Origin: Methanolobus vulcani
GTDB taxonomy: Archaea; Halobacteriota; Methanosarcinia; Methanosarcinales; Methanosarcinaceae
Length of the DNA: 64,000 nucleotides
NCBI RefSeq assembly: GCF_006546655.1
Contig: NZ_VIAQ01000012.1
Coordinates: 62,001-126,000, forward strand
Direction: 5' to 3'
The notes beneath the pieces are model-generated. The model saw only the letters and a program-made list of their open reading frames with translations, was not told where the DNA came from and made no database searches. This document shows positions 1-64,000 of the stretch, in pieces (position 1 is the stretch's first letter; every line of letters starts with the position of its first letter). Made by a program: the position numbers and the translations under genes.

Positions 1-145
1 ATCATAAATTGTAAGCCATACACACGTATGAACTGTAAGGCATAGTTAAGAAAAATATGAATACATAAGCATACACCATTTTGTACAACTAACCACGCTA
101 AAGCAACAAGATTACAAAATCATACGCGTAGGAAAATATAAAAAA

Positions 146-673
146 TCAGTATCCTTCGCGGTTGCGGCCCTGTTCTATTGACATTTTTAAAACATCTGGC
201 TCCTGTGAGCCCAGCAGGAGGCGCTTCCCATTTCTAAATTCAAGCATCAGACCTTTATTACCACTTATGTTGTAGGCTTTACCGTTGCGACCATACCTTA
301 TGCCCCAACCACCATAATCCCTCAGTGGTCGATAGCGCACAACCTCAGCAGAGATTATGTCACTAAAAGGAAAATGCTTGAAGGAAAGGTGGAACGGGAA
401 GAACTTCAAGTAAAGACCACTGTTGCGCACAACAAACACAAGACGGATAGAAAGCATGAAAATTGGAAAAATAATTCCCATACCAATCAGAATTGCCAGC
501 ATCCCTTCATCTGATGCAGGATTACTGCCGAATGGACGGCCATATACGAGCTGTTCTATAGCGCCGTACCATGTCAGCCCGGTAGTCACAAGTAACAGTG
601 CCAGTAACCAGATTTGCCTGAATTTCTGAACCTCCCGGAAAATCACAGAGTCTGCTGAATCATCGTAAGTCAT
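146..673 (-). CDS. Hypothetical membrane protein, 175 aa
   Basis: I do not recognise a named function. The chosen ATG (codon at 671-673) gives 175 residues and clears the upstream cutA gene; a longer reading would run into cutA on the other strand. Two hydrophobic segments lie at about residues 20-40 and 58-80 (rich in L, I, F and V), followed by a soluble C-terminal half. That half contains a short stretch with several Arg, Tyr and Gly residues (RYRPLRDYGGWGIRYG) and a beta-rich tail, as in small archaeal and bacterial membrane proteins with a PH-like cytoplasmic part. It is divergent from cutA, with no operon partner. Confidence 0.6.
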   Translation of the reverse strand: MTYDDSADSVIFREVQKFRQIWLLALLLVTTGLTWYGAIEQLVYGRPFGSNPASDEGMLAILIGMGIIFPIFMLSIRLVFVVRNSGLYLKFFPFHLSFKHFPFSDIISAEVVRYRPLRDYGGWGIRYGRNGKAYNISGNKGLMLEFRNGKRLLLGSQEPDVLKMSIEQGRNREGY

Positions 674-738
674 CAACAAAAAATAAGAATCTGAAAATAT
701 ATAATCATTATTAATATTGTGACTACGAGGTGAACAAT

Positions 739-1044
739 ATGCATTCCATTGTATATACCACAACTTCAAGCAAAGAAGAAGCCAGGAAAATTGCCAGGGA
801 ACTTGTGGAAGGTAAACTTGCTGCCTGTATCAATATACATGAAATTGATTCTGTGTATTCATGGGAAGGTAATATTGAGGAAGAACAGGAATTCGCACTC
901 TCCGTAAAGACTGCAACATCAAAAATACAGCAGGCTATTGACAGAATAAAAGAGATGCATAGTTATGAATTACCTGCAATAATAACATGGAAGATCAGTG
1001 GCGATAAAGAATACCTTAAATGGATATCCGAAATGACAGATTAA
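739..1044 (+). CDS. cutA: Divalent-cation tolerance protein CutA
   Basis: A 101-residue protein of normal CutA1 length. The family forms trimeric ferredoxin-like cytosolic proteins linked to copper and other metal-ion tolerance; the exact biochemical role is unsettled. Visible family features are the early TTTSSKEEARKIAR stretch, the LAACINI strand and the SYELPAI segment before the last strand. An in-frame GTG lies nine bases upstream, but GAGGTG at 727-732 is correctly spaced for the ATG at 739, so that start was chosen. The gene is monocistronic, divergent from a membrane protein and convergent with mscS. Confidence 0.9.
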   Translation: MHSIVYTTTSSKEEARKIARELVEGKLAACINIHEIDSVYSWEGNIEEEQEFALSVKTATSKIQQAIDRIKEMHSYELPAIITWKISGDKEYLKWISEMTD

Positions 1045-1045
1045 A

Positions 1046-1097
1046 TCAAAAAAGAAGGTAAAGAAGATAAAGAAACTGATTGCAGGATGCGGCAATC
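1046..1097 (-). terminator. Putative terminator of the MscS gene
   Basis: A 6 bp stem (GATTGC at 1078-1083 and GCAATC at 1092-1097) is followed, on the minus strand, by a long pyrimidine tract with several T runs reaching a T6 near 1046-1052. This matches the U-rich termination typical of archaea. It sits between convergent cutA and mscS and probably serves the minus-strand gene. Confidence 0.45.
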
Positions 1098-1123
1098 AAT
1101 TTCACGATCATTTCTTACGATAA

Positions 1124-2209
1124 CTACCTCTGATGAATAATAGTCCTGACAGGGAAAGGAATCTCGATACCCTCTTTCTCAAATTCAGCATTGATCTTTG
1201 TATTAACCTCGTTAATCACAGTGAATTTTTCACCCGGATGAGTTACCCACATAATGATTGCAAAATCAAGACTGGAATCTCCGTGGTTATCAAACCTGAC
1301 ATAAGGAGAAGGGTCATCAAGTACGAAATTCACAGTTTTTGCAATGTCTGTCAGAATACCCCTAACCTTTTCAACATCGGAGCCGTAAGCAACACCTATT
1401 GTTACCTTAACCATCATTGTCTCTTCCGGTGAAGTATAATTAGTAACCTTACTGTTTGCGATTATGCTATTTGGAATTACTATCATGTTGTTGTAGAGAT
1501 TCTTTATTCTGGTACTGCGAAGACCAATTTCCTGCACGATACCTATCTCACCGTCATCGATCTCAATCCTGTCCCCTGGTTTGAAAGGCTGGTCGAAGTA
1601 AATTGAAAGACCACCGAAGAACTGGGAAATTGTATCCTGTGCAGCAAAAGCGACTGCCAATCCTACGATACCTGCTGATGCAAAAAGAGGCAGTATATCT
1701 GCATCCCACACACATTTCAATATTGCAAGGATACCGAAGAAAACAATGAGTACGTCAACTATGTTCTTGAATAAAGGCAGAAGTTCATCATCCAGTTGAG
1801 TATCTGTTTTTTTGACAAGATGAGAGAAAACGTGCTTGAAAAGGACTTTGTCTATCTTCAGCAGAGCAAATATCCACAGAACACCCAGACCCGTTAGAAG
1901 AAGACCCATAATAAGCTCTATAGCAGCATTTCCAGGGAGTACAATTTCTGCTGCAAGGAAAGCTCCCACAAATGCAACCGTATAGAATATTGGTTTTTTA
2001 AGCGCATCAACAATAAGGTAGTCACAGTCATACCGTGTCTTTGCAGTATAATGCAGGAAGACCTCCTCAAACAAAATATCTGCGATAAAAGCCAGTATAA
2101 CCGATGCAACGATCACAATTGTTGCAGTCACAATATCCGAACCAAAAACCCCGGATTGAGACTGCACAAACTGGTTAATATAAACAGGAATCGTATTGTT
2201 CAGAAACAT
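1124..2209 (-). CDS. mscS: MscS-family small-conductance mechanosensitive channel
   Basis: A 361-residue membrane protein. About five hydrophobic segments occupy the first 180 residues, followed by the conserved MscS core: the pore helix GLAVAFAAQDTISQFFGG and the beta domain with QPFKPGDRIEI and RSTRIKNLYNNMIVIPNS. The C-terminal alpha/beta vestibule domain runs to residue 361. Such channels open under membrane tension and release osmolytes during hypo-osmotic shock. A TATA-like element centred near 2233 lies about 25 nt upstream of the ATG, so the mRNA may be leaderless. The gene is divergent from the TPR gene and stands alone. Confidence 0.9.
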   Translation of the reverse strand: MFLNNTIPVYINQFVQSQSGVFGSDIVTATIVIVASVILAFIADILFEEVFLHYTAKTRYDCDYLIVDALKKPIFYTVAFVGAFLAAEIVLPGNAAIELIMGLLLTGLGVLWIFALLKIDKVLFKHVFSHLVKKTDTQLDDELLPLFKNIVDVLIVFFGILAILKCVWDADILPLFASAGIVGLAVAFAAQDTISQFFGGLSIYFDQPFKPGDRIEIDDGEIGIVQEIGLRSTRIKNLYNNMIVIPNSIIANSKVTNYTSPEETMMVKVTIGVAYGSDVEKVRGILTDIAKTVNFVLDDPSPYVRFDNHGDSSLDFAIIMWVTHPGEKFTVINEVNTKINAEFEKEGIEIPFPVRTIIHQR

Positions 2210-2320
2210 GCTGCTTGGTTTTGAATAAAATATATATAAACTTTGTTAAACAAACAATGGATTTAGAGAGTGAAATCACGGCAAGAAGAATAATATAGTG
2301 CCCCGCAGATTAATCGAATA

Positions 2321-3016
2321 ATGAAAGAACGGAATTCTGATGTTGCAGCTATGTGGATAGAAAAAGGATTCAATGAACAGGATCCTGAAAAAAAGCTGCA
2401 CTACTTTGGCCTGGCACTTGAACTCGATCCAAATAATCCAGTGGCACTCAACAACAAGGGCATGCTACTATATAAAAAAGGAAAATTTCACGAAGCTATC
2501 GAGTGTTATGACAGGATACTTAAACAGTACAACATGTCCAGATATCTCCCCGCCCTTTATAACAAAGCCCTGGCATTAAAGAAAATGGAACGTTTTGAGG
2601 CTGCTCTTACTTTTATGAACAGGGCATTGAAACAGCAGCCTGATAACGGGAAGATCAAGCTGCATGTGGAAAATCTTACACGCATTGTCGAAGGAAAAGA
2701 AGAAATTAAACCTCGCATGGAAACCCGGATACCAATAGAAAAACTTGCTGTTAATCAGGTATACACACTATGGGAGCCACCGGCAGTAAGCACACTTCTT
2801 GCTTATGAGATGAAATGCAGCCATAAGGACATCAAATATTACAAGGGTTTTGGAGAAGACCTTGTTAAAGAGAAGATAATCCAGGATAAGATCAGCAGGA
2901 GAGTATACTGTTGCGGAACATGCCGTTTTCGCAAAGATGAACTGTGCCAGCATAAAGACACAAAAGCAATGTTGATTTCCCAAAATGCCATATGCAAAAA
3001 CTTCAGGCCGGAATAA
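2321..3016 (+). CDS. TPR-repeat protein with C-terminal cysteine cluster
   Basis: A 231-residue protein. Residues 5-125 form about three tetratricopeptide repeats (LHYFGLALELDPNNPVALNNKG, then two more A-L-x-N-K type units), a protein-protein interaction scaffold. A linker of about 40 residues leads to a second domain whose last 40 residues carry a cysteine set (YCCGTCRF, DELC, AICKNF) suited to binding zinc or an Fe-S cluster. The partner and function are unknown. A TATA-like element near 2290 is about 28 nt from the ATG, suggesting a leaderless or very short leader transcript. It is divergent from mscS and convergent with top6A. Confidence 0.7.
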   Translation: MKERNSDVAAMWIEKGFNEQDPEKKLHYFGLALELDPNNPVALNNKGMLLYKKGKFHEAIECYDRILKQYNMSRYLPALYNKALALKKMERFEAALTFMNRALKQQPDNGKIKLHVENLTRIVEGKEEIKPRMETRIPIEKLAVNQVYTLWEPPAVSTLLAYEMKCSHKDIKYYKGFGEDLVKEKIIQDKISRRVYCCGTCRFRKDELCQHKDTKAMLISQNAICKNFRPE

Positions 3017-3083
3017 GAATTTATGATTGAAAATTAACTATAAAACCAACTAAAAACTAACTAAAAAGATAATGAAAAGAGTA

Positions 3084-4193
3084 TCAGAGGATACCCAGAT
3101 CAGTCAGACGCTCCGGAAGATATCTGTCCGTCACAAAATCAAGACCTTTTCCTGCAAAGGCCTGCTGTTCAGCCTTTTTGTTAATATCAAGCTGGAGACT
3201 TATCTGTTCTTTCCAGTAATCGCTGGCAAACCTTGGATCTGTAAGCTCACTCCGCAGGGCGGCCACATCTTTGTCTGTGAGTTTATCCGTGGACAATTCA
3301 TATTCAACAATATCAGAAGGCTGAACACCAATGAACTGTGCACCGGGTGTTGCCATATGTTCTGAAAGATGTGCACTTTTAATAGCACCGTATGCCACCG
3401 ATGCAAAGATACGATATGACCATGGGTCACCATCAGTAAAGACAACTACAGGAATATTCAACTCCTCATTCATCCTCTTGATGATACGACGTGTAGAACG
3501 TGCAGGCTGACCCTTCAGGTGAACAAGAATAGCATCATTTCTGTCATCAAATCCATTTTCAATAAGCCTGGCATACATACCACCAGTCTCAATGGCAATG
3601 ATGAATTTTGCATCCGTATCAAGGAACTCGATATTCTCCACGTTGAAGGGAATCTGATAACCACTCTCACCGATATCCTCCTGACAATGAATCACACGGT
3701 CACCACGTTTTGTTTCTTCCCGCAGGCGTATAGGACCGAACATAGTTGCACCATCCTCTTCAGGACGCATGTGGAAGTATTCCCTCTGGAGACCGGAAAT
3801 TATCTCAAGATCCTCGATGAGCCTGTCACTTTCAGGCTGTTCACGGAATTTAGCTATATCCCAGTTCTCTGAAATATAATACAACTCCCTCAAAGTAGAC
3901 CCCCTGTTCTGCCCAAGGTGGTTCTTTACCAGGAAATCTATAACATGACTGGTTTTCAATAGTTGGAAAGCACCTTTTACGGTTTTGACACTTCTTTCAG
4001 TTTCCCTGTCACCATAGACCCATACATCACTATCCTCACTGTACTCGATATTAGCTTTTGTACGACTGGGAAGGGAGACATTGGGCACTACCTCATCAAT
4101 GAACTGATCGTATAATTTACCTGCAAGACCAAGCAAGCGCCCGCTTGCAATATCGTCATGTTCTGTTTTCTGTTGAGAAATATTGTCTGCCAT
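3084..4193 (-). CDS. top6A: DNA topoisomerase VI subunit A
   Basis: A 369-residue catalytic subunit of the type IIB topoisomerase (A2B2), which relaxes and decatenates duplex DNA by an ATP-dependent double-strand break. The 5Y-CAP winged-helix part contains the expected tyrosine pair in TLRELYYIS (Y105/Y106), one of which attacks DNA. The Toprim domain shows the acidic motif [12 protein letters not shown] near residues 252-263 that binds magnesium. Length is normal. The gene starts 4 bases after the top6B stop, so the two are co-transcribed. Confidence 0.97.
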
Positions 4194-4197
4194 TTAT

Positions 4198-6060
4198 TTA
4201 CCCCCTGATAGCTTTTGCACCGGTAACAAGTTCTTCATCAAGACCCTCTACTATTAAAGTAGGTAATTTCGCAATCTCTGCCTCGCTAAGTGTTGCTACA
4301 GAGTAACTGAGAACTTTAGAGGCTCCCGGAGAAACACTGAGTTTCCATATATAATCAAAATCATTACCCATGTTTATGACCGTAGGCTCTGGCACTGCAT
4401 TTTCAATATTAAAAGGAACCATATCATGCACATTGAAATTCTGCTTTTTACTTGTATAGTTCTTGGCCCTGATGGAGATCTTAGCACCACCATTGCCATC
4501 AGTTTCTACTATCCTGTCAACCAGAAGATTACCCATTACTTTTGCAACAACAGGATTTATGTCAGGAACATCACGTTCAAGAGTTTCAGCAAGCTTGCTG
4601 GCCAATTTTGGAAGTACCTTTGTGATTATAACCTCTTTTTCACGCCTCTTTTTAAGATCGTTACGTTTGTTAAGATACCGGTTCATCTTTCTGGCTACTT
4701 CTTTGATGGCAAGCTCTACCTCATCCCTGATTTCAGGAATCTCTGCCACTGCATCCTTTGATTCGGATGTGAACGGCACATTGGTTGATGCTACGTGAAC
4801 CAGGATAACCACAGGACCTGTGGGGAGTCCTCCACCGGGCTGGCTCAGTCCATATTGTTTCCACTTGACAGACTCAACGGCATGAGTGATAACACATCCA
4901 CCCTGCTGATACAGGAGTGGAACCCTGTTGGCAAAACGCATGATATCCACACGATCATCTTTCTGGAGTTCACCGCCATAGGCGATACCAACTTCAACAA
5001 TGAAAGGATTGCCCGAGAATACTGATGCATTCCTGGTAGTGGTAGCGATAAAATCAACACTGAATTCTTTCTCAAGTCCTTTATAAATAAGATCCTCACC
5101 AATGGGAGAGAGACAATCTGTAGGAGGAGCCATTATTTTTACTTTTGAGAACGCATCCAGTAACTTACGAGACTGATCCCTGGTCATCTCATGAGGATCC
5201 AGATCTGGATCAAGACCGGAAGCCTTGCATATCTCTTCTGCGGCAAGGTGGCCGATCTTTGAAAATGAATAACGCAGGAATGGAGAAAGCTTCTGTCTTT
5301 CAGTGTACCTCAGCATTTTCATGAGAGTACCCAGTTCAATTCCATGAGGGTGCGGAAGAATCTCTTTTGCCGGAACAGGAAGTTTGTCTGTTGCTCTTTC
5401 AAAGGTTTCCTGATTCCCATCTGGTTCGATAAGAGTGATTCTTGCATGAGGATTTACGATTGCGGTGGCTTTCAGGTACTCATAGATAGACTGACGTCTT
5501 CCTTTGACATAGGAAGCTTCCATTTCCATTTCAATACGTGTACCATGCGGCCTGTCCCAATCCACCACATCATCCTTGAGAATCTCTGGATCATTGGTGC
5601 TGGTGTTTATCATCAGCTCGTAATAATGAGCAGGTTTTCCATGACCTATTTTGGATATGATCTTTGTGTGATGACCGGATGTCAGTTGAGAATAAAGTAC
5701 CGATGCGGATATACCTATACCCTGCTGACCACGGCTTTGTTTTAGAGCGTGGAACCTTGAACCGTAAAGGAGTTTTGCAAAGACCTTTGGAATCTGTTCC
5801 TTGATAATACCAGGTCCGTTGTCTTCCACGATGATAATTACGTTGTCTTTTCCCGAGCGTTCTATGTGAAGGAATATATCTGGGAGAATCTCTGATTCCT
5901 CACATGCATCAAGAGAGTTATCCACTGCTTCCTTGACCGTTGTTATTAGACTGCGCGGGGCTGAATCAAATCCCAGTATTTGCCTGTTCTTTTCAAAGAA
6001 CTCTGCAACGCTTATTGATTTCTGGTTTTTGGCAAGTTCTTCTGCAATTGGATTATCCAT
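4198..6060 (-). CDS. top6B: DNA topoisomerase VI subunit B
   Basis: The ATPase subunit of topoisomerase VI, 620 residues from the ATG chosen here. The GHKL fold is clear: [12 protein letters not shown] (N box), VEDNGPGI (G1) and [11 protein letters not shown] (G2) in the first 140 residues, followed by the H2TH and transducer domains with the conserved switch lysine region [10 protein letters not shown]. An upstream GTG at 6088-6090 would add ten residues. The ATG at 6060 is preferred because GAGGAA precedes it and a TATA box centred near 6124 would give a leader of about 38 nt. It is the first gene of the top6B-top6A operon. Confidence 0.96.
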
Positions 6061-6237
6061 AAAAGTATCTTCCTCGTCCGTTATTGCCACTATCCCTTGT
6101 GACCAGAAAACAATAACCGGGAATATATAAAAATGTTTTTTTTAGAATCACGGATTATATCTTTTCCATGATTCCATTTTTTAAGCAGTTTATACTACTT
6201 ACGTTGACCGTATTCTAAATTAAAAAAGAAATGAAAT

Positions 6238-6471
6238 CTATTTCAACTCTGCACCCACAATTGTCTGGGTCGCAGTGACTGATTCTGTTTCACGTATAAG
6301 GTCGACTATGCTGTTGAGATGCCCAAGGTCATCAACCTCAATAATCACAACAAAGTCATATTCTCCAAAAACATGATAGATGTCCTTTATACCTTCTATT
6401 CTGTTGAGTTCGTTAAAAGCTGACCTTTCACTACCAGGCAGCACGTTTACCATAGTTACGCCGATCACCAT
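6238..6471 (-). CDS. Stand-alone Lrp/AsnC ligand-binding (RAM) domain protein
   Basis: A 77-residue protein consisting only of the alpha-beta sensor domain found at the C-terminus of Lrp/AsnC regulators; the helix-turn-helix is absent. Recognisable parts are MVNVLPGSE, the central GIKDIYHVFGEYDFVVIIE and the final TQTIVGAELK. In Lrp proteins this domain oligomerises and binds amino acids. Stand-alone copies are common in archaea, probably as partners or modulators of full-length regulators (inference). The ATG at 6471 was chosen over a longer reading because the extension does not resemble the fold. A U-rich tract follows the gene on the minus strand (6219-6237). Confidence 0.85.
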   Translation of the reverse strand: MVIGVTMVNVLPGSERSAFNELNRIEGIKDIYHVFGEYDFVVIIEVDDLGHLNSIVDLIRETESVTATQTIVGAELK

Positions 6472-7271
6472 TGTATCACTTAGACAGAAGTAGGATACAA
6501 AGTATATAGAAGTTTTCAATAATTCATTTGAGGCTCAAATAAGCAGGAAATCTTGCTGGATCATTTTCGTAGTCAACCGCCATAGTTCAGATGAACACCT
6601 CATTATGATGATGAGTATAATGGCAATCTTTATATACGAAGAATATCATACTAAGTGTTGATGAGCGGGTTATCCTCTTTTTGACAATAACCCCCACTCC
6701 CCAACCCGCTCATACTCCACTCCATTTTTCTTACATACAATATCAAAGAAACAGATAGCTTAAGCTGTTTTTCATATATAAGTCTATAACTATAGACACC
6801 AGAAGTTATGATTTTATTGCACGTATGATGAAACATACTGAATCATACATTTGCTCAATAAAAATAACAGGCCACTTTTTTCTATTATGCTACACAATTC
6901 ACACTAAACAATACAACAATCAAAATAAAAACATATGATTATATTCCACGTATACATCCATTCATTTGAAGACAAAAGTTGCGAAACAATCATTTAATTA
7001 ATGGGAACAGATAGAATCCAAAAGCTTTGGAACAAGAAAACAAAATAAAAAGAAGCAGATAAACAAAACCAGGCAACATTACACACAAAAAATTACAATC
7101 TGATAATTATAAATTAAAATATAGCATATATAGCAAACATAATAACATAAATAGCGCATAATATATATTCCACCATATATAACAGATTACACATACTATG
7201 TTGTAAGCTATCTGGCCACTGGTTTTTTGACAAAATACAAAGCAACACTGAAGTATTAACCCAGAACAATA
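6472..7271. other. 800 bp AT-rich intergenic region
   Basis: No convincing protein gene lies here. A 61-codon minus-strand reading frame at 6651-6836 has no recognisable features and overlaps the hairpin described below. The region holds the promoter of the Lrp-domain gene, one candidate small RNA (6659-6732) and about 500 bp of very AT-rich DNA downstream of rfcL in which I see nothing definite. Confidence 0.6.
6659..6732 (+). ncRNA. Candidate small RNA with alternative hairpins
   Basis: A TATA element (TTTATATA, 6629-6636) sits about 26 nt upstream of an 11 bp perfect inverted repeat: ATGAGCGGGTT at 6661-6671 and AACCCGCTCAT at 6703-6713. Part of the left arm can pair instead with ATAACCC at 6687-6693, giving two mutually exclusive hairpins. 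A T-rich stretch (TTTTTCTT, 6725-6732) follows as a plausible terminator. There is no open reading frame of note on this strand. This is an inference from promoter, structure and terminator spacing; no known family was recognised. Confidence 0.4.
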
Positions 7272-8780
7272 TCAGAAATCAAATAATGTTTTTTGTGGTT
7301 TTGCTGCAACTTCCTTTTTAGCAGGTGTTGCCCCTTCATCCTTATTCGGAAAGCCCTTTCCAAAAGCTGAATCTAATGTGGCATTATTTGAAGCTGGCAG
7401 GCTATCAAAACTAAGTTGAGAAGGATCCTTCTTTGGTGCAGCCTTTTCAACAAAAAATGCAGGCTCATCTGCCGGAATGAATACCTGACGTTTTTTCTGT
7501 GCATCATCATACACCGCCTGAAGCTTTTTTGTGACCTTCTTTGCTCCCACCATATGAAGCATTTCATCCATATCCAGTCCAAGAACAGCCACAACATCAG
7601 CAGCATATTCATCTTCCTGAATCAGGCGGGAATACATACCTGCCACCTCAAGACGAGAATATCGCATTGATTCATTACAATGTGAACCAATCTTTACAGC
7701 AATATTGTTTCTCATATTGCGCCTTGAACGCATCTGCCCCATCTTACGCCACAGAGATGGTGGCTGATATTTTACAAAACCTCCCCGCACTCTGGATTTA
7801 GAAACTACCGTACCACCAGTCATAAGCATGCCTGCGTAACGCCACATGCGATAGTTCTGGCGCCTGCGCACACGTCCAAGAAAACGGTCAGAGCGGGAAA
7901 GATAGGAATACCCGGCAATAATATCAGGAGTCAAAGCCTCCTCACCTTTGCCAGTATACTGATATGGAAGATTTTCATCAACCCAGTGAATCAGATCCTC
8001 TGGTGTTTCATCAAGGTTATAGGTAGCTTCTAGGGCAGATGAAACATCCTTGCCCTTGAATATCCTCCCAACTACCTTGAATATGGATTCCTTATTATCA
8101 CGTTCAGAAGTGGAAATATCCTCGATATTGATCTCAGTACGCCCCATTGCAATTGCCTGGAGGTCATTTACAGCACTTCTGAAATCACCATCAGCAGATT
8201 CTGCAATCTTCTCAATCACACCCACGCCGCACATAACATCTTCCTGTGCTGCTATTTTCTTGAGTGCCGGAACCATAGAGCGAGATTGTACCGAGCCAAA
8301 TTTAAGTTCCAGACATAAAGAACGTACAGTAGATGAAAGTCCGTAAATATCGTTGGCTATCAGAACAATAGGCTGACTGGCTTTCTTGATAACATCAACT
8401 ATGGCACGTGCACCACCACGGTCACTGTTTCCGTGGAGATTATCAGCCTCATCAAGAATTATGAGTCTCTTATCAGATGTACCAGTGAGGGTTTTCATCG
8501 TAGAAGCTGACCCTGCAATCTTTTCAATAACACCTGCAGTCCTCTGGTCACTTGCATTAAGCTCGATGACCTCCCAATTCATATCTCTGGCAAGAGCATG
8601 TGCAGATGAAGTTTTACCAATACCTGCCTGACCGTGCAATACTACTGCCCTTTTTTCAGGAGTACCAAATTCCCATTGTTCACCCCAATTCCTGAGATCA
8701 TCTATCACTTTCTTGTGGCCAACCACATCGCTAAGTGAGACTGGCCTGTACTTCTCTGCCCATTCCATCTGCACAGTCAT
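7272..8780 (-). CDS. rfcL: Replication factor C large subunit
   Basis: A 502-residue AAA+ clamp-loader subunit that, with RfcS, loads the PCNA sliding clamp onto primed DNA. The Walker A motif is [12 protein letters not shown] (about residue 50) and Walker B is [12 protein letters not shown]. The central collar region and the lysine-rich C-terminal tail are typical of archaeal RfcL. The last residues, QKTLFDF, form a PCNA-interacting (PIP) box. The longer reading would start at a TTG, so the ATG at 8780 was chosen. No rfcS gene lies in the window. It is divergent from mtxX, with about 90 bp between them. Confidence 0.96.
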
Positions 8781-8868
8781 GATATTACCCAATATTCAGG
8801 AAAAGTAATTAATGTTTGCACCACTTTTGTTGTTCTGATTGATATTATTGATGGTAGAGGTATCATCC

Positions 8869-9723
8869 ATGGGATCAAACAGTACAGAAAATCTCCTGGG
8901 CCTTATAGAAAAAAGGGCATTACAGAACAGGGCAAGAGTTGCCATAGGGGTACGCAGCCCAAGTCCCAAGATACTAAAGAGTGCAAGGGATGCACATGTT
9001 GCAGGATATGCACATGTGATGCTGGTAGGCAACAAACAAGAAATTGAAGAGATAGGTACAGATCTTGAGATAATTGGAACGAACGATCCTGAAAGAACTC
9101 TGGGAGACTTGCTAAAGTCCAGATATGTGGATGCGGCAGTCAGAGGAACAGCAGGAGCCTCTCAAACATTATCACACCTCAAGAAGATGCTGAACCAGGA
9201 AAACCTTCACAGGATTGCATTATTGCAGACTAATGAAGGAACACCTTTTTTCATAGCACCTGTTGGAATTGATGAAGGAAATGAACTGGCCGACAAGATT
9301 GAATTCATCAAGCTTGGCGTTGAATACATAAGACGATTTAACATTGAACCGGTTGTTGGAATTCTATCTGGTGGACGACTTGGGGACTTGGGACGTAACA
9401 GCCGTGTTGACCAGACGCTTGCCGAAGGGGACTTCATTGTAAACAGGATAAGAGAACAGGGAATTGATGCAAAGCATTATACAATCCTCATAGAAGATGC
9501 AATAAAGGAAGCAAATTTCATCCTCGCCCCGGATGGAATTTCAGGAAACCTGATATTCAGGACACTTGTATTTCTGGGAGGAGGTTATGGATATGGAGCG
9601 CCGATACTTATGGATGATTATGTATTTGTGGACACATCCAGGGTCGGAGGTCACTATAACAAGGCAATAATGCTTGCCAGCGCACTGGTTGGAAAGCAAG
9701 AGACAAGTACTGAAAAACAGTAA
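8869..9723 (+). CDS. mtxX: Methanogenesis marker protein MtxX (putative methyltransferase-related)
   Basis: A 284-residue protein resembling the MtxX family (methanogenesis marker protein 4), restricted to methanogens and distantly related to phosphate acyltransferases. Typical stretches are the N-terminal RARVAIGVRSPSPKIL, the central VGILSGGRLGDLGR and ANFILAPDGISGNL, and the Gly-rich FLGGGYGYGAP. Its biochemical role is not established; an old proposal links it to methyltransferase complexes. GAGGTAT at 8856-8862 gives good spacing to the ATG at 8869, preferred over TTG 8839 and ATG 8851. A T6 run right after the stop (about 9730) may be its terminator. Confidence 0.88.
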   Translation: MGSNSTENLLGLIEKRALQNRARVAIGVRSPSPKILKSARDAHVAGYAHVMLVGNKQEIEEIGTDLEIIGTNDPERTLGDLLKSRYVDAAVRGTAGASQTLSHLKKMLNQENLHRIALLQTNEGTPFFIAPVGIDEGNELADKIEFIKLGVEYIRRFNIEPVVGILSGGRLGDLGRNSRVDQTLAEGDFIVNRIREQGIDAKHYTILIEDAIKEANFILAPDGISGNLIFRTLVFLGGGYGYGAPILMDDYVFVDTSRVGGHYNKAIMLASALVGKQETSTEKQ

Positions 9724-9823
9724 CAATAATTTTTTATACCGGATGTATACAATCTAAATTATAAGATTTATTTTATCATGGGAATAGTATTGTGCAATTA
9801 AATATTCATAGGGAATGAACGAT

Positions 9824-10588
9824 ATGGAAGCTGTACTGATAAAAGCAAAAACAATTGCTTCTGCCTGGTCTCAATTGATACATGAGATCTACGAGAAGGG
9901 AGAGGAGCATAAGCCAGACTATAAGACTATGACAAAAAGAGTTCATGCCACCATACATATTGAGGATGTGAACAACAACCAGGTTAGTCCTGCCGTACCC
10001 TTTGGAGAGAATCTTATAGCCAAATATAAGGAAGAACTTACTGAAGAATACGCAGACTGGTACAATTCCCTTGAAGATGACGATAAAAGGAAATTCGACT
10101 ATTGTTATGCCAAGCAGTTGTTCAGGTACGGACAGGCAGCATACGACAGTGTGAACGCAAATGTAAGCAACCTGCGCCCAGGATCAAGAAGGCATGTAGG
10201 CGTGCTCTGGGAAAATGAAGTACACATCCCCAAATTTGAAGACCAGCCTTGCTGGATTGCCTACAAGCTGGAACAATTAAATGATACACAGGTAAGAATA
10301 TACCTGCTTTACAGATCATGGGACGCATTCGGCGGATTCCCTGCAAACATCCCGGCTATTGTTGAAGGATTCAAGAAAGTATTCAAGGAACATGACCTGA
10401 ATTATGAGATCGAATCACTTATCGCAACCGGATGGGACACACATATCTACGACACTGATTTGCAGGCAGTGGAAAAGATATTCAAGACAAGTGAATTATG
10501 TCCGCTATGCAAATGCATAACGCCAAAACATTCATTCATTCAAACTACTAAAGGCAAGGCTTGCCCGGAATGTAAGAAATCTATGTAA
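9824..10588 (+). CDS. Thymidylate-synthase-like protein with C-terminal zinc ribbon
   Basis: A 254-residue protein whose first 220 residues follow the thymidylate synthase plan. A paired arginine (RPGSRRHVGVLW, R122-R123) corresponds to the phosphate-binding arginines, Cys143 (DQPCWIAYKL) to the catalytic nucleophile, YRSWDAFGGFPANI to the substrate-binding R-S-D/N motif, and GWDTHIYDTD to the HIY motif. The last 30 residues add Cys226, 229, 231, 247 and 250, a likely zinc ribbon not present in bacterial ThyA. It may make dTMP or modify another pyrimidine nucleotide; the methylene donor in methanogens would be a tetrahydromethanopterin-type cofactor (inference). The ATG at 9824 has GGGA upstream; an in-frame ATG nine bases earlier lacks such spacing. 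Confidence 0.72.
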   Translation: MEAVLIKAKTIASAWSQLIHEIYEKGEEHKPDYKTMTKRVHATIHIEDVNNNQVSPAVPFGENLIAKYKEELTEEYADWYNSLEDDDKRKFDYCYAKQLFRYGQAAYDSVNANVSNLRPGSRRHVGVLWENEVHIPKFEDQPCWIAYKLEQLNDTQVRIYLLYRSWDAFGGFPANIPAIVEGFKKVFKEHDLNYEIESLIATGWDTHIYDTDLQAVEKIFKTSELCPLCKCITPKHSFIQTTKGKACPECKKSM

Positions 10589-10810
10589 TCTTACATTTAC
10601 ATTCTTTTTAATATATTGTTTACGAGCTTCTTTTTTTGCAAGATTTCATCCAACTAGTGCATAACTTCTTTTGCTACTTTTTTATTTTGCAATCATACAC
10701 AATAAGCAACAATCATATGTTTTAAAATATAAATTCGATAATTATATATGTATGATTTATGCATACATTAATGTGATTCCACCAAACAGACATTCAAAGA
10801 GAAAGATACC

Positions 10811-12439
10811 ATGAAAAGACTTACTATCAGCATGTCCGATGAGCTTTTTGACAAACTGGATGTAATTGAAAATAAAAGCCTGTTCATCAGAAAGCTTATA
10901 GAAAGAGAACTTGATGCAGTGGATAATTTCCCTTCTGAAGAAGTAATCCCCTGGAGCGAAGGTTTCAGCATTCTTAAAAATGATGTTAATACAATATCCA
11001 AACGCCTTGAAGAAATGGAAAGCAAACTTGCAGGAATGAGTCCTGCATATGAGAATGAACCTTTGATGCAGGAATCATTTGACCCTGTTTTACAGGAAAC
11101 TCCTGAACAAATTCCGGCATTACATGAAGATCTTGCACAGAATATGGACAGTCATGAAACCGCAGCACCTGTCCTGCAAATCCCAACTGAGAATATTAGC
11201 ACCCCTAATATAACTGAAAACAATGACGCAGACCATCCGGACATACAAGTACCAGTCGAGGCGGATACAGGCATCACCATGGAAGAGGTGCATGAAACTG
11301 CCATCAATGATCTTGAAATTGAAACCGTCAAAACTGAAGATTTTGGAAATATTGAAAAACAAATTCCTGAACTAAATGTACCCATAAATACTCAGGAAGC
11401 TGCTGAAACTGTGCCACCCGTTGAAACCACTGCACAGGAACCCACATCAATGGAAACTGTCATCATGGAAGAACAAATCATACCAGATGAAATGACAGTG
11501 CAGGTAGAAAATAAAGAAGTCGTTTTTAGTCATTCATTACCGGAAACCGAACTGCAAAGTGCAGCAACTACTGAAATACCGCAGGAACACAAACTCTCTG
11601 AACTGGTTGCAGAAAAGATTCATAAGGAGACTGAAGAAGAAATCAGTCATTTCAATGAACCAGAAATGCCCTCATTCATGCCTTCGGAACAAGAAACAAT
11701 GCAGCCTGGTATACAGATGCCGGAATTCAAACCACCGGAGCAGGAAATACCACAACAGGAGTTCCAGATGCCGGAGTTTAAACCACCGGAACAAGAAATG
11801 ACACAACAGGAGTTCCAGATGCCGGAGTTCAAACCACCGGAACAAGAAATGACACAACAGGAGTTCCAGATGCCGGAGTTCAAACCACCGGAACAAGAGA
11901 TGACACAACAGGAATTCCAGATGCCAGAGTTCAAACCACCGGAACAGGAAATGGCACAAACAGAATTCCAGATGCCGGAGTTTAAACCACCAGAACAAGA
12001 GAGGGCACAGACTGCATTTGCAATGCCAGAACTGCAAATGCCAGAAACAGCACCATTACCACCTGCAAATGATGCAGAATTTGCGATGCCGGAAATGAAA
12101 GCACCCGATATTCCTCCTGCTACGGGACAAGCCATGCCACCATTTAATATGGGAACAGAAACGATGCCGGAAATGCAGAGTACTGCACCCCAGATGCAAG
12201 CACCAGGTGTGCAAGATGATACTAATCAGGGAACCGGAACAAAACCTGACAAACTTGAAACTAATATTTTAATGTACATGCCACGTGGAGCTAAAGTTAA
12301 AAAAGAGATTATCAAAAGCCTTGTGTCACGCCAGTTCAGCCAGGAAGATATTGAAAAGAAAATACAGGAACTGGTTGCAAGACAGATACTCATACTCAAG
12401 CAGGAAAATGGCGTTGAACAACTTCACAGGTTAAAATAA
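10811..12439 (+). CDS. Repeat-rich protein with ribbon-helix-helix N-terminus and winged-helix-like C-terminus
   Basis: A 542-residue acidic protein of unknown function in three parts. Residues 1-38 (KRLTISMSDELFDKLDVIEN, then a second helix) look like a ribbon-helix-helix DNA-binding domain. Residues 60-470 are low-complexity, rich in Glu, Pro, Gln and Met, and include six 17-residue repeats of the form QMPEFKPPEQEMTQQEF at about 302-403. Residues 478-542 look like a small winged-helix domain (MPRGAKVKKEIIKSL, then VARQILILKQ). The two ends suggest a DNA-binding protein with a long flexible tether (inference). A TATA element near 10740-10750 and a purine-rich leader precede the ATG. Confidence 0.6.
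   Translation: MKRLTISMSDELFDKLDVIENKSLFIRKLIERELDAVDNFPSEEVIPWSEGFSILKNDVNTISKRLEEMESKLAGMSPAYENEPLMQESFDPVLQETPEQIPALHEDLAQNMDSHETAAPVLQIPTENISTPNITENNDADHPDIQVPVEADTGITMEEVHETAINDLEIETVKTEDFGNIEKQIPELNVPINTQEAAETVPPVETTAQEPTSMETVIMEEQIIPDEMTVQVENKEVVFSHSLPETELQSAATTEIPQEHKLSELVAEKIHKETEEEISHFNEPEMPSFMPSEQETMQPGIQMPEFKPPEQEIPQQEFQMPEFKPPEQEMTQQEFQMPEFKPPEQEMTQQEFQMPEFKPPEQEMTQQEFQMPEFKPPEQEMAQTEFQMPEFKPPEQERAQTAFAMPELQMPETAPLPPANDAEFAMPEMKAPDIPPATGQAMPPFNMGTETMPEMQSTAPQMQAPGVQDDTNQGTGTKPDKLETNILMYMPRGAKVKKEIIKSLVSRQFSQEDIEKKIQELVARQILILKQENGVEQLHRLK
11714..12019 (+). repeat. Six tandem 51 bp coding repeats
   Basis: Six in-frame copies of a 51 bp unit begin at 11714, 11765, 11816, 11867, 11918 and 11969. 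They encode 17 residues each around the core MPEFKPPEQE. Copies 2-4 are nearly identical and copies 5-6 diverge at the end (AQTEF, AQTAF). Copy number is likely to vary between strains by slippage (inference). Confidence 0.95.
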
Positions 12440-12478
12440 AAATAGTGACGCCTGATTGATATATCAGATAAGTCCTGA

Positions 12479-12503
12479 CCTTTCTGAAGACATTTCAGAA
12501 AGG
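12479..12503. other. Perfect 10 bp hairpin between the repeat-protein gene and ilvD
   Basis: CCTTTCTGAA (12479-12488) and TTCAGAAAGG (12494-12503) form a perfect stem with a 5 nt loop about 40 nt after the stop codon of the repeat protein. No T run follows on the plus strand, so it is not a standard terminator; it may stabilise or process the 3' end. The surrounding 300 bp between the two convergent genes hold only a weak TTG-started 77-codon frame, which I do not support. Confidence 0.5.
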
Positions 12504-12683
12504 ATAATTCCAGATGAGCATTGTTTGCAAACATTACGAGAATGGTCAAAACAACTACCGCAAACAAGCCTGCCGCATAGACTACATGTGTTCAGATTGG
12601 ATACCGAACCGCATATAGCGCAAATACCCACTCTTTTCATTAAGAATATTCACGCAATTCTAAATAAAAAAACCATCGGTCAT

Positions 12684-12717
12684 ATATAAAAAAGAGAATA
12701 CAGGCCTTAAAGGCCTG
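12684..12717 (-). terminator. Terminator of ilvD
   Basis: The near-perfect palindrome at 12701-12717 (CAGGCCTT with AAGGCCTG) lies about 30 nt downstream of the ilvD stop. On the minus strand it is followed by a T6 tract within 12684-12700, giving a stem plus U run. Confidence 0.7.
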
Positions 12718-12747
12718 CTCTAAAAATGCACTTCATTTCAAAGAAGA

Positions 12748-14409
12748 TTATTCTATAATAGCTCCCTTGTTTGCGGAACTAACAAATTTCCTGTATCTTG
12801 CAAGATAACCAGTAACTTTCTTTTCCACTGGGACAAAGGTTTTCCTGCGTTCTGCAAGCTCTTCCTCAGAAACTTTCAGGTCAAGCTTTCTTGCAGGAAT
12901 ATCGATCTCAATTATATCGCCTTCTTTTACAAGACCAATTGGACCACCTTCCTGTGCTTCAGGAGAGATGTGACCTATACATGGGCCCCTGGTTCCACCG
13001 GAGAAACGACCATCTGTAACAAGAGCAACCTTGTCGATAAGCCCCATACCTGCAATAGCAGATGTTGGAGAGAGCATTTCACGCATACCAGGACCTCCTT
13101 TTGGACCTTCGTAGCGTATAACCACAACATCACCGGCAACAATCTTCTTGCCAAGAATCGCAGCCATTGCATCTTCTTCACTATCAAATACCCTTGCAGG
13201 ACCACTGTGCTTTAGCATCTTTGGATCAACTGCTGCCTGTTTGACAACTGATCCATCAGGTGCAAGACTTCCTTTCAGTACGGCAATTCCACCTTCCTCA
13301 TGTATTGGAGATTCCATTGTACCTACGATCCTAGCATTGAGTTTTGGATTTATAATAATCAGATCAGCAAGGTTCTCGCCTACAGTCTTACCATTAACTG
13401 TTTTTTCATCAAGATTGAGACTGGACTGGAGGCGGGACATAATTGCATGGACACCGCCTGCCCTCTCAAAGTCAAGCATATAATTTTCCCCACCTGGTTT
13501 GAGAGAGATGAGATGAGGAGTGCTTCTGCTGAGCCTGTCAAACACGTCAAGGCTGAGTTCAAGTCCGAAAGCATGGGCAATTGCAGGAAGGTGAAGAGTG
13601 GTGTTTGTACTACCACCAATTGCCATATCGACCATTATGGCATTCTCAAATGATTTCAGTGTGACAATGCTACGTGGAGTAAGATCTTCATTAACCATGG
13701 AAACAATACGTTCACCCGATTCTTTAGCGAGTCTTATTTTCTTTGCATCTACAGCATGGGCAGTGCCGCATCCAGGGAGACTGAGACCAAGTGCTTCTGT
13801 CATACATGCCATGGTGTTTGCAGTATACATTCCGGCACATGAACCGGCACCACTGCATGAGCAATCCTCAAGAAGTTTCAGCTTTTCATCAGATACTTTT
13901 TCAGACTGGCATTCTCCGACTCCTTCAAATACAGAAATGAGGTCCCTTGGCTCATCATCAAAATAACCAGGAATCATTGGACCGCCTGTTACTACAATAG
14001 CCGGAATGTCAAGGCTTCCTGCTGCCATGAGATGACCAGGAGTGATCTTATCACATGCGGTAATCATAACCATACCATCAAGCTGGTGACCCTGAAGGAC
14101 AAGTTCAATTGAATCTTCGATTGCTTCACGACTTGGAAGAGAATATTTCATTCCTTCATGACCCATGGCAATTCCGTCACAGATACCAATTGTATGGAAT
14201 TCAAATGGAACACCGCCGGCACTTCTGATACCTGCTTTTACAGCCTCTGCAATTTTATCAAGGTGAATGTGACCAGGAATAAGCTCATTCCTTGAGTTTA
14301 CAACTGCAATGAACGGCTTTTTCATTTCAGAGTCTGTTACACCGGTTGCCTTCAAAAGAGAACGATGAGGCGCACGTTCGAGTCCTTTCTTTGTCTTGTC
14401 ACTTCTCAT
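12748..14409 (-). CDS. ilvD: Dihydroxy-acid dehydratase
   Basis: A 553-residue Fe-S dehydratase of full length. It converts 2,3-dihydroxy-isovalerate and 2,3-dihydroxy-3-methylvalerate to the 2-oxo acids of valine and isoleucine biosynthesis. Family motifs include [19 protein letters not shown], the cluster region [36 protein letters not shown] and [20 protein letters not shown]. The ATG at 14409 fits the family N-terminus ([18 protein letters not shown]). A TATA element at 14471-14480 on the minus strand implies a leader of about 40 nt. Other ilv genes are absent from the window. Confidence 0.97.
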
Positions 14410-15121
14410 TGGAAAAACCTCGTATGGTGCATTTACAGCACGCTTACAACATATAGGTAATAGAAAAAGGAATATATAAGAAGTATGTGCCAGCCAAAAA
14501 AATGGAATATGTTACTTCAAATTCAATAACAAATGCTTACTGCCTTTTTTATTAATACCCGAAGAACACAACAATCATATTTTTACATACACAGGAAGAA
14601 TGTTACGCTACATACAAAGTAGGAACCACCCCCTAACACCAAGACCAGTCATACACGCATGAATTGTTAAGATATGACATAATAATACGCGTGTGAAGTA
14701 ATATAGTCGAAGAATTCAGCATATAAACAGCAAATGAATGCAAAATTAACCATCACGCAAATAACTAGATATTATCGATAATCCCATGCATTAATTGCCA
14801 CCAGCGCAACATTACACAATCAAACCAATTCAACAACAAACGAGGGATTTTATAAGTTAATCGTATCGTTATTTATATACTGACCGTCTGATTAAATATC
14901 CATAAATACCTTATATACAACCATATTGAACATTGATAAACCACACATGCACATTAATCCAAAAACGATATCAAAAGGCGCATAAACAAAATATGTAGTA
15001 CAAAATAAGTATAACAAGATGAATGAGATTGGATATACATACAATATTGTATGTTTTTAAAAACATATATTATAATTGAAAATTAAATATAAAACTAATA
15101 GCAAAAAACAAGAAGAAGAGC
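14410..15121. other. 710 bp AT-rich intergenic region between ilvD and the radical SAM gene
   Basis: No protein gene is supported. The left end holds the ilvD promoter (CTTATATATT, 14471-14480, minus strand). The middle (14600-14720) has a C-rich patch and stretches resembling the first 45 bases of the window (CATACAC, GCATGAATTGTTAAG), too diverged to call a repeat. Several TATA-like boxes lie at 14850-14925. The right end holds the promoter and palindromes of the next gene. Confidence 0.5.
15038..15066. promoter_or_regulatory. Two overlapping 16 bp palindromes upstream of the radical SAM gene
   Basis: CATACAATATTGTATG (15038-15053) and ATGTTTTTAAAAACAT (15051-15066) are both perfect palindromes and share three bases. 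They abut a TATA-like element (ACATATATTA, 15064-15073) that would place the start site near 15094, about 28 nt before the ATG. The position just upstream of the TATA box suits an operator for a dimeric regulator (inference). Confidence 0.5.
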
Positions 15122-16798
15122 ATGAGAGCAGTAATAATTGACGGATATGTGGATGAGCCGGCATGTTTTGGAGTGCCACCCTATATATCACCCTACATTA
15201 GGTACATAGCAGGTGCTTTAAGAGAGAAAGGATTTCAGGAAGAGAATATATCCTATTTTACAATCGACCATCTGCGTAAAGACATCACAGAAGCACCTAT
15301 ACTCATAAAGAGAGCAGACATAGTAGTAGTTCTTGCAGGTATGACCGTTCCAGGCAAATACCTGCGTTCAACACCCATCAATATAGGCGAGATAGAGAGT
15401 ATATTCAGTGCCACCAGTGGAATAAAGGTACTGGGAGGACCCATCAGACTTGGCTTCTCCCTGGAAGGCGGGAAACAAGCTGAATGTGACATTATAACTA
15501 ACACCGAAGTCTGCATTTCCAGAAAAGACATTGAGGCTTTAGTTTTTGATATTACCGGAGATAACGCACAATCACCTGACGGTTACAATCATAGATTCAG
15601 GTCTGTTAAAGAGATAGGAAGATGGAGTACAAAAGGTAGTTTCATTATCAAAAAACACCCTGATTATCCAAACGTGATGTGCGAGATCGAAACCTACAGA
15701 GGTTGTGGACGTAAACAGCACTGTTCATTCTGCACGGAACCATCATATGGAAGCTCAGATTACAGGCCTGTTAAAGATGTTATATCTGAAATATCCGAAC
15801 TCTACAAACATGGTGCGAGGTTTTTCAGGATTGGGAGACAGCCCGACATATTAAGCTATCATGCAAAGGACAAGGGAGGAGAAATACCCGAACCTGACCC
15901 GCAGGCCATACTTTCCCTGTATAAGGGAATCAGAAATGTTGCACCGGATCTTAAAGTTCTTCACATGGACAATGCAAATCCAGGAACAATTGCAACCTAT
16001 CCTGAACTTAGCAGAGAAATTTTCAAAACTATTGTCAAATACCACACATCAGGAGACGTAGCTGCTCTTGGAATGGAAAGCGCTGATCCTGAAGTAGTCA
16101 GAGCAAACGGCCTTAAAGCAATGCCTGATGAGATATTTGAAGCTATTAAGATCATAAATGAAGTTGGAAGAATCCGGGGAACTAACGGAATGCCTGAGAT
16201 CCTTCCGGGCATCAATATTGTCCACGGACTAATAGGAGAATCCAAAAAGACATTTGAACTAAACTTTGAGTTCCTCAAAAAAGTGCTCGACGAAGACCTG
16301 TTACTTCGAAGGATAAATATACGTCAGGTGATGGCATTTCCAGGTACACGCATGTACGGCAACGATGAGCTTGTAAGAAAACACAAGCAGATATTCCTGA
16401 AATATAAGGAAATGATCAGGAAAGAAATCGATTTGCCAATGCTCAAAAAGATAATCCCTGCAGGCACTGTGCTAAAAGATGTGATGTGCGAGATAAACAG
16501 TGAAAGGATTTGCTTCGGCAGGCAGATGGGATCATACCCACTTCTTGTAGGAATTCCTGCAAACCAGAAATCTGGAGAATACATTGATGTCACAGTAACA
16601 AGGCATGGTCATCGATCCATTACTGGAATTCCATATCCACTGAATATCAACACCGCCCCTATATCGCTTATACAGGAAATCCTCGGAATCGGAAAAAAGC
16701 AGGCCACGATCATCAATAAAGAGTTGCCTTTTAAAGATGCAGATGATTTTGCCCAAAGGACAGGAAAAAAAGAAATACTCCCATACATCAGCTTTTAA
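15122..16798 (+). CDS. Radical SAM protein with C-terminal helix-hairpin-helix domain
   Basis: A 558-residue protein. Residues 1-150 form a possible B12-binding-like or Rossmann N-domain (MRAVIIDGYVDEPA, VLGGPIRLGF). The radical SAM core follows, with cluster cysteines at 195, 201 and 204 (RGCGRKQHCSFC). This is CX5CX2C, not the canonical CX3CX2C. ALGMESADPEVVR and INIVHGLIGESKKTFELN are typical strands of the barrel. Residues 515-555 (INTAPISLIQEILGIGKKQA) form a helix-hairpin-helix motif, suggesting nucleic acid contact. It resembles an uncharacterised archaeal Fe-S oxidoreductase family; the substrate is unknown. The stop lies three bases from that of the convergent flippase gene. Confidence 0.75.
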   Translation: MRAVIIDGYVDEPACFGVPPYISPYIRYIAGALREKGFQEENISYFTIDHLRKDITEAPILIKRADIVVVLAGMTVPGKYLRSTPINIGEIESIFSATSGIKVLGGPIRLGFSLEGGKQAECDIITNTEVCISRKDIEALVFDITGDNAQSPDGYNHRFRSVKEIGRWSTKGSFIIKKHPDYPNVMCEIETYRGCGRKQHCSFCTEPSYGSSDYRPVKDVISEISELYKHGARFFRIGRQPDILSYHAKDKGGEIPEPDPQAILSLYKGIRNVAPDLKVLHMDNANPGTIATYPELSREIFKTIVKYHTSGDVAALGMESADPEVVRANGLKAMPDEIFEAIKIINEVGRIRGTNGMPEILPGINIVHGLIGESKKTFELNFEFLKKVLDEDLLLRRINIRQVMAFPGTRMYGNDELVRKHKQIFLKYKEMIRKEIDLPMLKKIIPAGTVLKDVMCEINSERICFGRQMGSYPLLVGIPANQKSGEYIDVTVTRHGHRSITGIPYPLNINTAPISLIQEILGIGKKQATIINKELPFKDADDFAQRTGKKEILPYISF

Positions 16799-16801
16799 AG
16801 C

Positions 16802-17830
16802 TCATTTCAGGAAGTTCTTGATAAAATCCGCATCCTTCACAATCTTGAAACTGACAAAGCCGCCCACAAAGATATTCATGTAGAAAGTGAAGGCCCTCCA
16901 GGCAATAATTACAATTCCAAGTAATGATGAAGGAATGAAGAGAGAAAATGCAGTGGTTCCTGCAAATTCAGCGACACCACTTGCGCCGGGAGTTGCAGGT
17001 ATAACAAGCAGAACCATAACTATCACCTGTGATGCAAAAACAATAAGTGGGTCTGGATGTTGGTTCAGGCCAAGCACAATTACATATAACATCGAAAAGT
17101 CAACAAACCAGAAAACCACTGTATGAAGTATTCCAAAAGCAAGCCCGCGACGACCTTCATTAAGCAATATTGAAATGCTGTCATGGAAATGCTCAAGCTC
17201 TGAGTCCACCCTTACCATAATCTTTTCCAATGCAGCATCTGTTTTCTTTCCAAGAAATGGAGCGAGTCTTTTTACAACAAAATAAACTACACTTTTAGCA
17301 GGACCTGGTTTCCAGACTGCATACAATGTAAGAATAAGTATGAACACCAGCCCCAGCTCTGCAAAGATGAACATAACATCGAAAACAGAATCTTTTAGGA
17401 CACCTCGTATTATGTAAATGGAAACTGGTGCCAAAGCCAGAATTAATATCCCATCAAGAATCCGCTCCCCCAGAACAACGGCTGTTGCTCGTCCAAGAGG
17501 AATATTTTCTTCATGAAGGAGATGAATTCTCAAGGGTTCACCGCCTAAAGAGGAAGGTGTTATTGATGCGGCAAGGGTGCTGGATGTTACTATTTCACAA
17601 GCTTTTGTGTAACTAACATCAAAACCCAATGCCCTGCAAAGTGAACGTGTGCGCATACCCCATACAATATAACTTAAAGCATGAATACAGGCAGCTGCAA
17701 GTATGTAATCGGGTTTTATTTGCAGGAGTGCTGATAAAGTATCAGAATCAAAAGTAAAGGCAACAACTACCAAACCTGATACAAGGCTTATTAACAATGA
17801 TATGAGAATCCATTTTTCAATCTTATTCAT
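16802..17830 (-). CDS. Flippase-like integral membrane protein (UPF0104/LPG synthase TM family)
   Basis: A 342-residue protein with about eight hydrophobic segments spread over its length. It matches the lysylphosphatidylglycerol synthase transmembrane-region/UPF0104 family: SSLGGEPLRIHLL near residue 95, GERILDGILIL, and TPGASGVAEFAGTTAFSLF near the end. The family is thought to move or transfer lipid-linked groups in the membrane; the specific substrate is unknown. The ATG at 17830 has GGTTGGGG just upstream, whereas the longer reading starts at TTG. A sugar nucleotidyltransferase lies upstream on the same strand, consistent with a role in surface glycan or glycolipid synthesis (inference). 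Confidence 0.82.
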   Translation of the reverse strand: MNKIEKWILISLLISLVSGLVVVAFTFDSDTLSALLQIKPDYILAAACIHALSYIVWGMRTRSLCRALGFDVSYTKACEIVTSSTLAASITPSSLGGEPLRIHLLHEENIPLGRATAVVLGERILDGILILALAPVSIYIIRGVLKDSVFDVMFIFAELGLVFILILTLYAVWKPGPAKSVVYFVVKRLAPFLGKKTDAALEKIMVRVDSELEHFHDSISILLNEGRRGLAFGILHTVVFWFVDFSMLYVIVLGLNQHPDPLIVFASQVIVMVLLVIPATPGASGVAEFAGTTAFSLFIPSSLLGIVIIAWRAFTFYMNIFVGGFVSFKIVKDADFIKNFLK

Positions 17831-17910
17831 AACCCCAACCTGCAAATAAAAGTATTATGTATGAAACTTATTACATACACTAAAATACATTGCCTAAAAC
17901 CTCGTGAGAC

Positions 17911-19062
17911 TTACTCACCAAGCATGTCTTCTTTGACTTTTGATCCTGCAGAAATAGATATTTTCGGCCATATCCTTACATTAGAATGAACCGTAACATC
18001 GTTTTCGATTTTGACTTCCGGACCTATCACAGTACCATTTTCAAGACTGCAATTATCACCCACAATAGTACCGTTATCTAATATAGAACCGGACACATTA
18101 GAATTCCGGCCTATTGATACGTTATTGAACATATAAGATGATAATATCCGAGTATCGTTGCCAATAATGCAATTCGAACCTATCGCAGTATATGGTCCGA
18201 TAAGGACATTATCACCAATGGTCGTATTTCCACCGATAACAATAGGCCCCACAATTGCAGAATTGGAACCTACAGTCACATTGTGCCCGAGTGAAACAGG
18301 ACCTTTTATACGAGCGTCCAGTGTCTTGAAATGACCTTCTATTGTAGTACCAGGAAGTGATTCCAGCATCCACCTCTGTGCCTGCCTGTAAGCTTGCGGA
18401 CTTCCAACATCAGTCCATCTGCCTCTGGCAAGAATACCGTTTATCTTCCTTTTTTTAGCAAGAATATCCGGGAATAGGTCCTTTGCAAAATCATATTGCT
18501 TGCCTTCCGGAATCCAGTCAAATATCTCGGGATCGCATACGTAAATACCCGTACTTGCAAGGTTACTGAATATTTCACCCGGACCTGGTTTTTCGAGGAA
18601 GCGCCTTATACGGTTGTTCACATCCATATCCGCAATACCGAACTCACGAGGATCGTCGATGGATAAAAGCCCGATTGTGACAAGTGCATCCGTCATTTCA
18701 TGGAATCTGTACATTTCCCTTAGATTCAGGTTGAGTACGTGATCTCCACCAAGAATTATGAAAGGACTATCACGAAGATATTCCTCTGCATTCTTAACGC
18801 CTCCGGCAGTTCCCAGTTTTTTATCCTCATAAACATAGTCTATATGAACCCCGAATATCCTCCCATCACCTAACTGCTCCTCAATCTTTTCAGCCATATA
18901 TCCAAGAGTGATTACAATATCATTGAAACCTTCCTTGGAAAGGTGCTCTATCAAATGCACGACTGATGGTTTGTTAAGAATAGGAATGCTTGGTTTTGGA
19001 CGAGCAAATGTTAAGGGACGAAGCCTGGTCCCCTCTCCACCACACATAATACAGGCTTTCAT
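17911..19062 (-). CDS. Sugar-1-phosphate nucleotidyltransferase (mannose-1-P guanylyltransferase-like)
   Basis: A 383-residue two-domain enzyme. The N-terminal nucleotidyltransferase domain begins CIMCGGEGTRLRPLT with a following ARPKPSIPI lysine motif, and has the metal-binding ILGGDH and FLEKPG segments. From about residue 245 a left-handed beta-helix of hexapeptide repeats runs to the end (IVGPIVIGGNTTIGDNVLIG). It activates a sugar phosphate with NTP; the sugar and base cannot be told from sequence alone. A TATA element (ACATATAAGT, 19086-19095) centred 28 nt before the ATG at 19062 suggests a leaderless mRNA starting at that codon; the alternative ATG six codons upstream lies too close to the TATA box. 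Confidence 0.85.
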   Translation of the reverse strand: MKACIMCGGEGTRLRPLTFARPKPSIPILNKPSVVHLIEHLSKEGFNDIVITLGYMAEKIEEQLGDGRIFGVHIDYVYEDKKLGTAGGVKNAEEYLRDSPFIILGGDHVLNLNLREMYRFHEMTDALVTIGLLSIDDPREFGIADMDVNNRIRRFLEKPGPGEIFSNLASTGIYVCDPEIFDWIPEGKQYDFAKDLFPDILAKKRKINGILARGRWTDVGSPQAYRQAQRWMLESLPGTTIEGHFKTLDARIKGPVSLGHNVTVGSNSAIVGPIVIGGNTTIGDNVLIGPYTAIGSNCIIGNDTRILSSYMFNNVSIGRNSNVSGSILDNGTIVGDNCSLENGTVIGPEVKIENDVTVHSNVRIWPKISISAGSKVKEDMLGE

Positions 19063-19132
19063 ATTTAAGTAGGAGGGCATTTTTTACTTATATGTCTAGC
19101 GGATTATGAAACTAAAGAGAAAGTAGCACCAA

Positions 19133-19513
19133 TCAAAGAACTGTTACGTCACCGCTATTATCCACCACAATCTCAAGCTCACCCTCATATTCAGATACCA
19201 TTCCAAATATAAGCACCCGGTCGTTTACTTTTACCATCGAATCAACATCTTTTGACCCGCTGCCTGATGGCACAAACACTTTAACTACACCGGAACCATA
19301 ATCCACGTCCATCAAAAGGTGATCGCCTGAATAAGTGAAGCCTTTTGTAAGAATATCACCTTCGAGTTCTACTTCATCACCCGGAACTGAAGAGGAACTA
19401 TAAGACATAGTACTACTTTCTGAATTATCAGAATAAAAGAAAGTGTATGCGATGGCTAAAGAAAAAAGAGCCATGCATAGTATGATCACTACGATCTTTT
19501 CTTCTTTTTCCAT
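19133..19513 (-). CDS. Membrane-anchored OB-fold-like protein, 126 aa
   Basis: Residues 7-28 (IVVIILCMALFSLAIAYTFF) form a single membrane anchor. A Ser-rich linker follows, then an 80-residue beta-rich domain (VELEGDILTKGF, VVKVFVPSG, VNDRVLIFGMVSEYEGELEIVV) that resembles an OB fold of the tRNA-anticodon type. It would face outward or inward depending on topology, which is not determined. The function is unknown. It starts 12 nt after the upstream FKBP lipoprotein gene and is probably co-transcribed with it. Confidence 0.65.
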   Translation of the reverse strand: MEKEEKIVVIILCMALFSLAIAYTFFYSDNSESSTMSYSSSSVPGDEVELEGDILTKGFTYSGDHLLMDVDYGSGVVKVFVPSGSGSKDVDSMVKVNDRVLIFGMVSEYEGELEIVVDNSGDVTVL

Positions 19514-19525
19514 ATATATGACCTA

Positions 19526-20074
19526 TCAGGCATTTTCAGGATTATTTATAGAAACAATTTCAACCTCAAATGTAAGACTCTTGCCAGCAAGTCGATGGTT
19601 AAAGTCAACTGTTACATTGGTTTCATTGACATCTGTAATAACACAAGAATAACCTGGTATTGATTCCCCAATAACAGGTGTAATATTTGCAGCTTCAAAG
19701 TCTTCAATCTTATATGAGATAATGCGTGCATCCTGCACTTCACCGTAAGCTTCTTCTGGCGGGATAGTGACAGTCTTATTTTCACCAACTTTCATGTCAA
19801 TGACAGCATTATCAAAACCATCGATCATCTGACCGGCACCTACTATAAAGTAAATAGGACTGTAGTCCCTGCGAGAATTATAAATTCCATTTTCTTCAGC
19901 AACATCTGCTTTTGAGGTATCAAAAACAGTTCCATCTTCAAGCATACCTGTGTAATTCACAGAAACATTATCACCGATCTGAACTACCCGGGAATTTTCT
20001 GAATTGCCAGAATCCGTACAACCACTTGCCAGTAGCATACATATCAAAAGTAAAAAAAGGATTATTTTCTTCAC
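19526..20074 (-). CDS. FKBP/SlyD-type peptidyl-prolyl isomerase lipoprotein
   Basis: A 182-residue exported protein. A hydrophobic signal peptide ends in a lipobox (LLASGC, Cys19), so the mature protein should be lipid anchored on the outer face of the membrane. The FKBP domain starts GDNVSVNYTGMLEDGTVFDTS and includes FIVGAGQMIDGFDNAV and the VTIPPEEAYGE segment that leads into a SlyD-like inserted flap. It ends in NHRLAGKSLTFEVEIVSI. It probably assists folding of exported proteins. It pairs with the downstream OB-fold protein. Confidence 0.9.
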   Translation of the reverse strand: MKKIILFLLLICMLLASGCTDSGNSENSRVVQIGDNVSVNYTGMLEDGTVFDTSKADVAEENGIYNSRRDYSPIYFIVGAGQMIDGFDNAVIDMKVGENKTVTIPPEEAYGEVQDARIISYKIEDFEAANITPVIGESIPGYSCVITDVNETNVTVDFNHRLAGKSLTFEVEIVSINNPENA

Positions 20075-20263
20075 ATAATCACCATCTAATCAATTAATAA
20101 ATTTCATAATACAAGAAGCAGACCTCACAACCCACATCAAGAATTATTTTTATGGATAAAAGAAGTAGAGTTTTTCTATATAAGGTTACTGAAAAAAAGA
20201 TCATTTTAAACTATTTTGCTGTTAGTAGATATATTTACGGATATAATTTGTTAAGAAAAGATT

Positions 20264-20273
20264 AATATATAAA
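20264..20273 (+). promoter_or_regulatory. TATA box of the archaellin gene
   Basis: AATATATAAA fits the archaeal TATA consensus and predicts transcription from about 20295, leaving a leader of about 48 nt that contains GGTGA at 20333-20337. Confidence 0.6.
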
Positions 20274-20342
20274 ACAACACTATAATTAGTGTGCAATTGT
20301 TGCCAGTATGACAACCAATAAATCAATTCACCGGTGAACCTG

Positions 20343-21170
20343 ATGCGACAAAAATCAAAAATTAAAAAACTTAGTTCACACACAAATGCTCAAATTGGAA
20401 TCGGAACTCTTATCATATTTATTGCAATGGTTCTTGTCGCAGCCGTGGCTGCCTCAGTATTGATAACCACATCAGGAGTCCTTCAACAGGATGCACAGCA
20501 AACCGGAAATGAAGCTACTAAAGAAGTTTCATCAAACCTTATGATACAAAAGATTGAAGGATTCAGGGCAAGGAACAGCAGTACAGACATGGCAAATACA
20601 GTTGATCTTCTGAAAATAACCTTGGGACTGAGTGCTGCAAGCGAGCCTGTTGACCTTTCAGCAGTTGTTATAAGCATTACAGACGGATACAAAACCAATA
20701 ATGTAATCTATGCAGGTAATAAGAATAGCCTCGCACCGCGTGCAGACTTTGACGGAAATATGTCAGGATTCAGTACAGACAAGGATGTAAATCTTCGCAA
20801 ACTTGTGACTGAAAACACCACAATAGGTAATTCCGAGATTAATGTAACCTACACAAACGCAGAATATTATTTTACAGTCGATACCATCAGAGATGAAGAT
20901 AGCTCATTTACTCAGAACACACCAGTTATCACAACAGGAGATTTTGTAGTAATCTATGTGTCTACAACATCACCGAACTCTGCCAGTACAGGATACTCGT
21001 CACTACATGGAATGAATGTTACATCCTCACTACAGTCTTCAGGGCTCATACTTGAACCCCGTGCTACTGTTAACCTGGCAATGACACCCGAAGCAGGTGC
21101 GTCAATAAATGCAAACTTCATTCTCCCTACAACATTTGGAAGCTACGAAGCGGTGCAACTTTATCCGTAA
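20343..21170 (+). CDS. flaB: Archaellin (archaeal flagellin)
   Basis: A 275-residue precursor with a type III (prepilin-like) signal. A basic N-terminus (KSKIKK) is followed by NAQIG and the hydrophobic IGTLIIFIAMVLVAAVAASV, so cleavage by the prepilin peptidase is expected after Gly19. The remainder is the beta-rich, Ser/Thr/Asn-rich surface domain with several N-X-S/T sites. The ATG at 20343 follows GGTGA at a spacing of 5 nt; a GTG three codons upstream overlaps that site. No archaellum motor or accessory genes (flaC-J) are adjacent, so this copy stands alone. Confidence 0.9.
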   Translation: MRQKSKIKKLSSHTNAQIGIGTLIIFIAMVLVAAVAASVLITTSGVLQQDAQQTGNEATKEVSSNLMIQKIEGFRARNSSTDMANTVDLLKITLGLSAASEPVDLSAVVISITDGYKTNNVIYAGNKNSLAPRADFDGNMSGFSTDKDVNLRKLVTENTTIGNSEINVTYTNAEYYFTVDTIRDEDSSFTQNTPVITTGDFVVIYVSTTSPNSASTGYSSLHGMNVTSSLQSSGLILEPRATVNLAMTPEAGASINANFILPTTFGSYEAVQLYP

Positions 21171-21249
21171 AGAAATCCGCATCTCAGGAACTGATGTTTA
21201 AAAAAATAGTGTGATGGACTTGCAGAGTCTAGCTGCAACACCATATATA

Positions 21250-21278
21250 AAAGGAAAAGGCACTTTTTTCAAAGTGCC
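21250..21278 (-). terminator. Terminator between archaellin and the CobN-like gene
   Basis: GGCACTTT (21259-21266) and AAAGTGCC (21271-21278) form a perfect 8 bp stem with a 4 nt loop, 12 nt beyond the CobN-like stop. T-rich sequence follows on the minus strand and A7 flanks the other side (T7 on the minus strand before the stem; poly-A on plus). It probably ends the minus-strand transcript. Confidence 0.65.
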
Positions 21279-21290
21279 AAAAAAAGTTAT

Positions 21291-24200
21291 TCAGATTTTC
21301 TTTCTTCTCCAGAATCCAAGATATATGACTCCCACAACCCCCATTACAAATATTGATGCAATGATGTCCGAGCTTGAGAAAGAAAAACTGCTGCTTTGCA
21401 CAGGGATTACACTTTCCTTTGTCATTTCATAGCCTTCAATATAGTTATCCGGAGTTGATTTTGCAGAATCGTCTACAAGAGTGTCATAATCCGTTCCAGC
21501 TCCTGCTGAATCTGCCATCATAGTCTGGTTTGATGAACCTGCAGCCATTGCTCTTTGGATAGAGTTAAGAGAGTCATCATGTGTTTGCAATGAACTGGTG
21601 TCAGTCTGTTGCTGTGTCGTAAATTCATCTCTCAGGGTAGCCTCATACATCAATTTATTGTATGCCGCCTGCATTTCCGGGGTGACTCCTGCTGCCTGCA
21701 TCTGGCCATCTATGAAATCAGCCAGCTGTGCATTACCACACGTGTGATGACAGCAGGTAACTCCATTTTCTACTACAGATTCCACATATTCTTCCACAAG
21801 GGTCCGCAGCTGTTCATCAGAGGCATCCCAGTAAGGATTGCCTTCTCCATCTGTTTTCCTTATTGCTTCAAGCATCCTGGCATTCATTGACTGTTTAGCC
21901 CATGGGTTTGCCCCCTGGAACCATTCATCCAGGCCAAGATTATACTTATCCAGAACATAGACATCATAGAATTCGTCCCACATATCATCCGATATCTCAC
22001 CTGGTAGTGTGACTCCCAATCCAAAGAAATCTTCAAGTACACTATCTATCTCACTCGCTCCAGTATAATCGTGCCCCATCATACCTTCGATCCATTTAGG
22101 ATTGAAGTACCTGGAACGAAGATCCCTTGTAAGGAATTCACTAAGTGTCTCTACACAAGCTTCATTTGGATTTTTGAGATTTGCGATATACATTTCAGGT
22201 GTATAGCCTGAAATATTTCTCACAGCCATTCCAAATCCACCGAAGAACTCGTACACATGATCAAAGACAACACTGCCGCTTCCACGATTATCGTTGCCAC
22301 TGCGACTGAACATCACAGCATCTGTATTGGAAAGTACTGACCTGAAAACGTTTCCATCACAATTGCCCCATATTTCGTCACCATAGGCATAGCTCATGGA
22401 GTCTATGTAAAGATTGGCAAGTTCACTTTCATCCTCCCAGGTACCGCTGGCACTTACGGCTTCTCTGAATCCACCGGCTCCCCAGCTTCCTTCATCGGGT
22501 CCGAATACTCTGCACATTGAAAGCTGCCTTGCATCTTCTTCTGAATAGTTGCCTGTAGCCATCAATGCCTCATAGATCAGATCGGAGTTCTCACTGACGT
22601 AATTTGCATATAAAGAGCTATCTTCTATAGCTGCCAGACGTGCACCCCTGTCCATAAGCTCAACCTGCCATTTCCAGTTATCACGATAGATACCAGTCAT
22701 GGTGACAACAGCATCTATTCTGGGCCTTTTAAGTTCATCCTCCGGAATTATCTCCACATCGATCACATTGCCGGAAGAATCCCACACAGGCCGAACGCCC
22801 ATCATGTAAAGAATCTCAGACTCCATGACACCTTTGTGCCTCATTGATTCACCGGACCAGAGTACAAAACCGACCTTTCCTGGATATTCTCCATTCTGAC
22901 TAACCCATTCATCCAGGAATGCATCCACAAGAGTCATTCCGGCATCCCAAGCCTCTTCTGTTGGTACAAGGCTTGGATTGAATGCAAAGAAGTTCTTTCC
23001 GGTAGGCAGTACATCTGGACTTCTAACCGGGTCATCTCCTAGAGCCGGAGTGATATATTGGCCGTCCAGAGCATTGAGCATGCTCTGTATCTCCTCATCC
23101 TTGCATGCCTTGATGTTCTCAGCATACAGGATGGCAAGGTCCAGGTCATCTACAACCTGATCTTGCTCTTTAGTAATATCCGCCTGAGTCTGGACGATGA
23201 TCACAATGCTTCCGGGCTGATCCATATATCCCATTTGTCCACTGGAATATACTTTACCTGAGACAGATGCACTGCCTATAAGGGAGAGTACCACATCAGC
23301 ATCGTTATTGTTGTCAACCTGAAGTTCAAGATCCAGTCCTTCAACAGACTCAGCGGATTGAATTGTAACCGTCGTTTCCCCGATCATCCAGAATTGCATT
23401 TCACTAATGTAGTTAATTGCAATTACAGTGTATTCCCCATCTGTAAGACCCGTGAACCGGTAAGTTCCCTCAAAGTCACTTTCAGTGACATTCAGAACCT
23501 CTGTACCTTGTTTGAGCACAACAATGGAACCTGATCGGTTTGTCAAACCATTATAGCCATTTGCAAAAGTCTTTCCTGAGATTGATGCGATCGGCAGTTC
23601 TGAAAGGATAGCATCTACCTCGTCAAGACTATCTGTCTTTAACTCGATGTTCTGATCTGCAATATCCTGCCCTGATGAAATGCTGACCGTCGTTTCCCCA
23701 ATCATCCAGAAATTCATGTCATCGCTATAGTAAATAGCAACTACAGTGTATTCCCCGTCGGCAAGCTCCGTGAACTGGTAAGCTCCTTCTGAATCGCTTA
23801 CAGTTACTTCCAGAACCTCTGTACCATGTTTGAGTGCAACGTAGGATCCTGATAGATATTTCAAACCCATGGGGCTATTTGCAAACGTCTTTCCTGAGAT
23901 AGATGCATCACCTATCAGCCTTGCATCATTCAGAAGGCTCAGTACGTGATCGAGCTCTTCGTGATCTGAAACAATACAGATATCCTTGTCAAACACGTCC
24001 TGGTCATTCTCTATGTGAAGACTTTCTTTGTTTACCATCCAGAAATTCATTGCATCTATATACTTAGCTGCATAGACCGTATAATCTCCGTCCTTGACGT
24101 TACTGAACTCGTATGCTCCATATTCATCACACGTTGTTGATGCAACAACATTTGTTACATAGCCTGAAGTATCGAACCGACTTGTAATTGCATCGGTCGG

Positions 24201-27200
24201 AGATATCTCATTGAGAAGAACATCTTCTAAGAGATAATCAAGGATATTTGGTGAATGTGCAACGTCCACTTCATCTGGATCGTCACATATTGCTTCGACA
24301 TGCTCTTCAAAATCCTGTCCAAGCATTGATTTAACCATAGCTATTACCTCTTTATCATCCATCTGCTCACCGAGGATATGTAGGCCATAGGGTATGTATT
24401 CACTTGCAAGTTCATGCAGGTAGTCATGCACCGGACCTGTCAGAACAAAACTATCAAACTCTGTTTTATCCATATCTTCAAGATCGTCTGCAGAAACATT
24501 GAACTCCTGTTCGAAATTAAGTTCATCGTATGTTTCTATAATCGATCTCTTGTATATCTCAGCCATGACCGGGTCTTCTTCTGTCTCGTAATAATGCATC
24601 TTGTCATGCAGAAGAGTGAGATTACCGTACAGGCCTGCACTGACGATGGCAGGTGTTGCATGGTCTACCATTACAGCATTACCTCTTCTCTTTGCCGTAA
24701 TTCCCTCTCCGATGCCTCCTACATCGTAGAGATACACTACAGGCGTATCCTGTATCAGAATAGCTGGCCAGCAGGTCTTTACAGAAAGGCTTGTGCCTTT
24801 GCCCTGCAGCCATTCCTGCGTGCCATGGCGTCCGAAGTGGACAATGGAATCAGCGTCGAATCCGTTATTGAGCCAGAGGTAGAATGCAATATAGTGGTGG
24901 GAAGGAGGCATTGTCTGGTCATGATAAAGAAGGGTATCATCTTGTGAGAAACCTCTTGTAGGCTGAGGAAGAACAAGGACGTTTCCAACTTCTATCTTCG
25001 GGAAGACAAAGTATTTTCCACTCTCGTTCTCATATACCATTTCCGGGCCGGGTGCTTCTCCCCATGTGTCAAGTACACTTTGCCTTGCTTCTGGCTCGAT
25101 TTCACTGTTGAACCATTCCAGGTAAGTCTCCACAGGCAACAGCTCGACATCATAGTTCTCCACCATGTATTCAAGTTCGCCGGGTGCCCACACTCCGATA
25201 TTCCTTCCCTGCTCAAGCACAGTTTCCAGGAATTCGGATTCGTTAAGTTGTGTTCCGCCAAGGTCATAAACGCTCTGGTTCATAGCATTGAGCAGGTTCG
25301 GTATACTGGGGGCGACATCCAGGTTGCTTGCTACCAGTGCCGACTGCTTTCCATGAGCATAGTAGATAACAGCAACTTTCTTGTTTTCCTCCTCAATGTG
25401 CCGCAAGTCTATCCAGCTAACTGTCCTGTCCACCAGCCAATCTACCTGGTAGTCAATAGGCTTGAGTACTCTAGCACCTAAGTTTTCATCGTATTCCTGA
25501 CCTCCAACTACTATGGACTCGATCTCACCACCGATCTCCATAATCGGAATCTGGTACTGGAACCAGCAATCCTGACCGGTACTGGAATTTCCCCATTCTT
25601 CAATAGTACCCTGATAGATGATACCGTTGATAACAGGAACATTTGCTTCCTGCAGATATTCTGTGTTCCTCACTGCAGAGGACATGATCCATACACCTTT
25701 TCCAAGATCAATGAATGCGTCTGTTTTCCATTCATTGTCAACTGTGAAGAAATCGTATGCTTTATCTGAATACAGAACATCCGGCCTGTAGGCTGGGATG
25801 GTGTTAATACCTCTGGATTCCAGCTCCCTTATTACGCTTTCTGTGACACTATCACATACTCCTTCATCATAGGCAGTGAAGAAAGTTATGCCGATTGTGT
25901 AATTATCGGGGTTATACACATGGTGAGTTCCGGTGTCTCCTTCATACCATTCCAGATATGATTCCAGATCATCAAAAACGGTGTTGGCATCCGGATGATA
26001 TATACCCACCTCCGGCATCATGGAAGGTTCCTCGATCTGTATTGTGCCATCATATTCACTGAAAGGTCTTGAAAGGTCCACTACTGAAAGATAGGTGATC
26101 AGACGAATGACATTTCCATCATATTCTTCATCCCAATAATCAGCAATATATGGATGAGCTGTATGATTTACTGTCCCTACACCATAATTCCAGTCAACCA
26201 CCTGTACGTCAGATTTTGTGTTTTCCATCATTTCGAGTATCTGTGGCTTCAGATTCTCTCCCAGGAAGCTCATCCCTCCCTTTCTGGATATGAATATGAT
26301 GTCATACATACCCATATCGATGCTATCGTCGAATGGACTATAAAGGTTATCGACAACATTCATACGATAGCTTCCATAGACATCGATGTTTTGCATACCC
26401 ATTTCTGTGGTTGCATCTTTGAGCCTGCACGTCTCTTGTGCACCGATGGCCAGGAATAAGATATTCTTATCTTTGTATGTTTCAGGAAGTTTTGTTGTGA
26501 TAAAGTCCTTCTTAATCTCTGTACCGGCATCATCCGGAGTTGTTATCGTAAGTGTTACAGTATAACTTCCCACACTATCATAAACATGGAAAGGATTCTG
26601 TGTGGTTGAGTTTGTTCCATCTCCAAAATCCCAGAACCATGAGGTAGCATTCTCTGATTCATCTGTGAACTGAACTGCAAGTGGTGCATCACCGGAAGTT
26701 GTATTTGCAGAGAATTTAGCAACTGGGTGTGATGTTGATTGGTCTGATATTTCAGATACCCGTTTAAGCAGAGTAACAGTTACATCAGATATACCTACTA
26801 AAGGCCCTACTCCTCCTGGTGTTGAAAGCGTCTTTCCTGAAATGGCAGCTCTGTCCATCAATGATAGTATTGGTTCCTGTGCTCCAGCTTCAGCAAATCC
26901 AAGGGTCAAATTGGCATTGGCAATGTCCTGACCATCCTCAATGGTAACATCTGCTTCATCCATAAGCCATTTTCCACCCATTGCAGGTGTGTACATAATG
27001 GCAACAAGCTGGTAATCTCCATTTGGAACATCGCTAAATGAATAATCTCCATTGATGTCACTGGTCGTGTTTGCCACAAGTTCAGATTCTGTTTTGAGCA
27101 CAACATTTACATCAGATATACCCACTAAAGGCCCTACTCCTCCTGGTGTTGAAAGTGTCGTTCCCGAAATGGCAGCTCTGTCCATCAATGATAGTATTGG

Positions 27201-27827
27201 CTCCTGTGCTCCAGCTTCAGCAAATCCAAGGGTCAAATTAGCATTGGCAATGTCCTGACCATCCTCAATGGTAACGTCTGCTTCATCCATAAGCCATTTT
27301 CCACCCATTGCAGGTGTGTACATAATGGCAACAAGCTGGTAATCTCCATTTGGAACATCGCTAAATGAATAAACTCCATTGATGTCACTGGTCGTGTTTG
27401 CCACAAGTTCAGATTCTGTTTTGAGCACAACATTTACATCAGATATACCCACTAAAGGCCCTACTCCCCCTGGTGTTGAAAGTGTCGTTCCCGAAATGGC
27501 AGCTCTGTCCATCAATGATAGTATTGGTTCCTGTGCTCCAGCTTCAGCAAATCCAAGGGTCAAATTAGCATTGGCAATGTCCTGACCATCCTCAATGGTA
27601 ACATCTGCTTCATCCATAAGCCATTTTCCACCCATTGCAGGTGTGTACATAATGGCAACAAGCTGGTAATCCCCATTTGGAACATCGTTAAATGAGTAAT
27701 CTCCATTGATGTCACTGGTCGTGTTCGCTACTAGTTCCATGTTAAATTCTTCTGCCGATACCACTGTCGTTAGTGCTGCTAACAACAATATACTAAAGAG
27801 TAATGAAATTACATACTTATGCTGCAT
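21291..27827 (-). CDS. Exported CobN-like chelatase-family protein with PKD and repeat modules
   Basis: A 2178-residue protein. A signal peptide (MQHKYVISLLFSILLLAAL, ending near TVVSA) is followed by three 109-residue SdrD/carboxypeptidase-regulatory-like repeats (about 31-357), a PKD domain (about 362-445, WFWDFGDGTNSTTQNPFHVY) and the CobN/magnesium-chelatase H-subunit fold. That fold is interrupted at about 1210-1540 by further repeat modules (SGKTFANS, DGEYTVVAIYY) and resumes to about 2030 (KVGFVLWSGESMRHKG, FSRSGNDNRGSGSVVFDH). A CCHHTCGN motif lies near 2023. The C-terminus has a linker, one membrane helix (IIASIFVMGVVGVIYLGF) and RRKK. CobN normally acts in the cytosol; the signal peptide and anchor place this one outside the cell. 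A surface role in corrinoid or metal capture is inference. The ATG at 27827 has GGTGGT upstream. Confidence 0.88.
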   Translation of the reverse strand: MQHKYVISLLFSILLLAALTTVVSAEEFNMELVANTTSDINGDYSFNDVPNGDYQLVAIMYTPAMGGKWLMDEADVTIEDGQDIANANLTLGFAEAGAQEPILSLMDRAAISGTTLSTPGGVGPLVGISDVNVVLKTESELVANTTSDINGVYSFSDVPNGDYQLVAIMYTPAMGGKWLMDEADVTIEDGQDIANANLTLGFAEAGAQEPILSLMDRAAISGTTLSTPGGVGPLVGISDVNVVLKTESELVANTTSDINGDYSFSDVPNGDYQLVAIMYTPAMGGKWLMDEADVTIEDGQDIANANLTLGFAEAGAQEPILSLMDRAAISGKTLSTPGGVGPLVGISDVTVTLLKRVSEISDQSTSHPVAKFSANTTSGDAPLAVQFTDESENATSWFWDFGDGTNSTTQNPFHVYDSVGSYTVTLTITTPDDAGTEIKKDFITTKLPETYKDKNILFLAIGAQETCRLKDATTEMGMQNIDVYGSYRMNVVDNLYSPFDDSIDMGMYDIIFISRKGGMSFLGENLKPQILEMMENTKSDVQVVDWNYGVGTVNHTAHPYIADYWDEEYDGNVIRLITYLSVVDLSRPFSEYDGTIQIEEPSMMPEVGIYHPDANTVFDDLESYLEWYEGDTGTHHVYNPDNYTIGITFFTAYDEGVCDSVTESVIRELESRGINTIPAYRPDVLYSDKAYDFFTVDNEWKTDAFIDLGKGVWIMSSAVRNTEYLQEANVPVINGIIYQGTIEEWGNSSTGQDCWFQYQIPIMEIGGEIESIVVGGQEYDENLGARVLKPIDYQVDWLVDRTVSWIDLRHIEEENKKVAVIYYAHGKQSALVASNLDVAPSIPNLLNAMNQSVYDLGGTQLNESEFLETVLEQGRNIGVWAPGELEYMVENYDVELLPVETYLEWFNSEIEPEARQSVLDTWGEAPGPEMVYENESGKYFVFPKIEVGNVLVLPQPTRGFSQDDTLLYHDQTMPPSHHYIAFYLWLNNGFDADSIVHFGRHGTQEWLQGKGTSLSVKTCWPAILIQDTPVVYLYDVGGIGEGITAKRRGNAVMVDHATPAIVSAGLYGNLTLLHDKMHYYETEEDPVMAEIYKRSIIETYDELNFEQEFNVSADDLEDMDKTEFDSFVLTGPVHDYLHELASEYIPYGLHILGEQMDDKEVIAMVKSMLGQDFEEHVEAICDDPDEVDVAHSPNILDYLLEDVLLNEISPTDAITSRFDTSGYVTNVVASTTCDEYGAYEFSNVKDGDYTVYAAKYIDAMNFWMVNKESLHIENDQDVFDKDICIVSDHEELDHVLSLLNDARLIGDASISGKTFANSPMGLKYLSGSYVALKHGTEVLEVTVSDSEGAYQFTELADGEYTVVAIYYSDDMNFWMIGETTVSISSGQDIADQNIELKTDSLDEVDAILSELPIASISGKTFANGYNGLTNRSGSIVVLKQGTEVLNVTESDFEGTYRFTGLTDGEYTVIAINYISEMQFWMIGETTVTIQSAESVEGLDLELQVDNNNDADVVLSLIGSASVSGKVYSSGQMGYMDQPGSIVIIVQTQADITKEQDQVVDDLDLAILYAENIKACKDEEIQSMLNALDGQYITPALGDDPVRSPDVLPTGKNFFAFNPSLVPTEEAWDAGMTLVDAFLDEWVSQNGEYPGKVGFVLWSGESMRHKGVMESEILYMMGVRPVWDSSGNVIDVEIIPEDELKRPRIDAVVTMTGIYRDNWKWQVELMDRGARLAAIEDSSLYANYVSENSDLIYEALMATGNYSEEDARQLSMCRVFGPDEGSWGAGGFREAVSASGTWEDESELANLYIDSMSYAYGDEIWGNCDGNVFRSVLSNTDAVMFSRSGNDNRGSGSVVFDHVYEFFGGFGMAVRNISGYTPEMYIANLKNPNEACVETLSEFLTRDLRSRYFNPKWIEGMMGHDYTGASEIDSVLEDFFGLGVTLPGEISDDMWDEFYDVYVLDKYNLGLDEWFQGANPWAKQSMNARMLEAIRKTDGEGNPYWDASDEQLRTLVEEYVESVVENGVTCCHHTCGNAQLADFIDGQMQAAGVTPEMQAAYNKLMYEATLRDEFTTQQQTDTSSLQTHDDSLNSIQRAMAAGSSNQTMMADSAGAGTDYDTLVDDSAKSTPDNYIEGYEMTKESVIPVQSSSFSFSSSDIIASIFVMGVVGVIYLGFWRRKKI
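26757..27737 (-). repeat. Three 327 bp tandem repeats in the CobN-like gene
   Basis: Three in-frame copies of 327 bp occupy about 27411-27737, 27084-27410 and 26757-27083. Copies 1 and 2 differ at only a few, mostly synonymous, positions in the stretch compared; the third is slightly more diverged toward its end (for example GKTLSTPGG in place of GTTLSTPGG). Each encodes the module from ELVANTTSDING to VGPLVGISDVNVVLKTES. The near identity points to recent duplication or continuing gene conversion. Confidence 0.93.
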
Positions 27828-28420
27828 ATAACCACCCGGTAATGTACTACCACTCCTGAACTTGCTTGGAGGCTGCACAGGAGAAAGCGTAACTGGTATC
27901 TTTCAAAATATTAGTTCTCAAAACCTGTCATTCAAGGCTTTTTTCTTAATTTCGTTGAATAAATGAAGTTGCAAAAAGAGAATATTTTTTAAAATGACAC
28001 TCTTTTGTCCCAACCAATATATTACTCATACCAGCCATGAAGAGTATTGACTACATAATACATATAAGTATTTTGGATTATAATAGTTAGTAAATAATTT
28101 ACAAGTGAATCATACCCACCAAAAAAGTTCTTCTGAATTTGCTTATCCTCCAGAGTCCCGGGTATATGGCAGCAAGTGAGGCAATCCATAATCCGAATGG
28201 TATGTGTAAAATTGTTTATTAGAAAAGAATAATATCGTCCACCAATTTTTATGTTACACGTGAACAGAAGAAAGTTACTTACTCACTACCTAGTTCTTTA
28301 TTCAACACCACAAGTCAATGTAGTATTATCACACAATATATGAAATACCAATAGAAAGCGTTTCTTCGAATAATATGTTGTCAAAATCATAGTAAAGAAG
28401 TAGGGGTATTAAAAATAGTG
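27828..28420. other. Leader and intergenic region upstream of the CobN-like gene
   Basis: No protein gene is supported. A TATA-like element on the minus strand at 28016-28025 (GTAATATATT) would give the CobN-like mRNA a leader of about 165 nt with weak inverted repeats (CTCCTG with CAGGAG). I do not see a standard cobalamin riboswitch. A GC-richer patch at 28140-28200 stands out from AT-rich surroundings and can form a TATGG/CCATA stem; its meaning is unknown. Confidence 0.45.
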
Positions 28421-28495
28421 TGGTGGACTGGTCGGGAATTGAACCCGAGGCCTCTACCATGCCAAGGTAGCGATCTTCCCCTGATCTACCAGCCC
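28421..28495 (-). tRNA. tRNA-Ala (GGC anticodon)
   Basis: A complete cloverleaf on the minus strand. The anticodon loop reads TTGGCAT, giving GGC. The acceptor stem GGGCTGG pairs with CCAGTCC and contains the G3-U70 pair that marks alanine tRNAs; the discriminator is A and CCA is encoded. No intron is present. A TATA-like element (GAGATATAATG, about 28525-28535, minus strand) lies about 27 nt from a start just upstream. Confidence 0.97.
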
Positions 28496-28632
28496 GAAAT
28501 ATCAAGTGTTAGAAAGCATTATATCTCATAAAGCTAACGCCATAAAATTACAACGAACAAGTTCATTCAAAAAAAATTCTTTTGATTTTCGATTCCGAGC
28601 GAAACGTTAAAGTATCTGTATGCGTATTTGGA

Positions 28633-28655
28633 GTGTCGCGTGATGAAGGCGACAC
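28633..28655 (+). other. Perfect 7 bp hairpin in the tRNA-Ile leader
   Basis: GTGTCGC (28633-28639) and GCGACAC (28649-28655) enclose a 9 nt loop, ending 18 nt before the tRNA-Ile 5' end. A weak TATA-like element at about 28606-28615 would place the transcript start near this hairpin, so it may be part of the precursor leader (inference). Confidence 0.5.
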
Positions 28656-28673
28656 ACGAAAGACAGGCAAATT

Positions 28674-28750
28674 GGGCCCGTAGCTTAGCTAGGTGGAGCG
28701 CACGGCTGATAACCGTGAGGCCCTGAGTTCGAATCTCAGCGGGCCCACCA
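28674..28750 (+). tRNA. tRNA-Ile (GAT anticodon)
   Basis: A 77 nt cloverleaf with a GGGCCCG/CGGGCCC acceptor stem, anticodon loop CTGATAA (GAT), GTTCGAATC T-loop region, discriminator A and an encoded CCA. There is no intron. It is divergent from tRNA-Ala, with about 180 bp between them. Confidence 0.97.
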
Positions 28751-29160
28751 ATCAAACCTGTAATTTTTTTTACGTGAAATTGTTTATTCAGAATGGTGTT
28801 TATTTGATTTTTAATGTAATGTAGTTTAAGTTATCAGAAATTAAAAATCCATAACCACACCAGATACATTCTTCTGCTAGTTATTTATGAAATAATATGA
28901 AAATATTATAATGTCTGATCTCTTATTGCTTAAAATATATTATAAAAAATAGATGTTGAAGACTTACTATTCTATTATAAAAAATATTAATATATAATAA
29001 ATACATATAATATTTAGATAGTGCAAACAATATTTCAGGGCACAGACAGGACTAAAACACACTATACCAAAAATTCCAAAAAACAGACATATCTGTACTA
29101 AAAACCCTGAAAGTACGAATCCGAACAAAACGAAACAATTCATATAATCGGTGATTTACA
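28751..29160. other. 410 bp AT-rich region upstream of the winged-helix regulator
   Basis: Mostly A/T. TATA-like stretches lie at 28986-29015. No gene or RNA is supported. GGTGAT near 29150 is the ribosome-binding site of the next gene. Confidence 0.5.
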
Positions 29161-29535
29161 ATGAGAGAGAAAAAACCAAGTGGCATGAGTGAAAAAGAGT
29201 ATGAGATCGTAGAATTACTCCGGAAATTAGATATAAACAGACCTGTGGCCCTGACTCTTGCCTGCCTCTCCAGTGGAGAAGAAATTACCTCCCGTGAAAT
29301 AGAGATGAATTCCAGCCTCAGGCAGCCTGAAGTCAGCATAGCAATGAGATACCTGAAAGATAATAATTGGGTAGACATTCGGGAAGAAAAGAAAACAGAA
29401 GGGAAAGGCAGACCTGTAAAGCTATACAGACTTATCACACCACTGGAAGATATCGTGCAGAGCATTGAGCAGAGAGTGCTCCTTGAAAGCAGATACGTAC
29501 TCAATAATATTGAAAAGCTGAAAAGACTTGCATAA
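29161..29535 (+). CDS. Winged-helix transcriptional regulator, 124 aa
   Basis: A small cytosolic DNA-binding protein. Helices from residue 9 onward (MSEKEYEIVELLRKLDI) lead into a helix-turn-helix (ITSREIEMNSSLRQPEVSIAMRYL) and a wing (WVDIREEKKTEGKGRPVKLYRL). A C-terminal helix (EDIVQSIEQRVLLES) probably dimerises. It belongs to the MarR/ArsR-like winged-helix group common in methanogens; its targets are unknown. The ATG has GGTGAT 6 nt upstream. The downstream aconitase-family gene is over 160 bp away and has its own promoter region. Confidence 0.82.
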   Translation: MREKKPSGMSEKEYEIVELLRKLDINRPVALTLACLSSGEEITSREIEMNSSLRQPEVSIAMRYLKDNNWVDIREEKKTEGKGRPVKLYRLITPLEDIVQSIEQRVLLESRYVLNNIEKLKRLA

Positions 29536-29700
29536 TCTTTTCATTTAATTATATTTTGCTGCTTTATGCAGCAAAAACTATTTTTTACAGATAGAGCATA
29601 TCATCAACTAGTAATTTGCTTCTATCGAAGATTTTAAGTTAATAAGGTAGTGTATCATCGTTATTACACTAATTTGCAATTATAGAATGGAGTTAATCTT

Positions 29701-30942
29701 TTGAGCACTATAAGTGAGAAAATTTTTAGCCGTGCATCCGGCAAGAATGCGAAAGCAAACGACTTTGTTATCGCAGATGTGGATTTTGCCATGGCACACG
29801 ATGGCACAAGTGTCCTTGCAGTTAAATCATTCAAGGAAATGGGAGAGGAAAAGGTCTGGAACCCTGATAAGATAGTTATTCCTTTTGACCACCTGACACC
29901 TGCAAACACAGATACCACCGCTGCACTTCACCATGAGATCCGCGAATGGATAAAAGAACAGAAAATAAGCAATTTCTATGATGTAGGAGAAGGAATCTGC
30001 CATCAGCTGCTCCCTGAAAATGGATTTGCCCTTCCCGGTAAACTTGTAGTGGGTGCTGATTCACACTCCTGCACCTATGGCGCATTCGGAGCTTTTGGAA
30101 CAGGCGTAGGTGCCACAGATATGTCAGAGATATTTGCTTCAGGAAAACTCTGGTTCAAAGTCCCTGAAAGCATAAAGATAACAGCAGACGGCAATTTTAA
30201 TGACGGGGTTTATGCAAAAGACCTCATACTTAAGATAATAGGCACAGTTGGTGTTGCAGGTGCAACCTACAAAGCTACTGAATTCTATGGAACTGCTATT
30301 GATTCCATGTCCATGTCAGGCCGTATGACACTTAGTAATATGGCTATTGAAATGGGTGGAAAAGCAGGAATAGTTCCGCCTGACAAAACAACATTCGATT
30401 TCCTTAAAGGCATTGCAGCAGAAGAATACGAGCCGGTTTATGCTGATGAGGATGCCATATATTCAAGTGAATACACCTTTGATGTGAATGAACTTGAACC
30501 ACAGATTGCATCCCCTCACCAGGTCGACAATGTCAGTGACATATCTGACATCAAACCTGCTAAACTTGACCAGGCTTTTATTGGAACCTGTACCAATGGC
30601 AGGCTGGAAGACCTTGAAGTCGCTGCATCAATCTTAAAAGGAGAAAAAGTTGCCATACGCACACTTATTGTACCTGCTTCCCGCAATGTACTGATAGAAG
30701 CTGTGAGAAAAGGAATCGTTGAAACTTTACTAGAGGCTGGGGCGGTTATTGGCTCACCTGGATGTGGACCATGTCTTGGAGGACATATGGGAGTTATTGG
30801 AAAAGGCGAGACCTGTATTTCTACAGCTAATAGGAACTTCAAGGGAAGAATGGGCGTAGGTGGGTTCATTTATCTGGCATCCCCTGCAACTGCAGCTGCA
30901 TCTGCCCTTACAGGCGAGATAACCGATCCACGCGAAATCTGA
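29701..30942 (+). CDS. 3-isopropylmalate dehydratase / homoaconitase large subunit
   Basis: A 413-residue aconitase-superfamily large subunit. It contains [24 protein letters not shown] and the Fe-S cluster cysteines in [13 protein letters not shown] and [13 protein letters not shown]. In archaea such subunits serve either leucine synthesis (LeuC) or 2-oxosuberate formation for coenzyme B (homoaconitase); the small subunit decides specificity and is not in the window, so I leave the symbol open. It starts at TTG 29701 with GGAG at 29689-29692; no suitable ATG exists nearby. A 67-residue protein gene follows 38 nt downstream. Confidence 0.93.
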
Positions 30943-30980
30943 TATCTTATTAAAGTATATATAAGAATGGAGATAGCAAG

Positions 30981-31184
30981 ATGGAACTTGATAAGTCAAA
31001 ACTTGAGCACCTTATGGGACACTGGATAGAACACAATGACAGCCATAGCAAAAGTTTCAACGAATGGGCTGAGAAAATCGAAGCTGCAGGATATGCAGAT
31101 ATAGCCGAAGATGTCAGGAGTGCTGCTAAGAAAATGGATGAATGTTCTGTTTTGCTTGAAACTGCCAGACAGAAACTTGAATGA
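30981..31184 (+). CDS. Small conserved helical protein, 67 aa
   Basis: A 67-residue, probably all-helical protein with histidines early on (LEHLMGHWIEHNDSH) and an Ala/Glu/Lys-rich remainder (FNEWAEKIEAAGYADIA). The H-x3-H pattern within the first helix might bind a metal such as nickel or cobalt, as in related small archaeal proteins (inference). GGAG lies about 10 nt upstream of the ATG. It overlaps no other gene and lies 13 nt upstream of the cohesin-protein start, so the two may be translated from one mRNA. Confidence 0.65.
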   Translation: MELDKSKLEHLMGHWIEHNDSHSKSFNEWAEKIEAAGYADIAEDVRSAAKKMDECSVLLETARQKLE

Positions 31185-31197
31185 GCAGGACGTGTTA

Positions 31198-31962
31198 ATG
31201 ACACGCAATATTCGCAATTTCTTTACAGGTATTGTACTGGTGGCTTGTATTTTCTGCCTCTGCGGGGCTGCAAATGCAGCTACCAGTGTCAGCATATTAC
31301 CATCAGTTGAAACTGTAGCTCCGGGAGAAGAATTCACACTTGACGTATATGTCAAACCAGATACTCAAATAGCAGCGCTCCAGTTTGATTTGAATTCTGA
31401 TTGCTCACTTGTAATGGTTAAGGCTGTAGAAGAGGGGAACCTATTCTCAAATACAGGCTCAGCTGTTTTTTTCCGCCCAGGAATCATTGACAGTGAAAAC
31501 AAAACCGTGTTTCAGGTTTATGGTGCAATTATGGGAGGAGATGGCACATCGGACGAAGGCACATTCTGTACCATAAAACTGAAAGCTTCCGAAGAAACAG
31601 GAAACTGCCAGATTAGAATTACGAACATCGTTGTTGGAGATAAACAAGGTGATGAACTGGATGTTATCACCTATGACGCAATGGTGAGCATCAGTGATGA
31701 AATTGCGACTTCTGACAGAGATAATGACAACGACGATGATACTGAGTTAAATATTATTGAAAAACAGGATGATAATACAGATTCATCAGTCAATGAAGAA
31801 ACAATATTCCAAAGTGTTCAGGATACCGCAGAAAGCACTGAATCACAGGAAATTATATCTGCACCTGAATCTGAAGGCAATACATCAAACATTAGTATAC
31901 TTGCAGTTGCTGCAATAGTATTTCTGGCTCTGGCAATTGTTCTTGACAGAAAAAGGAAATAA
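31198..31962 (+). CDS. Surface protein with cohesin domain and C-terminal membrane anchor
   Basis: A 254-residue exported protein. A signal peptide (GIVLVACIFCLCGAANA) precedes a cohesin-like beta-sandwich at about residues 30-165 (VSILPSVETVAPGEEFTLDV, LQFDLNSDCSL, GTFCTIKLKASEETG). An acidic low-complexity linker rich in Asp, Asn, Glu and Ser follows, then one membrane helix (ILAVAAIVFLALAIVL) and DRKRK. Cohesins bind dockerins; in methanogens their partners are largely unknown and no dockerin was seen in the window. The ATG at 31198 was chosen because it starts the signal peptide; longer readings overlap the preceding gene. Confidence 0.83.
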   Translation: MTRNIRNFFTGIVLVACIFCLCGAANAATSVSILPSVETVAPGEEFTLDVYVKPDTQIAALQFDLNSDCSLVMVKAVEEGNLFSNTGSAVFFRPGIIDSENKTVFQVYGAIMGGDGTSDEGTFCTIKLKASEETGNCQIRITNIVVGDKQGDELDVITYDAMVSISDEIATSDRDNDNDDDTELNIIEKQDDNTDSSVNEETIFQSVQDTAESTESQEIISAPESEGNTSNISILAVAAIVFLALAIVLDRKRK

Positions 31963-31977
31963 TAAAAACAGGTAAAT

Positions 31978-32006
31978 AAAGGGAAAGATTCCCTTTTGGC
32001 TTTTTT
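31978..32006 (+). terminator. Terminator between the cohesin gene and hmgA
   Basis: AAAGGGAA (31978-31985) and TTCCCTTT (31989-31996) form an 8 bp stem with a 3 nt loop, followed by TGGC and T6 on the plus strand. The opposite side is also T-rich on the minus strand, so it may work for both convergent genes. Confidence 0.75.
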
Positions 32007-32037
32007 AATTTGATTTTGATAGGGAAGGATTCTATGT

Positions 32038-33282
32038 TTATCTTCCAAGTTCAGCATGGGCTTTTGCAAGATGACCTGCAGCCTGCGCACCTATCAGTGA
32101 GATCTCACCTGCCAGCACAGCAGAAGCAATAATCTCTGCAAGCTTTTTGGCGTTAGAACCCGGAGGAGTGCCTGAACCATTGACACCGAGAATCCTCAGG
32201 CATTCGTGCTGAGGGCCGAGATTGGTGCCGCCTCCTACAGTACCTATGGCCATTGCAGGGAGCGTTACTGAACAGTAAATGTCACCATATTTTGTCAGTT
32301 CCATGGTTGTTATGGCACTGCTGCCTTCTACCACATGAGCCGGATCCTGGCCGCATGCAATATACATTGCAGCTATGATATTTGCAGCATGAGCATTATA
32401 ACCCAAAGAGCCTGCGCGTGCAGAACCAAGAAGATTCTTGCGGTAATTAACTTCTACCATAGTCTCAGGTTTGCATTTAAGACGTTTCTCAACAAGTTCC
32501 GCAGAAATAGTCACATCTGCAACAACGGTCTTTCCCCTTCCAAGAATATTGTTAATTGCCGCAGGCTTCTTGTCAATACACATATTGCCTGATAGAGAGA
32601 TAGGAATTGCACCGAACTCATCCTTGATCAGGTTGAGAACTGCGTCTGTGGCAATGGTTACCATATTCATACCCATTGCATCTTTTGTATCATAGGAAAA
32701 ACGGACATACACTGAATTACCTGTCACAAAGGACTTTACATCAACTAATTCACCAAAACGAGTTGTTTCAGATGCCTTTGCTTTCATTCGAGCTATAACC
32801 TCGGGATCCTGCAGCCAGTCTGCAAACTCCTTTGCCCTGATAACATTTTCCAGCCTGAACACAGGAGCACGGGTCATTACATCCTGGAATACCCTGACAT
32901 TCGCACCGCCTGACATGGTAATTGCAGAACATCCCCTGTTGACACTGGCAACAAGTGCACCTTCTGTTGTTGCAAGCGGAAGGCGGAACTCATCATTGGC
33001 AAATTCCCCGTTCACTTTAAGCGGACCTGCTACACCCAGAGGCACCTGAATAACGCCTATCATGTTCTCAATGTTTTTCTTAGTTGCATTCTCAACATCG
33101 ATTGAGAAATTCTGTATATGATCAAAATCAAATCCTGATACTTCCTCAAGAGAATATCTTCTTAGCATGACAGCCGTTTCCTTGTCTGTAAGGCTGTCAA
33201 GTTTGTGATAAGAAATCTCACCTGAAATTACTTTTTCAAGCAACTCTTTTTTTTCCCTGTTCAAATCCATTCTTGATGTCAT
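32038..33282 (-). CDS. hmgA: 3-hydroxy-3-methylglutaryl-CoA reductase
   Basis: A 414-residue class I HMG-CoA reductase. It forms mevalonate with NADPH, the committed step to archaeal isoprenoid lipids. Motifs include IGVIQVPLGVAGPL, PLATTEGALVASVNRG (catalytic Glu), DAMGMNMVTI, and GTVGGGTNLGPQ. The ATG at 33282 follows GGAG at a spacing of 7 nt. There is no membrane anchor, as usual for archaeal enzymes. It is monocistronic and divergent from the KaiC-like gene. Confidence 0.97.
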   Translation of the reverse strand: MTSRMDLNREKKELLEKVISGEISYHKLDSLTDKETAVMLRRYSLEEVSGFDFDHIQNFSIDVENATKKNIENMIGVIQVPLGVAGPLKVNGEFANDEFRLPLATTEGALVASVNRGCSAITMSGGANVRVFQDVMTRAPVFRLENVIRAKEFADWLQDPEVIARMKAKASETTRFGELVDVKSFVTGNSVYVRFSYDTKDAMGMNMVTIATDAVLNLIKDEFGAIPISLSGNMCIDKKPAAINNILGRGKTVVADVTISAELVEKRLKCKPETMVEVNYRKNLLGSARAGSLGYNAHAANIIAAMYIACGQDPAHVVEGSSAITTMELTKYGDIYCSVTLPAMAIGTVGGGTNLGPQHECLRILGVNGSGTPPGSNAKKLAEIIASAVLAGEISLIGAQAAGHLAKAHAELGR

Positions 33283-33588
33283 ATATAAACTCCAGTGAAT
33301 TAAACAAACAGCATCCCATTACGTTTTTTAATGAATGTGAACTTGGATACAATAATACAAATAGTTCACGCCCTGTAGTTTTCGGCTTCTGATGGAGATA
33401 TAAGTCCCAGGTATTCAGGAAATAAAATTAAATACGTGATTTTTTATATTAGGATAACATAATAAACAATATTCTAAAAAGTAAGGATGATATTAATTAA
33501 CCCTATCATTAAAGGGCTTACTCATTGACAGAATATGTTTGGGATATGACTATTAGAAATTGATCAGAGAGATATAAAGAGTGGTAAT
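33283..33588. other. Divergent promoter region, hmgA and KaiC-like gene
   Basis: About 300 bp with no gene. A short stem (CCCT with AGGG, near 33505) and TATA-like stretches near 33440-33470 are present. GAGTGGTAAT lies next to the ATG at 33589 as a ribosome-binding site. Nothing else is supported. Confidence 0.45.
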
Positions 33589-34317
33589 ATGACAGATGCC
33601 GATCCATCAGAAAGAGTAAGTTCCGGAATTTCCGGACTGGATGAAATGTTACGCGGAGGATTCTTTAAAGGAACTGCAAATGTCGTATCAGGTGATTCTG
33701 GTACAGGTAAAACGATATTTGGAACACAGTTCATTGCTGAGGGAGCAAAGAATGGTGAAAAGGTGATGTGTATCATCACCTCTGAAGAATCAAAATCTAT
33801 TGTAAAAGAAATGAAGACGTCTTTTGGATGGAACCTTGAAGAATATGTTGAACAGGGACTTTTGACCTTTGTAGATATCACAGACCCAAGTCTGCGCCTC
33901 CAGAAGAGTGTTGAAATTGCTCCATCTGAGCTTATCAAGAGCTTTAAGAAACTCATTGAAAGTAAAATAGAAGATATACAGCCAACACGTATCTTTATAG
34001 ATTCCGTAGAAGCATTGTTCCTGGCAATTGAGTCAAACTATAAACTCAGAACACTCATTGATGACGTGTTCAGTGTTTTCCGTAAACACAACGTTACTTC
34101 TGTAATAACAGTAGGGGCAATGTTCGGACTTGATGAAATGGTAGAATACGGTGCAGATTCAGTCATTAAACTTGGACGAATTATGGCAGGAAACAACCTC
34201 CAGCGTTCCATCTATGTCATGAAGATGAGAGGGTCCGGCACCATTAATGAGGTTCGTGTACTCAGTATCTCAGACAGCGGCATGTCAGTCCTTGCCCAGT
34301 CTCCATACCTTGAATAA
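33589..34317 (+). CDS. KaiC-like RecA-superfamily ATPase
   Basis: A 242-residue single-domain protein. The start VSSGISGLDEMLRGGFFKG is typical of KaiC/GvpD-type proteins. Walker A is VSGDSGTGKTIFG (about residues 35-45), and the hydrophobic strand RIFIDSVEALFL supplies the Walker B Asp. Such archaeal proteins often act with sensor kinases or in motility and stress signalling; a specific role cannot be assigned. It is a single gene with a strong terminator just after the stop. Confidence 0.87.
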   Translation: MTDADPSERVSSGISGLDEMLRGGFFKGTANVVSGDSGTGKTIFGTQFIAEGAKNGEKVMCIITSEESKSIVKEMKTSFGWNLEEYVEQGLLTFVDITDPSLRLQKSVEIAPSELIKSFKKLIESKIEDIQPTRIFIDSVEALFLAIESNYKLRTLIDDVFSVFRKHNVTSVITVGAMFGLDEMVEYGADSVIKLGRIMAGNNLQRSIYVMKMRGSGTINEVRVLSISDSGMSVLAQSPYLE

Positions 34318-34345
34318 GTGGCATTTGTATTTCTGCCACTTTTTT
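34316..34345 (+). terminator. Terminator of the KaiC-like gene
   Basis: AAGTGGCA (34316-34323) pairs perfectly with TGCCACTT (34334-34341) across a 10 nt loop and runs directly into a T6 tract (34340-34345). The stem begins within the stop codon. Confidence 0.85.
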
Positions 34346-34465
34346 ATCTGTTTTTTATTGTTTTCAACTCAGCCATTTCATTTTTCAAAAATTCTGATAA
34401 AATCTGTAGTATCAGAATGGTATTTTAATTGCAAAACTAAAGCAAAAACGCTGCAATAAAATCAA

Positions 34466-35164
34466 TTAAATGATATACCAGTCGTTATCATTGACTCTGG
34501 CATTTTCTTCTTCTGAACTTTTTGATTCGCAAAAATCCTGAGATAACTTTTTCCCCATATATGACGCAATTGCATCGGAGAAATCCTGAAGATAACTGGC
34601 TTGGTTAAGACTACCGTAAATGAATTTCTTACCTGGCTGAACATGTGAGTTAATAGTTTCTTCTTTAGGAACAATAGTCACTTCAACACCGGACATCTCA
34701 ACTGCAAGCCCCATCGCCTTTCTGAAATCACCTATACAATAAGCAATGCGGTGCTTGTAATTATCCCGGGTTTTCTCAAGATACTCTGCCAGTCTCTGGC
34801 TTTCCATTTTAATAAAATCCCTTTTGATCTTGGCAACATTGCATTTACCAAGCATGAACTGGTAATCCATGAAAGGATACTCAGTATCAAGTTCACGCGG
34901 AGTTATGCCGCATGTCCCGAATACCACAACATGTACATCTTCGGGCTCCAGCATCCCGAATATCACCTTATCGAAAATCTTGTGAGAAGGACTTTCATGA
35001 TAGGGTTTCTTTTTAGCGCATGGGACAAATATACAAAAATCCCTAACAGGTGGTTCATACTCAGACAGTATCCACTCATTTGCGCGTATCATATCAGGAT
35101 GATATATAATTTCATCAGTGTCCAGCGGGAGACTGGAACGTTCATCTTCAGGTATTATTGTCAA
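34466..35164 (-). CDS. DUF5591-type protein related to archaeosine synthase (ArcS)
   Basis: A 232-residue cytosolic protein. It contains the motif PCAKKKPYHESPSH (residues 48-61), which matches the P-C-x3-K-P-Y-x-x-S-x-x-H signature of the archaeosine synthase catalytic domain. ArcS converts the preQ0 base at tRNA position 15 toward archaeosine. Full ArcS also carries Tgt-like and PUA domains that are absent here. It may be a stand-alone catalytic subunit or a paralogue with another role (inference). It is divergent from a TrmB-like regulator, with a shared TATA-rich region at 35184-35200. Confidence 0.75.
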   Translation of the reverse strand: MTIIPEDERSSLPLDTDEIIYHPDMIRANEWILSEYEPPVRDFCIFVPCAKKKPYHESPSHKIFDKVIFGMLEPEDVHVVVFGTCGITPRELDTEYPFMDYQFMLGKCNVAKIKRDFIKMESQRLAEYLEKTRDNYKHRIAYCIGDFRKAMGLAVEMSGVEVTIVPKEETINSHVQPGKKFIYGSLNQASYLQDFSDAIASYMGKKLSQDFCESKSSEEENARVNDNDWYII

Positions 35165-35286
35165 GCAGAGAGAAAATCTGGCAAACTATATATATAATTG
35201 ACGCAATCTCTATTCGGTTTTGTGCAAACTGTACAACAGGACCGGCACAGTGCCTAAATAAAAATTATAAATATGTGAGGAAAAAC

Positions 35287-35658
35287 ATGGCAAGTTCTAT
35301 ACCTGAAATGCTGAGAGCGGAATGTAAATGCGAAGACATGGCAAAATGTGTTCTCGGTCTGAAAGAACTTGACATTAGCACCTACAAAGCACTTCTGGAA
35401 AACGGCCCTATGACCGCAGAGAAACTCGGAGAACTTCTCGGTCGTGAGCGCAGTACAGCTTATCGCTCATTACAAAACCTGATATCAGCCGGTCTTGTTT
35501 ACAGGGAAACAAAATCCATATCCATTGGCGGATACTACTATGAATACGTGGGAATCGAACCTGTTGTTGTAAAAGAGATGATTCGCAAGAACATAGACCA
35601 GTGGTACAAAAAAATGAATGACCTTATTGAGAATTTTGATAAGGAACTGCTTTTCTGA
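35287..35658 (+). CDS. TrmB-like winged-helix transcriptional regulator, 123 aa
   Basis: A helix-turn-helix lies at about residues 33-75 (STYKALLENGPMTAEKLGELL, then RERSTAYRSLQNLISAGLV), followed by a wing (SIGGYYYEYVGIEP) and a helical tail (MNDLIENFDKELLF). The N-terminus has two cysteines (ECKCEDMAKC), possibly a metal or redox site. The ATG at 35287 has a GTGAGGA site just upstream; the longer reading starts inside the promoter. Target genes are unknown. Confidence 0.85.
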   Translation: MASSIPEMLRAECKCEDMAKCVLGLKELDISTYKALLENGPMTAEKLGELLGRERSTAYRSLQNLISAGLVYRETKSISIGGYYYEYVGIEPVVVKEMIRKNIDQWYKKMNDLIENFDKELLF

Positions 35659-35825
35659 TTCAATCAGGTTTTTAAAATTGTAGTTTGCAAACATGCCAGA
35701 GTCCTAACTTTATTTTTATTGTAAACAGATATATAATAGTGAAACGTATGTAACTGTTGCACATTGCGTACTGTTATAGCACAGAACACAAAATAACATA
35801 AAATGTACTCTTGCGGTGCAGAATC

Positions 35826-37532
35826 ATGAGGGATGCAGACAAAAGCAAAGAGCAGTTAATACAGGAACTGCAAGAACTCAGAAATAAGTATGAAGGCACT
35901 CCTAGTAACTATGAGCCTTCATGCAGCAACATTAATGAAAGTAGAAAAACTGACCTCATTGGAAGTGAAGAGAATTACAGACAGGTACTTTCATCGATGT
36001 CAAGTATAATCTGGAAAGCAGATATTGATAAAGGTGAATTTACAAACGTATACATTTCCCCGGCTGCTGACACTATACTCGGACTTGAAGACGGAACAAT
36101 TGATAATAAGTGGGAAACTTTTCTTTCGTATGTCCATCCGGATGATGCTGATACCATATATAAAAAGATATTAAACGCCATCATAAATAACGTCTCAAAA
36201 ATAAATGTCGAATTTAGGGTTAAAAGGGCAGATGGAACAAAATTATGCTTCTATTGCACCTGCTCCATATTGAATAATAACGGTGACACACAGATTTTTG
36301 GAAATGCTGTGGATATCACAGAACACAAAAAAATGGAACAGGAATTAAAGAATAAAACTAATGAGCTTACCCAGATAATGAACAGTTTTCCTGTACCAAT
36401 GTTCATTCTTGATAAAAATCATAAAGTTACCTACTGGAATCAAGCATGTGAAAAAGCGACTGCCATATCAGCCGAAAGAATGATTGGCGCAAAATATCCA
36501 GGGCTGGCGTTCTATCCGAATAAAAGAAAAGTTATGGCTGACCTGATAGTTGATAATAATATCGAAAGCATTGCTGACTTCTACGAAGAAAAAAGCCTGA
36601 AAAAATCCTTCATTGAAGGAGGATATGAAGCTGAAGATTTTTTCCCACTTTTGAATAAGTGGCTCTATTTCACTGCCGCCCCTCTAAAAGACATCGATGG
36701 AATCATAATAGGAGCTATTGAGACCTTACAGGATAAGACCATTGAAAAACAAGCAGAGGATGCGCTGATAGCTGCCAGGATGCTTGCAGAGAACGCCTCA
36801 CGCACAAAAAGTGAGTTCCTGTCCAATGTGAACCATGAGCTCAGAACTCCACTGAGTCTTATTTTAGGATACTCAGACCTATTACTTGAAGAAAATAAAT
36901 TAATGGATGAACAACAGGCAAAGTTTGTCGAGATTATTAAATCAGGTGGCTCAAGACTTCTTGACATGATCAATTCCCTGATATATATTTCAGAGATAGA
37001 AGACGGTAAAATGGAGCTTGAGATCAATGATTTCTCCTTGCCTGAAATGGTCTATGAAATACAGAAGGTTGCAAGATCCATTGCAATAAAGAAGAGCATA
37101 AAACTTGATTTTACACTTGATCCTGATATAAGGACAATCTATGCTGACAAATCCAAACTAAAGATCATCTTCCATCATTTGATTACAAATGCTATTAAAT
37201 TCACCCCGGAACAGGGAAAAATATGGGTCAACATAAAACATGACCATGGAAACGCATTATACATTGACGTAAAAGATAACGGTATTGGGATTTCAGAAGA
37301 GGACAAGGCTAAACTTTTTGATACTTTTGTCCAGGTCGATGGTTCTCCAACCCGCAGATATGGAGGAAGCGGACTGGGTCTTGCCCTTGTAAAGAAACTT
37401 GTGGAAATCCATAAAGGAAGCATCTGGCTTGAGAGTGAATCAGGAAAAGGCAGCACCTTCCATCTGGCGATTCCTGCACAAAATGAAGTAATAAGCAGAA
37501 CTAATGTTTTACTGCATCCAACGGCAATTTGA
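35826..37532 (+). CDS. PAS-domain sensor histidine kinase, 568 aa
   Basis: A soluble kinase with no membrane segments. A coiled-coil start (KEQLIQELQELRNKYEG) is followed by PAS 1 (about 45-165), PAS 2 (about 180-310), a HisKA domain with phosphoacceptor His337 (NVNHELRTPLS) and an HATPase domain (HHLITNAIKFTPEQ, VKDNGIGISEED, YGGSGLGLALVKKL). It should sense an internal cue through PAS and autophosphorylate. No response regulator is adjacent, as is common in methanogens. The ATG at 35826 has GCGGTG upstream; the longer form begins at TTG. Confidence 0.93.
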   Translation: MRDADKSKEQLIQELQELRNKYEGTPSNYEPSCSNINESRKTDLIGSEENYRQVLSSMSSIIWKADIDKGEFTNVYISPAADTILGLEDGTIDNKWETFLSYVHPDDADTIYKKILNAIINNVSKINVEFRVKRADGTKLCFYCTCSILNNNGDTQIFGNAVDITEHKKMEQELKNKTNELTQIMNSFPVPMFILDKNHKVTYWNQACEKATAISAERMIGAKYPGLAFYPNKRKVMADLIVDNNIESIADFYEEKSLKKSFIEGGYEAEDFFPLLNKWLYFTAAPLKDIDGIIIGAIETLQDKTIEKQAEDALIAARMLAENASRTKSEFLSNVNHELRTPLSLILGYSDLLLEENKLMDEQQAKFVEIIKSGGSRLLDMINSLIYISEIEDGKMELEINDFSLPEMVYEIQKVARSIAIKKSIKLDFTLDPDIRTIYADKSKLKIIFHHLITNAIKFTPEQGKIWVNIKHDHGNALYIDVKDNGIGISEEDKAKLFDTFVQVDGSPTRRYGGSGLGLALVKKLVEIHKGSIWLESESGKGSTFHLAIPAQNEVISRTNVLLHPTAI

Positions 37533-37754
37533 AAAAAAGACACTACCCTTGCCTAATTCACATTCTACGGAAACATTAAGAATATCCTTAATGAAATTTA
37601 AAGTAGAGTTTCTACAGAGCAGAATATTAGACACCCATAACATAATAAAAAAGAAAGCAGGAATTGTACATTATTATCTTTTTTAATATTATATTAATTG
37701 TATGGCAACCTCTGGTTTACGTTATTTGTTCAATTGTGATATCAATAATTGAAA

Positions 37755-38504
37755 TCAGATACTTATCTTCCTGAACAGATAGGAACCCACTACCACCATA
37801 AGTATAGTGAACCCTGATAGAACTCCAAAAATTACAGCAGGTTCGATCTGAGATGTACCAAGAAGTCCGTACCTTATACCTTCTACACCGTATGTGAGAG
37901 GGTCCAGCAACGTTAATGATCTTATCCACTCAGGCAGACTGTCTATTGGAAACAGAGCACCAGATAGGCCAAATATAGGGAAAATCACAAAGTTCATTAT
38001 AAGCTGGAACCCATGCATATCATCCATTCTTGAAGCAATGGCAATACCAAATGCTGTGAATGAAAGTCCTATCAATGTCATGAAAACTATAGCAACGGCA
38101 AATCCCGGAATATTGCTTATCTCCAGTCCCATGAAAAGTGAGAGTCCCAGAATTATAAGTCCCTGAGTCACGGCTGTTGTGGCTCCGCCCACAGTCTGTC
38201 CAAGCATGATCTCTAATCTGGATACCGGCGCAACCAGAGTTTCTTTCAGGAAACCAAACTGCTTGTCCCATATTATCTGTATTCCTGCAAAGACAGATGT
38301 GAAAAGAACGCTCATTGAGATGATACCAGGCATGATAAAACCAATATAACCCTGCTCAATCCCGGGCATTACAACTACGGAATTAAGTCCGAAACCAAGC
38401 ACAAGGAATAGGAACAATGGCATTCCAAGGCTACCTATAAGCCTGCTTTTTGAACGAATGTAGCGCTTCACGCTTCTTAGCCATATAGTATAAACAATAT
38501 CCAT
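37755..38504 (-). CDS. ABC-2 type transporter permease
   Basis: A 249-residue integral membrane protein with six hydrophobic segments and the ABC-2 signature region (GLSGALFPIDSLPEWIRSLTLLDPLTYGVEGIRYGLLG). With the ATPase encoded immediately upstream it forms an exporter of the DrrAB/daunorubicin-resistance type. Its substrate is unknown. It is the third gene in the tetR-ATPase-permease operon, with only 2 nt between ATPase stop and permease start. A T-rich tract follows on the minus strand. Confidence 0.92.
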   Translation of the reverse strand: MDIVYTIWLRSVKRYIRSKSRLIGSLGMPLFLFLVLGFGLNSVVVMPGIEQGYIGFIMPGIISMSVLFTSVFAGIQIIWDKQFGFLKETLVAPVSRLEIMLGQTVGGATTAVTQGLIILGLSLFMGLEISNIPGFAVAIVFMTLIGLSFTAFGIAIASRMDDMHGFQLIMNFVIFPIFGLSGALFPIDSLPEWIRSLTLLDPLTYGVEGIRYGLLGTSQIEPAVIFGVLSGFTILMVVVGSYLFRKISI

Positions 38505-38506
38505 TT

Positions 38507-39493
38507 TTACCTCCTCCCTGCCTTTCGCATCATTCTCATCTTGTCCTTGGAACTGGCTTCTTCTTCCCTGATAGTCCTGCCTGTAAAATGCAGGAAAACA
38601 TCTTCAAGGGTGGGTTTATGGATGGAAAAAGAATTGATTTCAATATTATTTGCAGATGCAACATTAACTATGTGCGCAACATGTTTTTCAGCATTCTGTA
38701 TTCCGATGGTTATTGAAGAATCATGGAGCTCAATGCTTTTGACCTCAGGAATGGATTTTATTGCTGAATAGAGGGCATCCCTTTCGGGAGAAATAATAGT
38801 GATCACATCGCCGCCAATATCATTCTTGAGATTCTCAGATGTATTCATTGCTATAATCTTTCCCCTATCGATTATGGCTATGCGATGGCAGAGCTTGTCA
38901 GCTTCTTCCATATAATGGGTCGTCAGGATTATTGTAATACCTTTTTCCTTGTTCAGTTTGTCAATGTAATCCCATAGATGATTCCGTGTCTGTGGGTCAA
39001 GGCCAAGGGTAGGCTCGTCCAGGAAAAGCACCTGAGGTTCATGCATAAGGCCACGGGCGATCTCAAGACGGCGACGCATTCCACCAGAGTATGTTTTTAC
39101 AAGGTTATCCTTTTTATCGTAAAGCTCCACAAGTTTAAGAAGCTCGGTGATCTTCTTTTGTCTTGTGTTTTTAGGAATTCGGTAAAGTCTTCCATGGAAA
39201 TCCATGTTCTCATAGGCTGTCAGCTCTTCATCAAGGCTCTGGTCCTGGAAAACTATTCCTATGGATTTTCTGACATTGTCCTGATCCTTTAATATGTCAA
39301 AACCATTCACTGAAGCTTTCCCCGAACTTGGAGGAAGCATGGTTGAAAGCATGGACATCGTTGTGGTCTTTCCGGCTCCGTTGGGACCAAGCAGACCAAA
39401 TACTTCACCTTTTTTTATGTTAAAAGAAAGATTATCTACGGCGGTGAAATCACCGAATTTCCGTACAAGGTTCTCAACTTCAATTGCATACAT
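38507..39493 (-). CDS. ABC transporter ATP-binding protein (DrrA-like)
   Basis: A 328-residue ATPase. Walker A is GLLGPNGAGKTTTMSML, Q-loop FQDQSLDEELTAYEN, signature YSGGMRRRLEIARGL, Walker B VLFLDEPTLGLDP and the H-loop LTTHYMEEADKL. The C-terminal 90 residues are the extension typical of drug/export ATPases. It energises the adjacent ABC-2 permease. It lies 3 nt after the tetR stop, in the same operon. Confidence 0.95.
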   Translation of the reverse strand: MYAIEVENLVRKFGDFTAVDNLSFNIKKGEVFGLLGPNGAGKTTTMSMLSTMLPPSSGKASVNGFDILKDQDNVRKSIGIVFQDQSLDEELTAYENMDFHGRLYRIPKNTRQKKITELLKLVELYDKKDNLVKTYSGGMRRRLEIARGLMHEPQVLFLDEPTLGLDPQTRNHLWDYIDKLNKEKGITIILTTHYMEEADKLCHRIAIIDRGKIIAMNTSENLKNDIGGDVITIISPERDALYSAIKSIPEVKSIELHDSSITIGIQNAEKHVAHIVNVASANNIEINSFSIHKPTLEDVFLHFTGRTIREEEASSKDKMRMMRKAGRR

Positions 39494-39496
39494 TTT

Positions 39497-40108
39497 TCAT
39501 ACACCAATGCCTTCGAATATGATATCGATCTTTGAAGATAAATCCATAGAAAATGAATAGTCGGTCTCTGAATGTAACCAGGTCATAAGAGTGTGGAAGT
39601 AAACTGCATAGATGGTTTCTGATGCCAGCTTTGGATTTATATTGGGTTTTATTTCACCCTTGTCCATACCTTCCTTTATGAAATCCGTAAGCATATTGAT
39701 AAAATGTTCATGCCTCTTTTTTCTGGAAGAAGGATCTACTGACTTATGATTAGAGGACATTATCAACCTTCTATGTTCAAAGGCTAACAACCTCAGAAGT
39801 TCTTTATCCTTTTCATAATATTCAGCCACAAGAACAAGGAATTCCCTTATTTTCTCTCTTGAGGAAATATCACGGTGCATCTGTTCTTTCATGATGCTAA
39901 CTATAAACTCTTCTTTCTGTTCTCTGAAATAAGAAAGAAGTGACTCTTTTGTGGGAAAGTAATTGAAAAAAGTACCTTTAGCGATGCCGGCTTCTTTTGT
40001 TATTTCATCAACCGTTGTGTTCTCAAATCCTTTTTCCTTGAACAGACGGCTGGATATTTCAAATATCCGGTTTCGGGTTTCTTTTTTCTTTTGTTCTCGC
40101 AGAGACAT
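39497..40108 (-). CDS. TetR/AcrR-family transcriptional regulator
   Basis: A 203-residue repressor. The N-terminal helix-turn-helix is typical (RNRIFEISSRLFKEKGFENT, then IAKGTFFNYFPTKESLL). The helical remainder is the ligand-binding and dimer domain. It is the first gene of the exporter operon and lies next to twin palindromes at 40132-40161, so it is likely to repress its own operon and perhaps the divergent AhpD-like gene (inference). Confidence 0.92.
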   Translation of the reverse strand: MSLREQKKKETRNRIFEISSRLFKEKGFENTTVDEITKEAGIAKGTFFNYFPTKESLLSYFREQKEEFIVSIMKEQMHRDISSREKIREFLVLVAEYYEKDKELLRLLAFEHRRLIMSSNHKSVDPSSRKKRHEHFINMLTDFIKEGMDKGEIKPNINPKLASETIYAVYFHTLMTWLHSETDYSFSMDLSSKIDIIFEGIGV

Positions 40109-40131
40109 GTAACCTCATTTATTACCACAAA

Positions 40132-40161
40132 ATGACCAGGGTCATAAATGACCGCGGTCAT
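40132..40161. promoter_or_regulatory. Twin palindromic operators between tetR and the AhpD-like gene
   Basis: ATGACCAGGGTCAT (40132-40145) and ATGACCGCGGTCAT (40148-40161) are two 14 bp palindromes with shared half-site ATGACC/GGTCAT, 16 bp centre to centre. They lie 24 nt upstream of the tetR start and touch a TATA-like TATTTAAG (40162-40169) on the plus strand. Likely binding sites for the TetR dimer (inference). Confidence 0.75.
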
Positions 40162-40231
40162 ATTTAAGCATTGTGAATACCAGAAAGTAGATAAAAGACC
40201 TGTCTTAGACTATGAAGCTGGAGTGAATAAA

Positions 40232-40531
40232 ATGGATGAACACCCATTGAAAATAATACAGGACAAAGACAATGATTTTTTCAATATAATTGAAGCCAGC
40301 CTTGAGAATGCACTCTCAGAAGGTAGCATACCACTCAAATATAAATTCCTTATTGCCATGGCACTTGATGCGGAACATGGTGCTGTGGACGGAGTAAAAG
40401 TGCTTGCACTTCAGGCAATGGAAGCAGGCGCAACAAAAGAAGAGATAATGGAAGCAGTCAGAATTGCAAACTACATAGGTGGCATTGGAAGTGTTTACAC
40501 CGCAGCTAATGCACTGAGAGACATATTATAG
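40232..40531 (+). CDS. AhpD/carboxymuconolactone-decarboxylase-like protein without the CxxC pair
   Basis: A 99-residue helical protein of the CMD/AhpD fold (LKYKFLIAMALDAEHGAVDG, ALQAMEAGATKEEIMEAVRIA, GGIGSVYTAANAL). AhpD enzymes have a CxxC redox pair; here the corresponding place reads DAEHGAVDG, so peroxidase activity is unlikely and the function is unclear. The ATG at 40232 follows GGAGTGA. Its promoter overlaps the tetR operators, suggesting a common signal with the exporter. Confidence 0.85.
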   Translation: MDEHPLKIIQDKDNDFFNIIEASLENALSEGSIPLKYKFLIAMALDAEHGAVDGVKVLALQAMEAGATKEEIMEAVRIANYIGGIGSVYTAANALRDIL

Positions 40532-40555
40532 AATAATAGAATCAAATTAACAAAC

Positions 40556-40579
40556 CGGGAGTTGAATTTACCACTCCCG
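40556..40579 (-). terminator. Hairpin between the AhpD-like and YihY-like genes
   Basis: CGGGAGT (40556-40562) and ACTCCCG (40573-40579) form a 7 bp stem with a 10 nt loop between convergent genes. The minus strand beyond it is T-rich (TTTGTTAATTTG). It may be a terminator of the minus-strand gene, although it lies more than 100 nt from its stop. A second palindrome, CATCAAATTTGATG, is at 40638-40651. Confidence 0.4.
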
Positions 40580-40692
40580 CATACACATCATACTGAAAAA
40601 CAGTAATAATTAAGCATCAACCATCATAAAACACATACATCAAATTTGATGGAGTATGATGTTTTCATACAGATCGTACAGCATACGCCAAC

Positions 40693-41547
40693 TTACAAAG
40701 CCTTATCCTGCATATGAGAATCATAATCTGCATACACCCCTGTAAATACGATCATGAAAGTTACAATGATGGAAGACATGTATATCCACAGGAGAATTAC
40801 AAGTATTGAACCAATGGTTCCATAAACTGTTGTTATGCTGCTATAAGACAGATAGATGCCTATTACATATTTGCCCAGTGTCAATAACAGTACTGTGAGC
40901 AATGAGCTCATAAACACATACTTGAGATCCATATTTGCATCAGGAAGTACTCTGAAAAGATACATGAAAAGAACGATAAGAGTCATAAAATTGATACCGA
41001 AGCTTGCATACTGAATAGTATCAACCGAGATTGAAAATGCAGCCTGCACGGCATCAGATATCACAAAGAATATCATCTCGAACAGAGTGCTCACTGACAC
41101 AAGCATTCCAAATGCAATGGCTGCTATCAGAGCGGATAACCTTGTGTGGAAAAAATGATGAAGCCAGTTTTTATTTGAGGGTGCAAGACCCCACATTTTG
41201 TTTATCATTTTTTTTATCTGGAAAAAGATGTTACCTGCACTCCAGAGATATATCAGAAAACTAAATACAATCCCAAAATTACTGGGACTGCTAATAGAAA
41301 GTTGGGTGAAAAGGGAATTCAAGGCTTCTATTGCAACATCATCTGCAACTACTGAAACATCCGTTAAGATAGCTGCTTCCAGCAATTGTTGTTTCAGGAA
41401 GATACTTCCAATGAATAAAGTGAAAAGAAGTAGCGATGGAAAACCCATGAGTGCATAGAAAGAAAGGGAGGCACTATTTGTGACCCCATCTTCTTTTGCC
41501 CACCGGTCCAGCGTTGTTTTCATTATATCTTCAAACTGAGATTGCAT
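40693..41547 (-). CDS. YihY/UPF0761-family membrane protein
   Basis: A 284-residue protein with six hydrophobic segments. It matches the YihY (formerly misnamed ribonuclease BN) family: SLSFYALMGFPSLLLF near the start, FQIKKMINKMWG in the middle and YGTIGSILVILLWIYMSSIIV near the end. The family has no firm function and is often suggested to be a transporter. Two methionines (residues 1 and 9) could start it. It is divergent from the AI-2E-type gene. Confidence 0.87.
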   Translation of the reverse strand: MQSQFEDIMKTTLDRWAKEDGVTNSASLSFYALMGFPSLLLFTLFIGSIFLKQQLLEAAILTDVSVVADDVAIEALNSLFTQLSISSPSNFGIVFSFLIYLWSAGNIFFQIKKMINKMWGLAPSNKNWLHHFFHTRLSALIAAIAFGMLVSVSTLFEMIFFVISDAVQAAFSISVDTIQYASFGINFMTLIVLFMYLFRVLPDANMDLKYVFMSSLLTVLLLTLGKYVIGIYLSYSSITTVYGTIGSILVILLWIYMSSIIVTFMIVFTGVYADYDSHMQDKAL

Positions 41548-41647
41548 CTGTTAGAATATTTGTTCTATAGAATATATTAGTTGTCTGGAGAGAACAATTA
41601 AACATGGATAATAGCATTAAATAGCAGGAAAAAGAATGTAAGAAGTA

Positions 41648-42667
41648 ATGAATAATACGAGTAAGATGCTTCAGGCATTACTGGTCCTTGTCATACTTGC
41701 AGCAGTTCTTGCATATGCACTGTATCCTTACATAAACGCATTTTTCGGTGCATTTATCCTCTACGTTGTATTCAAGCCTTTGTACAATTATCTGATTACA
41801 AAACAGAAGATCAACAAAAGTATAGCTGCTTTTGCAATAATACTTCTTACTATTGTCCTTATCCTGATACCCCTGTATTTTCTTATGACTATAATCATAA
41901 TTCAAATACAGAGTGTGCTTTTTGACACGGATACTTTACTGTCCCACCTGACAAATATCAATACCTATATCGAACAACTTACTTTAGGCAGCCTGCCAAT
42001 TGAGATTAATTTGCAGGAGAAATTCGCAGAGATTGTTACAGCAGCAGCAAACTATTTCAGTGTTTTACTTGTAAATGCCGTCCAGAGTATTGGCCAGAGA
42101 GTTATAGAATTTATTATAATGTATTTCCTGCTCTATTACCTGCTGGTTGGTACAAATTCAACTTGTTCTGTAAGACTTAAAAATGCAATCCCTTTCAGTG
42201 GAGAGAACACAGAAATATTGCAAAAAGAATTTACAAATATAATAAATGCAACGCTTATAAGTTCAGGAATTATTGCTGTTGTCCAGGGCGGTTTACTTAC
42301 AATCACATTCCTGCTGCTTGGAGTTTCAGGAGCAGTCCTTTGGGGATTTATAGCCATGATATTATCATTCCTGCCTGTTGTCGGAGCTACGATAATATGG
42401 ATACCAGCTGTCATTATCCAGATAATTCAACAGGATTATTTTACAGCTGCAGGAATACTCATCGGAGGAATTATTCTTAGTTCGGTTGATAATTTCCTGA
42501 GGCCGGTAATACAGGATAAAATTGGCAGGATTCACCCACTGGAATCACTTATAGGAGTAATCATTGGCCTCAATCTTTTTGGTCTTCTGGGAATCTTTAT
42601 CGGACCTTTGTTAATCTCATATGTGGTCCTGATGGCAAAGATGTTCAATGACGAATACCTGTCTTAA
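41648..42667 (+). CDS. AI-2E (PerM) family membrane protein
   Basis: A 339-residue protein with about eight hydrophobic segments and a central soluble loop (residues 95-145). The family pattern is clear in the second half: VQGGLLTITFLLLGVSGAVLWG, FLPVVGATIIWIPAV and RPVIQDKIGRIHPL. Members export small molecules or act as ion antiporters; some were linked to autoinducer-2 export, which is not implied here. Monocistronic. Confidence 0.9.
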   Translation: MNNTSKMLQALLVLVILAAVLAYALYPYINAFFGAFILYVVFKPLYNYLITKQKINKSIAAFAIILLTIVLILIPLYFLMTIIIIQIQSVLFDTDTLLSHLTNINTYIEQLTLGSLPIEINLQEKFAEIVTAAANYFSVLLVNAVQSIGQRVIEFIIMYFLLYYLLVGTNSTCSVRLKNAIPFSGENTEILQKEFTNIINATLISSGIIAVVQGGLLTITFLLLGVSGAVLWGFIAMILSFLPVVGATIIWIPAVIIQIIQQDYFTAAGILIGGIILSSVDNFLRPVIQDKIGRIHPLESLIGVIIGLNLFGLLGIFIGPLLISYVVLMAKMFNDEYLS

Positions 42668-42753
42668 ACTGAGAAAGATACAGGTTTAACACCTTTATAA
42701 AAATTAATATCACTTATACAATAGATGTGCCCGTAATGTATATATATGATTTT

Positions 42754-42792
42754 TACGGAATACAATTGCTGATTTCCGAATAACATTCCGTA
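42754..42792 (+). promoter_or_regulatory. Inverted repeat at the corrinoid-protein promoter
   Basis: TACGGAAT (42754-42761) and ATTCCGTA (42785-42792) are perfect inverted repeats 23 bp apart, with a related TTTCCGAA between (42773-42780). A TATA element (GTATATATATG, 42738-42748) precedes them and would start transcription near 42770, between the arms. The arrangement resembles an operator or a leader hairpin (inference). Confidence 0.5.
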
Positions 42793-42827
42793 GGAAGTTC
42801 AGTACAATATTGAATTTAGAAGTGATC

Positions 42828-43535
42828 ATGGTGAAACCTGCGAAAGAATTCCTTGACAGAGCGATTGAAGCAACCGTAGACCTTAATGACAAAGAGGCAT
42901 GCGAAATTGCATATGAAGCACTGAAACTTGGAATTGATACGCAATATCTTCTAGAGCATGGTTTTCATGCTGCACTCGCTTTAATGAAAGATATGTTCGA
43001 CGAGGGAAGGATCTATCTCCCGCATATGCTAGCTGCTGCAGAAGCAGTTGAAGCTGCTACCAAGGTTTTGATGCCGACATCCATAGAAAACACGCAAAAT
43101 TCTAAAGGTGTTGTGCTTCTTGGCACCATAGAAGGCGATATACATTCTATTGGTAAGGACATAGTTGGAACAAACCTTCGGATAGATGGCTATGAGGTCA
43201 TTGATCTTGGAGTGGATGTACCTGTGGAAACCTTTGTCGAGATGGCAATAAAATATAACCCGGATGTGATAGCGACATCCGCCCTGATGACAATTACAAT
43301 GACAAACCAATTGACACTTGAAGATAGTCTCAGGGACGCAGGTATCAGGGATAAATTGAAGACAATGATCGGAGGAACACCTGTTACACCCGATTGGGCT
43401 ACAAAGATAGGTGCTGATATATACGGAAAGGATGCATCCGATGCAATCAGAAAAATAAATTTAATTATGCGGCCTGAAAAAAAAGAAACAATGGCCGTTA
43501 GTAAAAATAAGTGTTATGAGAATGTTTGTTACTGA
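42828..43535 (+). CDS. Methyltransferase-type corrinoid protein (MtaC/MtbC/MttC-like)
   Basis: A 235-residue protein. Residues 1-85 form the helical cap (EFLDRAIEATVDLNDKEACE, YLPHMLAAAEAVEAA). Residues 93-210 form the B12-binding domain with the D-x-H-x-x-G motif GDIHSIGKDIV (His106 as cobalt ligand), VIDLGVDVP, SALMTITM and MIGGTPVT. Such proteins carry the methyl group from methylated substrates to coenzyme M in methylotrophic methanogenesis. The substrate (methanol, methylamines, sulfides) cannot be assigned: no methyltransferase gene of either type is adjacent. The ATG at 42828 follows AGTGAT. The tail beyond residue 215 is Lys/Asn rich. Confidence 0.9.
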   Translation: MVKPAKEFLDRAIEATVDLNDKEACEIAYEALKLGIDTQYLLEHGFHAALALMKDMFDEGRIYLPHMLAAAEAVEAATKVLMPTSIENTQNSKGVVLLGTIEGDIHSIGKDIVGTNLRIDGYEVIDLGVDVPVETFVEMAIKYNPDVIATSALMTITMTNQLTLEDSLRDAGIRDKLKTMIGGTPVTPDWATKIGADIYGKDASDAIRKINLIMRPEKKETMAVSKNKCYENVCY

Positions 43536-43622
43536 GTTTATTGCTGATTGTCCAGAATATAATTATAATTCATTATACTTTTTCTTGAGTAATCAGAAAT
43601 TATAGAAAATTAACTTTTAATA

Positions 43623-43811
43623 GCTGAAGAACCAGAACGCAGACAAAAATGAAAGCGTTTTTTTGGGAGAGATGATATTAGGAATGCAGAGGGAATCTGC
43701 CTGCGTTCTGTTATTTTGAGACTGTTTTGCGTTTTTCTCTTCAGCGTTTTTCCGATGAACACATCGTACCACCATAGTCAGCAAAACCTGGTCAAAGAGG
43801 TTTTGTGACCG
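43623..43811 (-). ncRNA. Candidate structured RNA with five helices
   Basis: Five perfect inverted repeats cluster here: CAAAACCT/AGGTTTTG (43782-43789, 43798-43805), CGATG/CATCG (43753-43757, 43762-43766), an outer pair GCTGAAGA/TCTTCAGC (43623-43630, 43738-43745), a nested CAGAACGCAG/CTGCGTTCTG (43633-43642, 43701-43710) and GCAGA/TCTGC (43686-43690, 43696-43700). A TATA element on the minus strand (TTTATATAT, 43833-43841) would start transcription about 26 nt on, near 43811. A 65-codon frame on that strand has no protein-like features. No known RNA family was recognised; the strand is inferred from the TATA box. Confidence 0.5.
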
Positions 43812-43985
43812 CACACCATAGTATCTTAAAATGATATATAAATATTTCTATATTGTAATATATTATGAGACTCATCATTATGAGATTTGGAGTTTGGAGA
43901 GAAAACAACCTAATTGCAGAATAAAATTAAAATGAGCGGGAAAAAAATACAATCAAAGTAAAAATCAGACAAAAAAGAAATTGAG

Positions 43986-44017
43986 AAAAAAGTGAGAAAT
44001 GGAAATTTCGAATTTCC
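43986..44017 (-). terminator. Terminator of the aminotransferase gene
   Basis: GGAAATT (44001-44007) and AATTTCC (44011-44017) form a 7 bp stem with a TCG loop, 27 nt past the stop. On the minus strand a T6 run follows (43986-43991), and a second one further on. Confidence 0.65.
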
Positions 44018-44043
44018 AATCTACAAGACTTATGAAATTAAAA

Positions 44044-45219
44044 TTAAAGCTCATTCACAAACGCTTCAATCCTTACCAGAGCCTCTTCAATTTCCTCTCT
44101 GGAAGTTGCATAGGAACATCTTAAGAAACCTGTGCCGGCTTCACCGAACACGCTGCCCGGGATTGTGACGACCTTCTGCTCGTTCATGAGGCGTTCTGCA
44201 AACTCCTCGGAACTTAGGCCAGTACTCTGGACACTTGGGAAAACATAGAATGCACCCTTTGGCTCGAAGCATTTGAGTCCGATCCTATTAAGGCCGCTGA
44301 CTATAAGATGGCGACGACGGTCGTAATCACGAACCATCTTTTCCATTTCATGCTTGCCGTTCTTCAGGGCTTCTACGGCACCTATTTGTGCTGTAATTGG
44401 AGCACAAAGCATTGAATACTGGTGTATCAGCATCATAGCACTGATGATCTTAGGAGATGCCATTGCATATGCCATCCTGAAACCGGTCATTGCGTATGCC
44501 TTGGAAAAACCATTCAGCAGGATTGTCCTGTCACGCATTCCTTCAAGAGATGAAAAGCATGTATGTCCACCGTTGTAGGTAAGACAGTCATAGACCTCAT
44601 CGGAAATTACCATGATATCGTGCTCACACACAACATCAGCAATAGCCTCAAGGTCAGCTTTACCCATGGTTGCACCAGTTGGGTTGTTTGGATAATTGAT
44701 AATAACTGCTTTGGTCTTTGGAGTGATAGCTGCTTCAAGTTCCTCAGCAGTGATCTTGAAATTGTTCTCAAGCTTTGTTGAAACTATTACAGGAACACCG
44801 CCTGCAAACATCACTGAAGGAACATATGCAACATATGATGGCTGGACCACAATAATCTCATCACCCGGATTGGTGATAGCACGTATAGCCACATCAAGAG
44901 CTTCACTTACACCGGAAGTAACAAGAATTTCATTATCGGGATTATAATTCACACCATACTTTGCAGCATAGTAATCTGCCAGCTCCTCACGAAGCTCAAT
45001 TAGACCATAATTAGAAGTATATGAGGTTTCACCACATTCAAGTGAGTGGATGCACGCCTCTCTTATGTGCCAGGGAGTCACATAATCCGGCTCACCTACA
45101 CCAAGGGAAATAACATCTTCCAGACCTGATGCAAGATCGAAGTAGCGACGAATGCCTGAAGGAGGCACCTTGTTCATAACATCAGCTACAAATTTAGAAG
45201 GGGTGCATGCTTTTCTCAT
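44044..45219 (-). CDS. Class I/II pyridoxal-phosphate aminotransferase
   Basis: A 391-residue cytosolic enzyme of the aspartate/aromatic aminotransferase group. Family marks are ISLGVGEPDYVTPWHI, NYPNNPTGATMGKADL, VISDEVYDCLTY and the PLP-binding lysine in LLNGFSKAYAMTGFRMAYA. The substrate may be aspartate, aromatic or branched amino acids. It lies 36 nt downstream of an Lrp-family regulator on the same strand, so it is probably regulated by amino-acid supply (inference). Confidence 0.92.
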   Translation of the reverse strand: MRKACTPSKFVADVMNKVPPSGIRRYFDLASGLEDVISLGVGEPDYVTPWHIREACIHSLECGETSYTSNYGLIELREELADYYAAKYGVNYNPDNEILVTSGVSEALDVAIRAITNPGDEIIVVQPSYVAYVPSVMFAGGVPVIVSTKLENNFKITAEELEAAITPKTKAVIINYPNNPTGATMGKADLEAIADVVCEHDIMVISDEVYDCLTYNGGHTCFSSLEGMRDRTILLNGFSKAYAMTGFRMAYAMASPKIISAMMLIHQYSMLCAPITAQIGAVEALKNGKHEMEKMVRDYDRRRHLIVSGLNRIGLKCFEPKGAFYVFPSVQSTGLSSEEFAERLMNEQKVVTIPGSVFGEAGTGFLRCSYATSREEIEEALVRIEAFVNEL

Positions 45220-45255
45220 ATATTATACATCCTGTAAATGTGACTCAGTTAGTAA

Positions 45256-45750
45256 TTATGGAGTCACCGGTAAACGTGAAACATGATCCTGCTCGAAGAG
45301 GATAACACCATCCTCTTTGTAAGTTTTCAGGACAAAGTGAGTTGTTGTATGCTGTACCTGCTCGAGAGTGGATATCTTCTCAGCAACGAAGAAAGCAACT
45401 TGCTTCATCGTCTTGCCAGATACTGTAAGTGAAAGATCATATTGTCCGGAAAGAAGTCTCACAGAACGGACTTCAGGGAACCTATACAGACGTTCAACAA
45501 GAGGTTGATAACCTATTGATCTTTCAAGACTAACCTTAAGCTCGATGATTGCATAGACATTCTCATCGCCTGCAAGATCCCAGTCAATGACAGTCTTATA
45601 CTTGCGGATAACTCCGCTTTCTTCAAGCTCTTTTACTATCTTATCAACTTCATCTATAGTGAGTCCTGTGAGGGTCGCAATTTCTTCATGACTTATTCTT
45701 GCATCCTCTTCAAGACATTCCAGAACATGACGTGTTTTATTATCCATCAT
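45256..45750 (-). CDS. Lrp/AsnC-family transcriptional regulator
   Basis: A 164-residue regulator with an N-terminal helix-turn-helix (DARISHEEIATLTGLTIDEVD, then KIVKELEESGVIRKYKTVID) and a C-terminal RAM sensor domain (VYAIIELKVSLERSIGYQPL, VRSVRLLSGQYDLSLTVSGK). It is expected to bind DNA as an octamer-forming dimer and respond to amino acids. Two adjacent ATGs (45750 and 45747) are possible starts. It is the first gene of a pair with the aminotransferase. Confidence 0.93.
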   Translation of the reverse strand: MMDNKTRHVLECLEEDARISHEEIATLTGLTIDEVDKIVKELEESGVIRKYKTVIDWDLAGDENVYAIIELKVSLERSIGYQPLVERLYRFPEVRSVRLLSGQYDLSLTVSGKTMKQVAFFVAEKISTLEQVQHTTTHFVLKTYKEDGVILFEQDHVSRLPVTP

Positions 45751-45807
45751 TTATTTAGCAACCCCATAACACCAGACAATCAAATTAAAAAGAAAAAAAG
45801 TGCCCGA

Positions 45808-46182
45808 TTACTCGAGCAATACCGCGTTCACAACACCATCCTGACCAGGACGGCTTGTGATTTTTGCATTACCAAGAGGGGTCTTGATAACTGAGCCCTT
45901 TGTAAGAATATTACGTCTGATGTAGTGCTCATTTGCAGAATTTCCGGTAACGGTTTCGATGGTAGTCTTCTGGGTTTTACCCTGAGCATCTGTTACATTT
46001 GCAACATTGCACTGAAGAAGTCTTACCTTTCTGTTTCCGCCTCTTGTGGAAACATTCTTTCTCTTTGTTTCATTGATATGAGTGTCAGCTGGTTCGCTAC
46101 CAAGCTCAAATTTCCTCTTTCCGCGAGCTTTCTTGATCTTAGCACCAGTATATGTTCTTCTAGATCTACCTTGCCATTTCAT
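45808..46182 (-). CDS. rps8e: 30S ribosomal protein S8e
   Basis: A 124-residue basic protein of the archaeal/eukaryotic S8e family. The start [20 protein letters not shown], the [16 protein letters not shown] strand and the final [23 protein letters not shown] region agree in order and length. It is a small-subunit component. It lies upstream of the Lrp regulator on the same strand with a gap of about 57 nt. Confidence 0.97.
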
Positions 46183-46416
46183 GATATATCCTCTTATGAT
46201 TGTTATTATAAGTATGAATTGAATTAACGTTGTAATTCGGATTAAATCTGGTATGATTTATGGACGTTCCTTTAATAATAAGATGCTATATGAACTTTAC
46301 GAGTGATAAAGTACATGGACATCACGGCACAGAACAGCAAAAATGAAAAGAAGAATCATCTTCTTCACTGCATTTCATAGACAATTCATAAATAAGTCCA
46401 GCGCTTATATCAACCT

Positions 46417-47337
46417 ATGCTTCGCGTAACATTTCTTGGAACAGGAGGATCCCTTCCAACCCCGGAACGCAATCCATCGGCCATCATGATCAATCGTGAA
46501 GGCGAGCTTATGCTATTTGATTGCGGAGAAGGGACACAGCAACAGATGATGCGGGCCAAAACGGGGATGAAAGCATTATCATCCATATTTATAACACATT
46601 TTCATGCCGACCACATACTTGGAATTCCCGGCCTCATACAGACGATGTCCTTCCACGGAAGAACGGAACCACTGAAAATATATGGCCCCCATTGGGTTCA
46701 TGAATTTGCGAGGATACTCAGCTCACTTGGATACTACAAACTAAAATTTGAGATCGATGCCATTGACCTTTCACCAGGGGATGTGATCAAAAGAGATGAG
46801 TATTCAATCGTTGCACTCAAAACCGAACACAGCATACCAAGTCTTGGATATGCACTGATAGAGAACATGCGTCTTGGCAGATTTGACCGCCAGAAAGCCA
46901 TTGAACTTGGCGTTCCACCCGGACCTCTTTTCTCAAAACTCCACAGAGGAGAAGCAGTGGAAGTAAATGGAAAGGTCATACGTTCTGAAGATGTAGTTGG
47001 AGAAATGCGACCCGGAAGGAAAATAGTCTACACAGGAGACACTCGTCCCTGCAAAGCAATACTTGAAGCCAGCAAGGATGCAGACCTTTTGATCCATGAC
47101 TCAACACTTGCCAGCGATCAGCAGGAATGGGCTATTGAGTCAATGCATTCCACATCTGAAGAAGCAGCAGCCCTTGCAAAAGAAGCTAATGTTCTGAAAC
47201 TTGTACTTACGCATATAAGTTCCAGATATTCCGATAACCCAACACAGTTGCTTGAAGAAGCTAAAAAGATATTCAATAATGTAGTCGTTGCTGATGACCT
47301 GATGGAACTTGACATACCATTCCAGAACAAGATTTAA
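46417..47337 (+). CDS. rnz: Ribonuclease Z
   Basis: A 306-residue metallo-beta-lactamase-fold endonuclease that cuts the 3' trailer of tRNA precursors. The metal motif HFHADHILGIPGL, the start LGTGGSLPTPERNPSA, the GDTRPCKAILEAS and HMHS/T-type motif (ESMHSTSEEAAALA) and the closing LTHISSRY are all present. Since the tRNAs here encode CCA, processing must stop beyond that triplet. A TATA-like element (CATAAATA) about 28 nt before the ATG suggests a leaderless mRNA. Confidence 0.95.
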   Translation: MLRVTFLGTGGSLPTPERNPSAIMINREGELMLFDCGEGTQQQMMRAKTGMKALSSIFITHFHADHILGIPGLIQTMSFHGRTEPLKIYGPHWVHEFARILSSLGYYKLKFEIDAIDLSPGDVIKRDEYSIVALKTEHSIPSLGYALIENMRLGRFDRQKAIELGVPPGPLFSKLHRGEAVEVNGKVIRSEDVVGEMRPGRKIVYTGDTRPCKAILEASKDADLLIHDSTLASDQQEWAIESMHSTSEEAAALAKEANVLKLVLTHISSRYSDNPTQLLEEAKKIFNNVVVADDLMELDIPFQNKI

Positions 47338-47384
47338 GCACGACAAGCAGTAAAAACAAAGATAAAAAAGAGAACTGGATCTGT

Positions 47385-47657
47385 TTAAAGGAAGGTCCAG
47401 TCGAGCCTTTTATCGCTGGCATCGTAAAGTGAGACTTCCATTGACATTTCCATATCTTCAAGATCAGATGGCAGGCGCTTCATACCAATATAAAGAGTGT
47501 CGCCTGGAACGTAATCAAAACCCTCGGGTTTGATTTTCCCGAAATACACGCGACCACCAGACTCTACTTCTTCAACAGTGACCCCTTTCCACATGAGAGT
47601 ATCAATTACATTTACTATGACACATTCGAAACGGTCAGATTCATTTACCTCAGACAT
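47385..47657 (-). CDS. Conserved hypothetical protein, 90 aa
   Basis: I do not recognise the family. It is a 90-residue acidic, beta-rich protein (FECVIVNVIDTLMWKGVTVEE, GFDYVPGDTLYIGMKRLP) with no membrane segment or cysteines. The size and strand pattern suggest a single small beta barrel or OB/Sm-like fold (inference). It is transcribed toward rnz and lies downstream of the AAA ATPase's 3' end but is separated from it by about 70 bp of T-rich DNA on the opposite order, so co-transcription is uncertain. Confidence 0.6.
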   Translation of the reverse strand: MSEVNESDRFECVIVNVIDTLMWKGVTVEEVESGGRVYFGKIKPEGFDYVPGDTLYIGMKRLPSDLEDMEMSMEVSLYDASDKRLDWTFL

Positions 47658-47725
47658 AGCTCTCCGATATATTTTCAGGTTTTAAAAAGATAATCCTAGA
47701 AAAAAAATAATGGATCAAATGTACA

Positions 47726-48853
47726 TTAGATGTACATCCTATCAGCGTTTGGTGATGCAGGAATATTCTTTAGTTTTTTCACCGAAGCATAAAGGTCATC
47801 CTGAATAACATATTCCCTGTCATCAATAATAACATTATGAAGAGCAGTCTTTAACACCTTACTTACAAGATCCCTTCCAGAAAGGCCTTCGGTCATCTTT
47901 GCAATGGCAGAAAGATCAAGATCCTTTACAGGTACTGGAAATGTCTTGACATTGGACTTAAGGATTGCAAGACGTTCCTTCTCATCTGGCAACGTGAACT
48001 CGATCTCTTCTTCAAACCTGCTTCTTACGGCAGCGTCAATCGTATCTGTACGATTGGTAGCACCTATGGTGCAGACACCTACACGTTCAACGATACCGTC
48101 CATCTCAGTCAAAAGAGCATTGACTATCTCTGCAACATCACCACGAAGTTCCTGATGTCTGCGGTCAAGCGCGATGGCATCGAGTTCGTCTATGAAAATG
48201 ATACATGGAGCCATTTCCTGAGCACGATCGTATAACTGGTGGATCTGCCTGGCACCTTCACCCACAAATTCACCGATTAGTTCCGTTGCCTTTACAGGAA
48301 GTATAGGAACATGAGCTTTATTTGCAAGTGCTTTTGCAAGCATTGTTTTTCCAGTACCAGATGGGCCAAAGAAAAGTACATTACGTGGTGCCCATTTACC
48401 AAACTTCTCAGGTGCTTCCAGAAAACGCTCAATTAACTTACATTTCTTGCGTGCACTCTGCTGTCCGATAACGTCATCAAATGTAACATCACTTCTAAAC
48501 TCAACAGTAGGAGTGCTGCTAACAATGGTTTCATTCACAATTATATGCGTATTCTGGCCAATGACAGAACCAGGTGGTTCTACATCAGTTACTTTGTATG
48601 CAAAATCAGGAAACATCCTGTTGTCAAAGAGATAATCACCTTTTTGCGCAGTGTAACCTTTCCACTGTTCGCGTGCATAATGTTCAAAAACTCCCGGATC
48701 TGTGATTTCAGGATATTCATCAAGCACGCTGGTCATTGGATAACCGGCCGGCTCCAGGATAAGAAAATCAGCCGTACTTTCCCCGGGTTCTGAACTTGAT
48801 TCCCTGCTGGTTTTGGCAGTCGTTTTCTGGGCAGTCCTTACTATATGTATCAT
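47726..48853 (-). CDS. AAA ATPase with C-terminal HbYX motif
   Basis: A 375-residue ATPase. Residues 30-115 are a small N-domain without the coiled coil typical of PAN. The AAA core has the entry FDDVIGQQSARKKC, Walker A FGPSGTGKT (163-170), Walker B CIIFIDELDAIA, the second-region-of-homology stretch IGATNRTDTIDAAVRSRFEEEI and a C-terminal helical lid. The last three residues are Met-Tyr-Ile, fitting the hydrophobic-Tyr-X tail with which PAN and Cdc48 dock to the 20S proteasome. It is probably an unfoldase or adaptor ATPase (inference). The gene is oriented away from the downstream histidine kinase. Confidence 0.85.
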   Translation of the reverse strand: MIHIVRTAQKTTAKTSRESSSEPGESTADFLILEPAGYPMTSVLDEYPEITDPGVFEHYAREQWKGYTAQKGDYLFDNRMFPDFAYKVTDVEPPGSVIGQNTHIIVNETIVSSTPTVEFRSDVTFDDVIGQQSARKKCKLIERFLEAPEKFGKWAPRNVLFFGPSGTGKTMLAKALANKAHVPILPVKATELIGEFVGEGARQIHQLYDRAQEMAPCIIFIDELDAIALDRRHQELRGDVAEIVNALLTEMDGIVERVGVCTIGATNRTDTIDAAVRSRFEEEIEFTLPDEKERLAILKSNVKTFPVPVKDLDLSAIAKMTEGLSGRDLVSKVLKTALHNVIIDDREYVIQDDLYASVKKLKNIPASPNADRMYI

Positions 48854-49073
48854 CTCTTTTATTTTCTAATACTAATTGAATAAAGAAAGCTATTAAAGCT
48901 AACCCTTGAACCTGTTTTAAGATCAAAATGTGATTTTGACCAATACGTACTGGAATTCCATCACATATTACGATCATGAATTTAAAAGGCACGGTTACGC
49001 GAACTCTATAAAGTTTTAACAGAATATGTAAACGAATAATAAATATACTAATAGAAACTATAATAATAAATTA

Positions 49074-51410
49074 ATGAAAAATGAACACACACTGAAAAAC
49101 ATAAAGATCACCAGTGTGGTAAACACTGTTCTGATTCTGGTAATTAGCATATTCGGATTAGTATTAATTGCACCTTTTGTAATTTCAAAGGATACGAATT
49201 CCCTCCTTATCAGCTTAGCTTTGGTAATGTCCACATTTATAATAGTTCTCTATGCAAATAAACAGATAGAGAAGAAAAACACGGAACTGGAAATGAAAAT
49301 AAGTGAACTGGACGAAATGCACAAAGAACTGAATGAGAAGCATAAAGGATTGGAATACCTTGTTTCCCATAACACAAATATTGAGAACATGATATCTTCA
49401 TTGATCTCCATGTTCATTAAACCAGGGAACATAGAAGGAACCCTGGATGAAATTTTAAAGAAGACTGCTTCATTCTGTTATGCAGAACATTGCTACCTTT
49501 TTCTATTCAAGGCAAATGGAGAACCTTACATATCACATAGCTGGAAAAATGAAGAAAAAACTGAGAAGAAAAGTGTTTTCGAATTAAACTCTTACTCCAA
49601 ATTTCCATGGATAGGAAAAAAGATCGTTCAAAAGCAGATTATACACATCTCTAAAGAAGAACATCTCCTGGCCGCTGCAGACAGAGAACGAGCTATAATC
49701 TTATCAAATGGTATCCAATCACTGATGGTAGTTCCGGTTGAGTTGGAATCATCATGCATCGGATTTATTAGTATTGAAAGTACATCAAGCAAAAGTGATT
49801 GTAACCTTGACAATATCCAGACATTAAAGATTTTGTCAGAGATTATGAGTACAGCACTCAATTACAGATCTTTTCTCAAAGACCTTGGGCTTTTTAAAGA
49901 CCTTATTGACAGATCCAATGATTTCATTTTTATTATAGATCTGGAAAAGAACAGGATTATTGATGCAAATGAGACTGCATGCAAAGAGCTTGGATACACC
50001 ATAGAAGAGCTGACAGTCATGGAAGAAAATGATCTCTGTTTACTTTTTGAAGATACATTCTGGAAAAATGACCTTCGTGACATTGTAGGAGAAAGATACC
50101 TACAACCTGGCCAGACACTCACTAAAAAGAATGGAACAAAAATACCAGCAGAAATGAATATTACATTTGTAACCCATGACCACCACAATTATGCCCTTGC
50201 TGTTGTACGTGACATTGCATCACGTCTGGATATGGAAAGCAGACTTGCAAAAACAAAGCAGGTAATGGAACTTGCTATGGAAGGTGCTGATCTTGGAATG
50301 TGGGACTGGAACCTCAGGACTGATGAGGTTATGTATAATGAACGCTGGGCAGAAATGATCGGGTACGATGTTAATAATATTGAAAAGAGCATACTGAGCT
50401 GGAAAAAACTCATTCATCCTGATGATATGGAAATTGTGGACAATAGCATAAATGAGCATATTAATCGTGAAACACCGTTCTTTGAAGCAGAGTTCCGTAT
50501 GAAGAATAGCAAAGGCAGATGGCAGTGGATACTTGCCAGAGGAAAGATCACTGAATTTGATAATAAACAGCCATTCCGCTTCACCGGTACTACAATGGAC
50601 CTTGATGAGAGAAAGAAAGTAGAGGAAGAACTAAGACATTCCAATGAACTCAAAGACCTTTTCACTGATATAATGCGTCATGATCTGCTCAATCCTGCAG
50701 GAAATATCAGAGGATTTTCAGAATTGCTCTACGAAATGGAAGATGATCCTAAAAAATCAAGAATAATTGGTAACGTACAGCGCAATACAAATAAGCTCAT
50801 TGATATGATTGATACGGCCGCAAAATTTGCAAAGCTTGAAACAACAGAAGAACTGGAATTAAAAGGAGTTGACATCATGGAAAGTCTTCGAAATGTTATT
50901 GAACAGTTCGAACAGCAGCTCCATGATAAGAACATGAGTCTCCAGGTCCTGGCAGAAGGAAATTACCCTGCAATGCTCAATCCTATTGTAGAAGAGATTT
51001 TTGCCAATTACATATCAAATGCTATTAAATACAGCCCTGAAAACACAGAGATCAACATTGATATTATTGATCTGAACTACACATGGATGGTAACTGTGGC
51101 AGATTCAGGAGAAGGTATCCCTGATGATGCAAAACCACTTGTCTTTGATCGTTTCAAAAGAGTGAACAAGAGCGGAGTAAAAGGATCCGGACTCGGCCTT
51201 GCGATTGTCAAAAAAATTGCTGAACTTCTTGATGGTTCAGTGGGTGTTGAGGACAATCCGGAAGGAAATGGTAGTATGTTCTGGGTTAAACTCAAGAAAT
51301 ATCACGGAATGCTGGATAATGACACATCACCAATCATTGACATTAAAGCTCCCATTGGAAATGAGGCTATCCATAATGCAAAAACTGAGATCCACTCTAT
51401 GATGCATTAG
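49074..51410 (+). CDS. Membrane-associated GAF/PAS sensor histidine kinase, 778 aa
   Basis: Two hydrophobic segments (about residues 13-35 and 42-60) anchor the protein. A coiled coil (EKKNTELEMKISELDEMHKE) leads to a GAF domain (about 110-260), PAS 1 (about 270-385), PAS 2 (about 390-520, PAC motif FRMKNSKGRWQWILARGKI), a HisKA-like helix with His536 (DIMRHDLLNPAGNI) and an HATPase domain (NYISNAIKYSPENT, VADSGEGIPDD, GSGLGLAIVKKI). The H box is the variant seen in many methanogen kinases. No response regulator is next to it. Confidence 0.92.
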   Translation: MKNEHTLKNIKITSVVNTVLILVISIFGLVLIAPFVISKDTNSLLISLALVMSTFIIVLYANKQIEKKNTELEMKISELDEMHKELNEKHKGLEYLVSHNTNIENMISSLISMFIKPGNIEGTLDEILKKTASFCYAEHCYLFLFKANGEPYISHSWKNEEKTEKKSVFELNSYSKFPWIGKKIVQKQIIHISKEEHLLAAADRERAIILSNGIQSLMVVPVELESSCIGFISIESTSSKSDCNLDNIQTLKILSEIMSTALNYRSFLKDLGLFKDLIDRSNDFIFIIDLEKNRIIDANETACKELGYTIEELTVMEENDLCLLFEDTFWKNDLRDIVGERYLQPGQTLTKKNGTKIPAEMNITFVTHDHHNYALAVVRDIASRLDMESRLAKTKQVMELAMEGADLGMWDWNLRTDEVMYNERWAEMIGYDVNNIEKSILSWKKLIHPDDMEIVDNSINEHINRETPFFEAEFRMKNSKGRWQWILARGKITEFDNKQPFRFTGTTMDLDERKKVEEELRHSNELKDLFTDIMRHDLLNPAGNIRGFSELLYEMEDDPKKSRIIGNVQRNTNKLIDMIDTAAKFAKLETTEELELKGVDIMESLRNVIEQFEQQLHDKNMSLQVLAEGNYPAMLNPIVEEIFANYISNAIKYSPENTEINIDIIDLNYTWMVTVADSGEGIPDDAKPLVFDRFKRVNKSGVKGSGLGLAIVKKIAELLDGSVGVEDNPEGNGSMFWVKLKKYHGMLDNDTSPIIDIKAPIGNEAIHNAKTEIHSMMH

Positions 51411-51469
51411 GTTTAAGGAATATAATAACCATCAGAAGCCCTTGATATCTAATATCATGAGGAAATAAG

Positions 51470-52249
51470 ATGGAACTTGATGAACTTATCATAACAAGGG
51501 CTATAGTTGATGAATTTTCAAAGGTTTTTCTTGACTACACAGATGTAGATGTAGCACTTGTAGGTGGAGGACCTGCTAACCTTGTAGCTGCCAAATATCT
51601 TGCAGAAGCAGGTCTTAAAACCGTGCTGTTTGAGAAGAAACTCTCAATAGGCGGAGGAATGTGGGGAGGCGGAATGATGTTCCCACGCATAGTTGTCCAG
51701 GAAGATGCTAAACACATCCTTGATGACTTTAAGATCAATTACCATGAGTATGAAGAAGGATATTATGTTGCAAGCTCAGTGGAATCTGTTGCCAAACTTA
51801 TCTGCGGAGCTACTGAAGCAGGTGCAGAGATATTCAACCTTATTGATGTGGAAGATGTAATGATCCGTGAAAATGACGAAGTGTGCGGACTTGTTATTAA
51901 CTGGGGAACCGTTTCCATGACACGCCTTCATGTAGATCCTCTTGCAATTAAGGCAAAAGTTGTTATTGATGGAACCGGACATGATGCCGGAATCTGCAAT
52001 ACCGTTCTCAGGAAAATACCTGGTGCAGAAATCGGCACAGGAATTCCGGGAGAGAAACCAATGTGGGCTGACATTGGAGAACGTGCTCTGATGGATACCA
52101 CAAAAGAAGTATATCCCGGACTGATAGTTGCAGGAATGGCAGCAAATGCAGTAGCGGGGGCGCCCAGAATGGGACCTGTGTTTGGTGGGATGATGCTTTC
52201 CGGAAAGAAAGCTGCAGAAATTGCAATTGAGAAACTGAAAAACAAATAA
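51470..52249 (+). CDS. thi4: Thi4-family thiazole synthase (sulfide-dependent type)
   Basis: A 259-residue flavin-type Rossmann enzyme. [21 protein letters not shown] is the dinucleotide-binding motif, and [14 protein letters not shown] and the C-terminal [19 protein letters not shown] are Thi4 signatures. It makes the thiazole of thiamine from NAD-derived substrate and glycine. In yeast a Cys donates the sulfur in a single-turnover reaction; here the aligned place is His154 ([10 protein letters not shown]), as in methanogens that use free sulfide catalytically. The ATG has GAGGAAATAAG upstream. A short GATAT/ATATC stem lies at the site. Confidence 0.92.
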
Positions 52250-52340
52250 AAATGGATTTTCTTTATAAATAAAACCGTCTGAGGACACTGTTTAACAGGT
52301 TTCCAAAGGAAAAGTTTATGTAAGAAACGGACATCTATAG

Positions 52341-52361
52341 GGTGCTTTCAAGTAAAGCACC
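52341..52361 (+). other. Perfect 8 bp hairpin in the tRNA-His leader
   Basis: GGTGCTTT (52341-52348) pairs with AAAGCACC (52354-52361) over a 5 nt loop, ending 8 nt before tRNA-His. A TATA-like stretch (AAAGTTTATG, about 52311-52320) lies about 26 nt upstream, so the transcript probably starts at the hairpin. Confidence 0.6.
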
Positions 52362-52369
52362 TACTTCGT

Positions 52370-52444
52370 GCCGGGGTAGGGTAGCGGTTATCCTGTAGCC
52401 CTGTGGAGGCTACGATTCGAGTTCGATTCTCGATCCCGGCCCCA
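52370..52444 (+). tRNA. tRNA-His (GTG anticodon)
   Basis: A cloverleaf with acceptor stem GCCGGGG/TCCCGGC (one G-U), anticodon loop CTGTGGA (GTG), T-loop GTTCGATTC, discriminator C73 and an encoded CCA (52442-52444). Position -1 is T in the DNA, so the G-1 needed by histidyl-tRNA synthetase is not encoded and would have to be added after transcription. No intron is present. Confidence 0.95.
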
Positions 52445-52510
52445 TTTTACACATAACAATCTAATTTTAGAGTCTATTTTTGTATTGTTATTTACGGTTA
52501 AAATTGATTT

Positions 52511-52620
52511 TAAAAAATTACGTTTTTGAAATACAACAACACGTTGCATTACCACCAGATCCCATAATTGTATGAAAGTTAACCCCATCCCGCTGCAAGG
52601 GGTGGTACATCCTTGCAAAT
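52511..52620 (-). ncRNA. Candidate small RNA downstream of tRNA-His
   Basis: On the minus strand, a TATA element (CATATATATTAG, about 52639-52650) is about 27 nt upstream of the perfect 7 bp stem TGCAAGG/CCTTGCA (52594-52600, 52611-52617). Within it GGGGT (52599-52603) can instead pair with ACCCC (52582-52586). Further inverted repeats (ACCACC with GGTGGT, ATACAA with TTGTAT) fall downstream, and a T6 tract at 52511-52520 could end the transcript. No coding frame is supported. The rest of the gap (52445-52776) is AT-rich with nothing else seen. Inference only. Confidence 0.4.
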
Positions 52621-52776
52621 TATCCGAAAATCGGACTAATATATATGTTAGATGCTGCTAGTATATATCAGTATAGATTTCATACATATGTATGGCATTT
52701 TAAATATATAATGTGTAAAAAAGATACAGATGTCTTTATTTTTTAAAAATAAAAAATGTAAAAACAAAAATGAGAG

Positions 52777-54192
52777 TTAAAACTCATTCAGTTTTAACTG
52801 TTTTCTCTGACACAGGCTTTCACCAGGAATATCCACCGGATATGCTCCTGTAAGACAACCCACACATAGATTGTCCCTGTCAATTCCTATTGATTCCACC
52901 AGACCATCTATGCTAAGATAGCCAAGAGAATCCGCATTGATCATAGCTTCAACACCCTGAATGCTCTTATGAGCTGCTATGAGTTCGTCTCTGGAAGCCA
53001 TATCAATTCCTAGATAACATGGTGCAATGATAGGCGGACTTCCAATACGTGCATGTACTTCTGTGGCACCTGCGTTGCGTACCATATCAATGATTCGGCG
53101 TGAAGTTGTGCCTCGCACTATGCTGTCATCAATAAGAACAACTTTTTTACCCTTGATATTCTGACCAATGGTATTCATCTTAAGGCGCACGGCAGTCTCG
53201 CGCATCGCCTGACCCGGAAGGATAAAAGTACGGCCAATATAACGGTTCTTCATAAGGCCTTCTTCGTAATTGATCTTTGATTCCTTCGCATAACCGATTG
53301 CAGAAGTTATACCGGAGTCCGGAACAGGAGACACCATATCTCCACTCACAGGATGCTCGCGTGCAAGCCTTTCACCAATCTTTTCACGGACCTTATAGAC
53401 AAGCTGTCCGTCAATGATAGAATCTGGACGCGCAAAATAAACATATTCGAAAACACAGTGAGCACAATACTTCTCTTGAAAGAGCTGGTATGATTCTACT
53501 TCGCCATCACGGAAAATAATAAGTTCACCAGGATTTACATCCCTGAGAAGCTTGCCGTTAAGAGTATCAATAGCCACACTCTCGGAAGCTACCACATAAC
53601 CAGAATCAATGGTACCGAAACACAATGGTTTGAATCCTAATGGATCCCTTACCGCCATGAGCATATCATCGATCATTATAGCCAATGAATATGAACCATT
53701 AAGCTGTTTTATAACATTACGCATTGCTTCAACCGGATCATACTTCAACAGTTCCTTCACAAGAAGATGAGCAATTACTTCCGTATCAGAATTAGCAACG
53801 AATACATGACCTTCGGCTTCAAGCTGCTCGCGCAGTTCATAACCATTGACCAGATTACCATTGTGCGCAAGAGCAACATTGCCACTCTTGTATTTTACAA
53901 TGAAAGGCTGGCAATTCTCTATACGTGAATCGCCGCAAGTAGAATAGCGAACGTGGCCGATGCCAACATCACCTTTGAGGGCAACAAGTTCATCCTTGTT
54001 AAAAACCTCAGGAACAAGACCCATACCCTTTAAAGTATGAGGCTCCTTACCATCATGGACAGTTACTCCTGCGGATTCCTGACCACGATGCTGCAGAGCA
54101 TATAAAGCATAATAGATACGAAGCGCGGAGGGGACTGGATGTGGTTCTTCATCGAACTGTACAACCCCAACAACACCGCATTCTTCGCGCAT
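52777..54192 (-). CDS. purF: Amidophosphoribosyltransferase
   Basis: A 471-residue enzyme that transfers ammonia from glutamine to PRPP, the first committed step of purine synthesis. The N-terminus MREECGVVGVV has the nucleophilic Cys5 exposed after removal of a short propeptide. The glutaminase region (IGHVRYSTCGDSRIENCQPF) and the PRPP loop VVLIDDSIVRGTTSRRI are present. Cys residues in CAHCVFEY and LCVGCLTGAYP match the Fe-S cluster type. Length is normal. It is downstream of lsm and rpl37e on the same strand. Confidence 0.96.
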   Translation of the reverse strand: MREECGVVGVVQFDEEPHPVPSALRIYYALYALQHRGQESAGVTVHDGKEPHTLKGMGLVPEVFNKDELVALKGDVGIGHVRYSTCGDSRIENCQPFIVKYKSGNVALAHNGNLVNGYELREQLEAEGHVFVANSDTEVIAHLLVKELLKYDPVEAMRNVIKQLNGSYSLAIMIDDMLMAVRDPLGFKPLCFGTIDSGYVVASESVAIDTLNGKLLRDVNPGELIIFRDGEVESYQLFQEKYCAHCVFEYVYFARPDSIIDGQLVYKVREKIGERLAREHPVSGDMVSPVPDSGITSAIGYAKESKINYEEGLMKNRYIGRTFILPGQAMRETAVRLKMNTIGQNIKGKKVVLIDDSIVRGTTSRRIIDMVRNAGATEVHARIGSPPIIAPCYLGIDMASRDELIAAHKSIQGVEAMINADSLGYLSIDGLVESIGIDRDNLCVGCLTGAYPVDIPGESLCQRKQLKLNEF

Positions 54193-54215
54193 TTATATCC
54201 CTAGTCTAAAAAGAC

Positions 54216-54386
<171 letters not shown>

Positions 54387-54503
54387 TTATAATCACCTTT
54401 AATATGAAATTCCTTAATTGATTAATAATAATTTAAAGCCTATGAATTACAGCCTGGAGGTTACCCATGATATTGCTAGTAGTTCTTATAGGTTACGTTC
54501 ACT

Positions 54504-54782
<279 letters not shown>

Positions 54783-55006
54783 CTAGCTTGTAAATTTGCT
54801 TATTTACATATACATATTGCGATGCTCCAATGTTGCGTATGCTGTATATAAAACTATCGAGATTAACAGTTTTCAGATATCCAGAGGACTGCAAAACTAT
54901 GAAAATGAGTCGCAAAGATATATAGGTTCAATTGACCAACTGTTATATAAGCGACAAGACATTTAAGAGCTCCGTCAACGTCAAAGAACTAAATGAGAGA
55001 TCTAAG

Positions 55007-56341
55007 ATGAGCAAGATACCAGTCATACTTACCATTGCAGGTTCTGATTCCGGTGGAGGGGCAGGAATTGAAGCAGACATCAAAACCATAGCTTCACTGG
55101 GACTTCATCCGGCATGTGCGATCACATCAGTTACTGCCCAGAATACACTGGGAGTCAGAAGTGCTTATGACATTCCCTGCAAGGTTATTATTGAACAGGT
55201 TGATGCCGTCTGTGATGATATGGACATCACATGGGCAAAATCCGGTATGCTTTCTTCATCAGAGATTACCTCTACTGTTGCAGATATGGTGAGAAAACAC
55301 AATCTTAAGCTGGTTGTTGACCCTGTTATGGCAGCCGAAGCAGGCGGTGACCTGCTTCGCAAAGAAGCTATCAGAACCCTCAAGGAAGAACTCTTACCTG
55401 TTGCGGAGGTTGTGACCCCGAACATCAACGAAGCAAATAAGCTTGCAGAAATGCAGATAAAAAGTGTTGAGGATGCAAAAGTTGCCGCAAAAGCAATCAG
55501 TAAAACCGGAGTCAAATACGTCATTGTCACAGGAGGGCACCTGGATGCTTCAGATATAATATATGACTCCTGCAATGACAGATACTTTACAATCAAAGGG
55601 ACTTTTGTTAAAGGTGGCACTCATGGATCAGGATGCACATATTCCTCTTCACTTGCATCTTACCTCGCTAAAGGAGATAGCATTGAAGAAGCTGCCAGAA
55701 TGGCAAAGGAATTTGTTGTTGAAGGCATCAAAGGAAGCGTTCCTGTCGGCAAAGGTGTCGGACCAGTGAACCAGCTTGCATGGCTTCTGAACAATGCAGA
55801 ACGATGCACAACTATCAATAATGTAAGAGAAGGAGTGCATATATTAAAGAAAAAAGATACTTTTGCAAAGCTCATCCCCGAAGTGGGATGTAATATCGCA
55901 ATGGCACTCCCCAATGCGCAGAGCACAGCAGATGTGGCGGCTGTAAGCGGCAGGATAGTAAAGCTCAAAGATAAGGTCCATATTGTCGGCGATATTGAAT
56001 TTGGTGCAAGCAGCCATGTTGCAAGAATAGTACTGTCAGCCATGAAATATGACCCGGCATACAGGGCATCAATGAATATCAAATACTCAGAAACTATCCT
56101 TGATATTTGCCGGGAACTTGGACTTAGTATTTCTTCATTCTCAAGAGAAGACGAACCTTCAGACACACATACAATGGACTGGGGAACATCCTTTGCTATT
56201 GAGACTTTCAAATCCGTACCGGACATAATATATGACAAAGGCGGGGTCGGGAAAGAAGCAATGATAAGAATCATGGGACTGAGTGCCTCTGATGTAGCAG
56301 AAACAGCTGGAAAGATAGCCGCTAAGATAGCAAATAACTAA
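55007..56341 (+). CDS. thiD: Bifunctional HMP(-P) kinase / ThiN-domain protein
   Basis: A 444-residue fusion. Residues 1-260 are the ThiD kinase that phosphorylates hydroxymethylpyrimidine twice (LTIAGSDSGGGAGIEADIKT, VVDPVMAAEAGGDLL, VKGGTHGSGCTYSSSLA). Residues about 275-444 are a ThiN domain (VGCNIAMALPNAQST, DVAAVSGRIV, IEFGASSHVARIVL, DKGGVGKEAMIRIMG), which in archaea replaces ThiE as thiamine phosphate synthase. The ATG at 55007 was chosen: the longer frame has no family similarity, and a TATA element (TTATATAAG) near 54945 leaves a leader of about 35 nt. It works in the same pathway as Thi4 3 kb away. Confidence 0.92.
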   Translation: MSKIPVILTIAGSDSGGGAGIEADIKTIASLGLHPACAITSVTAQNTLGVRSAYDIPCKVIIEQVDAVCDDMDITWAKSGMLSSSEITSTVADMVRKHNLKLVVDPVMAAEAGGDLLRKEAIRTLKEELLPVAEVVTPNINEANKLAEMQIKSVEDAKVAAKAISKTGVKYVIVTGGHLDASDIIYDSCNDRYFTIKGTFVKGGTHGSGCTYSSSLASYLAKGDSIEEAARMAKEFVVEGIKGSVPVGKGVGPVNQLAWLLNNAERCTTINNVREGVHILKKKDTFAKLIPEVGCNIAMALPNAQSTADVAAVSGRIVKLKDKVHIVGDIEFGASSHVARIVLSAMKYDPAYRASMNIKYSETILDICRELGLSISSFSREDEPSDTHTMDWGTSFAIETFKSVPDIIYDKGGVGKEAMIRIMGLSASDVAETAGKIAAKIANN

Positions 56342-56427
56342 CAGCATCCCTAAAAATAAATAATTATTACAAGCCAGAGATATAAATTTAGAAAAAATCC
56401 ACTGGTACCTTCAAGAGTGAAAATAAA

Positions 56428-57723
56428 ATGGAAACTGAATTTTTCAAAGACCTTTACCTGTCAAAGGAAATAAGGAAAAGTATCCGTGAAATGGGTTTCA
56501 GGAAAGCAACAGAAATCCAGAAGAAATGTATTCCGGAAATAATGGAAGGTAAAGACGTTATTGGCCATGCGCAGACAGGAACCGGCAAGACTGCTGCCTT
56601 TGGCATACCCCTTATGGAAACGCTTGAACCAAGCGAGAAAATGATTCAGGCACTTGTAATTTGCCCGACAAGAGAACTGGCAATACAGGTAGCTGAAGAA
56701 CTTGGCAAACTTGCAAAATACATCCCTGAAATGCAAATATTACCTGTTTATGGCGGAGGTGCAATGCAATCCCAGGCAAATGGCCTGAAAAATGGTGCTC
56801 AGATAGTTGTAGGAACACCTGGGAGAATAATCGACCACCTTGAAAGAGGAAACTTCCCCACAAATGATATTGGAATTGTTGTGCTTGATGAAGCTGACGA
56901 GATGCTGAATATGGGCTTCAGGGATGATATTGAGAGGATACTTGACAGCACACCTACAGACAGGCAGACACTTCTATTCTCAGCTACAATGCCGGAAGCA
57001 ATACTGAAACTGACAGACATGTACCAGAACAATCCGGTACATATAAAAGTAGTACAGGAAGAAATGACAGTACCACAGGTGAAGCAATACTATTTCGAAG
57101 TGAAGGACAACGCAAAGATCGAATCCCTTAGACGACTTATCGAAGCTGAGAACATCAAGTCTGCACTTGTGTTCTGTAACACCAAAAAAGAAGTAGATAA
57201 ACTTGTGATCAAATTGCGCTCCAGAGGATATCCGGTGGATGCTCTCCACGGAGATGTCAAGCAAAATAAGAGAGAGCAGCGCATGAACAAATTCAGGGCT
57301 GAGGATATAGGTATCCTTATTGCTACTGACGTGGCTGCAAGGGGTATTGACGTTGATAACATTGAAGTTGTCTTCAATTACGACCTGCCTCATGACCCGG
57401 AGATATATGTGCACAGGATCGGCAGGACAGCTCGTGCTGGCAGGCCTGGACTTGCATACAGTTTTGTAAGCGCGAAAGAAAAGACAAAACTGGAAGCCAT
57501 TGAAGAGACTACTAATACGGCCATAATCAAAAGAGACCTTCCAAGCAACCGTGACATTGAAAAGATTAAAGAGAACAGGGTTGCCGATGAGATCAAAATG
57601 CTTATCAGACGTGGTAAACTCGACAAATATGATGATTTCGTTACCGGCATAGCAGACGATGATGTGGATTACCGTCAGATAGCAGCCGCTCTGGCGAAGA
57701 TGTTGCTGAAAGGTGACAACTAA
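56428..57723 (+). CDS. DEAD-box ATP-dependent RNA helicase
   Basis: A 431-residue helicase with both RecA domains: Q motif and motif I (FRKATEIQKKCIPEI, GHAQTGTGKTAAFG), motif II VLDEADEML, motif III FSATMP, motif V ATDVAARGIDV and motif VI HRIGRTARAGRPG. The C-terminus is short with no extra RNA-binding tail. It is the likely homologue of archaeal cold-shock/RNA-remodelling helicases of the DeaD/RhlE type. A short intergenic gap to TrmY suggests co-transcription. Confidence 0.95.
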   Translation: METEFFKDLYLSKEIRKSIREMGFRKATEIQKKCIPEIMEGKDVIGHAQTGTGKTAAFGIPLMETLEPSEKMIQALVICPTRELAIQVAEELGKLAKYIPEMQILPVYGGGAMQSQANGLKNGAQIVVGTPGRIIDHLERGNFPTNDIGIVVLDEADEMLNMGFRDDIERILDSTPTDRQTLLFSATMPEAILKLTDMYQNNPVHIKVVQEEMTVPQVKQYYFEVKDNAKIESLRRLIEAENIKSALVFCNTKKEVDKLVIKLRSRGYPVDALHGDVKQNKREQRMNKFRAEDIGILIATDVAARGIDVDNIEVVFNYDLPHDPEIYVHRIGRTARAGRPGLAYSFVSAKEKTKLEAIEETTNTAIIKRDLPSNRDIEKIKENRVADEIKMLIRRGKLDKYDDFVTGIADDDVDYRQIAAALAKMLLKGDN

Positions 57724-57772
57724 CCCTGCTAAAAAAGATATTCAAATAATCAATTATAACTGAGGAAATTCA

Positions 57773-58369
57773 ATGAAAGATTTTGTGATAATAGGACATA
57801 AAGCACTGACAAGCGGAGATTTCTCCCTGAATGACCTTCCTGGCTCTGCCGGAAGGATGGACATTCTCTGCAGATGTGTCAACTCAGCCCTTTTCCTTTC
57901 ACATGGAATGAGACGTGATGTGAATGTCCACCTTGTACTTCAGGGAGAACCCAACCCAAGCAAAATAGTCAGGTTCAACGGTGAGAAACTAAAATATCTC
58001 AATCCTGATGAAAGAAGCAGTGGATCACTTATTAAGAAAGCACTGGAAAAGGATGCAATTGAATACGAGATACAATCTACTCCCGGAGTATACATACGCC
58101 GTGCAGGCCTGGAAGAGCTGCTCAAAGAATTCAGCGAGGCAGGTAGGGATATTTACTACCTGAGAGAAGATGGAGAAGATATAAGCGAATACTCCGAACT
58201 TAACTCTGATGCTGTGTTCGTCCTTGGCGATCATATGGGAGTTACCGAAGATGAAGAGAAAATGATAGATAAGGTTGCAAAATGCACCCTCAACATAGGA
58301 CCTATTTCACTACACTCTGACCATTGCATGATAATCATCCACAACGAGCTTGACAGGAAAGAGGCATAA
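57773..58369 (+). CDS. trmY: tRNA pseudouridine(54)-N1-methyltransferase
   Basis: A 198-residue SPOUT-class methyltransferase. FVIIGHKALTSGDFSLNDLPG, FLSHGMRRDVNVHLVLQGEP, FVLGDHMGVTEDEE and the knot-forming LNIGPISLHSDHCMI are characteristic of TrmY. It methylates pseudouridine 54 in tRNA. The upstream GAGGAAATTCA is a good ribosome-binding site. It lies just upstream of pus10, which makes that pseudouridine. Confidence 0.96.
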   Translation: MKDFVIIGHKALTSGDFSLNDLPGSAGRMDILCRCVNSALFLSHGMRRDVNVHLVLQGEPNPSKIVRFNGEKLKYLNPDERSSGSLIKKALEKDAIEYEIQSTPGVYIRRAGLEELLKEFSEAGRDIYYLREDGEDISEYSELNSDAVFVLGDHMGVTEDEEKMIDKVAKCTLNIGPISLHSDHCMIIIHNELDRKEA

Positions 58370-58454
58370 TCAAATAGTCGAAAAGGGTTATATTATATAG
58401 TACCTATTTACGCAAATCCTAAATTCCCTTTATAATATACTACAAAGTGATCCA

Positions 58455-59747
58455 ATGAGCATACTTGAAACCGCTAAGAAAATAATCGAAGAAGGCCCCA
58501 TCTGCGACCATTGCATGGGTAGGCAGTTCGCCAAATTATCCACCGGCCTTACTAACGTTGAAAGAGGGCAGGCCATCAAACTGGCTCTGGCAATGGAAGG
58601 CGATGCAATGTTCAAGGAATCTGGCGATGATTCCCTCCTTGAAGAGATGGCAAAAAGCAGCAAATATGCCAGAAAAACATTGAAGATAGAAGGCGAGGAT
58701 GAGAAATGCTGGGTATGTCTTGGTATTTTCGAAAACCTTGATGTCTGGGCAGACAGAGCGGTGAAAAGTATCGGAGACAGAGAGTATTCAACAATCCTGG
58801 TTGGTACAAAAGTCAGCGGACTCATTGGGGAGAACGAGGAAATACTCTGGAGCGAGTGTGGGATCACACAGGCCGAGCAGTTCAAAACTGAAATGAACCG
58901 TGAGGTAGGTAAACTAATTTCTGCACGCACCGGTAAAGAAGTGGAATTTGAGAGACCGGACCTTGTTATAACCCTTGATATTGCAGAAGAAAGAACAAGT
59001 GTGCAGGTAAAATCACTCTACATCCAGGGAAGATACAGGAAACTCATTAGGGGAATCCCACAGACAAGATGGCCATGCAGAAGCTGTGGCGGCAGGGGAT
59101 GTGAGCAGTGCAATAACACTGGAAAGCAATATCCTGAATCTGTGGACGAACTCATAGGCAAAGAACTTATAGAAATGACCGAAGCAAAGGATTCCAAGTT
59201 CCACGGCGCAGGAAGGGAAGACATCGATGCGCTCATGTTAGGCACCGGAAGACCATTTGTAGTAGAAGCTGTTAGCCCGAAAATACGCAGCATAGATGTC
59301 TGGGAACTTGAAAAGAAGATTAATGAGTTTGCAGACGGAAAAGTTGAGGTTGAAGGACTTAAGATTGTTGAGAAGGCAGTAATTGAGACCCTGAAGTCCT
59401 CAAAGGCGGATAAAGTTTATAACCTTAAAGTTACATTCAAAGAGCCTGTTTCCACGGACAAACTGGAAGATGCTATAAATTCACTTATCGGAGTACAGAT
59501 ACATCAGAGGACTCCGCAGAGAGTGGCCCACAGAAGAGCTGACCTTGTCAGGAAACGATATGTCCACAACATGAAGCTCGTTGAGAAAACAGATGAATTC
59601 GCTATCATAGAAGTGCATTGTGATGGTGGTTTGTATGTCAAGGAACTTACATCAGGAGACGATGGAAGAACTGAACCAAGTCTGACAGGACTTCTGGGCA
59701 TTCAGGCAAAAGTTGATGAACTCAACGTTATTAAAGTTGACATATAA
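58455..59747 (+). CDS. pus10: tRNA pseudouridine synthase Pus10
   Basis: A 430-residue archaeal Pus10, which forms pseudouridine 54 (and 55) of tRNA. The N-terminal zinc/THUMP-containing domain has CDHCMGRQFA and CWVCLG, plus CRSCGGRGCEQC near residues 212-223. The catalytic domain includes GAGREDIDALMLGTGRPFVVE with the catalytic Asp. AHRRADLVRKRYVHNMKL and the terminal ELTSGDDGRTEPSLTGLLG are family marks. GTGATC precedes the ATG. It follows trmY by about 85 bp. Confidence 0.96.
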   Translation: MSILETAKKIIEEGPICDHCMGRQFAKLSTGLTNVERGQAIKLALAMEGDAMFKESGDDSLLEEMAKSSKYARKTLKIEGEDEKCWVCLGIFENLDVWADRAVKSIGDREYSTILVGTKVSGLIGENEEILWSECGITQAEQFKTEMNREVGKLISARTGKEVEFERPDLVITLDIAEERTSVQVKSLYIQGRYRKLIRGIPQTRWPCRSCGGRGCEQCNNTGKQYPESVDELIGKELIEMTEAKDSKFHGAGREDIDALMLGTGRPFVVEAVSPKIRSIDVWELEKKINEFADGKVEVEGLKIVEKAVIETLKSSKADKVYNLKVTFKEPVSTDKLEDAINSLIGVQIHQRTPQRVAHRRADLVRKRYVHNMKLVEKTDEFAIIEVHCDGGLYVKELTSGDDGRTEPSLTGLLGIQAKVDELNVIKVDI

Positions 59748-59813
59748 ACAAGTCCGATGGACTAACATACAATTCATACATTAAAATCATATTTTCAATG
59801 GAGGAAAATAATC

Positions 59814-60107
59814 ATGGCAACATCACACGGTGAAAAACACTGCACAAGATACAAGTTAAAGAAGACCTCAAGAGAAAGAGGACTTTCCCCGGTAAGCAAG
59901 GCAATTCAGGAATTCGACTGCGGCCAGATGGTCCACATCGACATTGACCCAAGTGTACAGAAAGGAATGCCACACGCAAGATTCCAGGGAAGGACCGGAA
60001 AGGTTCTCGGCCAGCGCGGACGTGCCTACATCCTGCAGATTAGGGACGGAAACGCAATGAAGGAACTTATATCCCTTCCACAGCACCTTAAACCACAGAA
60101 ATACTAA
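59814..60107 (+). CDS. rpl21e: 50S ribosomal protein L21e
   Basis: A 97-residue basic protein ([58 protein letters not shown]) matching archaeal L21e in order and length. GGAGG lies about 9 nt before the ATG. It heads a cluster with rpo4, DUF655, rsmA and the HemK-like methyltransferase. Confidence 0.97.
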
Positions 60108-60271
60108 ATTTATAGTAAATTCAGGTGTAATACCTGGATTAGCTTTATTTATCGTTAGATATATCTTTACTGCGTATATTTAGCGATAATATTTTATCTC
60201 TGAATTAAATCTTGTAATCATATCGCCATTCCAATGTGGCTTAATCTAACTAATGCATAGAGTGTATATCA

Positions 60272-60625
60272 ATGATAGTAAAAGAAGTTCTTAGTGAAGA
60301 GTTGTTGACCCTGCCTGAAGTAAAGGGTATGCTGCACGAGATTATGGAAGAACGCCTCAATAGCGAGGAAGAGTTGGGCTATGAACTGCGCAAAGCTATC
60401 AACCATGCAGAGATGTTCTCAAAGACAACTCCGGAAAAAGCAAGAGATCTTGTAAATAAACTTCTTGAGCTGGAAAAAATGAAGCCTGAGATCGCAATCA
60501 GAATTGCAGATATCATGCCACAGTCAAGAGATGAACTCAGATCACTTTACGCAAAAGAAAGATTCACACTTACTGAAGAAGAACTCGATGAAATGCTAAA
60601 CCTTGTTGAAGAAGCAATGGATTAG
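60272..60625 (+). CDS. rpo4: DNA-directed RNA polymerase subunit Rpo4 (F)
   Basis: A 117-residue protein equivalent to eukaryotic Rpb4, which with Rpo7 forms the stalk of the polymerase. MIVKEVLSEELLTLPEVKGM, the RKAINHAEMFSK helix and the terminal MPQSRDELRSLYAKERFTL region with the acidic LDEMLNLVEEAMD tail are typical. About 160 bp separate it from rpl21e; that gap holds only short stems (CAGGT/ACCTG, 60122-60136). Confidence 0.95.
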   Translation: MIVKEVLSEELLTLPEVKGMLHEIMEERLNSEEELGYELRKAINHAEMFSKTTPEKARDLVNKLLELEKMKPEIAIRIADIMPQSRDELRSLYAKERFTLTEEELDEMLNLVEEAMD

Positions 60626-60708
60626 ATTTATATTCGATACACACCTTTTTTAACATCGAGAGAAGTTGCAGCAGTAGCAACAGGTATGCCACTGGAGGGA
60701 ATGAATAT

Positions 60709-61305
60709 ATGCCAGCAAGGGGAAAATCACCTGAAAAAGAAGAGTATGCATGGATTTTAGATTATCTCCCATATGGGAGCAGCGATGACAAACGCCCTTC
60801 ATATCAAAAGAAACCTCTTGTCCAGGCAGTTGGAGAAAAACATTTCGTCCTGATGGAGCTTGTGCCCAAGGAAGGAAAAGTGCCTGACATCCAGTCAAGA
60901 GTTTATATAGGCGATGGCGACAGAGATCTTATTGATCATGTAAAACACCGTATCACATATGCAGATCTCAGCCACGGAGCTCAGCTGGAGTTGCCGTACA
61001 TCCTGGAAATGACTGTTAAACATAATGAGGACAGGTTTGTACAGTTCTTTAACGATGCACACCCTATCACAAACAGGCTTCACATGTTTGAATTACTTCC
61101 GGGAATTGGAAAGAAGCTTATGTGGGCTATTATTGATGAAAGGAAGAAAGGAACCTTCAAGACTCTTGCGGAACTACATGAAAGAGTTGGGGGAGTTCAT
61201 TCTCCTGAAAAGACCATCGTAAACAGGATAATAGAAGAGCTAAAAGATGAGAATATCAAATACAGGCTTTTCACAACCCCTTCACGCCGCCCACGTACTC
61301 ATTAA
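60709..61305 (+). CDS. DUF655 helix-hairpin-helix RNA-binding protein
   Basis: A 198-residue archaeal DUF655 protein. An N-terminal OB-like part (EEYAWILDYLPYGSSDDKRP, HFVLMELVPKEGKVPDIQ, YIGDGDRDLIDHVKHRI) precedes a helix-hairpin-helix region (MFELLPGIGKKLMWAIIDERK, LAELHERVGGVHSPEKTIV). Nucleic-acid binding is likely and the precise job unknown; the family is regularly found between rpo4 and rsmA as here. The gene overlaps no neighbour and its stop is 14 nt before rsmA. Confidence 0.93.
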   Translation: MPARGKSPEKEEYAWILDYLPYGSSDDKRPSYQKKPLVQAVGEKHFVLMELVPKEGKVPDIQSRVYIGDGDRDLIDHVKHRITYADLSHGAQLELPYILEMTVKHNEDRFVQFFNDAHPITNRLHMFELLPGIGKKLMWAIIDERKKGTFKTLAELHERVGGVHSPEKTIVNRIIEELKDENIKYRLFTTPSRRPRTH

Positions 61306-61319
61306 AAGGTGTTCATTTC

Positions 61320-62129
61320 TTGGTCTATGAGATACTCAGAAAATATGGCATCCGTGGTGGATACCATGACCAGCATTTTTTGATCGACGAAAGGATTCTT
61401 GACAAAATCGTTGATGCCGCTGACATACAACCCCATGAGACAATACTGGAAATCGGTGCAGGCATCGGAAACCTCACTGAAAGGCTAATGGCAAAAGCCG
61501 GCCATGTCATTGCAATCGAAAGGGACCCGGAACTTGTTTATGTACTAAAGGACCGTTTTGGAGAGCCAGAGAATTTTACGCTTATACATGGAGATGTACT
61601 TGAGGTTGATTTTCCGCCTTTTGACAAAGTTGTAGCCAATCTTCCGTACTCTATCTCATCCGAGATCACATTCAAGCTTTTCAAATATGATTTTAAACTG
61701 GCAATCCTGATGTACCAGTACGAATTTGCACAGAGACTGGTAGCCCACGCTAATTCAAAAGATTACAGCCGCCTGTCGGTTAATGCACACTATTTTGCAG
61801 ACACATCAATGATAATGAAAATACCAAGAGGAGCATTCTCACCCCCTCCAGAAGTGCTTTCAGCTGTTGTTGAAATTAAACCACGTCCTGCCCAGTTTGA
61901 AGTTCTTGATGAGAAGTATTTCCTTGATTTTGTCACTGCAGTTTTCGGACAGAGACGAAAAAAGATGAGAAATTCCATACTCAGGAACAAACAACTTCTG
62001 GGAATTGAGGATATGAAGGAATTCATAAACGAATTGCCACAGGAATTGCTTAATAAAAGACCTGAGAACCTTGAACCGGAACAATTCGCAGAACTTGCAA
62101 ATATGATGTTCAGGCATAAACAGAAATAA
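61320..62129 (+). CDS. rsmA: 16S rRNA (adenine-N6) dimethyltransferase RsmA/KsgA
   Basis: A 269-residue Rossmann methyltransferase that dimethylates two adjacent adenines near the 3' end of 16S rRNA. The FLIDERILDKIVDAA start, SAM site ILEIGAGIGNLTERL, catalytic VVANLPYSIS and FVTAVFGQRRKKMRNSI are diagnostic. The start is TTG 61320 preceded by AAAAGGTG; the ATG nearby is out of frame. It is co-transcribed with the DUF655 gene and the HemK-like gene. Confidence 0.95.
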   Translation: MVYEILRKYGIRGGYHDQHFLIDERILDKIVDAADIQPHETILEIGAGIGNLTERLMAKAGHVIAIERDPELVYVLKDRFGEPENFTLIHGDVLEVDFPPFDKVVANLPYSISSEITFKLFKYDFKLAILMYQYEFAQRLVAHANSKDYSRLSVNAHYFADTSMIMKIPRGAFSPPPEVLSAVVEIKPRPAQFEVLDEKYFLDFVTAVFGQRRKKMRNSILRNKQLLGIEDMKEFINELPQELLNKRPENLEPEQFAELANMMFRHKQK

Positions 62130-62138
62130 CATTTATCC

Positions 62139-62732
62139 ATGGTTACAATTGAACACCGAAGTGCAAAGGTCACACTGACCGATCAGGTTTACGAACCCGC
62201 AGAAGATTCTTATTTACTTGCAGACACAGCTCTGGACCTGACCAAAGATGGCATGAAAGTTCTGGAGATTGGAACCGGGACTGGTTTTGTCTCTGCTGTG
62301 CTTAAAGCCAATAGGAACATATACCTCATTGCTACCGAAATAAGTCCTATAGCTGCGAAATGCGCAAAGTCCAACGGAATAGACGTAATAAGAACTGACA
62401 TGTTCGCCGGTCTGAAAGAAGAAAAGCAGTATGATGCTATTATTTTTAATCCACCTTACCTCCCTACAGCAGAAGATGAGAAAGTACCCGGCTGGCTAAA
62501 CTACGCATTCGATGGCGGTGTGGACGGACGAAAGGATGTGGAGCCTTTTATGCAGCAGGTTAGCAATTATCTCAAACCTCATGGATTTATTCTTATGCTG
62601 ATCTCATCACTTACAGGCATAGAGAAAGTGATTGAGGAAATGAGTAAATACTCGTTCGAAGCACAGGTGATCGCCAGCGAGAAATGCTCTTTTGAAAAAC
62701 TTGTTGTCATTAAAGCCCATTATTCCTATTGA
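62139..62732 (+). CDS. HemK/Mtq2-type N5-glutamine methyltransferase
   Basis: A 197-residue SAM-dependent methyltransferase. VYEPAEDSYLLADTALDL is the archaeal/eukaryotic Mtq2 start, VLEIGTGTGFVSAVLKA the SAM motif, and IFNPPYLPTAEDE contains the NPPY motif that binds the glutamine amide. The likely target is the GGQ glutamine of the release factor aRF1 (inference from family). It follows rsmA by 9 nt and closes the cluster. Confidence 0.93.
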   Translation: MVTIEHRSAKVTLTDQVYEPAEDSYLLADTALDLTKDGMKVLEIGTGTGFVSAVLKANRNIYLIATEISPIAAKCAKSNGIDVIRTDMFAGLKEEKQYDAIIFNPPYLPTAEDEKVPGWLNYAFDGGVDGRKDVEPFMQQVSNYLKPHGFILMLISSLTGIEKVIEEMSKYSFEAQVIASEKCSFEKLVVIKAHYSY

Positions 62733-62865
62733 AACCTATGCAATTATATTTATATTTGGGGTTTATTAATATATAATAGATCATATGGAATCATAAATAT
62801 CAATATGGACTTACGCCCATTTTGACAATAATTGACAATAGAACACATAGAAATGCGGTAAACTT

Positions 62866-64000
62866 ATGTATGAAATAGTTATCCTCAACACAAAAAATGA
62901 AGAATCACTTAAGCTGAAGAACAAAATTGAGGATATTTGCAGTAATGTATCAATTTACAATCCGGAGCAAAAAACGGATTATAGAATACAAACAGCAGAA
63001 AACTATACTATATACATCTGTAAACTTGAATTATCAGATTCAGATACTTGGGAAAATTCAATAGAAATAGCTTCTTCGAAAAGCAGCCCTATTATACTTA
63101 TAGTATCTGAAGTCAATGATGATTTTCTGAACAGGATCTCTAAATCAGATACCATCTGGTACATAAAAGAGCCATATACACAAAGTGAGCTTAACTACCT
63201 GATAGAAAAAGTTTCAGGTAGCCAACATGCCATTATGGAAAGCTTTAGCATGTTTTCAGAAAATGTACATGATTTTGCTTTTACAATGGCTGCCAATGGA
63301 AACTTGATCTATGTAAGCCCTTCTGTAGAAAGAGTAACTGGCTTCACGCAGAAAGAAACTTTGGAGAAAGGTCTGAAAGAACTGGTACCTGAAGAAACTT
63401 TTAATTTTATCGGTGGCATGATGGGAACTTTTTTTGCGAAGCTGAAAAAAGGAGAAACTGCCAAAGCATCTGTTTTTGAAATTGAAATACTGTGCAAAGA
63501 CAATTCAACACTATGGATGGAATTATCAATTAACCCTGTTTTTGATTCTGAAAGAAATTTCAGGTATTTTTCAGGAGTCATGCACAATATCACAGACCGA
63601 AAAAAGGCAGAAGAACGCTTTGATGCTGCTGTGAAATCATCAAATGATCTGATTTATGAATGGAACATGCAAACTGACGAATTAGAATGGTTTGGCAACA
63701 TAGAAAAGACGCTTGGCTATGAATACGGTGAGATTAACAGAAGTATAGATGGATGGTCTGAAATTGTACATCCTGACGACCTGCCTGTTGTCACGGATAT
63801 AATAGACAACTATCGCAAAGAAGGAGATGACTTTGAGGCTGAGTATCGCGTCCTTACAAAAGATGGAAATGTGCGATACTGGAAAGAGCATGGTACACCC
63901 GTATTCGACAAAATTACAAAAGAATTTGTGAAAACCATTGGCGTATGTTCCGATATCACCGACGAGATAAAGACTAAAAAAGAACTGGAAGAAAAAGATG
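62866..64000 (+). CDS. PAS-domain sensor protein (probable histidine kinase), 3' end outside the window
   Basis: The ATG at 62866 opens a frame that stays open to the window end (378 residues seen). Residues 1-118 form a degenerate receiver-like domain (YEIVILNTKNEESLKLKNKI, SPIILIVSEVN, IKEPYTQSELNYLIEKV) that lacks a clear phospho-acceptor Asp. PAS 1 is at about 125-245 (FTMAANGNLIYVSPSVERVTG, SGVMHNITDRKKAEE) and PAS 2 at about 255-370 (YEWNMQTDELEWFGNIEKTL, VHPDDLPVV). A kinase core probably follows. A TATA element (TTAATATATAATAG) near 62765-62780 precedes it. Confidence 0.8.
   Translation, partial: MYEIVILNTKNEESLKLKNKIEDICSNVSIYNPEQKTDYRIQTAENYTIYICKLELSDSDTWENSIEIASSKSSPIILIVSEVNDDFLNRISKSDTIWYIKEPYTQSELNYLIEKVSGSQHAIMESFSMFSENVHDFAFTMAANGNLIYVSPSVERVTGFTQKETLEKGLKELVPEETFNFIGGMMGTFFAKLKKGETAKASVFEIEILCKDNSTLWMELSINPVFDSERNFRYFSGVMHNITDRKKAEERFDAAVKSSNDLIYEWNMQTDELEWFGNIEKTLGYEYGEINRSIDGWSEIVHPDDLPVVTDIIDNYRKEGDDFEAEYRVLTKDGNVRYWKEHGTPVFDKITKEFVKTIGVCSDITDEIKTKKELEEKD

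Follow-up and report, generated by a model that had tools for sequence, protein, structure and literature searches.

A conserved, structured small RNA gene predicted in Methanolobus, its promoter palindrome and its relatives

Results

Gene content and extent of the locus

The window, which is the whole 64,000-nucleotide stretch of a Methanolobus vulcani contig analysed here, carries on the minus strand at 43623-43814 what is, judged from sequence alone, a conserved structured noncoding sRNA gene of Methanolobus (type A). Its neighbours are an aminotransferase gene on the minus strand (44044-45219) and, on the other side, a corrinoid-protein gene on the plus strand (42810-43535); their names come from the translations and not from a family search. 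Among relatives whose flanks could be seen, the aminotransferase gene lies beside the RNA in 7 loci and the corrinoid-protein gene in 8. The features of the locus are:

43871-43884, unstranded: palindromic operator CTCATAATGATGAG with core TCATNATNATGA, possibly the 'cold box'
43835-43842, minus: TATA box TTTATATA, seen in the sequence; spacing constant in homologs
43623-43815, minus: RNA gene, type A, about 190 nt; interval conserved across 17 homologs
43777-43810, minus: helix P1, 5'-end hairpin GGUCACAAAACC / GGUUUUGCUGAC; 5 of 11 pairs double-changed, 78% of cells paired
43765-43773, minus: near-invariant GGUGGUACG, resembling ribosome binding sites of the genus; AUG next in many, not all, homologs
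43753-43766, minus: helix P2, hairpin CGAUG-UGUU-CAUCG; 91.8% of cells paired, 1 pair double-changed
43738-43745, minus: 5' arm of helix P3, GCUGAAGA, an 8-bp outer stem with 43623-43630; six modelled pairs 100% paired, two double-changed
43698-43710, minus: 5' arm of helix P4, CAGAACGCAGGCA, a long inner stem starting CAGAACGCAG; 8 of 12 pairs double-changed, 96.5% of cells paired
43686-43700, minus: inner 5-bp hairpin GCAGA-UUCCC-UCUGC, only partly conserved, competing with the end of the long P4 stem
43664-43696, minus: C-rich loop AUUCCCUCUGCAUUCCUAAUAUCAUCUCUCCCA, conserved and mostly unpaired in homologs; candidate antisense (anti-Shine-Dalgarno-like) region with a presumed pairing function
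43633-43645, minus: 3' arm of P4, UGUCUGCGUUCUG, ending CUGCGUUCUG; partner of 43698-43710
43623-43630, minus: 3' arm of P3, UCUUCAGC; partner of 43738-43745

From the conserved interval and the distance to the TATA box, the 5' end of the RNA is predicted at about 43812-43815 and the 3' end at 43623 or shortly beyond; covariance model R1 matches the window RNA at G000:C14:105623-105814. The initial annotation had proposed a multi-helix RNA of about 190 nt at 43623-43841, and every element that it described was found in its place. Its location and length stand, and its upper end has to be drawn in, because the RNA probably starts at 43812-43815 and the proposed interval covers the greater part of the TATA box. 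The minus-strand fold contains an outer pairing that extends to about 43823; it lies partly before the predicted start and lacks conservation. The minus-strand fold has an energy of -58.2 kcal/mol (z = -4.0), equalled by none of 200 dinucleotide shuffles. However, the fold of the plus strand is good too (z = -3.4), and therefore folding alone is weak evidence and gives no strand, which is given by the promoter.

Promoter and palindromic operator

The minus-strand TATA box that had been proposed for the RNA is present at the expected distance. From its start to the conserved start of the RNA there are 28 nt, a spacing kept exactly in the aligned homologs. Further upstream, the palindromic core TCATNATNATGA lies exactly 41 bp from the TATA box in 16/17 aligned homologs and keeps 10/10 letters in 16/17; the operator stands at -41 from the TATA box in most paralogs too. 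An operator score of ten letters was reached by 2 of 3000 random AT-rich 65-mers. In its own genome the core has 28 sites, compared with 4 for a reversed control, and many of the 28 fall inside ORFs. Intergenic core sites with a TATA box include those of the window RNA, of a small RNA III, of RNAs of type C and type 'ii' and of a small zinc-ribbon-like ORF, while the own-genome type B RNA has a near match to the core, TGATAATGATGA. We infer that the palindrome is a transcription-factor site.

The zinc-ribbon-like gene encodes a 52-aa protein (MKLVEKKCAMCGSPIYVYE...; L140, G000:C9, near 19177) and has an ortholog in L215, with the same operator as the window RNA. Its 5' leader contains GGGUUAUUGUC and its start region is GGUGGUACGAUG.

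Conserved helices

The pairings were examined in 17 homologs, aligned without structural information. Across the four helices 90.4% of cells are standard pairs, and compensatory changes on both sides occur in 16 of the 34 pairs, a result matched by 0/500 shuffles. There are 45 double-change cells, compared with 17.0±3.9 in shuffles and 6-12 when the partners are slid; the helices were drawn by hand on one aligned sequence, which favours the drawn pairs somewhat over the slid versions. Support is strongest for P4 and P3. P2 and P4 are also recovered by RNAalifold without any structure as input, and P1 holds well at its base and varies towards its upper part. Moreover, P1 and P4 recur in the type B copies with double changes of their own. 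The initial annotation had argued that the nested stems and the further hairpins (43777-43810 and 43753-43766) are hard to explain by chance, and had named stem-breaking substitutions without compensation in relatives as evidence that would count against an RNA. The covariation bears out the argument, and the comparison with relatives favours an RNA. The predicted fold, borne out by the aligned sequences, is a 5' hairpin, a small hairpin and a long closing stem (P3 and P4) capped by a large C-rich loop, most of it unpaired.

The columns of GGUGGUACG are near-invariant in alignments A1 and A2. No sense ORF is shared among the homologs, whose longest ORFs span 7 to 51 aa with no common frame, and a coding gene was ruled out because no reading frame is conserved.

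Distribution and searches against known families

A DNA search (BLAST) of 101 family genomes gave significant matches in the genome itself and in 15 others, all Methanolobus. The covariance model R1 was built from 17 sequences, 14 of type A and three tail-bearing copies (L015, L016 and L023). R1 or paralog matches occur in 26/27 Methanolobus genomes, most with at least 2 copies; the training sequences match by construction, and the second copies per genome are independent finds. Searching with R1 outside Methanolobus, in the same family, gave no credible homolog. One match in another genus (G022, E = 0.003) is marginal, has neither promoter nor motif and was put down to chance.

A dissimilarity to tRNA, RNase P RNA and SRP RNA had been noted in the initial annotation. 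The Rfam 15 search agrees: at the gathering score there is no family for the window RNA, and the only matches in the window are three tRNAs. In a lax search the best score was 9.9 bits where 60 are needed, that is, noise. Ten paralog and related loci were likewise without an Rfam match. The window RNA represents a new family, not yet listed, within the familiar class of archaeal intergenic sRNAs, and its promoter signature is sharper than usual.

Paralogs, their tails and small RNA III

The upstream operator, the paralogs and a complementary small RNA of the same window were absent from the first account of the locus. Two paralogs of the own genome, type B (C19:24818-24988, minus, L055) and type C (C16, near 257643, minus, L151), have the core and the promoter in common with the window RNA and add a 3' tail, GGAGUAUGAGC - hairpin - GGGUUAUUGUC; the type A RNA of the window is without it. 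A third kind, 'ii', has a different body and carries the promoter element and the tail of B and C. It was seen at L141 (G000:C13, near 76407), L101, L110, L117, L119 and L129; its 5' UCAACAAACA pairs with its 3' UGUUUGUUGA, and it has a CCCUCAG loop. The features of small RNA III in the window are:

6600-6614, unstranded: operator TCATTATGATGATGA of small RNA III, the same operator as that of the window RNA
6629-6636, plus: TATA box TTTATATA of small RNA III, seen in the sequence
6660-6724, plus: small RNA III, a hairpin of about 65-70 nt with a C-rich loop; its sequence complements the 3' tails of B, C and 'ii'

Small RNA III is encoded 37 kb from the window RNA and is near-invariant across Methanolobus (95-100% identical). 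Related sequences are present in 104/112 family genomes; outside Methanolobus many of them are related C-rich hairpins rather than clear orthologs. The predicted duplexes of III with the own-genome RNAs have energies of -49.7 (B), -51.7 (C) and -61.4 kcal/mol ('ii'), with z of -4.6, -4.2 and -6.1 compared with shuffles, whose own pairing is fairly strong (means near -29 kcal/mol). For type A there is no excess pairing with III (z = +0.8), so that the window RNA is without the complementarity of a sponge. Therefore, the sponge-like link is one of the paralogs and not of the window RNA.

Several candidates were set aside in the search for tails. The GGAGUAUGAGC...GGGUUAUUGUC motif was considered as the start of a downstream ORF; the frames differ and it belongs to the RNA tail. 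Matches of 36 nt to GGAGTATGAGC...GGGTTATTGTC, taken for further tails, proved from the positions of promoter and poly-U to be the antisense of small RNA III. A match to the tail pattern in a Bacteroidetes record (L120) lacks both promoter and RNA body and was ascribed to chance. The tail motif was not found in viral contigs, and in the neighbouring genus g14 it yielded small RNA III alone.

Some type B-like copies carry tandem repeats of ACAGGGUUAUUGUCAAA in their tails (L068 and L070, downstream of the RNA). L015 and L023 are near-identical tail-bearing copies on one contig (G097:C42), about 34 kb apart, which suggests a recent duplication. Many further C-rich hairpin small RNAs (UGAGCGGG...CCCCCACUCCCC...CCCGCUCA; L190, L194-L199, L201-L209) occur family-wide, often several per genome, and are a possible family-wide sRNA class.

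Discussion

The same operator stands upstream of family members in G072, a genome in one contig of 3,072,769 bp that we assume may be the M. psychrophilus cold-box strain R15; the best R1 match there is divergent (50.6 bits). The palindromic operator is the obvious candidate for the cold box. In M. psychrophilus, Li et al. (2015; PMC5378194) described nine conserved sRNAs that are induced by cold and have a 'cold box' upstream. As presented in the main text of that article, the R15 sRNAs are like the window RNA in that they belong to Methanolobus, are intergenic and highly conserved and have a motif upstream of their promoters; sequence, fold, family grouping, RNA-RNA pairing and mechanism are all absent from that text. 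Probably the regulon of the window RNA is this cold-box sRNA set, and we infer the identity of the operator with the published box. It might then be argued that the window RNA is merely one of these known cold-induced intergenic sRNAs and nothing further. The published set with its common upstream box and the operator before family members in G072 would fit such an argument. However, with what the main text leaves unsaid about sequence, structure, family and mechanism, the absence of the family from Rfam 15 and the divergence of the G072 match, we think it improbable.

An own TATA promoter, noncoding nature and conserved secondary structure are what an independent intergenic archaeal sRNA would have, and all were found. 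Such sRNAs are known from the same archaeal family in M. mazei (sRNA41, sRNA154 and sRNA162). The likeness to the window RNA is one of description, R1 finding no credible homolog outside Methanolobus, and sRNA154, unlike the window RNA, belongs to nitrogen regulation. Ribosome binding sites are reported to be masked by sRNA41 and sRNA154 (PMC5867862, PMC6560208). By analogy with these methanogen sRNAs, the window RNA may be a noncoding trans-acting regulator with its own promoter, whose C-rich loop would mask the ribosome binding sites of mRNAs, a proposal that we hold to be evenly balanced. The window RNA, its paralogs and small RNA III would be switched on together by a transcription factor at TCATNATNATGA, probably at low temperature. 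Pairing of the C-rich loop with the Shine-Dalgarno or start regions of target mRNAs could follow and would block or alter their translation. When exact complements of two conserved loop segments were searched in nine genomes, no match at a ribosome binding site recurred. One TTGGGAGAGAT match inside an apparent coding sequence recurs in seven genomes, which probably reflects a conserved protein; a few matches to GCAGAGGGAAT are shared by smaller sets of genomes.

Other explanations have to account for the same evidence. The position between two genes and the good fold of the plus strand would suit hairpins arisen by chance, or a terminator for the convergent corrinoid-protein gene, but covariation, the exact spacing of the promoter and the paralogs at other places in the genome speak against this, and covariation with promoter conservation effectively refutes it, leaving a probability close to nil. 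More is left to explain in GGUGGUACG, for which the antisense-loop model has no role. It could be the real ribosome binding site of a tiny ORF whose translation switches the fold, making the window RNA a dual-function or leader-peptide RNA. After GGUGGUACG the window reads AUG UGU UCA UCG GAA AAA CGC UGA (MCSSEKR, 43741-43764) at a plausible spacing, several homologs encode MCSSE(K/N)x-like peptides, and a small ORF has been reported for M. mazei sRNA154 (PMC11456600). Yet L012 and L014 have no AUG, L015 has an immediate stop, and L003, L004, L010 and L011 differ in frame and length, with no shared frame; the conserved letters are moreover explained by the hairpin GAUG/CAUC. We therefore give this reading little credence.

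Alternatively, GGUGGUACG might be what binds, with the C-rich loop secondary, so that the RNA would serve as a protein-binding scaffold or decoy, whether as part of an RNP or as a sink that takes up an RNA-binding protein or the 30S anti-Shine-Dalgarno. Indeed, no letters are better conserved in the A and B copies than GGUGGUACG and the [AG]U that follows it, which surpass those of the loop, and a simple antisense sRNA would need a smaller fold. Against it, the C-rich loop is conserved as well and is also found in small RNA III of the same regulon, and we know of no protein partner of the window RNA. On balance a scaffold or decoy seems rather doubtful.

Beyond the antisense role proposed for the window RNA lies the wider set. 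The tail added in B and C (GGAGUAUGAGC...GGGUUAUUGUC) could capture small RNA III, and the set may act as a cross-talking sRNA circuit in which one RNA is the sponge or partner of another; the tail-less window copy would act independently of III. The tails of B, C and 'ii' are like bacterial sRNA sponges in their complementarity to III; they differ in being archaeal and in being seen as complementarity alone, and the window RNA, with no such tail, differs altogether. We tentatively put forward, at somewhat less than even confidence, a genus-wide cold-responsive regulon in which one palindrome governs structured RNAs and a short sRNA captured by their tail, a self-contained sRNA-sponge circuit of which the window RNA is the tail-less branch.

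Structure, promoter logic and family are defined for few archaeal sRNAs, and the RNA set described here is traceable across about 27 genomes. Through the sharp operator an archaeal regulator of sRNAs might be identified, and the B, C or 'ii' RNA with III is a possible archaeal sRNA-sponge pair. Moreover, if the sets are the same, these RNAs would provide sequence and structure for the unexplained cold-box sRNAs of a psychrophilic methanogen.
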